Source: a virus
IMG/VR virus record: IMGVR_UViG_3300029448_000172
Coordinates: 1 to 21,188 of that record
DNA: 21,188 nt
Strand: one strand, 5' to 3'
In this document: in pieces, positions 1 to 21,188 of the stretch
Layout: the number at the start of each line of letters is the position of its first letter
How positions within the stretch are numbered: the stretch's first letter is position 1
The notes under the pieces: generated by a model
What the model was told of the DNA's origin: nothing
The model's database searches: none
Seen by the model: only the letters and a program-made list of their open reading frames with translations
Made by a program: the position numbers and the translations under genes

Positions 1-348
1 TAGTTCGTCAGTTTTTCTTCCTAACGCACCAGCACTACTTTGTGCTACTACCATTCTTTCATCAATGTTGGTTTTTAATTCGTCAAGTCTATCTACATAG
101 TCAGCACTAAAGTAATCTTGTAAGGTTACTGTTACATTACTATGATCGATATTCATTATTGGCACTTGTCCATGACGTGATTTTTGGACAGCAGAGCCTT
201 TTCCTACTTTTTGAAAAACTGTTTGATTACCATTAACACTTGGTTTTTGTCTAATGGTGTCTTTAAGTTTTGAACCCATTCGCTGATAAGCCATGTGGAC
301 ATCACTCTCAAACTGTTTAATAAAAGCAGTGCTTATTCCTACAGACAT
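1..348 (-). CDS. Major capsid protein, N-terminal part (cut by window edge)
   Basis: The first 116 residues of a protein that continues beyond the left edge. It starts at the ATG at 348 behind a very strong ribosome site (AAGGAGG, about 5 bases upstream), as expected for the most highly made virion protein. The segment has no membrane stretch and includes a region rich in Lys and Gln followed by a DYFSADYVDRLDE stretch. That is the kind of N-terminal arm and early strand region seen in podoviral coat proteins of the HK97 fold. The position is the strongest support: it follows portal, scaffold and a gp13-like gene on the same strand. The missing C-terminal part prevents a firm family assignment. 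Confidence 0.7.
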   Translation of the reverse strand, partial: MSVGISTAFIKQFESDVHMAYQRMGSKLKDTIRQKPSVNGNQTVFQKVGKGSAVQKSRHGQVPIMNIDHSNVTVTLQDYFSADYVDRLDELKTNIDERMVVAQSSAGALGRKTDEL

Positions 349-456
349 AAGTCCTCCTTATTAAGTTAATAAAAGTTTTCTCCGAGTTTATCTAGCTTAT
401 TTTTGTAAGGTTATCCAAATGGGCAATACTCTAATATTCTAGGACTACTAATATAT
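349..456 (-). promoter_or_regulatory. Leader between the gp13-like gene and the capsid gene
   Basis: A 108-base gap in an otherwise overlapping operon, placed just upstream of the capsid gene. It ends in a strong AAGGAGG ribosome site. T7-like phages often place a capsid promoter here, but I see no convincing sigma-70 boxes or T7-class phage promoter, so only the leader and ribosome site are supported. Confidence 0.35.
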
Positions 457-936
457 CTATAACGAAAGTTTATTGTTTTTGCAACGAGAAAATTTAACAA
501 AGTCAAGATTGTTTCTTTTTATTATTTCATTATCAAACCGACATTCTAAATGTTGTAAGAGTTTTACTGCCTTTTTATTGTTAATCCACACAAAATTATA
601 TAAAACTTCGTATGGTTTGTGTATAGTATCTACCCATTTTCTAGCTAATAATGCTATTTTCATAGGTTTTGTAAAAGCTTTTTCACTTGCAAGTAACCAT
701 ATTCTTGCAACACCTAGTGATTCTGCTACAGTACCACCCATTAAGACAGGTTCTTTTCCATAAAATAAAGTAAAAGTTTGTGCATTATGTAGATATAATG
801 GAGTTGTTAATGCAGATATTGGATCGGTATTGTTAGCTTCTACCTCCATTAAGTCTTGTTCTCGCATATTTCTAGCTAAATGTATTGCATCCTTTTCTGT
901 TGAAGGTTGTATGCTTACGCATTTTTTACAAATCAT
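457..936 (-). CDS. T7 gp13-like protein with acetyltransferase (GNAT) fold
   Basis: 159 residues. The pattern of an N-terminal PST.KDA..LA...R..D motif, a central stretch around TLFYGKEPVLMGGTV and a later IWLLAS segment matches the phage Gp13-like family (DUF2833-type). These proteins have a GNAT-like fold and are annotated as internal virion protein or putative acetyltransferase. The NNKKAVKLLQHLECRF segment near the C-terminus resembles the last helix and strand of GNAT proteins (N..A...L..LGF). Its start overlaps the stop of the scaffold gene as ATGA, so it is probably translationally coupled. In T7 the protein is needed for virion assembly. Enzymatic activity here is unproven. Confidence 0.65.
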   Translation of the reverse strand: MICKKCVSIQPSTEKDAIHLARNMREQDLMEVEANNTDPISALTTPLYLHNAQTFTLFYGKEPVLMGGTVAESLGVARIWLLASEKAFTKPMKIALLARKWVDTIHKPYEVLYNFVWINNKKAVKLLQHLECRFDNEIIKRNNLDFVKFSRCKNNKLSL

Positions 937-1655
937 TTATATAATTTTTCAAATGCAGTATCTATTTGTTTAACATAGTTTTCATCTCTACTTGTTGGAT
1001 GCCAATACTTTCTATCTTTCATCATTTCTTGTAAGTCTGCTCTAGTTTTACCTAAAGTCTGTGTAGACTCAGGAGCATTTGACATACTGTTTTGTAACAT
1101 GTTCATAATCTTTTCTACTGCTTCTACTCCTGAAGATGTTGAACACATCATCTCTAACATAGGTTTTTGTGCTTCATCAAAGTTTTTATTTACCCACAAA
1201 CTAACAGCTTCTATACGTTGATTTGCATTTTCTCCTAGTTTTTGTTTTTCTTCTTCTAAGTTAGGTGCTGGTTGTGACTCTATAAACAAGTCTATTCCTT
1301 TATTAAAGGCTTCTTGTCCAAGTTTATTTTCATGACAATACTTTTTCCAACCATCCATAAGTGGTGTATCAGTATTATAACTATCAGGAATCTCTGGTAA
1401 ACTATATTTATCTGGAGTTTCTGGTAAATTTTTTATTACATCTGCTTCCATTTGTGTTTTTATTTCTGCAGTAAGGTCTTCTTTCTTTTTGCCAATATAA
1501 GTTTCTGCTTCTGTATATGATTTAGCTAGACCTTCATAGTCAGGATTACCATCTTTAAAAAATTTTTCTGGCAACCACTCTGGTCTTTCTGCTACTTCTC
1601 CTACTTCATCTTTTACTTCTTGTTCGCTATTTATTAGACTTTCTTGCTCTGGCAT
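933..1655 (-). CDS. Capsid assembly scaffold protein
   Basis: 240 residues, acidic, rich in Glu and Lys and largely helical, without membrane segments. It opens with an acidic unstructured stretch followed by RPEWLPEKFFKDGNPDYEGL and YTEAE, a signature common in scaffold proteins of T7-like and other podoviruses. The C-terminus is Lys-rich and helical (DTAFEKLYK), which in scaffold proteins contacts the coat. GGAGG sits 6 bases before the ATG at 1655. It lies between the portal and capsid genes as in T7 (gp8-gp9-gp10). It would direct procapsid assembly and then leave. Family assignment rests on motif and order. Confidence 0.8.
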   Translation of the reverse strand: MPEQESLINSEQEVKDEVGEVAERPEWLPEKFFKDGNPDYEGLAKSYTEAETYIGKKKEDLTAEIKTQMEADVIKNLPETPDKYSLPEIPDSYNTDTPLMDGWKKYCHENKLGQEAFNKGIDLFIESQPAPNLEEEKQKLGENANQRIEAVSLWVNKNFDEAQKPMLEMMCSTSSGVEAVEKIMNMLQNSMSNAPESTQTLGKTRADLQEMMKDRKYWHPTSRDENYVKQIDTAFEKLYK

Positions 1656-1905
1656 TTTCGCCCTCCTTTATACGTTGTTCAATGATACCGACTAAAAATC
1701 TCATTCCTTCTCTTGCTCTTAGTTCTTCGTTAGTTATATTAAAACCAGCAACAGTTTCAATAGTAATTCCTCTTAAATATTTTAATACTTCACTACCTGA
1801 ATCTGTTCTAAAGCAGTTTACAAATGTGTCATTTATTTTATTTTCTAATATAGGTGACCTATTAAAGCCATCAATACTAACTTGGGGGTGTTGTTTCTTG
1901 TCCAT
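1627..1905 (-). CDS. Small Bbp19-like phage protein
   Basis: 92 residues, overlapping the portal gene end by 29 bases and the scaffold start by 29 bases. The middle shows F..CFRTDSGSEVLKYLR, then a Glu-Arg-rich helix EELRAREGMRFLVGIIEQRI. The order of a TxxGxxVLxxLR motif followed by a REGxRxxxxxI helix is that of the Bbp19 family (named after a Bordetella phage BPP-1 protein), usually coded between portal and scaffold or capsid genes. The function of that family is not established; a structural or assembly role is inferred from position. No good Shine-Dalgarno is seen, so it probably depends on coupling to the portal gene. Confidence 0.55.
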   Translation of the reverse strand: MDKKQHPQVSIDGFNRSPILENKINDTFVNCFRTDSGSEVLKYLRGITIETVAGFNITNEELRAREGMRFLVGIIEQRIKEGENARARKSNK

Positions 1906-3469
1906 CTTGTGCCATATTTTGTTGTAATTGTTGTTGTTGCTGTATTGCTTGTTGCATTTGTTGCATCATTTGATTCATTTCTTCTTGTGATCTTGTAAGT
2001 TTTTCTGGTATTCCAAACTTTTCTGCTAAATATTTTGTAGCTTCATTACTATCAACTAGTAAGTTTATTAACTGTGGACCAAATCTAGCTTGTACTAATT
2101 CTAAAAATCTATTGAAACCATTAATATCTTGATTAGCTTGTGCTTGTGCAAGTGGAGAAGTAGATTGTATTTTTATTTCTCTACCATTTACAGTTGGTAT
2201 ATTTATTCTACCTTGTTTTTTTAATATATGTATTACTCTTTGTAATACTGGTGTTACCATTTCTGCTTGAAGTCTTCCAAATGATGAACCAATTTGTCTT
2301 GAAAGGTCTGCCATTCTTTCAGCTACTTCAGTAGCACTCATTGGTGTACGATTAGGATCGCCTAACATTTCATTATACAATGCTCTCTTTATATTAGTAC
2401 GCATATCTTTTAAAACCAAATCAGCAACATTAAAGTTACCTGCTGGAGTTATTGCTTCTAAACCACGAGATGATGGACTTCTTGGTATGATAGTTCCAGG
2501 AAGTAGTTGTATTGTATCTACATTTATTATTCCATCATCTTCCATTTGATACATACCAGATATTGCCATCTGTGCATTTTCAAGAATCATTTCTATTACT
2601 AAGTTACAAGTCTTTACTGCAGGCATAGAATTAAGAAGTGGTCCACGACCATACACTTCACCAGCGGCTTTACTCCAACGAAACACTACATATGGATTTG
2701 AACCTTCACCCATAAATTGTTTTTGTAAAAATATATGTTGTGGATTTGTACTGAAAACTGTAAAGTCATGCAACTCAACATTAGGTTTAGAATAGTTTGC
2801 TGATACACATTCTATTATTTCTACAAACATATCATTACCATTATTTAACTTTCTTACAATTTCATCTGGTAATATTGCTTGAGGATAAACTATTTTAATT
2901 TGTGATGCTTTTACTTTTCTCGTTCTATATACTGTATCTATTGTATCATTTGGTCCAGTATCTAAAGTTAATCTAGCTAAAGGTACTGCAGTAAATCTTA
3001 CTGGCTTTATAGCATCACCTTCTTCTATAAGTAACGCACCTGTTCCTACAGATAAGTCAAGAAACGATTCATGTATCTCTTGTGCAAAATTACTGTTTTG
3101 TAATATTTCAAATACATAATTTGTTACACCATCTAGTTGTTCATTTACTTGTGTTCTTTCTTCTGCAGGTACTTCGCTTCCTGCTATTAATTCTGCCCAT
3201 CTTGCATAGTTAGGTGTAATACCTGCTTGTAATCTACTAGCAAATTCTTGCACACCAACCACAGCAGTTTCATCAAATATCTTATCTGTCTTTGTTTGTC
3301 CTGCAGTAGTAGGATAAAAACTTTCACGAGCAGGCATAGAATACTCATAACATTCTTCAAATGTTGGTCGCCATAATTCTTTAATACTTTCTGCTCTTTT
3401 AAATCTTGCTAACATATTTTCTATGTTAGACATTTCTTTTAAAATAGGTTGGGGAACTAAAGCTACCAT
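1877..3469 (-). CDS. Portal protein (head-tail connector)
   Basis: 530 residues, the usual length for T7 gp8-type portals. It forms the dodecameric ring at the capsid vertex through which DNA enters and leaves. Supporting stretches are LWRPTFEECYEYSMPARESFY near the N-terminus, EFASRLQAGITPNYARW, PYVVFRWSKAAGEVYGRGPLL in the middle, and MSATEVAERM with TPVLQRVIHILKKQG in the C-terminal half; all match the head-to-tail connecting protein family. The last 40 residues are a Met/Gln tail (QMMQQMQQAIQQQQQLQQ), low-complexity and probably disordered in the capsid lumen. The start lies 1 base past the stop of the gp7.3-like gene, with AGGAT as a weak ribosome site. Confidence 0.93.
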   Translation of the reverse strand: MVALVPQPILKEMSNIENMLARFKRAESIKELWRPTFEECYEYSMPARESFYPTTAGQTKTDKIFDETAVVGVQEFASRLQAGITPNYARWAELIAGSEVPAEERTQVNEQLDGVTNYVFEILQNSNFAQEIHESFLDLSVGTGALLIEEGDAIKPVRFTAVPLARLTLDTGPNDTIDTVYRTRKVKASQIKIVYPQAILPDEIVRKLNNGNDMFVEIIECVSANYSKPNVELHDFTVFSTNPQHIFLQKQFMGEGSNPYVVFRWSKAAGEVYGRGPLLNSMPAVKTCNLVIEMILENAQMAISGMYQMEDDGIINVDTIQLLPGTIIPRSPSSRGLEAITPAGNFNVADLVLKDMRTNIKRALYNEMLGDPNRTPMSATEVAERMADLSRQIGSSFGRLQAEMVTPVLQRVIHILKKQGRINIPTVNGREIKIQSTSPLAQAQANQDINGFNRFLELVQARFGPQLINLLVDSNEATKYLAEKFGIPEKLTRSQEEMNQMMQQMQQAIQQQQQLQQNMAQDGQETTPPS

Positions 3470-3470
3470 A

Positions 3471-3713
3471 TTATCCTAATCTTGTATTTGAACTTGTGTT
3501 TGCTAAATAACCACCACCACTAGAAGATAATAAACTTCTTCTTCCTAGTCCAGCTTGTAATTGTTGCTTTCTAGCTTGTGATGCTTTTTGTTGGTCTTGT
3601 AATCCTGTTGCTCTGTTTTGTGTTTCCCTTTGAGCAATTGCTGGATCTGGTCTTGGTGGAGGAGGTATATATACTCTACGTGAGCCACCTCCAAATAATC
3701 CTCCTATACACAT
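3471..3713 (-). CDS. Gly-rich small protein, T7 gp7.3-like
   Basis: 80 residues if translation starts at the ATG at 3713, which has GGAG 6 bases upstream. An upstream in-frame start at 3746 would overlap the terminase and is less likely. The N-terminus is Cys/Gly-rich (MCIGGLFGGGSRR), followed by IPPPPRPDP, a Gln/Ala-rich helix and a C-terminal GLGRRSLLSSSGGGY motif. That last motif resembles the end of T7 gp7.3 (GGKKSL then S.SSGGG), a small virion protein linked to tail assembly and DNA ejection, coded directly before the portal gene as here. The match is short, so the assignment is tentative. Confidence 0.5.
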   Translation of the reverse strand: MCIGGLFGGGSRRVYIPPPPRPDPAIAQRETQNRATGLQDQQKASQARKQQLQAGLGRRSLLSSSGGGYLANTSSNTRLG

Positions 3714-3723
3714 ATGTTCTCCT

Positions 3724-5256
3724 TTATAGTCTAGTGCGAATATCAAAGATATTCCATTTCTTTCTTATAGTCTTTTTTGGAGCTTTTGTAAAGACATCAA
3801 AGTCAGTTTTAGCTTGAACTACTTTTGCTGGATGAATTGATTTAGTAATGTTCTTACCTTCTCCTGCTCCTAACATTAAATATTGTAGTGCATCATGTAT
3901 GTGAGAGTAATGGTTTTTGTCTGGTTTATCTGTATATCTCTCACCTGATACTTGCATTCTCTTATACTGATACCCACCTTCAAAACCTTTTATTAAATGT
4001 TTACATCTTTTATCTATTAATACCCCTGATTTACCTTCTACTAATCTACTTAATGGAGCATTTACAGACTCTATACGTAACGATACATCATTGGATGGTG
4101 CTGGAATAGCACGAATACCAGCACCTCGAAGTATTTGAAATGGTGTTGATTCATCAGTTTGTGCCCTGTAATCTCCTGCAGGGTCACCATAAATTCTTGC
4201 TACTGGAATATTATGAAACTTTGATTGCATTTCTTGTCGTAACAATTCACCAAATCTAACCATGCCCATATCTTGTGCTACTATTTCATGTAGTATAATC
4301 CACCGACCTCTTACTTGTTGTGCAAATACACAAGCAGGTGTAAGACCAAAGTCTATACCTACATAGTAAGGAACTTCTGCTGGGATGATTGGTTCTCTTG
4401 CTACATGAATGTCTGATGAAAATTGTTTATATACTGGTTTACCATCTTCAATAGAACCTAACCTATTCATTACATATACATCAATCCAAGATTTTGTTTT
4501 ACCTCTAATAATAGAAGGATAATAATCTTGCACAAGATTCATTTTGTTTTCTGCTGATTGATTTATTTCATAATTTTCTACTTCTTGATTATTATTTTTT
4601 TTCTCTACCATACCAGCAGGTTGTGTAAAAAATTTCCAGTTATCTGGTTTAACTAACATTAAAACTTCTTCTCTTGATAAGTGTTCAGGTGGTGGAGCAT
4701 CTCCACTCATAACACTCCACCAATGATCTTCATCTGGTGCGTTGGTATCTGCAATCACACCATACCAAGTTGGTCCACCATCTTTCATAGAAGGGTATCT
4801 ACCTACACGCATAGTACCTGCATCTATAATTGGCTTTGCTATTTCTCTACTTTCATTAAAAAAAAGAAAGGTTAATTCTAAAGATAATAATTTTTTAACA
4901 TCTTCTGGTCTATCCAAAGCTAGAAAGATAACTTCTAAATCTATATCACCTACTTTAATTCTGTGTGTGTATGGTGGTGACCAATTCATTTTACCAAATT
5001 CTTTTTCAGGAAACCAATCAAGCCATGTCTTCATAGTTGTGGTACGTAACTGAGGATTGGTATTTCTTATAATAGCTACTCTACTTTTACGTATACCATC
5101 TGGAGATTTTTTTTGTGCTAAGGCTCTACGAAATACTTCTATACAACAAGCAACAGATTTACCTGAACCAACTGGTCCACGTATACCACGAAAGAAACTA
5201 TTGTCTTTCATAAAATTTTTTAGGATGTCACCATCTGGTTTATATTTAAAGTTCAA
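3724..5256 (-). CDS. Terminase large subunit
   Basis: 510 residues. It is the ATPase-nuclease motor that packages DNA through the portal. Walker A is GPVGSGKS at residues 27-34, and a Walker B-like LTFLFFNE lies at 128-135 with Asn-Glu in place of Asp-Glu, as in related podoviral enzymes. The C-terminal RNase H-like nuclease domain has VGIDFG (Asp302), YGDPAGD (Asp358) and HIHDALQYL (Asp455), fitting the three acidic metal ligands. Translation appears to begin with TTG at 5256, overlapping the previous stop as TTGA. The Walker A site lies so near the start that little can be trimmed. Direct neighbours are head assembly genes. Confidence 0.93.
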   Translation of the reverse strand: MNFKYKPDGDILKNFMKDNSFFRGIRGPVGSGKSVACCIEVFRRALAQKKSPDGIRKSRVAIIRNTNPQLRTTTMKTWLDWFPEKEFGKMNWSPPYTHRIKVGDIDLEVIFLALDRPEDVKKLLSLELTFLFFNESREIAKPIIDAGTMRVGRYPSMKDGGPTWYGVIADTNAPDEDHWWSVMSGDAPPPEHLSREEVLMLVKPDNWKFFTQPAGMVEKKNNNQEVENYEINQSAENKMNLVQDYYPSIIRGKTKSWIDVYVMNRLGSIEDGKPVYKQFSSDIHVAREPIIPAEVPYYVGIDFGLTPACVFAQQVRGRWIILHEIVAQDMGMVRFGELLRQEMQSKFHNIPVARIYGDPAGDYRAQTDESTPFQILRGAGIRAIPAPSNDVSLRIESVNAPLSRLVEGKSGVLIDKRCKHLIKGFEGGYQYKRMQVSGERYTDKPDKNHYSHIHDALQYLMLGAGEGKNITKSIHPAKVVQAKTDFDVFTKAPKKTIRKKWNIFDIRTRL

Positions 5257-5441
5257 TCGACTTGCCTATTGTCTATTGCAAACTTTATCATTTTACCTGC
5301 TACATTTGGACCAAGCGAATTTATAAACTTATCTACTTCTACATCAGATAAATCTGCTTGTGGATAAAATTTTAAATGTGTATTGCGTACAATTTTTCTT
5401 AGACGTAATAAATCTTTAAACGACAGTTCTCTTATGAACAT
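5253..5441 (-). CDS. Unknown small protein upstream of terminase
   Basis: 62 residues. The ATG at 5441 has GGAG 8 bases upstream. The sequence contains SFKDLLRLRKIVRNTHLKFYP and later EVDKFINSLGPNVAGKMI, a two-part helical pattern I associate with small conserved proteins just before the large terminase in marine podoviruses. I cannot name a family. The stop overlaps the terminase TTG start, so it probably couples terminase translation. A role in packaging is only inferred from position. Confidence 0.65.
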   Translation of the reverse strand: MFIRELSFKDLLRLRKIVRNTHLKFYPQADLSDVEVDKFINSLGPNVAGKMIKFAIDNRQVD

Positions 5442-5598
5442 TATTTTTCTCCTTTAGTTCTTTTGTTCTAGCATAATCTTCAGCTTCTTCTGGTGTACGT
5501 AAAGTAAATCCTTCAGCAAGTAAATCAAATAATTTATTTTGAACATCTAGTTTGCTAGGTCTAGTTCTAAATTCCATTTTATAATTTACAATATACAT
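5416..5598 (-). CDS. Unknown small protein
   Basis: 60 residues, starting at the ATG at 5598, whose first base is also the last base of the previous stop (TAATG). A longer reading from a TTG at 5610 is possible but has no ribosome site. It has a short beta-like N-terminus (MYIVNYKMEF), then a helix with KLDVQNKLFDLLAEGFTLRTPEEAEDYAR. It resembles no family I can name. It overlaps the next gene by 26 bases and is certainly part of the head operon. Confidence 0.55.
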   Translation of the reverse strand: MYIVNYKMEFRTRPSKLDVQNKLFDLLAEGFTLRTPEEAEDYARTKELKEKNNVHKRTVV

Positions 5599-5864
5599 TA
5601 ACAGTTCCAAGCACGTAGGCTTTTATTTATTCTTGAATTAGGATCACGAGCAGTTTTTTTACTGGTAAGTTTCTTCTTCATACCTTTCATCCTTGCACAA
5701 AAACTTGCACGTCTTTTGTTGCCTACAACTTTTGATGGTGCTTTTAGATTTCTTTTCTTACCAGTCTTGGTACGACCTTTATTATAACTAGCACGACCTT
5801 TAGCATTTAATCCTCCTTTAGGATTCTTACCTTCTTTACGTTGCCATGCTGGTGATTTTGCCAT
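5598..5864 (-). CDS. Small basic protein, DUF6321-like
   Basis: 88 residues, strongly basic. It begins MAKSPAWQRKEGKNPKGGLN and continues with AKGRASYNKG, LKAPSKV, RRASFCARM and a C-terminal LRAW. This series of short motifs is that of a phage family I recognise as DUF6321, often coded near terminase genes; its role is unknown. GGAG lies 7 bases before the start. The Lys/Arg richness suggests binding to DNA or RNA, which is inference only. Confidence 0.75.
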   Translation of the reverse strand: MAKSPAWQRKEGKNPKGGLNAKGRASYNKGRTKTGKKRNLKAPSKVVGNKRRASFCARMKGMKKKLTSKKTARDPNSRINKSLRAWNC

Positions 5865-5865
5865 A

Positions 5866-6069
5866 CTATTCTCCGTTTATAGTTTTTTCTATGTTACTTA
5901 CTTTTTCTTTTATGACAGAAATATCTATAGCCATTTGTTGTAGTGTGGTTGTTTTGTTTTCTAATTCTGATACTCGTGATGTTAAAGAACCATAAGCTAC
6001 ACCAGCAGTTACAATAACAACAAACAAAGGTAGTATAGTTTCAATTTTTATATTCATTCGTTTTATCAT
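5866..6069 (-). CDS. Small membrane-anchored coiled-coil protein
   Basis: 67 residues. A single hydrophobic segment at about residues 12-28 (ILPLFVVIVTAGVAYGSL) follows a short basic N-terminus, then comes a heptad-like helix VSELENKTTTLQQMAIDISVIKEKVSNIEKTI. This is the build of inner-membrane spanins, some small holins, and other phage envelope proteins, but nothing in it distinguishes between these. The start overlaps the stop of the previous gene as ATGA, with no real Shine-Dalgarno, so translation is probably coupled. A second Met at 6057 is possible. Confidence 0.6.
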   Translation of the reverse strand: MIKRMNIKIETILPLFVVIVTAGVAYGSLTSRVSELENKTTTLQQMAIDISVIKEKVSNIEKTINGE

Positions 6070-6314
6070 TTCTTTTTTCTTTTAAAGGTAGCAACATTTG
6101 TTGGCTTACCACCCACTCCTTGTTTGACACTACGTTTTCTTTTTACTGCTGAAGCCTTTTGTGATGCAGTCATCTTTCTTGCTTTAGCTAGTGGCACACA
6201 CTTTGGATATTTACGTTTAGATCCTTTGCTTCTACCACATGGTTGATACTTGCCATTCTTCTTTGGTGCTCCAATATCAACCCACTTCTCACCAACCCAT
6301 TTACGAAGACTCAT
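6066..6314 (-). CDS. Small basic protein, possibly DUF5872-like
   Basis: 82 residues, about a third Lys or Arg. Motifs are MSLRKWVGEKWVDIGAPKK, then PCGRSKGSKRKYPKCVP and a C-terminal GGKPTNVATFKRKKK. The CGR..G.KRKYPKCVP core with two Cys is shared by small proteins of phages and some large DNA viruses; I believe this is DUF5872, but cannot verify. Coupled through ATGA to the 39-residue gene upstream. A nucleic-acid-binding role is inferred from charge. Confidence 0.65.
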   Translation of the reverse strand: MSLRKWVGEKWVDIGAPKKNGKYQPCGRSKGSKRKYPKCVPLAKARKMTASQKASAVKRKRSVKQGVGGKPTNVATFKRKKK

Positions 6315-6430
6315 ATTCTTCTAATCCATCTATACAATGCGTATGCTCCTAGACCTAATAGAATATAAGAGATACCATCAAACCAAGATATGTTGTGTAG
6401 TGTTTCTATTAATTCAGGAGTTACATTCAT
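6311..6430 (-). CDS. 39-residue single-pass membrane protein
   Basis: A very short gene visible only because it fits the overlap chain exactly: its ATG at 6430 overlaps the upstream stop (ATGA) and its TGA overlaps the next start (ATGA). The product begins MNVTPELIETLHNISWFDG, then has a hydrophobic span ISYILLGLGAYALYRW and a basic end RIRR-like (WIRRI). This is a predicted single membrane helix with the basic end probably cytoplasmic. Function unknown; small holin-like or virion membrane peptides have this form. Confidence 0.6.
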   Translation of the reverse strand: MNVTPELIETLHNISWFDGISYILLGLGAYALYRWIRRI

Positions 6431-6576
6431 TTGCGTTTCCTTTTACTTTTCTTTTTAGATTTAGGTTTGATTCTACCAGAGCAAACACCAGAAGCATACA
6501 TATTAGCATAAGCACTTGGGTATACTTTAAATTTTCTTTTAGCGGCGGCTTTGCCTTTGGCACAAAGCTTAGCCAT
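6427..6576 (-). CDS. 49-residue basic protein (MAKLC-type)
   Basis: The ATG at 6576 is preferred over the in-frame upstream start at 6618, because the product then begins MAKLCAKGKAAAKRKFKVYP. That N-terminus is typical of a small family in aquatic phages, followed by SAYANMYASGVCSG and a Lys-rich tail. It overlaps the upstream 42-residue gene by 8 bases. The YPSAYANxYAS core and the two Cys residues are conserved in what I remember of this family; function unknown. Confidence 0.6.
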   Translation of the reverse strand: MAKLCAKGKAAAKRKFKVYPSAYANMYASGVCSGRIKPKSKKKSKRKRK

Positions 6577-6697
6577 ACATTGTACCCTTACCTTTTTTCT
6601 TCTTAACTTTTTTACCAACTATATTAGCAGACTTCTTCATTGTCTTCTTCTTACCTTTCTTCATTACAGTTCCATATGATTTCATAGTTCCCGGCAT
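6569..6697 (-). CDS. 42-residue Lys-rich protein
   Basis: Begins MPGTMKSYGTVMKKGKKKTM and ends in a second Lys-rich cluster and GTMYG. More than a third of the residues are Lys. The start at 6697 has an excellent ribosome site, AAAGGAG, 6 bases upstream, which makes this the translation entry point for the chain of coupled small genes below it. Such short polycationic proteins could condense DNA or be packaged, but no family can be named. Confidence 0.6.
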   Translation of the reverse strand: MPGTMKSYGTVMKKGKKKTMKKSANIVGKKVKKKKGKGTMYG

Positions 6698-6780
6698 TGT
6701 GTTCTCCTTTGTTATAAATCATACATAAAACATTGAAGGACTTTTGTAAAGGAAAAATACGTAAGCAGGTGATGTTACTT

Positions 6781-6841
6781 AACCACTTATCGTGGTTTTC
6801 GACCCCACCCTATACATATGCACAGCAATGAGTGTGGTCGA
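6781..6841. promoter_or_regulatory. Structured gap between terminase small subunit and basic-protein genes
   Basis: A 172-base gap (6698-6869) holds two adjacent foldable elements. A 6-bp hairpin, AACCAC / GTGGTT with a 5-base loop, lies at 6781-6797. A longer stem pairs TCGACCCCAC (6799-6808) with GTGTGGTCGA (6832-6841) at 9 of 10 positions. No run of T follows on either strand, so it does not look like a standard terminator. It may be a processing site or a leader structure for the head operon. Confidence 0.45.
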
Positions 6842-6869
6842 TTCCTAATCTGTGCGTAACTAGCTAGGG

Positions 6870-7247
6870 TCAGGATAGGTCTATGTTCACTTGGATCGCA
6901 TTAGTCAACTGGGTTCCGTTGGTAGTATCATCCCTCATACCTACCCTATCTAGTATATCCTTCGAAGCTTCTAGTCTAACATACTCCGAGTTAGCATTTG
7001 CTGATAGATTGGACACAGTATGTAATGCTGTTATTGCTTTAACACCTAGAACCTTCTTGGAACGCAGGTGAAGTTCCTGCAAAACCTTATCGTTCTTGAG
7101 TAAGCGACATGCTTCAACTTTGGCTGATCGAACCGAGTAACCAGCATCTATAGCACATTGTTTTGCAGAATCTGAACCTGCTAACAAGTTATCAATAAAT
7201 CTGGACTGCCTTTGCGTTAAGTTGGTATGTTGTTTTGTAATTGACAT
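6870..7247 (-). CDS. Terminase small subunit
   Basis: 125 residues. The N-terminal half reads LTQRQSRFIDNLLAGSDSAKQCAIDAGYSVRSAKVEACRLLKNDKV, the typical DNA-binding helix-turn-helix region of the Terminase_2 family (LT.KQ..F...Y......A...AGYS...A...A..LL.N..V). It would recognise the packaging site and load the large subunit. It is the first gene of the leftward head operon, directly behind a good minus-strand promoter. The predicted transcript start lies only some 7 bases before the ATG and no Shine-Dalgarno is visible, so the mRNA may be almost leaderless. It is separated from the large subunit by about 1.6 kb of small genes. Confidence 0.85.
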   Translation of the reverse strand: MSITKQHTNLTQRQSRFIDNLLAGSDSAKQCAIDAGYSVRSAKVEACRLLKNDKVLQELHLRSKKVLGVKAITALHTVSNLSANANSEYVRLEASKDILDRVGMRDDTTNGTQLTNAIQVNIDLS

Positions 7248-7260
7248 GAGGACTTGTTAT

Positions 7261-7288
7261 ATAGTAAAGGCATACATAACTGTGTCAA
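7261..7288 (-). promoter_or_regulatory. Sigma-70-like promoter for the leftward head operon
   Basis: On the minus strand a perfect TTGACA (7283-7288) is followed after 16 bases by TACTAT (7261-7266). Transcription would start near 7254, just before the terminase small-subunit ATG at 7247. TTGACA also occurs on the plus strand at 7298-7303, forming an inverted pair TGTCAA-9-TTGACA, but no matching plus-strand -10 box is visible. Confidence 0.65.
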
Positions 7289-7439
7289 GTAAATAATTTG
7301 ACAGCTCCGTAGGTCGTTCTCAGAGCCGGTTCTGGACTCAAGTTACTAGGAAGTGACATGGACAAGAAGGTAATCCTGAACCGATTTATACTGCAGTGAT
7401 TCGCTATTTCTGGATTTTATATTGGTTTGTCATATAGAG

Positions 7440-7631
7440 TTTAGACTCCGATAGGTTGTTATATGTCAAAAAAATGTTGCGATGCAACTAACATATATGG
7501 ATTGGTACCATCCCTATTAGTCTAGGGTGCGACCCCTGTCGCCCCACCATAGGTGGCTTCGCCCTAGACTTACCAATCCATATATGTTACCACCTTGTGG
7601 ATTTTTTCAACATATAACAAAGGAGTCTAAA
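7440..7631 (+). ncRNA. Large structured leader element covering a ribosome site
   Basis: Nested complementary arms. P0 is TTTAGACTCC (7440-7449) with 7622-7631. P1 is 7456-7475 with 7601-7620 (18 of 20 pairs). P2 is a hairpin at 7476-7488 (GTTGC/GCAAC). P3 is 7489-7507 with 7571-7589 (19 perfect pairs). P3b is 7519-7527 with 7562-7570 (9 pairs). P4 is 7529-7542 (GCGAC/GTCGC), P5 is 7544-7556 (CCACC/GGTGG) and P6 is 7590-7600 (CCAC/GTGG). P1, P2, P3 and P6 meet with no unpaired base. P0 includes the GGAG Shine-Dalgarno of the gene at 7632. About 150 of 192 bases pair. That the element is transcribed as RNA is inference. Confidence 0.7.
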
Positions 7632-8159
7632 ATGACAAACGCAAAAAAATCACACGAAATAGCAAAACACTTTGATAAATCGGTACAGGATTATCTTGAA
7701 CAGATGAAGTTACTTGCTAAAAACATAGTGGAGTTGAGTCCAGAACCTAAAGAGAACGAGGAGCAGGGTATGTACTTAGTTGACTCAGTTATGTATGGCT
7801 TATTCAAGTACAAACAAGACACGTTGAAAGCTTACAATTTCTTTGACGAAAAGAGAGTTGCACTTAACGCAAAGGAAGACCAGATGAAAGAAGATAGTGA
7901 ATCATTAGGTACACAAACAGGAGTTGTCGATTACGACATTAAGGATCAAGCACAGCATTATGAGAATCTTTGTAGTGACATTAAATTAAGAGCAGATAAA
8001 GTACATAGATTGATATCTTTCCTTAATGAAGTAATCTCCGTACCAGCAATGGAAAGAGTATACACTAATGAAGATTATGAAAAAAGCAAAGCAGATAGAA
8101 TAAAATTTGCAAATACAAGAAGAAGAAACAGTTATCAAAGAAAGACATTGTCTTCATAA
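7632..8159 (+). CDS. First early gene, unknown helical protein
   Basis: 175 residues from the ATG at 7632, which has AAAGGAG 7 bases upstream. A longer reading from a GTG at 7527 runs through the structured leader and gives an unprotein-like N-terminus, so it is rejected. The product is charged and almost entirely helical, with no membrane segment: SHEIAKHFDKSVQDYLEQMK, then a long helix NFFDEKRVALNAKEDQMKED, and an Arg-rich end RRRNSYQRK. I recognise no family. As the first rightward gene, with its own terminator, it is probably an abundant early or regulatory product. Its ribosome site can be hidden by the upstream structure. Confidence 0.75.
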   Translation: MTNAKKSHEIAKHFDKSVQDYLEQMKLLAKNIVELSPEPKENEEQGMYLVDSVMYGLFKYKQDTLKAYNFFDEKRVALNAKEDQMKEDSESLGTQTGVVDYDIKDQAQHYENLCSDIKLRADKVHRLISFLNEVISVPAMERVYTNEDYEKSKADRIKFANTRRRNSYQRKTLSS

Positions 8160-8170
8160 CCTTCACAAGA

Positions 8171-8204
8171 AAGTGCCTAGTCGAAAGACTAGGTGCTTTT
8201 TTTT
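8171..8204 (+). terminator. Rho-independent terminator after the first early gene
   Basis: GTGCCTAGTC (8173-8182), a GAAA tetraloop, and GACTAGGTGC (8187-8196) form a 10-bp stem with two G-T pairs, extended by AA/TT, followed by eight T (8197-8204). It isolates the first early gene as a single transcription unit. Confidence 0.9.
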
Positions 8205-8333
8205 ATATCACTTATTGGGCAGAGCTTCGCTCTGTCTATAAGTACCCAGACAGACCCAAGTCTGTCGGTAAGAGCATAGGGTGGTTGATACAGAGGTGAC
8301 AGCCACACAACAATTTTATGAAAGGAGATTGTT
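8205..8333 (+). promoter_or_regulatory. Structured leader of the second early unit
   Basis: A 129-base gap with consecutive hairpins. ACTTAT (8210-8215) pairs with ATAAGT (8238-8243), enclosing CAGAGC-TTC-GCTCTG (8220-8234). TACC (8243-8246) pairs with GGTA (8267-8270), enclosing GACAGAC-CCAA-GTCTGTC (8249-8266). GTGG/CCAC lie at 8281-8284/8303-8306. AACAAT (8309-8314) pairs with ATTGTT (8328-8333), placing the AAGGAG ribosome site of the next gene in the loop. No T-run follows any of these hairpins. A promoter for the downstream genes is not evident. Confidence 0.5.
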
Positions 8334-8546
8334 ATGCAGAAATATAGAAAGAAACTTACCAATTTATTACTAGCTGTGTCTATAACTTATTCAATAGCAA
8401 TGATGTTGAGTGTAATATCAATTACATTTGCAATGACTAGTAGTGCATTCGGTTTTATTATAGGACCAGCTTGTGCATTCGGTGCAGTAATAGCTTACAT
8501 AAGAGGGTTCGTTTATATATATCAATTGAATCAGCATAGTATATAG
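8334..8546 (+). CDS. Small membrane protein, two predicted segments
   Basis: 70 residues. A basic N-terminus (MQKYRKK) is followed by two hydrophobic spans, at about residues 9-33 (LTNLLLAVSITYSIAMMLSV and on) and 38-62 (AFGFIIGPACAFGAVIAY). The basic start suggests an N-in, C-in hairpin topology. AAGGAG is 6 bases before the ATG. No family is recognised; early phage membrane proteins of this size include superinfection-exclusion and holin-like proteins, but neither can be asserted. Confidence 0.7.
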   Translation: MQKYRKKLTNLLLAVSITYSIAMMLSVISITFAMTSSAFGFIIGPACAFGAVIAYIRGFVYIYQLNQHSI

Positions 8547-8591
8547 TTGCATTTATGCATTGTTTATTTTATAATTATAACGGAGGTAATA

Positions 8592-8813
8592 ATGTTAAAG
8601 AAAAAATATATCATAGATGAAGATGATTACTTTGAGTATACGATACAGTTACAAGAAGCAAAACAGTTACTGCAAATTGTTGCTGAATCTTTACTCATCA
8701 AATCAGATCCAGATATGCTAAAGATAAAGCAATCGTTTTATAAAAAGTATAAAGCAGATGTAGAAGACTACGAAATTCTAATAGAAGAATACATACAATC
8801 AATAAGGAGGTAA
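8592..8813 (+). CDS. Unknown acidic early protein
   Basis: 73 residues from the ATG at 8592, chosen because a near-perfect GGAGGT lies 5 bases upstream; an in-frame ATG at 8547 has no ribosome site and adds a hydrophobic stretch that looks like non-coding translation. The product (MLKKKYIIDEDDYFEYTIQL and on) is acidic and helical, ending YIQSIRR. No family recognised. Next gene follows after 2 bases. Confidence 0.7.
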   Translation: MLKKKYIIDEDDYFEYTIQLQEAKQLLQIVAESLLIKSDPDMLKIKQSFYKKYKADVEDYEILIEEYIQSIRR

Positions 8814-8815
8814 CT

Positions 8816-9148
8816 ATGTATACATTTTTAGAACAGCTTGACCAAGAGGGTAGAAAAAACTTTTTGGCTGACCACAACTTGAGATTTATTATGGACTACA
8901 ATCAAGACATAATACGTATGGCTTGTGCTTATGTAAAGTTTCGCATACACAAACAAAGAATAAACTTTGATTCTAATGTAGCAGACAGAGCAGGTATACT
9001 TGATTGGATCTGTAACAAATCTTATGAAGCAATGGATGAGTTGCGACCAAGAATAAGAAGACGAGATATGAATAAGTTATTGTTGGGTACGAGAACAATA
9101 GAAGATACTTATCGTAAACACTATATTGATAAGAAGGAGGAACTATGA
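8816..9148 (+). CDS. Unknown early protein
   Basis: 110 residues behind GGAGGT. It is mixed helical, with FLEQLDQEGRKNFLADHN at the start, a central AGILDWICNKSYEAMDELRPR and a basic RRRDMNKLLLG segment. I see no known motif or membrane segment. Its stop overlaps the ATG of the ArdC-like gene (ATGA-type), so the two are translated together, which hints at a shared function in early takeover of the cell. Confidence 0.7.
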   Translation: MYTFLEQLDQEGRKNFLADHNLRFIMDYNQDIIRMACAYVKFRIHKQRINFDSNVADRAGILDWICNKSYEAMDELRPRIRRRDMNKLLLGTRTIEDTYRKHYIDKKEEL

Positions 9149-10035
9149 ACTTAAATGAACTAGGACAAAAGAACTTAGATGAAATAGTAGAATCTATCGC
9201 AACTGATATGGAGAACCATGACGTAACCAAACCTTATGAACCAAGATGGGTAACTAAATTACATGGTAACATATTAGGTTACAAGTATACTGGCTTCAAT
9301 CAATTCCATTTGAACATGAAGTATGGTGACAGTACACCACTATGGGGAACTTACTTCCAGTACAACAAGTTAGGTTTACATCCAAGAAAAGGTACTGGCA
9401 AACCATTATGGCAACCAACTATACGGAAACAAAAAGATAAAAAGACTGGTGAAGAAAAAGTTATTCCTGGATTTAAAACCATAGCTATCTTTAACATTGA
9501 TGAAGTAGATGGTGATGGTGAAGTAATATACAATCTCAAAGACCAGTACTTACCTAAGACAAAGTATGCTAAGAATACAAACTATACTGAGATAGATAAT
9601 TGGATAGATAAACTTGATGCAACAATAGAACATGGCAGTAACATGGCTTGTTATATTCCAACATCAGATAAAATAAAGATGCCAATGTTTGATTCATTTA
9701 CAACAAGAGAGCATTACTATGCTACCTTGTTTCATGAGATAACACATTGGACAGGGCATAACAGTAGATGCAACAGAAAACTATCTGGTAAATATGGTGC
9801 ATCAGAGTATGCTTTCGAGGAACTTATAGCTGAACTTGGAGCAAGTTTCCATATGGCTAGTTGGAATTTATTTCACACTACCAGAATGGATCACGTACAC
9901 TACTTGAAGTCATGGGCTAAGGCTCTTAGAGATAAGCCAGACTCTCTACGTAAAGCTTGTAAGTATGCTAGTGAATCGTACTTCTACCTCCAACACGATT
10001 CACTAGGCAGTTTTGATAACGCAGTTAATAACTAA
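9145..10035 (+). CDS. ArdC-like antirestriction protein with zincin metallopeptidase domain
   Basis: 296 residues. The first 130 or so match the ArdC-type N-terminal ssDNA-binding domain (GYKYTGFNQFHLN, then WGTYFQYNKLGLHPRKGTG). The C-terminal half is a zincin peptidase with HEITH at residues 197-201 and a downstream FEELIAELGASF helix whose Glu is the likely third zinc ligand. This pairing is found in plasmid ArdC proteins, which protect incoming DNA against restriction, and in many phages. Early expression fits such a role. That it blocks restriction in this phage is inferred from family; the protease target is unknown in general. Confidence 0.85.
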   Translation: MNLNELGQKNLDEIVESIATDMENHDVTKPYEPRWVTKLHGNILGYKYTGFNQFHLNMKYGDSTPLWGTYFQYNKLGLHPRKGTGKPLWQPTIRKQKDKKTGEEKVIPGFKTIAIFNIDEVDGDGEVIYNLKDQYLPKTKYAKNTNYTEIDNWIDKLDATIEHGSNMACYIPTSDKIKMPMFDSFTTREHYYATLFHEITHWTGHNSRCNRKLSGKYGASEYAFEELIAELGASFHMASWNLFHTTRMDHVHYLKSWAKALRDKPDSLRKACKYASESYFYLQHDSLGSFDNAVNN

Positions 10036-10046
10036 GGAGAATAACA

Positions 10047-10397
10047 ATGACGAAAGATGAATGGTTTAATGTTGGTGATATGGTAAGAACAACAGATCCT
10101 AACACAAGTAAGAACGCCGCCAAAGATGTAATCAAAGATATGCCAAGAGCAAGAGATAGAGTCTTATATATTATTCATGTATATGACAATATAGGTGGTG
10201 TAATATCTGAAAAGATAGATGCTACTGATGGTGTAACTACAAGCAAGTATCGTACTGCTATAAAGAAACTACACGATACAAACTACATAACACCAGTAGG
10301 CACAAGGAAATCAAAGCATGGTAAAGAACAACGAGTGTGGAGATTAACTGATAAAGGCAGAGAACATTTCAACCAACAACTAATGAGGAATGTATGA
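10047..10397 (+). CDS. Winged-helix DNA-binding protein
   Basis: 116 residues; AAGGAG lies 8 bases before the ATG. The N-terminal part includes a phage-like TDPNTSKNAA motif. The rest folds as a winged helix: RDRVLYIIHVYDNIGGVIS, a recognition helix around TTSKYRTAIKKLHDTNYITPVG, then a wing VWRLTDKGREHF. The ending WRLTDKGRE is typical of MarR-type and related winged helices. It probably acts in transcription control or replication; no operator is identifiable. Its stop overlaps the next start (ATGA). Confidence 0.65.
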   Translation: MTKDEWFNVGDMVRTTDPNTSKNAAKDVIKDMPRARDRVLYIIHVYDNIGGVISEKIDATDGVTTSKYRTAIKKLHDTNYITPVGTRKSKHGKEQRVWRLTDKGREHFNQQLMRNV

Positions 10398-10552
10398 GTA
10401 TAGATAAACACATCAGAGAATTAGAACTAGAAGTTAAACAACATAAAATTAGTTCTGACTATTGGGAAGGAAAATATCTTGAAGCCTTAATTAAAATAAA
10501 ACAAATAGAAAAAATATTAGAAGGAGATAAAGATGGTGATAGAACAAAGTAA
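10394..10552 (+). CDS. 52-residue helical protein
   Basis: A short gene that begins in an ATGA overlap with the winged-helix gene and ends 20 bases inside the next gene. The sequence MSIDKHIRELELEVKQHKIS followed by SDYWEGKYLEALIKIKQIEK is a charged, probably coiled-coil peptide. Function unknown. Support comes from the overlap at both ends and coding-like composition. Confidence 0.55.
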   Translation: MSIDKHIRELELEVKQHKISSDYWEGKYLEALIKIKQIEKILEGDKDGDRTK

Positions 10553-10811
10553 ACGACATGCAATGCTACAAGGCATGTGCAAAAAATCTAAAGAACAAGC
10601 ATTAAGTAGTGAAGATTACTACTGGATTGTTGCTGAATATCCAGAAGGATATGATGTAAGTGCATATAATTTTTATGACATGCTTGACATACTGAATGAA
10701 GAAGAAGGTACAGAGATGCCAACGATCATGAAAGTATTTGACAATGCTTATGATGCAATTATGTATCGAGATGATTTACATTGCAAAGAAGAAGCTGAAG
10801 CCAACATATAG
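10533..10811 (+). CDS. Unknown acidic early protein
   Basis: 92 residues. AAGGAG lies 6 bases upstream of the ATG at 10533. The sequence includes SSEDYYWIVAEYPEGYDVSA, NFYDMLDILNEEEGTEMPT and a Glu-rich C-terminus. The IMKVFDNAYDAIMYRDDLH part looks like a small alpha-beta fold. No family recognised. It is the last gene of this early unit before a 208-base structured gap. Confidence 0.65.
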   Translation: MVIEQSKRHAMLQGMCKKSKEQALSSEDYYWIVAEYPEGYDVSAYNFYDMLDILNEEEGTEMPTIMKVFDNAYDAIMYRDDLHCKEEAEANI

Positions 10812-10849
10812 AATTTATCTTGGTATATATATAAGCTAGCCATGTTTAC

Positions 10850-10878
10850 TTGACATACAACGAAGTGGCTTTTGATAG
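10850..10878 (+). promoter_or_regulatory. Possible promoter (TTGACA type)
   Basis: TTGACA at 10850-10855, inside the 11-mer TTTACTTGACA also used by the leftward promoter. The best -10 positions (TTGATA or TGATAG at about 10872-10878) are poor. Transcription would run into the foldable element at 10906. Confidence 0.35.
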
Positions 10879-10905
10879 CTACATATATATAAAAGAGATA
10901 GATGT

Positions 10906-10984
10906 GTGCAGTCCTTGTGCTTGTACTAATTTATCGTACAAAGGAAAACGTATTAGTATAAGATCCTTTTCTCAAGGATTGCAC
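10906..10984 (+). ncRNA. Foldable element with two helices and alternative pairing
   Basis: GTGCAGTCCTTG (10906-10917) pairs with CAAGGATTGCAC (10973-10984), 12 pairs with one G-U. Inside, CTTGTACTAAT (10920-10930) pairs with ATTAGTATAAG (10952-10962), 11 pairs with one G-U, around a 21-base loop. Competing hairpins exist: ATCCTT/AAGGAT (10963-10979) and TTGTAC/GTACAA (10921-10941). The G-U pairs favour RNA over a DNA site. No T-run follows. Confidence 0.55.
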
Positions 10985-11008
10985 TTGCACTTATGCATTA
11001 ACTATGAT
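10979..11008 (+). promoter_or_regulatory. Probable promoter for the Cro-like gene
   Basis: TTGCAC (10979-10984), an 18-base spacer, then TATGAT (11003-11008). The start of transcription would fall at about 11015, a few bases before the ATG at 11020, which lacks a Shine-Dalgarno. An ATGCAT palindrome lies inside the spacer (10993-10998). Confidence 0.45.
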
Positions 11009-11019
11009 AAGAATATAGT

Positions 11020-11232
11020 ATGAATGAACTTAATACTTATATGAACCAGTTGCAAAAACTTGCTGATGAAAAAGGTATTAATTTGCGTGAAGCATTTCGT
11101 AAGTCTGGAGTACAAGACAGTACGTATCACCGAGTTAATACTGAGGAGTTTCATCTAAGACAAGATACTGCTCAAAAAGTTTGGAACTATATTTATGAAA
11201 CACACTACGAAAAAATCAGAAAAGAAATTTAA
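11020..11232 (+). CDS. Small Cro-like helix-turn-helix regulator
   Basis: 70 residues. The segment LQKLADEKGINLREAFRKSGVQDSTYHRVNTEEFHL has the layout of a Cro/XRE helix-turn-helix, with the second and third helices around LREAFRKSG and DSTYHRV, followed by RQDTAQKVWNYIYE as a closing helix. Probably a repressor of early promoters; the ATGCAT palindrome just upstream is a candidate operator (inference). No ribosome site is seen, so translation may start from a nearly leaderless mRNA. It overlaps the next gene by 38 bases. Confidence 0.7.
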   Translation: MNELNTYMNQLQKLADEKGINLREAFRKSGVQDSTYHRVNTEEFHLRQDTAQKVWNYIYETHYEKIRKEI

Positions 11233-11599
11233 ATCTGGTAGATACGAAGCTTATCAAGGTAGACAAGTTTGGTTTCAATCTGATAGTAAAGCAGATAGGT
11301 ACTTACAACTTGTAAATTTTGTAAACAATAAATTAATAACAGACCTTGAACTTTGTCCTAAGTATAATGCAATCATTCATAATGTAAAAGTCTGTACTTT
11401 TATACCTGACTTTAGATACATGACTTTAGAACCTAATGAACATAGAGGTTATACTGTTGTTGAAGATGTAAAGAAAGTATCAACAGATATATATTCACTA
11501 AGAAAATTATTAGTTGAGTTATCTCATGGTATAAAAATACATACTATAAATCCTAAGGAGATAGATGAATGGAAAGAAATAATACCACTAAACCAATAG
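11195..11599 (+). CDS. DUF1064 nuclease (PD-(D/E)XK fold)
   Basis: 134 residues. The pattern VWFQSDSKADRYLQLVNFV, then LITDLELCPKYN, then TFIPDFRYMTLE and TVVEDVKK is that of DUF1064, a family of small phage nucleases. FQSDSKAD supplies the N-terminal motif, IPDF gives the catalytic Asp, and VEDVKK gives the E-x-K pair. Such proteins are thought to cut recombination or replication intermediates. It lies beside a DnaT-like protein and upstream of the exonuclease/ERF pair, which fits a recombination role. The start is uncertain: the first 13 residues overlap the Cro-like gene. Confidence 0.8.
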   Translation: MKHTTKKSEKKFKSGRYEAYQGRQVWFQSDSKADRYLQLVNFVNNKLITDLELCPKYNAIIHNVKVCTFIPDFRYMTLEPNEHRGYTVVEDVKKVSTDIYSLRKLLVELSHGIKIHTINPKEIDEWKEIIPLNQ

Positions 11600-11925
11600 A
11601 AGAAGATTGGGAACCAAGTACACAATTACAAACTTGGTTTTATAATCAATTTAAAAATGCAACAAGAGAGGATATGAACTATGAACACGAACAATTTGTC
11701 GACTACTACCTTGCCAAAGGAAACTACAAGAACAACTGGGATGCCGCTTTCAGATTCTGGTGTAGGTGTTCTTTCAGATTGGGTAACAAAACACAGACAC
11801 TTAAAACCAATAGTAAACCAGCCAGAGTTTCTGCCAGTAATGATGAGTCAGTCAGAACTTATCTTGATAGATACGATAGCGAGAGCAACATCAGAGCAAT
11901 TGGATCAACTAAAAGGAAATCCTGA
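11569..11925 (+). CDS. DnaT-like replication protein
   Basis: 118 residues; GGAG lies at 11557-11560, 8 bases before the ATG. Residues about 13-70 read DWEPSTQLQTWFYNQF, EQFVDYYLAKGNYKNNWDAAFRFWCRCSF. This matches the DnaT DNA-binding domain (W.P...........F..Y......NWDAAF..W), a primosomal domain that binds ssDNA and helps load the replicative helicase. The remaining 45 residues are polar and probably disordered; they overlap a second gene in another frame. The neighbour downstream is probably its loader partner. Confidence 0.75.
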   Translation: MERNNTTKPIEEDWEPSTQLQTWFYNQFKNATREDMNYEHEQFVDYYLAKGNYKNNWDAAFRFWCRCSFRLGNKTQTLKTNSKPARVSASNDESVRTYLDRYDSESNIRAIGSTKRKS

Positions 11926-12274
11926 AGCCCAAATAATAAAAGATAGATTAGCAAAAACTATACAAAACTTAGAGGTACAACTTGAACCTGCAAGTAATCA
12001 AACTATAGTAAAAAGTTTACAAGTATTAGGTAACACATTTCAAACAGAACTACCAAAAGAAGAAGGACTAAAGTATTACATTGAAGCAATCAAAGATATA
12101 CCTGCTATCTTATTAAAGGAAGCTATTGTAAAAGTAATGAAGACACACAAGTACAATACGTTTCCTTTACCTGCAACCATACGAGAATCTGTTGACAACA
12201 AGTTTAATTTCTGTCAAAGTTTTTATAGCTGGTGCAAGATGGCATGGTGCAATCTTTCTAAAGCTATATCGTAG
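11837..12274 (+). CDS. Probable helicase-loading or replisome protein
   Basis: About 145 residues from the Met pair at 11837/11840. The same frame is open back to an ATG at 11681, which has an AGAGGA ribosome site, but the added 52 residues overprint the conserved DnaT-like domain and look unprotein-like. The first part is helical (LDQLKGNPEAQIIKDRLAKT). The second part, EEGLKYYIEAIKDIPAILLKEAI with FPLPATIRESV, resembles the helical N-terminal domain of phage replisome organisers and lambda P-type loaders, in which a FPP..E motif follows paired helices. Assignment depends on this pattern and on the DnaT-like neighbour. A terminator follows after 17 bases. Confidence 0.5.
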   Translation, partial: VMMSQSELILIDTIARATSEQLDQLKGNPEAQIIKDRLAKTIQNLEVQLEPASNQTIVKSLQVLGNTFQTELPKEEGLKYYIEAIKDIPAILLKEAIVKVMKTHKYNTFPLPATIRESVDNKFNFCQSFYSWCKMAWCNLSKAIS

Positions 12275-12291
12275 TCTTAGTTCATTCTTCT

Positions 12292-12328
12292 AAAACCCAG
12301 TATGACATTATGTTTGCTGGGTTTTTTT
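12292..12328 (+). terminator. Rho-independent terminator
   Basis: AAAACCCAG (12292-12300) pairs perfectly with CTGGGTTTT (12317-12325) across a 16-base loop, and the T-run extends to 12328. It ends the replication-initiation unit just before a new promoter. Confidence 0.88.
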
Positions 12329-12332
12329 ATGC

Positions 12333-12361
12333 TTGATTACAATGCAGAAATGCATTATAAT
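12333..12361 (+). promoter_or_regulatory. Sigma-70 promoter with internal dyad, recombination operon
   Basis: TTGATT (12333-12338), an exact 17-base spacer, and consensus TATAAT (12356-12361). Between the boxes lies a perfect dyad AATGCA-GAAA-TGCATT (12341-12356), touching the -10 box: a repressor bound here would block RNA polymerase. It drives the exonuclease, ERF and SSB genes. Confidence 0.8.
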
Positions 12362-12385
12362 TATTATTAATAAAGGAGAATGATT

Positions 12386-13192
12386 ATGTTTGTAATAGAC
12401 AGAACAACTGGACTAGGTGGTAGTGATGCTAATAGAATATGGCACAACCAAAACCTTTCAGAATTATGGAGAGTAAAAACTAAAAGAGATACAGAACAAG
12501 ATTTGTCTGATGTATTTAGAGTGCAACTTGGAATACATACTGAATCATTTCATTTGGAATGGTTAGCTAAGACAAGGTTTGCTGGTAGTATATTAACTAG
12601 ACCAACAGAAGTAAAGAAGGGTAGGTATAGAAACATACCTATGTATGGACACCTTGATGCTAAAGTAGATGGTGTAATACTAGAGTGTAAACACAGTAAT
12701 GCAAGAGCAACTGTTGAACACAAAGCTAGATACTATGCACCACAACTACATCATTACATGAAACTATTCAACCAAGAATGGTGTTACTTATCTGTCATAC
12801 TTGGCAATGATGATCCTAAAGTAGTCCAAGTAAAATGGAATGATAGCTTCTACGAAAGACTAATTGCAAAGATGAAAAGGTTTTGGTTGTTTGTAGAGAA
12901 TGATAAAGAACCACCTCTATCTTATGGCAAGGATGGTAGTGATATCAAAGCAGAACAAGAAGTACTTGTAGATGGTATGAAAGATTATCTTGAGTTTGAT
13001 AATAAATTATACAAGAGCCTTGATGGTATGATGAATCAATATCAAGGTGCTGTATCTAGCTTCGAAGAAACGAAGAAGAAGATGAAGTTACTTGTACCTA
13101 AGGATGCTAGAAGATGTGAGTTTCCTAACAGTAATTATGTAATAACACGCAACAAGAAAGGTACACTTGTTGTCAAAACAAAAGGAGAATGA
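12386..13192 (+). CDS. YqaJ-type recombination exonuclease
   Basis: 268 residues from the ATG at 12386 (MFVIDR), preferred over the ATG at 12380 because GGAG at 12375-12378 is then 7 bases away instead of 1. It carries the YqaJ/lambda-exonuclease signature: GIGG-like GLGGSDA at residues 9-15, GHLDAKVDG near 88-96 and LECK near 99-102, which supply the Asp and the E-x-K of the PD-(D/E)XK nuclease. Such enzymes degrade one strand of duplex ends to give ssDNA. The ERF annealing protein and SSB downstream complete a Red-like recombination set. The C-terminal third is helical and binds nothing recognisable. Confidence 0.88.
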   Translation: MFVIDRTTGLGGSDANRIWHNQNLSELWRVKTKRDTEQDLSDVFRVQLGIHTESFHLEWLAKTRFAGSILTRPTEVKKGRYRNIPMYGHLDAKVDGVILECKHSNARATVEHKARYYAPQLHHYMKLFNQEWCYLSVILGNDDPKVVQVKWNDSFYERLIAKMKRFWLFVENDKEPPLSYGKDGSDIKAEQEVLVDGMKDYLEFDNKLYKSLDGMMNQYQGAVSSFEETKKKMKLLVPKDARRCEFPNSNYVITRNKKGTLVVKTKGE

Positions 13193-13307
13193 ACATGAAG
13201 TACTGTAAAATATGTAGTTCTATAGCAGTAATAAAAGAAAAAGAAACAGAATTTTATTGTGCAAAATGTTATTTAATTAAACAAAAAAAGGAGAATGAAC
13301 ATGAAGT
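13180..13307 (+). repeat. 22-base direct repeat of a ribosome site and start codon
   Basis: Identical 22-base copies at 13180-13201 and 13286-13307, each made of AAAAGGAG, a spacer and the first codons ATGAAGT. Each copy starts a different small gene. Confidence 0.85.
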
Positions 13308-13341
13308 TTACGTTAAAAGAAATAATACTAATGTGGGATAA
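13195..13341 (+). CDS. 48-residue zinc-ribbon protein
   Basis: MKYCKICSSIAVIKEKE followed by FYCAKCYL gives a CxxC...CxxC four-Cys zinc site (residues 4, 7, 22, 25) in a very short protein. The start has an AAAAGGAG ribosome site 7 bases upstream. It overlaps the next small gene by 41 bases in another frame. The role is unknown; phages often carry such single-ribbon proteins for binding nucleic acid or other proteins. Confidence 0.65.
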   Translation: MKYCKICSSIAVIKEKETEFYCAKCYLIKQKKENEHEVYVKRNNTNVG

Positions 13342-13432
13342 AACTTACAACGAAAATATGTGTGAGAAATATTCAGGATTTATTAACAACTTAATAGTGG
13401 AGTATGACAATGCCAGAAAAGACAAAGAGTAA
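13301..13432 (+). CDS. 43-residue unknown protein
   Basis: Starts at the ATG at 13301 behind AAAAGGAG. The sequence begins MKFTLKEIILMWDKTYNENM and ends VEYDNARKDKE. It reads as a small helical peptide. The start region is a copy of the one used by the preceding gene (22 identical bases), so it may have arisen by duplication of a ribosome-binding module. It overlaps the ERF gene start by 23 bases. No family recognised. Confidence 0.5.
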   Translation: MKFTLKEIILMWDKTYNENMCEKYSGFINNLIVEYDNARKDKE

Positions 13433-14030
13433 ACCAGACTTTGATCAAGATTTATTTAACCTATTGCATGATGTGAATAATCCATATAAAAGTTCTGAGA
13501 ATCCTCACTTCAAAAATAAGTTTGCTGATTTATTGAGTTGTCTAAAGACAGTTAAGCCAGCACTAAAGGATAACAACTTTGCATTACAACAAGTAATAAA
13601 ACAACTTGAAGGTGGTGGGTCTGTATTACAAACTAATCTTATACACATATCTGGTAAAGTAGTTTGTGATGGTGGCATACCACTAGTATCTAAAGATGCA
13701 AATGATCCACAGAAACTTGGTGGTTCTATTACATATGCTAGACGATATGGTTTGTGTGCATTACTTGGTGTAGTAGGTGATCCAGATGATGATGGTAATT
13801 TATCTAGTAAACCAGATACTTCACCTAAAGCATTAGAAAGATTAAAGAAAGATTACTATGCTGAGATACAAGAAGCAGTAGACAAAACTATGCTTGATGA
13901 GTTGTATCTTACATACAAAGATGAAATCAATGAATTAGATAAAGAAGAAAAGAAATGGTTTCATGATGCTTACAAAGAGCAAGTTAAATTAATGAAAGAA
14001 AGGAAGGAAAAAGATGCAGACATTAGCTGA
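13410..14030 (+). CDS. erf: ERF-family ssDNA annealing protein
   Basis: 206 residues. The ATG at 13410 is preferred to 13404 because the GTGGAG ribosome site is 7 bases from it. The conserved ERF region is complete: NPHFKNKFADLLSCLKTVKPAL at the start, then LQTNLIHISGKVV, KLGGSITYARRYGLCALLGV and DPDDDGN at the end of the core. ERF proteins form rings on ssDNA and anneal complementary strands, working with the exonuclease coded just upstream. The last 70 residues are charged and helical, a normal variable tail. It overlaps the SSB gene by 17 bases. Confidence 0.92.
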   Translation: MPEKTKSKPDFDQDLFNLLHDVNNPYKSSENPHFKNKFADLLSCLKTVKPALKDNNFALQQVIKQLEGGGSVLQTNLIHISGKVVCDGGIPLVSKDANDPQKLGGSITYARRYGLCALLGVVGDPDDDGNLSSKPDTSPKALERLKKDYYAEIQEAVDKTMLDELYLTYKDEINELDKEEKKWFHDAYKEQVKLMKERKEKDADIS

Positions 14031-14364
14031 AGTAACTATACTAGGACATTGTGCAGTAGATCCAGAACGTATGAAGAATGAAGAATACTGCAAGTTAGTT
14101 GTAACTCATAACTCTGGTAGTAAAGACAATCGTAAAGCACATCACCATAAGATAAGTGTGTTTGATCCTTACAAAACAAACTTTGTAATGGAGTACATTA
14201 AGAAAGGTATGATTGTTTTTATCAAAGGTGAGTTACAATATTCTAAGTTAGATGATGGCACATACTACACAAGTATTGTATGTGGTAGATTCGATAGTAG
14301 AATAGAACTATGTGAGAAGAAAGATAGTGCTGGTGTTAAGGATGATGACGCACCACCATTCTAA
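14014..14364 (+). CDS. ssb: Single-stranded DNA-binding protein
   Basis: 116 residues with GGAAGG 6 bases before the ATG. The OB-fold pattern is visible: AEVTILGHCAVDPE at the N-terminus, KLVVTHNSG, HHHKISVFDPYKTNFVMEYIKKGMIVFIKGELQYSKLDDGTYY, then a polar linker. It ends in DDDAPPF, the acidic tip by which bacterial-type SSB recruits replication and repair proteins. Shorter than E. coli SSB because the linker is reduced. It is coded directly after its probable partner ERF. Confidence 0.88.
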   Translation: MQTLAEVTILGHCAVDPERMKNEEYCKLVVTHNSGSKDNRKAHHHKISVFDPYKTNFVMEYIKKGMIVFIKGELQYSKLDDGTYYTSIVCGRFDSRIELCEKKDSAGVKDDDAPPF

Positions 14365-14569
14365 TATATGTAATGAATTAAGACAGGCTAGAACATCTAA
14401 CTGTTTAACGTACTTAGATGTTTCTAATCTGTCTGGTTTATCTATATCAACAATAGTAAATTCTGAAAGAAAGATTCCATCTTTGAGAACTGTAATGTGT
14501 TTAAGTAAAGTATACAAATTAAAGATAGATTTTACAGATTATCAAAAAGGTAATATAGTATATCTCTAG
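14342..14569 (+). CDS. Small Cro/C1-type helix-turn-helix protein
   Basis: 75 residues if it starts at the ATG pair at 14342/14345; a GTG at 14312 is open in the same frame but has no ribosome site. The segment LRQARTSNCLTYLDVSNLSGLSISTIVNSERKIPSLRTVMCLSKVY is a clear XRE-type helix-turn-helix (LR.AR...LT...V....G.S.S.I...E.....P.L.T...L...). It is the second candidate repressor in the early block. Its targets are unknown; the dyad in the 12333-12361 promoter is one possibility. It overlaps the SSB gene end by 23 bases. Confidence 0.72.
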   Translation: MMTHHHSNICNELRQARTSNCLTYLDVSNLSGLSISTIVNSERKIPSLRTVMCLSKVYKLKIDFTDYQKGNIVYL

Positions 14570-14578
14570 GAGGGTACT

Positions 14579-14830
14579 ATGTTTGATGATGCATGGAAAG
14601 CATCAGACCTTAAAAAAAGATGTAGATATTGTGAGAAGCCTGCAGTAAAATGGAAAGGTGGTAAGTATTATTGTAAGGATTGTTATAAAGATGTAATAGT
14701 TAAAGGAATTAAAAAAAAGAAATTTCAGCACCCCCCTACAAGACAAGGGGGTGATGATAATTTCGTAGCCAAAGTTAGTAAGAAGAAAAAGAAAACATAT
14801 AAAGTAAAGAATTTAAAATTTGTGAGGTAA
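14579..14830 (+). CDS. Basic zinc-ribbon protein
   Basis: 83 residues behind a GGAGG ribosome site. The N-terminal CRYCEKPAVKWKGGKYYCKDC segment holds two CxxC pairs (residues 15, 18, 32, 35), forming a zinc ribbon. The rest is Lys-rich, including KGIKKKKFQ and KVSKKKKKTYKVKN. A nucleic-acid-binding role is inferred. The gene contains an internal GC hairpin (14729-14753) unusual for this genome. The next gene starts one base after the stop. Confidence 0.7.
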   Translation: MFDDAWKASDLKKRCRYCEKPAVKWKGGKYYCKDCYKDVIVKGIKKKKFQHPPTRQGGDDNFVAKVSKKKKKTYKVKNLKFVR

Positions 14831-14831
14831 T

Positions 14832-15275
14832 ATGATTGAAGATTTAATAGATGAGTTAGTAAGAGATGAAGGTACAGTTCGTAATGATAGACAAAGACAT
14901 ATAGTTTATAAATGTCCTGCCGGATTATATACCATAGGATATGGAATTGAAATAGAACAACATGGTCTATCAGAAAAAGAAGCTAGGTTATTGTTACAAC
15001 AAAGAGTTCAAGATGTAATAGATGAAGTAAACAATAACTATCCGTTTATGAGAACACAACCAGTTCCAATACAAAGAGCAATCTATAACATGGCATACAA
15101 TCTAGGTATAACTAGACTAAGTAAGTTTAAGAAAATGATTGCTGCAATAGAATCTGGTAACTATGATCAAGCTGGTGAAGAAGCAAAAGATAGCCAATGG
15201 TATAATCAAGTTGGTAATAGAGCAGAAAGAATAATTATGTTGCTAAAAGAAGCTGGACAAAAGTTTTACGATTAG
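14832..15275 (+). CDS. Endolysin, GH24 (T4-type) lysozyme
   Basis: 147 residues, typical for the family. The active-site region reads RDEGTVRN (Glu13), then YKCPAGLYTIGYG with Cys28 and Thr34. In T4 lysozyme the triad is Glu11-Asp20-Thr26; here the Asp position is Cys, a variant seen in many CPAG-type phage lysozymes. Further family motifs are YNMAYNLG, which has Ala where QRALV.FAFN is usual, and a C-terminal GLxxRR-like NRAERIIML. No signal peptide or N-terminal anchor is present, so it needs a holin to reach the peptidoglycan. It is the last gene of the rightward block, facing the holin gene coded on the other strand. Confidence 0.9.
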   Translation: MIEDLIDELVRDEGTVRNDRQRHIVYKCPAGLYTIGYGIEIEQHGLSEKEARLLLQQRVQDVIDEVNNNYPFMRTQPVPIQRAIYNMAYNLGITRLSKFKKMIAAIESGNYDQAGEEAKDSQWYNQVGNRAERIIMLLKEAGQKFYD

Positions 15276-15447
15276 ATAAAATCTTGTAGCGACTAGATAA
15301 TTATAACCAAAACAACTGTGTTTATGGGGATAAGTTACTGATGTTGTAGTTAGGGTCTAGTCGCACAAAAGCCTAGTTTTCTGGGATTTTTAAATCCATT
15401 TAAATGACCGTAGAGTGCCAGTAAATAATGTTGGCTTATGATTATAC
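15276..15447. promoter_or_regulatory. Convergent junction with dyad elements
   Basis: 172 bases where the rightward and leftward operons meet tail to tail. GCGACTAGA (15289-15297) pairs perfectly with TCTAGTCGC (15356-15364) around a 58-base loop that itself holds ACAAC/GTTGT. GGATTT-TT-AAATCC lies at 15384-15397. Terminators would be expected here, but there is no stem followed directly by a long T-run on either strand. The element may act as a bidirectional transcription barrier or as an RNA processing site. Confidence 0.45.
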
Positions 15448-15837
15448 CTAGCTTTTAGGAATCTTGGTATCAGTTTTCTTTAACTTGTCAAAACTCCTGA
15501 GTCCACCGAGTCCTAGCAATCCGAGCAACAACGGCATCATGACCGTCATGTCAGCTTGTGGTATTATTATACCAAACCCAGCACAGATTGGTGAGACCAT
15601 GAAATTAATTCCTAACGATATTGCACAGATCCAACCGACTAATGGTCGCCATGATGATTGAAACCAGTTACCTTTTGCTTCAGCTTTGTTAACTTCTATC
15701 TGTTGTAATGATAATTGTTGTGCGTGTTTCTCTGCCATAGTAGATAGGTCATGTGCAAGTTGTGCTTGTTTATCTTTATCTCTGACAAACTTGCCAATGA
15801 GTTTAGTTGCAGGTCCGATTAGTGCTGTCAATGCCAT
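15448..15837 (-). CDS. Holin, three-segment GTA/phage type
   Basis: 129 residues. It has a hydrophobic N-terminal part (ALTALIGPATKLIGKFV), an amphipathic Gln-rich helix AEKHAQQLSLQQIEVNKAEA, then NWFQSSWRPLVGWICAISLG and two membrane spans at about 65-84 and 95-112. The WRPLVGW motif before the membrane segments is characteristic of the 3TM holin family (GTA_holin_3TM). It would form membrane lesions that release the endolysin. It overlaps the next gene upstream by 35 bases and is the last gene of the leftward tail-lysis operon. Confidence 0.82.
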   Translation of the reverse strand: MALTALIGPATKLIGKFVRDKDKQAQLAHDLSTMAEKHAQQLSLQQIEVNKAEAKGNWFQSSWRPLVGWICAISLGINFMVSPICAGFGIIIPQADMTVMMPLLLGLLGLGGLRSFDKLKKTDTKIPKS

Positions 15838-16468
15838 TTGGATTCTCCTTTACAATTATGTGTGTATTTTTATATTCTAGTATATCTAGCTGTTGTTCTA
15901 TCAAAGCATACTCATGCCCTTCGTTCATACATATCATGTAGTACTTTGGTTTAAATACCATACACTCAGCAGTATCAAGTGCATCTGCTACTGTTACATA
16001 TACAATAGCTATAAGAAATACAATTACTAACACTATTGTTATACCTATTGATGCAGTCTTAAGCATTTGCATTTGTTCTTTTTGTCTTTTCATTTGTGCT
16101 TGTTTGATTTTCTTTTTTCTTTCTTTGATTTGATCAAGCCTACGTTTACGTTCTGTTAATATTTCTGTCCAAGTGTTAGGTCCGAATCGCATATTAACTA
16201 AACTTCGAATCTCCATCAACTGTTCTTGTGCTAACTTAGCATCTATTACACTTTGTGCAACTGTCGATATACCTAACTGTTCTGTAATATTACTATTAGA
16301 ATCTTTGATTCTTTGCTTTTCTATTTCTTGTTGACCAGAAAATAATTCATCAATCTGTTTTGCAATACCACCTATATCTTGGCAAGTATTAATATTATCT
16401 TTTATAAACTTAGTAGCGGATCTTACAAGTGCTATACCACTTAGTACAGCAGTAACTGGCTCAACCAT
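15803..16468 (-). CDS. Membrane coiled-coil protein of unknown function
   Basis: 221 residues. The N-terminus (MVEPVTAVLSGIALVRSATKF) and a central VNMRFGPNTWTEILTERKRR motif recur in proteins I have seen in marine phages, but no function is known to me. A strongly basic helix (about 105-135) leads into one membrane span at 139-160 and a short Cys-containing C-terminal part. It lies upstream of the holin with GAAGGAG before the start, and it overlaps the holin gene. A lysis role (spanin or holin regulator) or a virion role are both possible. Confidence 0.65.
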   Translation of the reverse strand: MVEPVTAVLSGIALVRSATKFIKDNINTCQDIGGIAKQIDELFSGQQEIEKQRIKDSNSNITEQLGISTVAQSVIDAKLAQEQLMEIRSLVNMRFGPNTWTEILTERKRRLDQIKERKKKIKQAQMKRQKEQMQMLKTASIGITIVLVIVFLIAIVYVTVADALDTAECMVFKPKYYMICMNEGHEYALIEQQLDILEYKNTHIIVKENPNGIDSTNRTCN

Positions 16469-16560
16469 AACATCAGAAGCTCCTTCTCTTTGGTGGTCTC
16501 CCTCTTTTTCTTTTACTGTTAAAAATAGAAAGTATTTTTGTTTTGATTTTTATATATAAT
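16469..16560. other. Gap between tail and lysis genes
   Basis: 92 AT-rich bases. Apart from the GAAGGAG ribosome site of the gene starting at 16468, I see no convincing promoter or terminator. Confidence 0.4.
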
Positions 16561-17082
16561 TTAAGCAACTTTAAACCCACCAAAAAAACATGATTCATAA
16601 TACGTAGACATCCAGGGGGAATAAGAACTTTCATCTGAATTACAATATACTGCTAACCAATCACTACTTCCGTTCATTGCTACTACTGCTGAACAATACC
16701 CTGAGTGTTGTCTATCTCTAGTATAACCAGAACTTTGTTCGTTACCACTATACGACCAGCCAGTTACTATGGTACTAGAACTATTTTTATATACTTGAAT
16801 CCTAGTGTGATTAATTCTATCTGTTGTACCTCCATATATTTCTATATTACAATAGATATAATAATTACCAGCTACGTTTGGTGTAAACTTATATGTGCTA
16901 TTATCATAACAACTACCTACATTAGTTATCACTTCGTCTATTGGCATGATAACATATGTATTATCTGAAAAGTTATAGTCAGCACTTCTCCTTGCATGAA
17001 AGTAAGGTTGATTACTTGCACCAGCAGAAGCCTTTAATAACCCTGATTGTCTATCTGTATTAGATGCAACAATACCTGTCAT
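16561..17082 (-). CDS. C1q-like tail protein, copy 3
   Basis: 173 residues and the most diverged of three tandem paralogues. It starts MTGIVASN with SGLLKASAG, then has SCYDNSTYKFTPNVAGNYYIY, the hallmark of a C1q/TNF-type jelly roll (Y..ST.KFTP..AG.Y.I), and ends FFGGFKVA. Such domains sit at the tips of phage fibres or short tails and bind surface ligands. Its ATG overlaps the stop of copy 2 (ATGA). Several Cys residues are conserved among the copies. Receptor binding is inferred. Confidence 0.7.
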   Translation of the reverse strand: MTGIVASNTDRQSGLLKASAGASNQPYFHARRSADYNFSDNTYVIMPIDEVITNVGSCYDNSTYKFTPNVAGNYYIYCNIEIYGGTTDRINHTRIQVYKNSSSTIVTGWSYSGNEQSSGYTRDRQHSGYCSAVVAMNGSSDWLAVYCNSDESSYSPWMSTYYESCFFGGFKVA

Positions 17083-17630
17083 ATTTTATATCCTCCAAAG
17101 TATGAACCATAGTATGCTTGACCAGCACCCCACAACCTTGCATAACTAGATGTTTGGTTTACCTTACACCAACATTCTACATAATCTGAAGTACCATTAA
17201 ATTCTTTTACTCCTTGTATAATTATATGATGGTCTCTATCTCTATCATACCCATCACTTTGAAACCCAGCATCATATGAATCACTTGTCATTTGATATTC
17301 ATTGCCATTAAATCTAAGTTGAGCATCAAAAGTATCTCCTCTATCTTGATATTCTCCCATAAAACATTTAGCAAATATAAAATACTTACCAGCTTTGTTT
17401 GGTGTAAATCTATAATTAGAAGATGAATCATAACAACTATCTGTATCTATATATTCACCATTAAATGCACCTTTAGTCCAAACATTATCTGATAAAGCAG
17501 TAGAACATGAATCTCCACTACAATCTAAGGCTCCACGTTGAGCAAAAAATGCTGGTGTATTACCTCCAACTGGTATTGTTTTTATTAATCCTGATGTTAA
17601 TCCAATATTATTTGATATTATTCCTGACAT
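17079..17630 (-). CDS. C1q-like tail protein, copy 2
   Basis: 183 residues. It shares with copy 1 the N-terminal MSGIIS...SGLIK....GGNTPAFFA.RGA pattern, the middle SCYDSSSNYRFTPNKAGKYFIFAKC and the C-terminal FGGYKI ending. The conserved SGL(I/M)K start may be a docking segment onto a common tail part, and the jelly-roll region is likely to bind ligand. Equal length and same strand point to duplication within the operon, followed by divergence of the surface loops. Confidence 0.7.
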   Translation of the reverse strand: MSGIISNNIGLTSGLIKTIPVGGNTPAFFAQRGALDCSGDSCSTALSDNVWTKGAFNGEYIDTDSCYDSSSNYRFTPNKAGKYFIFAKCFMGEYQDRGDTFDAQLRFNGNEYQMTSDSYDAGFQSDGYDRDRDHHIIIQGVKEFNGTSDYVECWCKVNQTSSYARLWGAGQAYYGSYFGGYKI

Positions 17631-17632
17631 AA

Positions 17633-18184
17633 TTAACCTAATTTATATCCTAAAAATTGAGATGGTCTATACGTATTAGTATTGTTACCTCCAGCTATTA
17701 TAGGTAAACCAGTTGTTACATTTAATTTCCAATACACACTAACGTAATCAGATGTGCCATTAAAAGTTTGTATAATTGAACATCTTGACGTACATTCTGA
17801 ATCATAGGTATATCCACCACTTTGATTTCCTTCATGTGTAACACCAGCAATAACAGTAGAACCATTAAATCTTATTTCAAAAACACTATTTACAAATCTA
17901 TCTGTGTGACATCTAAGGTGACCTTGTGCAAATATAAAATAATCACCTGCTACATTAGGTGTAAACTTGTAAGTACTTGGATCATAACAACCATCACTAT
18001 CATATTCTTCGTGATTATATGCGGCAACTGCATAAGTATTGTCAGCTATTTGGTCTCTACAATTATCTCCAGAACAACTATCTGCTCCTCGATATGCACA
18101 AAAAGCTGGTGTGTTTCCTCCAGCAGATAGAGCCTTCATTAATCCTGAAGACCTTGATAATCCGGGTGCTATGATTCCTGACAT
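17633..18184 (-). CDS. C1q-like tail protein, copy 1
   Basis: 183 residues. The start MSGIIAPGLSRSSGLMKALS is followed by GGNTPAFCAYRGAD, then GCYDPSTYKFTPNVAGDYFIFAQ, and the protein ends FLGYKLG. This is the most upstream of the three paralogues. Together they occupy 1.6 kb directly downstream of the tail-fibre genes. Family evidence is the KFTPNVAG.Y.I strand motif and the C-terminal GYK strand, both typical of C1q-like domains. Exact virion location is unknown. Confidence 0.7.
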   Translation of the reverse strand: MSGIIAPGLSRSSGLMKALSAGGNTPAFCAYRGADSCSGDNCRDQIADNTYAVAAYNHEEYDSDGCYDPSTYKFTPNVAGDYFIFAQGHLRCHTDRFVNSVFEIRFNGSTVIAGVTHEGNQSGGYTYDSECTSRCSIIQTFNGTSDYVSVYWKLNVTTGLPIIAGGNNTNTYRPSQFLGYKLG

Positions 18185-18517
18185 TTATCCCTCATAATAA
18201 AAGAAAGCTTTAATCTCATCATCTGTTAAACCTAAAGCTTTTAATTTATTTTTAGCATTTGTTTGATGCGTTGCTTTTGCACTTTCAAAATCTGTAATTG
18301 TTTTTTGTAAAGCTTCAGCTTGAGTCTTGTATGTATTTAACGTAGTAATCGTAGGTTTATCTACACCACTTATTGTCCATTTAGTAATAGTTATACCTGA
18401 CCCATCATCTTGCATTTCTACATTTGAATCACCATCACTTGTTGTAGAAAAACGTATCGCACCACTATAACCTTTATCAGCACAATAAGCTCTAACTTGA
18501 TCTGACATTCTTGCCAT
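18185..18517 (-). CDS. Small tail protein, possibly fibre-assembly type
   Basis: 110 residues from the ATG at 18517, which has AGGAG 6 bases upstream. The N-terminal half is beta-rich (AIRFSTTSDGDSNVEMQDDG, ITKWTISGVDKPTI), the C-terminal half a helix ending NKLKALGLTDDEIKAFF. The order of a short beta region, a KPTI turn and a helical KALGLT-DEI end resembles XkdW or tail-fibre-assembly chaperone-like proteins. The match is loose. It lies between fibre genes, consistent with an accessory role. Confidence 0.5.
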   Translation of the reverse strand: MARMSDQVRAYCADKGYSGAIRFSTTSDGDSNVEMQDDGSGITITKWTISGVDKPTITTLNTYKTQAEALQKTITDFESAKATHQTNAKNKLKALGLTDDEIKAFFYYEG

Positions 18518-18526
18518 TGTTACTCC

Positions 18527-18856
18527 TTATCTAGTTTGATCTAGATAACTCACAGTAACATCTACGTTACCTGAACTAGCTAGTTGAACACAAAGATGGT
18601 CTTCATCTTCAATTACAAACTTATCATTAAATACAAATGTTTCATTTGCTCCTACTGCTTGGTCTGATAGTAATTCATAATCAGTACCACCACCACCATC
18701 ATCAATAAACATATCGAAAGTTTCTGCAGCTCCTGCAGTTTCCGTTACGATTACTGATATGATTGTGTAAGTATGACCATTCACACCATTCAGCACCACA
18801 CTTTCAGAGTTTGTAACTCCTGCATTTAAAGATACTTTCAGTTGTTCTGCCGCCAT
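18527..18856 (-). CDS. Small beta-sandwich structural protein
   Basis: 109 residues, almost entirely beta: LKVSLNAGVTNSESVVLNGV, HTYTIISVIVTETAG, TFDMFIDDGGGG and VDVTVSYLDQTR. Such small beta-sandwich proteins are common in the fibre region of marine phages and may be tail or decoration components. The start at 18856 has GGAGG 6 bases upstream. No precise family named. Confidence 0.55.
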   Translation of the reverse strand: MAAEQLKVSLNAGVTNSESVVLNGVNGHTYTIISVIVTETAGAAETFDMFIDDGGGGTDYELLSDQAVGANETFVFNDKFVIEDEDHLCVQLASSGNVDVTVSYLDQTR

Positions 18857-18868
18857 TTTTACCTCCTG

Positions 18869-19252
18869 TTAAAATCCAAATACTATTGCTTTACCTGTAG
18901 ATGAAACACTACTATCCATACTACCTTGAACACTAACTCTGCCAGTACCATTAGGAATTAAATTAATATTTCCATTAGATACAGAAACTACATTCTGTCC
19001 ATTAACATCAAGCGATCCTCCCAACTGAGGACTCGTATCGCCTACTAAATCTGTAGTGACTGTACCAAATTCTAAAGCACTAGCACCACTATTAACTTTT
19101 ATAAATTTTCCTGCTTGTCCTGATACTGAGGTAAGACCTGTACCTCCACTTGCTACTGCCAGACCATCTGTTATGGTAAGGGTTTGTCCTGTAGGCACAG
19201 TAACCGTACTGCCACTTTGTCCTGCTATTTGATCTACTTTTATTTGAGCCAT
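18869..19252 (-). CDS. Small fibre-like protein with LGGSLDVNG module
   Basis: 127 residues, rich in Gly, Ser and Thr. It contains GLAVASGGTGLTSVSGQAG, a repeat class frequent in phage fibres, and then a module TSPQLGGSLDVNGQNVVSVS followed by NGNINLIPNGTGRVSV. The same module occurs near the C-terminus of the large tail fibre coded just upstream, so the two probably share a structural element, or this gene arose from a fragment of the fibre. GGAG lies about 5-6 bases before the ATG. Confidence 0.65.
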   Translation of the reverse strand: MAQIKVDQIAGQSGSTVTVPTGQTLTITDGLAVASGGTGLTSVSGQAGKFIKVNSGASALEFGTVTTDLVGDTSPQLGGSLDVNGQNVVSVSNGNINLIPNGTGRVSVQGSMDSSVSSTGKAIVFGF

Positions 19253-19261
19253 ATTATCTCC

Positions 19262-21188
19262 TTACATTATACTTAAAGCACCATTGCCACTAATTGTCAA
19301 GACTGTACTACCACCACTTACAGTAATTGGTCCAAACAAAACACTATTCTTTGTATTAGCAGTAACTACACTAGCATTAGAACTTACTGTATTGTAGTTA
19401 CTAAACACATTACCAACAGTACTAATCTCACTTGCTTGTATTGTACTTAATGATAAAGTACCTGAGCCATCTGTAGTTAGTGCTTGACCTGCAGTACCAT
19501 CAGCAACTGGATAACTTAATCCATCTAGTACTACTTTACCTGAACCGTTAGGAGTAATGGCTATGTTACCATTACTTGTAGATACAATAGAATTTCCGTT
19601 AACATCAAGCGAACCTCCAAGTTGGGGAGTTCCATCCTGAACTATATCTGTTAAAGAACCTGCAACTATAGTTACCCAAGCAGATCCATTATAATATTTT
19701 AATACATTTGCTGTACTATTGTATGCTAAATCTCCTTCATCTAATGATGCAGTAGGATCACTACTACCTACTCTGTATCTTTGTGCAAAACTATTTACTT
19801 CTCCTATATTACTAGCAACCACATTAATGTTAGAAGTTTCTACTGTAATAACATTACCCATGCCATTACCATGTGTAGTACAATAATACTTTAATGAAGA
19901 TGGTGCATCCGAAGGAACAACAAATGTAGTCTTTGCTCCAGCACTTCCCGGAGTTCCTGATGCTGTTACACCTGTCGTATAACTTGCATCTGCACTTGTT
20001 CTAAATGCTATTGGATGTGAACTATTACTAGAATCACTTTGGTCAAACACATATGTGTTACCTCTTATTAATGTAATAGCTGGATTACCTGTACCATCTA
20101 AATAAAATACATTACCAGAACCACCACCATATAATGTTCCACTTGCTACTGTAACTGCATAGTTTGTAGTAGATGCAAGAGCATTTACAAGTGAAGTAAC
20201 ATCAGAACTAATACCAGCTAGTGTTGTGATGTTTGCACTAATACCAGCAAGAGTTGTTATATTAGAATTTTGCCCAGCTAATGTTGTTATATTGCTGTTG
20301 TTTCCTGCTACTGTAGTAACATTACTAGCTATACCAGCTACAGTAGTTATGTTACTAGCTATTCCTGCTACTGTACCAATATTGCTATTAGCACCAGCAA
20401 CAGTTGCTATGTTACCTACTACACCTGATGCACCTAATGTTGCCATATTCGTTACATTTGCTGAAGTAGCTAGTAGATTTAAGTCTGTTACTATATCACT
20501 TGTAGCTAATTGATTTAGATCTGAAACTATGTCAGACGTAGCTAATGTATTTAGGTCGCTAACTATATCAGATGTTGCTAATGTATTTAAGTCTGTAACA
20601 ATATCTGAAGTAGCTAATGTATTAATATCATTTATTACATCTGTGACTGCTAATGTATTTAAGTCACTTACAAAATCAGAAGTTATCAAACTTGCTTTAG
20701 CGGCAACGGAAGTTATTTCAGAAGATTTACCTGCTACTGTAGTAATATTACTTGAAATTCCTGCAACAGTAGTTACGTTACTTGCTATACCACTTACAGT
20801 AGTTACATTTGCAGATATACCTGCTATTGTTGTAACATCTGTTGCACTTATAGTAGTTGCTACATTACCACTACCATCAAATGTTAAAACTTTACTTGCT
20901 CTAGTTGCTGATACTGGTAAAGTAAGTGTGGCACTTGCATCATCATCAGATAGTCTTATTGACCTTGCTATCTCATCTTCTCTTTCACCCATCATAGCAA
21001 CCATTTTGTCTAAATCTGTATTTAAACTTTCAATAACAAACGGTCCTGATGAAGGAAAATCTGTTGTTCTTGCTACTGGAATATCTCTTACTATAGTTAT
21101 AATGTCACCAGCAGATGCACCACTACCACCTAATACAACATTACCACCACCTGTTACTCCTGCACCTGTAACTGAATATTGTGTTGCT
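19262..21188 (-). CDS. T7-type tail fibre protein (N-terminus beyond window edge)
   Basis: At least 641 residues in this window; the frame is open to the right edge, so the Met at 21004 is internal. The first visible part, GDIITIVRDIPVARTTDF followed by FVIESLNTDLDKMVAM and AR-IRL, is the end of the T7 gp17-like N-terminal domain that joins the fibre to the tail. A long repeat region follows: 10-residue NITTVAGI.S units and 12-residue TSDIVSDLNTLA units. After it (20110-19850) comes a cupredoxin-like domain with all four type-1 copper ligand residues, then a DGTPQLGGSLDVNG module and a C-terminal beta region. It would recognise the host surface. Confidence 0.85.
   Translation of the reverse strand, partial: ATQYSVTGAGVTGGGNVVLGGSGASAGDIITIVRDIPVARTTDFPSSGPFVIESLNTDLDKMVAMMGEREDEIARSIRLSDDDASATLTLPVSATRASKVLTFDGSGNVATTISATDVTTIAGISANVTTVSGIASNVTTVAGISSNITTVAGKSSEITSVAAKASLITSDFVSDLNTLAVTDVINDINTLATSDIVTDLNTLATSDIVSDLNTLATSDIVSDLNQLATSDIVTDLNLLATSANVTNMATLGASGVVGNIATVAGANSNIGTVAGIASNITTVAGIASNVTTVAGNNSNITTLAGQNSNITTLAGISANITTLAGISSDVTSLVNALASTTNYAVTVASGTLYGGGSGNVFYLDGTGNPAITLIRGNTYVFDQSDSSNSSHPIAFRTSADASYTTGVTASGTPGSAGAKTTFVVPSDAPSSLKYYCTTHGNGMGNVITVETSNINVVASNIGEVNSFAQRYRVGSSDPTASLDEGDLAYNSTANVLKYYNGSAWVTIVAGSLTDIVQDGTPQLGGSLDVNGNSIVSTSNGNIAITPNGSGKVVLDGLSYPVADGTAGQALTTDGSGTLSLSTIQASEISTVGNVFSNYNTVSSNASVVTANTKNSVLFGPITVSGGSTVLTISGNGALSIM
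20467..20695 (-). repeat. 36-base tandem repeats within the tail fibre
   Basis: About six degenerate 36-base units coding the 12-residue unit TSDIV(T/S)DLN(T/Q/L)LA. The amino acids are better conserved than the bases. Flanking them, at about 20200-20400 and 20720-20840, lie 30-base units coding N(I/V)TT(V/L)AG.(A/S)S. Confidence 0.8.

Follow-up and report, generated by a model that had tools for sequence, protein, structure and literature searches.

Concatemers of phage T7 have hairpin ends, and in eukaryotes there are long inverted-repeat hairpin genes, including young plant MIR genes and hpRNA loci; we know of no RNA interference in a phage setting. In phage T4, the genes e, soc, 49 and I-TevI carry inhibitory RNA helices at their ribosome sites (PMC3014915). 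Staphylococcal phages produce cabRNA, a structured, RNase III-sensitive RNA of ~400 nt that derives from the terminase genes, within terS-terL, and serves as an activator of the CBASS cyclase (PMC10686824). Template switching is known to make and mend hairpins (PMC8794818).

Here, we describe a giant quasi-palindrome between the small terminase gene terS and the first early gene, gene1, in a family of marine phages, and compare it with these systems. As in T4 gene e, the upstream arm can pair with the Shine-Dalgarno region in a longer transcript, and the predicted plus-strand fold of the window, the 21,188-nt stretch of DNA analysed here, shows this pairing. However, the T4 stems are short, belong to the mRNA of the gene itself and have a late promoter within the arm, whereas the arms here are 70–700 nt long and include coding sequence, and selection appears to act family-wide on the opposite strand. 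The resemblance to cabRNA is that of a structured RNA at phage terminase genes, an RNA that we infer from sequence in the present case; cabRNA is not an inverted duplication, whereas the present element lies upstream of terS and across an unrelated gene. Like the T7 concatemer ends, it would place a hairpin near the terminase or packaging region, where fold-back synthesis would renew an inverted repeat, but the repeat here is much larger and more degenerate and the genomes assemble as circles. As at MIR and hpRNA loci, the hairpin would arise from an inverted copy of a neighbouring protein gene; unlike those loci, it belongs to a phage, and the copy undergoes renewal and adjoins, in cis, the gene from which it derives. 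RNA stems maintained by template switching (PMC8794818) likewise undergo concerted changes of several bases, by which a single event re-establishes pairing, a process that explains the renewal of pairing, but not the one-strand wobble or the site.

The window covers the greater part of a marine phage genome, in which a late operon headed by terS and terL lies on the minus strand and an early operon on the plus strand. Specifically, terS (6870–7247, minus strand) is identified by a match to the Terminase_2 profile (E 2.5e-10), and terL occupies 3724–5256 in the minus-strand late operon; among named phages, Pelagibacter phage EXVC031P Hodr has the closest terL, at 64%. The contig ends share a common 98-base repeat, as expected for a circular assembly. 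The early operon encodes an exonuclease, the annealing protein Erf, SSB, and an ArdC-like anti-restriction protein with a zincin metallopeptidase domain (9145–10035, plus strand). The late protein encoded at 19262–21187 (minus strand) contains many short repeats of the types TLATSDIVSDLN and ITTVAGIASNVT and is probably a tail fibre stalk.

Gene1 (7632–8159, plus strand) encodes a protein of 175 aa that is predicted to be all-helical (mean pLDDT 75). Comparison found no known family, fold or solved relative for the product, and gene1 was not found in bacterial genomes. The gene evolves fast, the window's gene1 showing 6–14% pairwise identity to distant members, but most gene1 proteins share an ITGxxW-like C-terminal motif, and gene1 is apparently one protein family across the relatives; its starts were assigned from the Shine-Dalgarno and length. 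An intrinsic terminator follows at 8176–8205 (plus strand; CCTAGTC-GAAA-GACTAGG and TTTTTTTT), the stem of which is listed by the scan for the minus strand too. Two more compact hairpins, GGCAGAGCTTCGCTCTGTC and AGACAGACCCAAGTCTGTC, are found after this terminator, at 8208–8290.

On the terS side, a sigma-70-like promoter for terS (7261–7288, minus strand; TTGACA-16-TACTAT as scanned) is situated at the outer end of the left arm, and close relatives retain its TTGACA block together with the TATAG-like box downstream of it. An inverted block, TGTCAA-N9-TTGACA (TGTCAAGTAAATAATTTGACA; 7283–7304), is conserved beside terS in L005, L006, L084–L086 and L141–L144; one of its halves is the −35 element of the terS promoter, and the block may be an operator. 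In a second terS group (L222, L230, L244, L250, L257 and L299), a purine tract, GGGGGGAGAGAGGGAGAGGGGGG, is positioned ~20 bases after TTGACA and before terS, and is a possible packaging or transcript-start signal. Pyrimidine 10-mers complementary to this tract occur in ~20 of 57 clusters.

The sequence-only reading of this DNA had proposed that positions 7440–7631 form a multi-junction fold hiding the ribosome site of gene1, and its description of the fold is borne out. Folding of 7440–7631 recovers all of the described helices with a minimum free energy of −85.9 kcal/mol, compared with a mean of −39.5 for 200 dinucleotide shuffles (z −12.5), none of which is as stable. In particular, an outer stem, TTTAGACTCC/GGAGTCTAAA, pairs 7440–7449 with 7622–7631 and encloses the gene1 Shine-Dalgarno GGAG (7622–7625). 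A second stem pairs 7456–7475 with 7601–7620 at 18 of 20 positions, with an A-run (7468–7474) in its 5′ side and a T-run (7602–7607) in its 3′ side, while a third stem pairs 7489–7507 with 7571–7589 at all 19 positions. The four-way junction without an unpaired base, with its small hairpins abutting, is likewise reproduced. The apical domain (7508–7570) is composed of an inner stem, AGTCTAGGG/CCCTAGACT, and two small hairpins; it is common to L086 and L087, and the apex differs in L084 and L085.

Compensatory changes, by which the fold was to be judged, were sought in a leader alignment with four relatives (L084–L087; L083/L001 is a near-identical copy of the window), and the helices covary, the Shine-Dalgarno-bearing stem included. 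Both-sided changes are present at 18 of 75 pairs, a number reached by none of 500 shuffles (shuffled mean 8.7), and 88.5% of cells are paired, versus 79.9% in shuffles and 36–47% with slid partners. In the five phages, pairing of the outer stem is complete (100%), with three of nine pairs covarying, and eight of the 19 pairs of the 19-bp stem have changed on both sides. The fold stability, the covariation, and the pairing of the outer stem in all five phages establish that the 192-nt structure is real and conserved. The leader has no match in Rfam at gathering or relaxed thresholds, and its sole blastn match among named phages is to a terminator in T5-like phages. The remark that no described phage RNA has such a layout holds against Rfam and against a limited search of the open-access literature, which returned no counterpart and no paper that deals with Hodr or with long inverted repeats beside terS.

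Two small hairpins of the fold are terminator-like. On the minus strand, GTTGC-ATC-GCAAC (7476–7488) is followed by ATTTTTTT and was detected as intrinsic-terminator-like in the scan of the window; judged by eye, a hairpin with a T-run is found at this site (7470–7488 in the window) in L084–L087 as well. On the plus strand, CCAC-CTT-GTGG followed by ATTTTTT (7590–7607) stands immediately before the gene1 Shine-Dalgarno and is also present in L084–L087 by reading of the aligned sequences, though absent from the scan listing. The pair has the layout of a bidirectional intrinsic terminator, with a GC hairpin and a T-run on each strand, directed outward, at mirror positions of the palindrome. Because it is confined to the subclade of the window and L084–L087, the bidirectional terminator is not the general feature of the family.

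Self-alignment places the 192-nt fold at the centre, or tip, of a much longer quasi-palindrome between terS and gene1. Pairing runs past 7440 and 7631 for ~170 further bases each way, into the gene1 coding sequence, and 7267–7507 is 67% identical to the reverse complement of 7571–7801 (E 1e-16). The right arm (7571–7801), which on the minus strand is antisense gene1, spans the gene1 5′UTR, Shine-Dalgarno, start codon and first ~170 bases. Since the right side past 7631 is gene1 coding sequence, the left arm (7267–7507, minus strand) is a degenerate copy, noncoding and in reverse complement, of gene1's leader and 5′ coding part; its outer end is ~20 bases away from the start codon of terS and overlaps that gene's promoter. 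A second self-alignment suggests possible outer extensions on the minus strand, 7201–7222 inside the terS coding region matching 7862–7883 inside gene1 at 20 of 22 positions (E 3e-5). The 591-nt region folds to −235.6 kcal/mol on the minus strand and −234.8 kcal/mol on the plus strand (z about −17 and −16), and is the sole large inverted repeat in the window's 34.8-kb genome, G000 (score 192 versus 43 for the next region). The limits of the palindrome depend on the local alignment; Smith-Waterman was used throughout, because a BLAST self-comparison misses the repeat of Hodr, which Smith-Waterman finds.

A quasi-palindrome is present at the same site in terS-containing contigs, whatever the gene1 sequence. 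Of the 104 terS loci in which 700 bases or more lie upstream of terS, 57 reach a score of at least 60, whereas 224 two-kb windows of relatives have a median of 29 and a 95th percentile of 52, with a background that tops out near 52; the top-scoring two-kb windows are the loci with the terS palindrome, and in roughly half of the terS loci the repeat is weak or none rises above background. In the isolate Hodr, the repeat at the locus scores 292 and spans −116 to 577 relative to terS, and it is the sole large inverted repeat in the genome (score 242 versus 41 for the next region). The arms reach ~500–700 nt in L046, L022, L244, L257, L298, L307 and L151/L301. The right arm spans the whole of gene1 in seven lineages, in five of which it stops at the gene1 terminator. 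The longest and most perfect palindrome, in L151/L301 (141–1514 upstream of terS), contains 553 Watson-Crick pairs, ~88% of the aligned pairs, and is possibly a recently renewed copy. Many long palindromes (L244, L046, L257, L292, L298 and L250) have a common type of apex stem, GTTCGCAA...TTGCGAAC, after which TGCAAGC frequently comes next. The idea of two functional genes in inverted orientation was also considered and is not supported, the left arms of the loci checked having no long minus-strand ORF.

The strand on which pairing is kept was read from the ratio of A.C to G.T mismatches between the arms, a test that is unbiased because the aligner scores the two alike. Across 29 clusters, 482 mismatches are G.U on the terS-sense (minus) strand and 124 are A.C on that strand, giving a terS-sense G.U share of 0.795 (bootstrap 0.737–0.843); 25 clusters lean to the terS-sense strand, 2 lean the opposite way and 2 are ties, with p-values that are nominal since the clusters are related phages. 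A DNA cruciform, which the sequence-only reading had offered as an alternative, would use both strands equally and does not predict these counts. Isolated mismatches, with two Watson-Crick pairs on each side, rank on the terS-sense strand in the order expected from helix stability (G.U 190 versus A.C 27, U.U 43 versus A.A 18, and G.G 20 versus C.C 9), and one-sided differences between near relatives have the same strand direction (66 versus 16). The bias is present at all three gene1 codon positions (325 versus 44 in all), on which ground coding constraint was rejected as its source, and is weaker in the noncoding part (100 versus 55). Where the bias is strong, the minus-strand fold is the more stable one (L046, −650 versus −491; L022, −582 versus −485). 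For the four phages of the window's own subclade, the counts stand at 36 versus 26, a bias that is not significant, and the two strands have folds of equal quality.

Among singletons, the family-wide strand bias is absent, with 15 versus 22 in the left arm and 26 versus 33 at terS and terL third positions (small numbers), indicating that the strand asymmetry is not mutational. In the family, selection appears to act on intrastrand pairing of the terS-sense strand, the 36 versus 26 of the window's subclade standing apart. Watson-Crick pairing at the Shine-Dalgarno and ATG (0.80–0.84) is barely above that along the rest of the gene1 arm (~0.7–0.8), hence occlusion of the ribosome site seems not to be the trait selected family-wide. 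What the family conserves is a hairpin formed by the terS-sense strand, probably as RNA antisense to gene1 and possibly as single-stranded DNA.

Comparison between relatives shows that the arms evolve in concert. Counted over columns paired in both relatives compared, 138 of 163 double changes lead from one Watson-Crick pair to another, with transitions and transversions about equal; compensatory evolution via G.U intermediates would favour transitions. Some of the double changes come in runs of 2–4 adjacent pairs, and such adjacent multi-base concerted changes fit template switching. In one cluster, third-position divergence is 0.058 inside the arm versus 0.138 outside, a difference to which an N-terminal effect may contribute.

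The explanation that we favour, tentatively and at a little under an even chance, is an RNA hairpin in the terS direction: a giant quasi-palindrome holding an antisense gene1 copy, with pairing selected on the minus strand and renewed by template switching or fold-back. A terS-direction transcript crossing gene1 antisense would loop at the palindrome centre and fold back onto the gene1-like left arm, forming a double-stranded hairpin of 0.4–1.4 kb. RNA is preferred as the molecule for two reasons: tolerating G.U base by base is characteristic of RNA, and single-stranded DNA would have to be exposed over a kilobase, which is much to ask. The hairpin would lock the antisense-gene1 sequence away from gene1 mRNA and would offer an RNase III-type substrate just before terS; this sealing or RNase III role is guesswork, prompted by those long palindromes that end at the gene1 terminator. 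terS would be transcribed from a promoter of its own, situated at the left arm's outer end or beyond it, and terS mRNA from the promoter seen there in the window would not carry the hairpin. Template switching or fold-back synthesis, with one arm serving as the source of the other, would account for part of the renewal of complementarity.

As far as the aligned genomes go, the RNA hairpin is favoured by the unique site, the concerted change, the strand bias, the minus-strand stability, the unbiased singletons, the third positions of the arm, and the terminator-bounded arms. Its chief weakness is that no minus-strand promoter is visible upstream of the right arm, none that is convincing having emerged from scans of the window and of 18 of 27 loci. 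The near-balanced mismatches and equal folds of the window's subclade and the weak or absent repeat at about half of the terS loci also count against it, as does the similar mismatch pattern that single-stranded DNA of the same strand would leave.

Such single-stranded DNA, during packaging or replication, is the main rival, unlikely in our estimate yet a real prospect. The terS-sense strand, exposed beside a packaging cut or a DNA end in the vicinity of terS, or serving as replication-fork template, would fold back; the hairpin would cap or prime the end or mark a concatemer junction, and fold-back synthesis would copy gene1 into the left arm. It predicts the same strand bias and needs no promoter, and it suits a palindrome that is unique per genome, adjoins terS and has RecE/Cas4-like nuclease, Erf and SSB genes nearby. 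An end left of the palindrome, with 5′-3′ resection, would expose exactly the minus strand, and the concerted multi-base changes fit fold-back copying (compare template switching, PMC8794818). That G000 and Hodr assemble as circles cut elsewhere, with no indication of a fixed end here, is a weak argument against it. In addition, DNA tolerates G.T less well than RNA does G.U, so RNA accounts more readily for the bias of 10-fold or more that some lineages show. The possibility that replication template switching keeps making and correcting the quasi-palindrome without selection, as a functionless by-product, relies on a known mechanism (PMC8794818) and on the adjacent multi-base concerted changes, but it leaves unexplained the one-strand order of mismatch tolerance, the lower third-position divergence in the arm, and the persistence at one site across many lineages, and is very improbable. 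We give still less credence to a mutation bias in which deamination of the exposed minus strand (A>G and C>T in the left arm) mimics wobble: these are indeed the main mismatch classes on that strand, but the singletons, unbiased inside and outside the arm, largely refute it, small as their counts are, and deamination would not produce the excess of U.U over A.A or that of G.G over C.C.

The cis-acting leader that the sequence-only reading had inferred is partly supported at best. In its current form, a gene1-mRNA leader would mask the Shine-Dalgarno as happens in T4 gene e, and the 7590–7607 hairpin might bring about attenuation; this is possible for the window's subclade, though we consider it quite unlikely. 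The conserved, covarying fold that pairs the gene1 ribosome site is upheld: the fold is strong, the Shine-Dalgarno stem covaries in the subclade, the hairpin and T-run before the Shine-Dalgarno are conserved in L084–L087, and T4 genes e, soc, 49 and I-TevI provide precedents (PMC3014915). The 192-nt unit and the strand are not upheld. The element is the centre of a quasi-palindrome that takes in gene1 coding sequence, up to all of gene1 in relatives, and pairing continues at the same level far beyond the start codon. Selection for pairing on the mRNA strand, the hallmark of T4 gene e, is not what the family displays: the mismatch pattern of the 29 lineages favours the opposite, terS-sense strand, with the subclade at 36 versus 26. 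Both arms would also have to lie in one gene1 mRNA, and no convincing plus-strand sigma-70 promoter was found upstream of or in the left arm, in scans of the window and of 18 of 27 loci.

We know of no counterpart, and found none in the literature searched, to a noncoding gene copy that is kept complementary on one strand across widely diverged phages, including a cultured Pelagibacter phage. The RNA hairpin may amount to a self-masking antisense hairpin of a new kind among phage elements, in which a noncoding inverted copy of an early gene makes terS-direction transcripts fold into long double-stranded RNA, and the copy tracks a fast-evolving gene by recurrent template switching together with base-by-base selection on one strand; we hold this wider proposal to be doubtful, though by no means far-fetched. 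If the molecule is single-stranded DNA, the finding bears on genome-end processing or protection in these phages. In the case of RNA, abundant phages of the ocean would be producing double-stranded RNA on a kilobase scale, with a bearing on RNase III, antisense control and RNA-sensing defences. The palindrome provides a natural test of how template switching and selection jointly maintain long hairpins.

Follow-up and report, generated by a model that had tools for sequence, protein, structure and literature searches.

The fibre gene and its surroundings

The window analysed here, that is, the whole stretch of 21,188 nucleotides, covers positions 1 to 21,188 of the IMG/VR virus record IMGVR_UViG_3300029448_000172, a virus contig of 34,792 bases. 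On its minus strand, with the 5' end open at the window edge, lies a tail-fibre open frame of 641 residues (19262..21187) that matched the tail-fibre PHROGs phrog_21412 (E 3.2e-26) and phrog_30742 (E 1.5e-22). The fibre frame of a relative (L002) has 701 residues, with 96.9% identity across all 641 residues present in the window. Given this longer frame and the open edge, the Met at 21004, from which the initial annotation had numbered its residues, is not the gene start; the true one is unreadable because a run of N interrupts the gene just past the window end (near 2385-2426 of locus L192).

The fibre can be divided into four parts, all on the minus strand. The N-terminal region (residues 2-64, 20996..21184) matched the tail protein family phrog_1640 (E 4.8e-13). 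It is followed by a repetitive shaft read from the sequence (residues 65-339, 20171..20995), with short repeats of the type NITTVAGISS, then by a cupredoxin domain (residues 340-453, 19829..20170), delimited by AlphaFold2, by Foldseek and VIA-align and by a family profile, and finally by a C-terminal part (residues 454-641 plus the stop, 19262..19828), recognized from the sequence and from comparison with the fibre of the Pelagibacter phage EXVC031P Hodr. The bounds first given for the domain, 19850-20110, fall within it, but the folded unit is wider. The idea that a copper site could stabilize the fibre tip finds no support, as the domain sits in the middle of the fibre, and downstream of it come more fibre sequence and then small tail genes; its position, 340-453 of 641, led us to reject it as the tip. 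Also downstream of the fibre there are three tandem look-alike proteins of ~180 residues (16561-17082, 17079-17630 and 17633-18184, minus strand), beginning MTGIVAS, MSGIISN and MSGIIAP, two of which gave weak matches to tail proteins (phrog_15750 / phrog_13286). These appear to be better candidates for the host-recognition tip than the cupredoxin domain.

The terminase matched 34 records, with that of Hodr at the top (64.6% identity), a likeness from which we infer a SAR11-type host. The GenBank records of this phage and of Baldr have apparently had their locus tags swapped, OQ414635.1 (Hodr) bearing EXVC032PBaldr tags and OQ414636.1 (Baldr) bearing EXVC031PHodr tags. Elsewhere in the window (9145-10035, plus strand) there is a protein with a zinc-peptidase-like motif, HEITHWTGH, which we take to resemble ArdC-type antirestriction proteins.

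Predicted fold of the domain

Structure prediction, one of the checks proposed in the initial annotation, bore out its claim of a cupredoxin-like domain in a tail fibre. The AlphaFold2 model, built with 63 family members, has nine strands, a pLDDT of 97.7 and a pTM of 0.90. All 50 Foldseek matches listed from the PDB were cupredoxin-fold proteins by name (six of them at E <= 0.001), namely nitrite reductases, multicopper oxidases, laccases, bilirubin oxidase and SufI, and VIA-align superposed the model on residues 26-134 of the nitrite reductase 2dv6 with a Z of 9.3 (2.6 A over 100 residues). By these three methods the domain is predicted to be a Greek-key beta-sandwich of ~100 residues, as in the cupredoxin superfamily. 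In cupredoxins a His just before a strand is followed by a Cys at the end of another strand and then by a His and a Met. The model has this layout, with the first His (domain residue 52) just ahead of strand 54-58, the Cys (domain residue 97) closing strand 92-97, and beyond this strand the other His and then the Met. The domain is thus confidently predicted to fold like the small copper proteins.

Sequence relationship to known cupredoxins

The family profile recognized the window domain with an E of 1.0e-48, but single-sequence searches revealed little of the relationship. Pfam gave no cupredoxin match on the whole fibre and, on the domain, no match of any kind at E <= 1, PF00127 included; TIGR02656 (plastocyanin) reached E 0.057, with 13.8 bits against a cut-off of 87.85, so that neither curated plastocyanin cut-off was attained by the window domain. 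With phmmer, the domain found only chance matches in the PDB, the best plastocyanin being at a non-significant E of 0.63. Among the 63 members of the main family profile (A2), eight matched Copper-bind in Pfam (best E 0.0092), and when this model was run alone it marked five family copies, under its cut-off. Four of the 63 also weakly matched PF25489, the At5g54830-like domain (best E 0.0028), and a eukaryotic relative of the domain may therefore exist. The A2 profile itself had 17 matches in the PDB up to E 10, with an Fc receptor-like protein at the top (0.023) and copper proteins only from 0.13 to 1.2, and hhalign detected no link between A2 and the plastocyanin PetE of phages (5% probability).

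The connection became visible through divergent copies in structural proteins of cyanophages. One of them (L250) matched PF13473 (E 7.9e-4) and PF00127 (2.5e-3), both under the cut-offs, as well as the PDB cupredoxin 4hcf (E 7.9e-4), and another copy (L245) matched plastocyanin 1b3i (E 0.0018). A second profile of ten members (A4), composed of the window domain and nine divergent copies, retrieved 46 sequences from the PDB with E <= 0.01, every one a cupredoxin by name and the best at E 3e-7, a result favoured by the choice of the nine after some had been seen to resemble cupredoxins, even if all had first been found by A2 alone. The matches carried the names of amicyanin, plastocyanin, rusticyanin, auracyanin, copper nitrite reductase or cytochrome oxidase subunit 2, and in the five alignments shown the motif Cys and His fell on those of the PDB cupredoxins. 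Against phage PetE, A4 gave an hhalign probability of 88% (E 3e-6). These sequence comparisons point to a significant link between the family and known cupredoxins by way of the divergent cyanophage copies, with the weak A2 results speaking against it.

Conservation of the putative ligands

In the window copy the residues that would hold the metal, assigned from sequence and conservation and all encoded on the minus strand, are His391 (codon at 20015..20017), the putative thiolate ligand Cys436 (19880..19882), His439 (19871..19873) and the putative axial ligand Met443 (19859..19861). Counted from the Met at 21004 they are the His330, Cys375, His378 and Met382 of the initial annotation, and the peptide lies in frame on the minus strand. 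Both order and spacing had been likened to those of plastocyanin; the order His/Cys/His/Met is indeed the same, but the spacing here is Cys-x2-His-x3-Met and plastocyanin has x4 ahead of the Met.

We searched 177 loci with the family profile, and the 202 matches, once identical or overlapping stretches were merged, amounted to 135 distinct copies, 125 of which have all four residues. Among the other ten, two are Asp/Cys/His/Met, with Asp for the first His and the rest kept (three loci, L117, L121 and L122), one is cut by a contig end past the second His, one is Asn/Ala/Thr/Leu, and six aligned in their first part only, without the Cys half. The members of A2 had been chosen by a pattern that requires the Cys and a Met-Gly, so copies without them are under-counted. 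A second set came from 21 named phage records, every one of which matched (73 matches, merged into 58 distinct copies). The first His was found in 37/37 of the copies with Cys-x2-His-x2/3-Met (or Gln) and in 4/21 of those without this motif, L219, in which a His sits one column off, being scored as lacking it. The corresponding Fisher p is 3e-11, with related copies (many of them orthologues) counted as independent, so that there are fewer independent events behind it. Copies missing just one of the four residues are rare, a rarity for which the selection pattern of A2 does not account. As far as sequences go, the comparison shows that the four residues are mostly retained together or missing together and, in the survey of relatives that the initial annotation had proposed, they do not vary freely.

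This behaviour bears on the possibility that the domain holds no metal and is just a structural spacer, as Ig-like domains are in virions, its four residues being relics or having a structural role. The 21 of 58 distinct copies (from 21 records) without Cys/His/Met are still in virion proteins, from which it follows that the fold is useful without metal, and a profile made from ligand-bearing copies under-counts precisely these. However, relics would be lost singly, and here the residues come and go together while the domain outside the ligands drifts to about 35% identity. We consider a mere spacer quite improbable. The ligand-less copies of named phages form recurrent sets, in frames of ~490 residues and in frames of > 6,000 residues (e.g., L226, L227, L231, L234, L240; L230, L242-L244), which suggests a few old losses.

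The details around the ligands are not those of plastocyanin. The Met spacing could be measured in 127 of the 135 copies (eight were not measurable) and was x2 in 68 and x3 in 59; in the 37 named-phage copies it was x2 in 36 and x3 in one. The plastocyanin spacing, Cys-x2-His-x4-Met, occurred in 0/127. After the first His, the 125 ligand-complete copies have Pro in 109 and Asn in none, and Pro is never found two positions past the Cys (0/125). For comparison, five phage PetE plastocyanins (from five of the 11 records that have one) have Asn after the first His in 5/5 and the motif C-x-P-H-K-G-A-G-M. The Asn after the first His provides a backbone NH to the Cys sulphur in plastocyanin and amicyanin, and is not universal in cupredoxins. 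If copper is bound, the Cys sulphur would have other hydrogen bonds than in plastocyanin. Of the traits of a type-1 copper site, then, the domain has the ligand order His...Cys-xn-His-xn-Met/Gln and lacks the Asn after His. When the ten-member profile (A4) was aligned to amicyanin, its four ligand columns coincided with the His, Cys, His and Met of that protein, which bears only indirectly on the other refuting outcome of the initial annotation, a predicted structure with the four residues apart.

These departures from plastocyanin and amicyanin are also what could be expected if the site held another metal (zinc, iron or nickel) or were a thiol/redox site, the fold having been reused and copper not being physiological. 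Two His with a Cys and a Met in this order are, on the other hand, the pattern that the matched proteins have at their copper sites. Besides, one copy (L218, P-RSM6 87715-88113) reads Cys-His-His-His-Thr-Gly-Gln, with Gln in the axial place of the Met, and such a Gln replaces the axial Met in stellacyanin. That tail proteins can hold other metals is illustrated by phage T4, in which HxH motifs at the tips of the fibres bind iron according to passages of PMC11705849. Weighing these points, we find a site for something other than copper unlikely, and the domain probably competent for copper binding. As fibres are rich in repeats and have a biased composition, a chance motif in a low-complexity protein was contemplated too. 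We excluded it, its likelihood being practically negligible in view of the confident AlphaFold2 fold, the hundreds of relatives and the residue conservation (125/135 copies ligand-complete).

A module shared by unrelated tail proteins

The domain, which the initial annotation had described in a tail fibre, is not specific to fibres: other phages have the same module in proteins of the baseplate and of the tail. It is carried by gp9 and the next protein in both P-SSM4 and ACG-2014d, by gp7 in P-HM2, and by the tail fibres of Melnitz-3, HTVC028P and Baldr; the carriers include podovirus fibres, T4-like gp9 and gp7 and, in Hodr, another tail protein. In the PDB, the gp9 of ACG-2014d matched T4-type gp10 and gp9 only by its N-terminal 90 residues. 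We compared the window fibre with 29 frames from the 80 IMG/VR loci kept. Fifteen of them (L002-L016, a few truncated at contig ends) align over most of their length and L018 in the larger part. In 13 (L021, L023, L025, L032, L033, L037, L039, L044, L048, L049, L054, L063 and L078) the alignment is confined to the domain, with at most some 20 adjoining residues. A few loci (L036, L041, L043, L083, L108, L118) have two or three cupredoxin domains, some in tandem.

The nearest isolate, Hodr, gives the converse picture. Its fibre (349 residues) aligns to residues 1-153 (51.5% identity), 239-323 and 475-504 of the window fibre and has no cupredoxin domain; a complete copy, with the His and then Cys-x2-His-x2-Met, is found in another tail protein, read as two halves since the record begins inside it. 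Judging by the order of the genes and by how the sequence looks, we take the phrog_376 tail protein as the counterpart of this carrier in the window's record, where the family profile found no second copy of the domain. Alignments of this kind show the domain to be a mobile virion module, present in marine phages in tail proteins unrelated to one another. That the carrier changes while the four residues stay suggests that the domain has a function of its own.

Distribution

With tblastn, the domain was detected in 325-328 of 50,697 phage records, whose names start with Synechococcus, Cyanophage, Prochlorococcus, Marine, Methylophilales, Pelagibacter, "phage" or "uncultured". Two scans of IMG/VR provided 294 and 173 candidate stretches, of which the best 80 of 294 and the best 80 of 173 were kept, and 84,980 species genomes provided nine loci, mostly in metagenome-assembled genomes with marine-type names. 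One of these nine, on a contig of 9,584 bases, coincides in size and range with an IMG/VR viral contig. As a yardstick we used the N-terminal part of cyanophage gp9, which was found in 394 records including 40 of Escherichia, 24 of Aeromonas, 12 of Acinetobacter and 8 of Microcystis phages; none of these groups is among the records matched by the domain. The family profile had no match at E <= 1 in six non-marine controls (Microcystis LMM01, RB49, phiAS4, AB-Navy71, BcepC6B and Microcystis Mwe-JY08), nor in the marine MEP301, and in the same test Hodr gave one match, in two pieces. From the gp9 groups missing from the domain list and the six empty controls, which are a small set, the module seems to be specific to marine phages.

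Another possible reading of the domain is that it is an electron-transfer protein for host photosynthesis or respiration, i.e., a metabolic gene of the plastocyanin kind. The faint likeness to TIGR02656 could be read in this way, and many cyanophages do carry a real petE according to passages of PMC3037559. However, the domain is within a fibre polypeptide, the nearest isolate infects Pelagibacter, and 11 of the 21 named phage records hold, besides the domain, a separate plastocyanin above Pfam's cut-off. To our knowledge, Pelagibacter has no photosystem to serve. We have rejected the metabolic reading, which seems highly improbable, on account of the separate plastocyanin in those 11 records.

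A putative copper-binding module on marine virions

On balance we favour the view that the domain is a mobile cupredoxin module on the virion that binds copper and has an accessory surface role. Each copy would hold one copper ion by its His/Cys/His/Met. The cytoplasm, where tails assemble, has almost no free copper, and because of this loading would most likely take place after lysis. The bound ion would then fix the Cys-His-Met loop, and the module would give the tail an accessory surface or binding domain, in contact with the host surface, rather than an electron carrier. This contact might involve copper-handling sites of the host, although it is speculative that the host's copper handling serves adsorption. 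The recurrence of one domain and its copper-holding residues in diverse tail components of many ocean phages suggests that their virions putatively carry copper. A broader version, in which several lineages of marine tailed phages have copper-loaded cupredoxin modules, with tens of copper sites on each virion divided among fibres, connectors of the baseplate and tail proteins, adsorb by way of host copper handling and make their virions part of the ocean's pool of strong copper ligands, is one that we hold only tentatively and regard as doubtful.

If the module does bind copper, abundant marine phages, such as those of SAR11, Prochlorococcus and Synechococcus, would be metalloprotein particles in waters where free copper is scarce, and phage adsorption would be tied to trace-metal supply. 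A metal-binding fold would join the add-on domains already known from phage tails, and annotators would gain a name for gp7, gp9 and fibre parts that now go as "structural" or "hypothetical".

Comparison with known systems

The closest resemblance is with the add-on cupredoxins of nitrite reductases. Residues 26-134 of 2dv6 are the best fold match, and the C-terminal domains of 9cck and 6hbe were matched by sequence, the best A4 match showing Cys-x2-His-x2-Met in YICTLHPWMKG. There, as in the phages, a cupredoxin is an addition to a larger protein, but in one case the protein is an enzyme and in the other a tail component of the virion; in addition, the first His is mostly followed by Pro in the phage domain and by Thr in the aligned domain of 9cck. 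Amicyanin has the Cys-x2-His-x2-Met spacing of the 68 x2 copies (the window copy being x3), together with His-Asn and Cys-x-Pro-His, both absent from the phage domain. Plastocyanin, including phage PetE, shares the ligand order, differing in its x4 spacing, in its His-Asn and Cys-x-Pro-His, and in being a free soluble protein.

Ig-like domains are beta-sandwich additions to varied phage virion proteins; they resemble the module in type of fold and manner of attachment and have no conserved set of metal ligands. We found no description of cupredoxin domains in phage virion proteins in the literature searched (mostly open-access journal articles), and the passages of PMC3037559 and PMC2984593 that discuss petE do not mention this domain. 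The nearest idea that we found in print is in passages of PMC11705849, where the HxH iron sites of T4 gp37 are discussed along with the Trojan or Ferrojan horse, which proposes a tie between metal sites in the tail and metal uptake by the host. Those sites and the phage cupredoxin have in common that tail proteins provide metal ligands, and they differ in fold, ligands and metal and in that the gp37 sites are at the fibre tip (PMC11705849). If copper-loaded modules on virions were used to adsorb by way of host copper handling, they would represent a copper counterpart of the Ferrojan horse.
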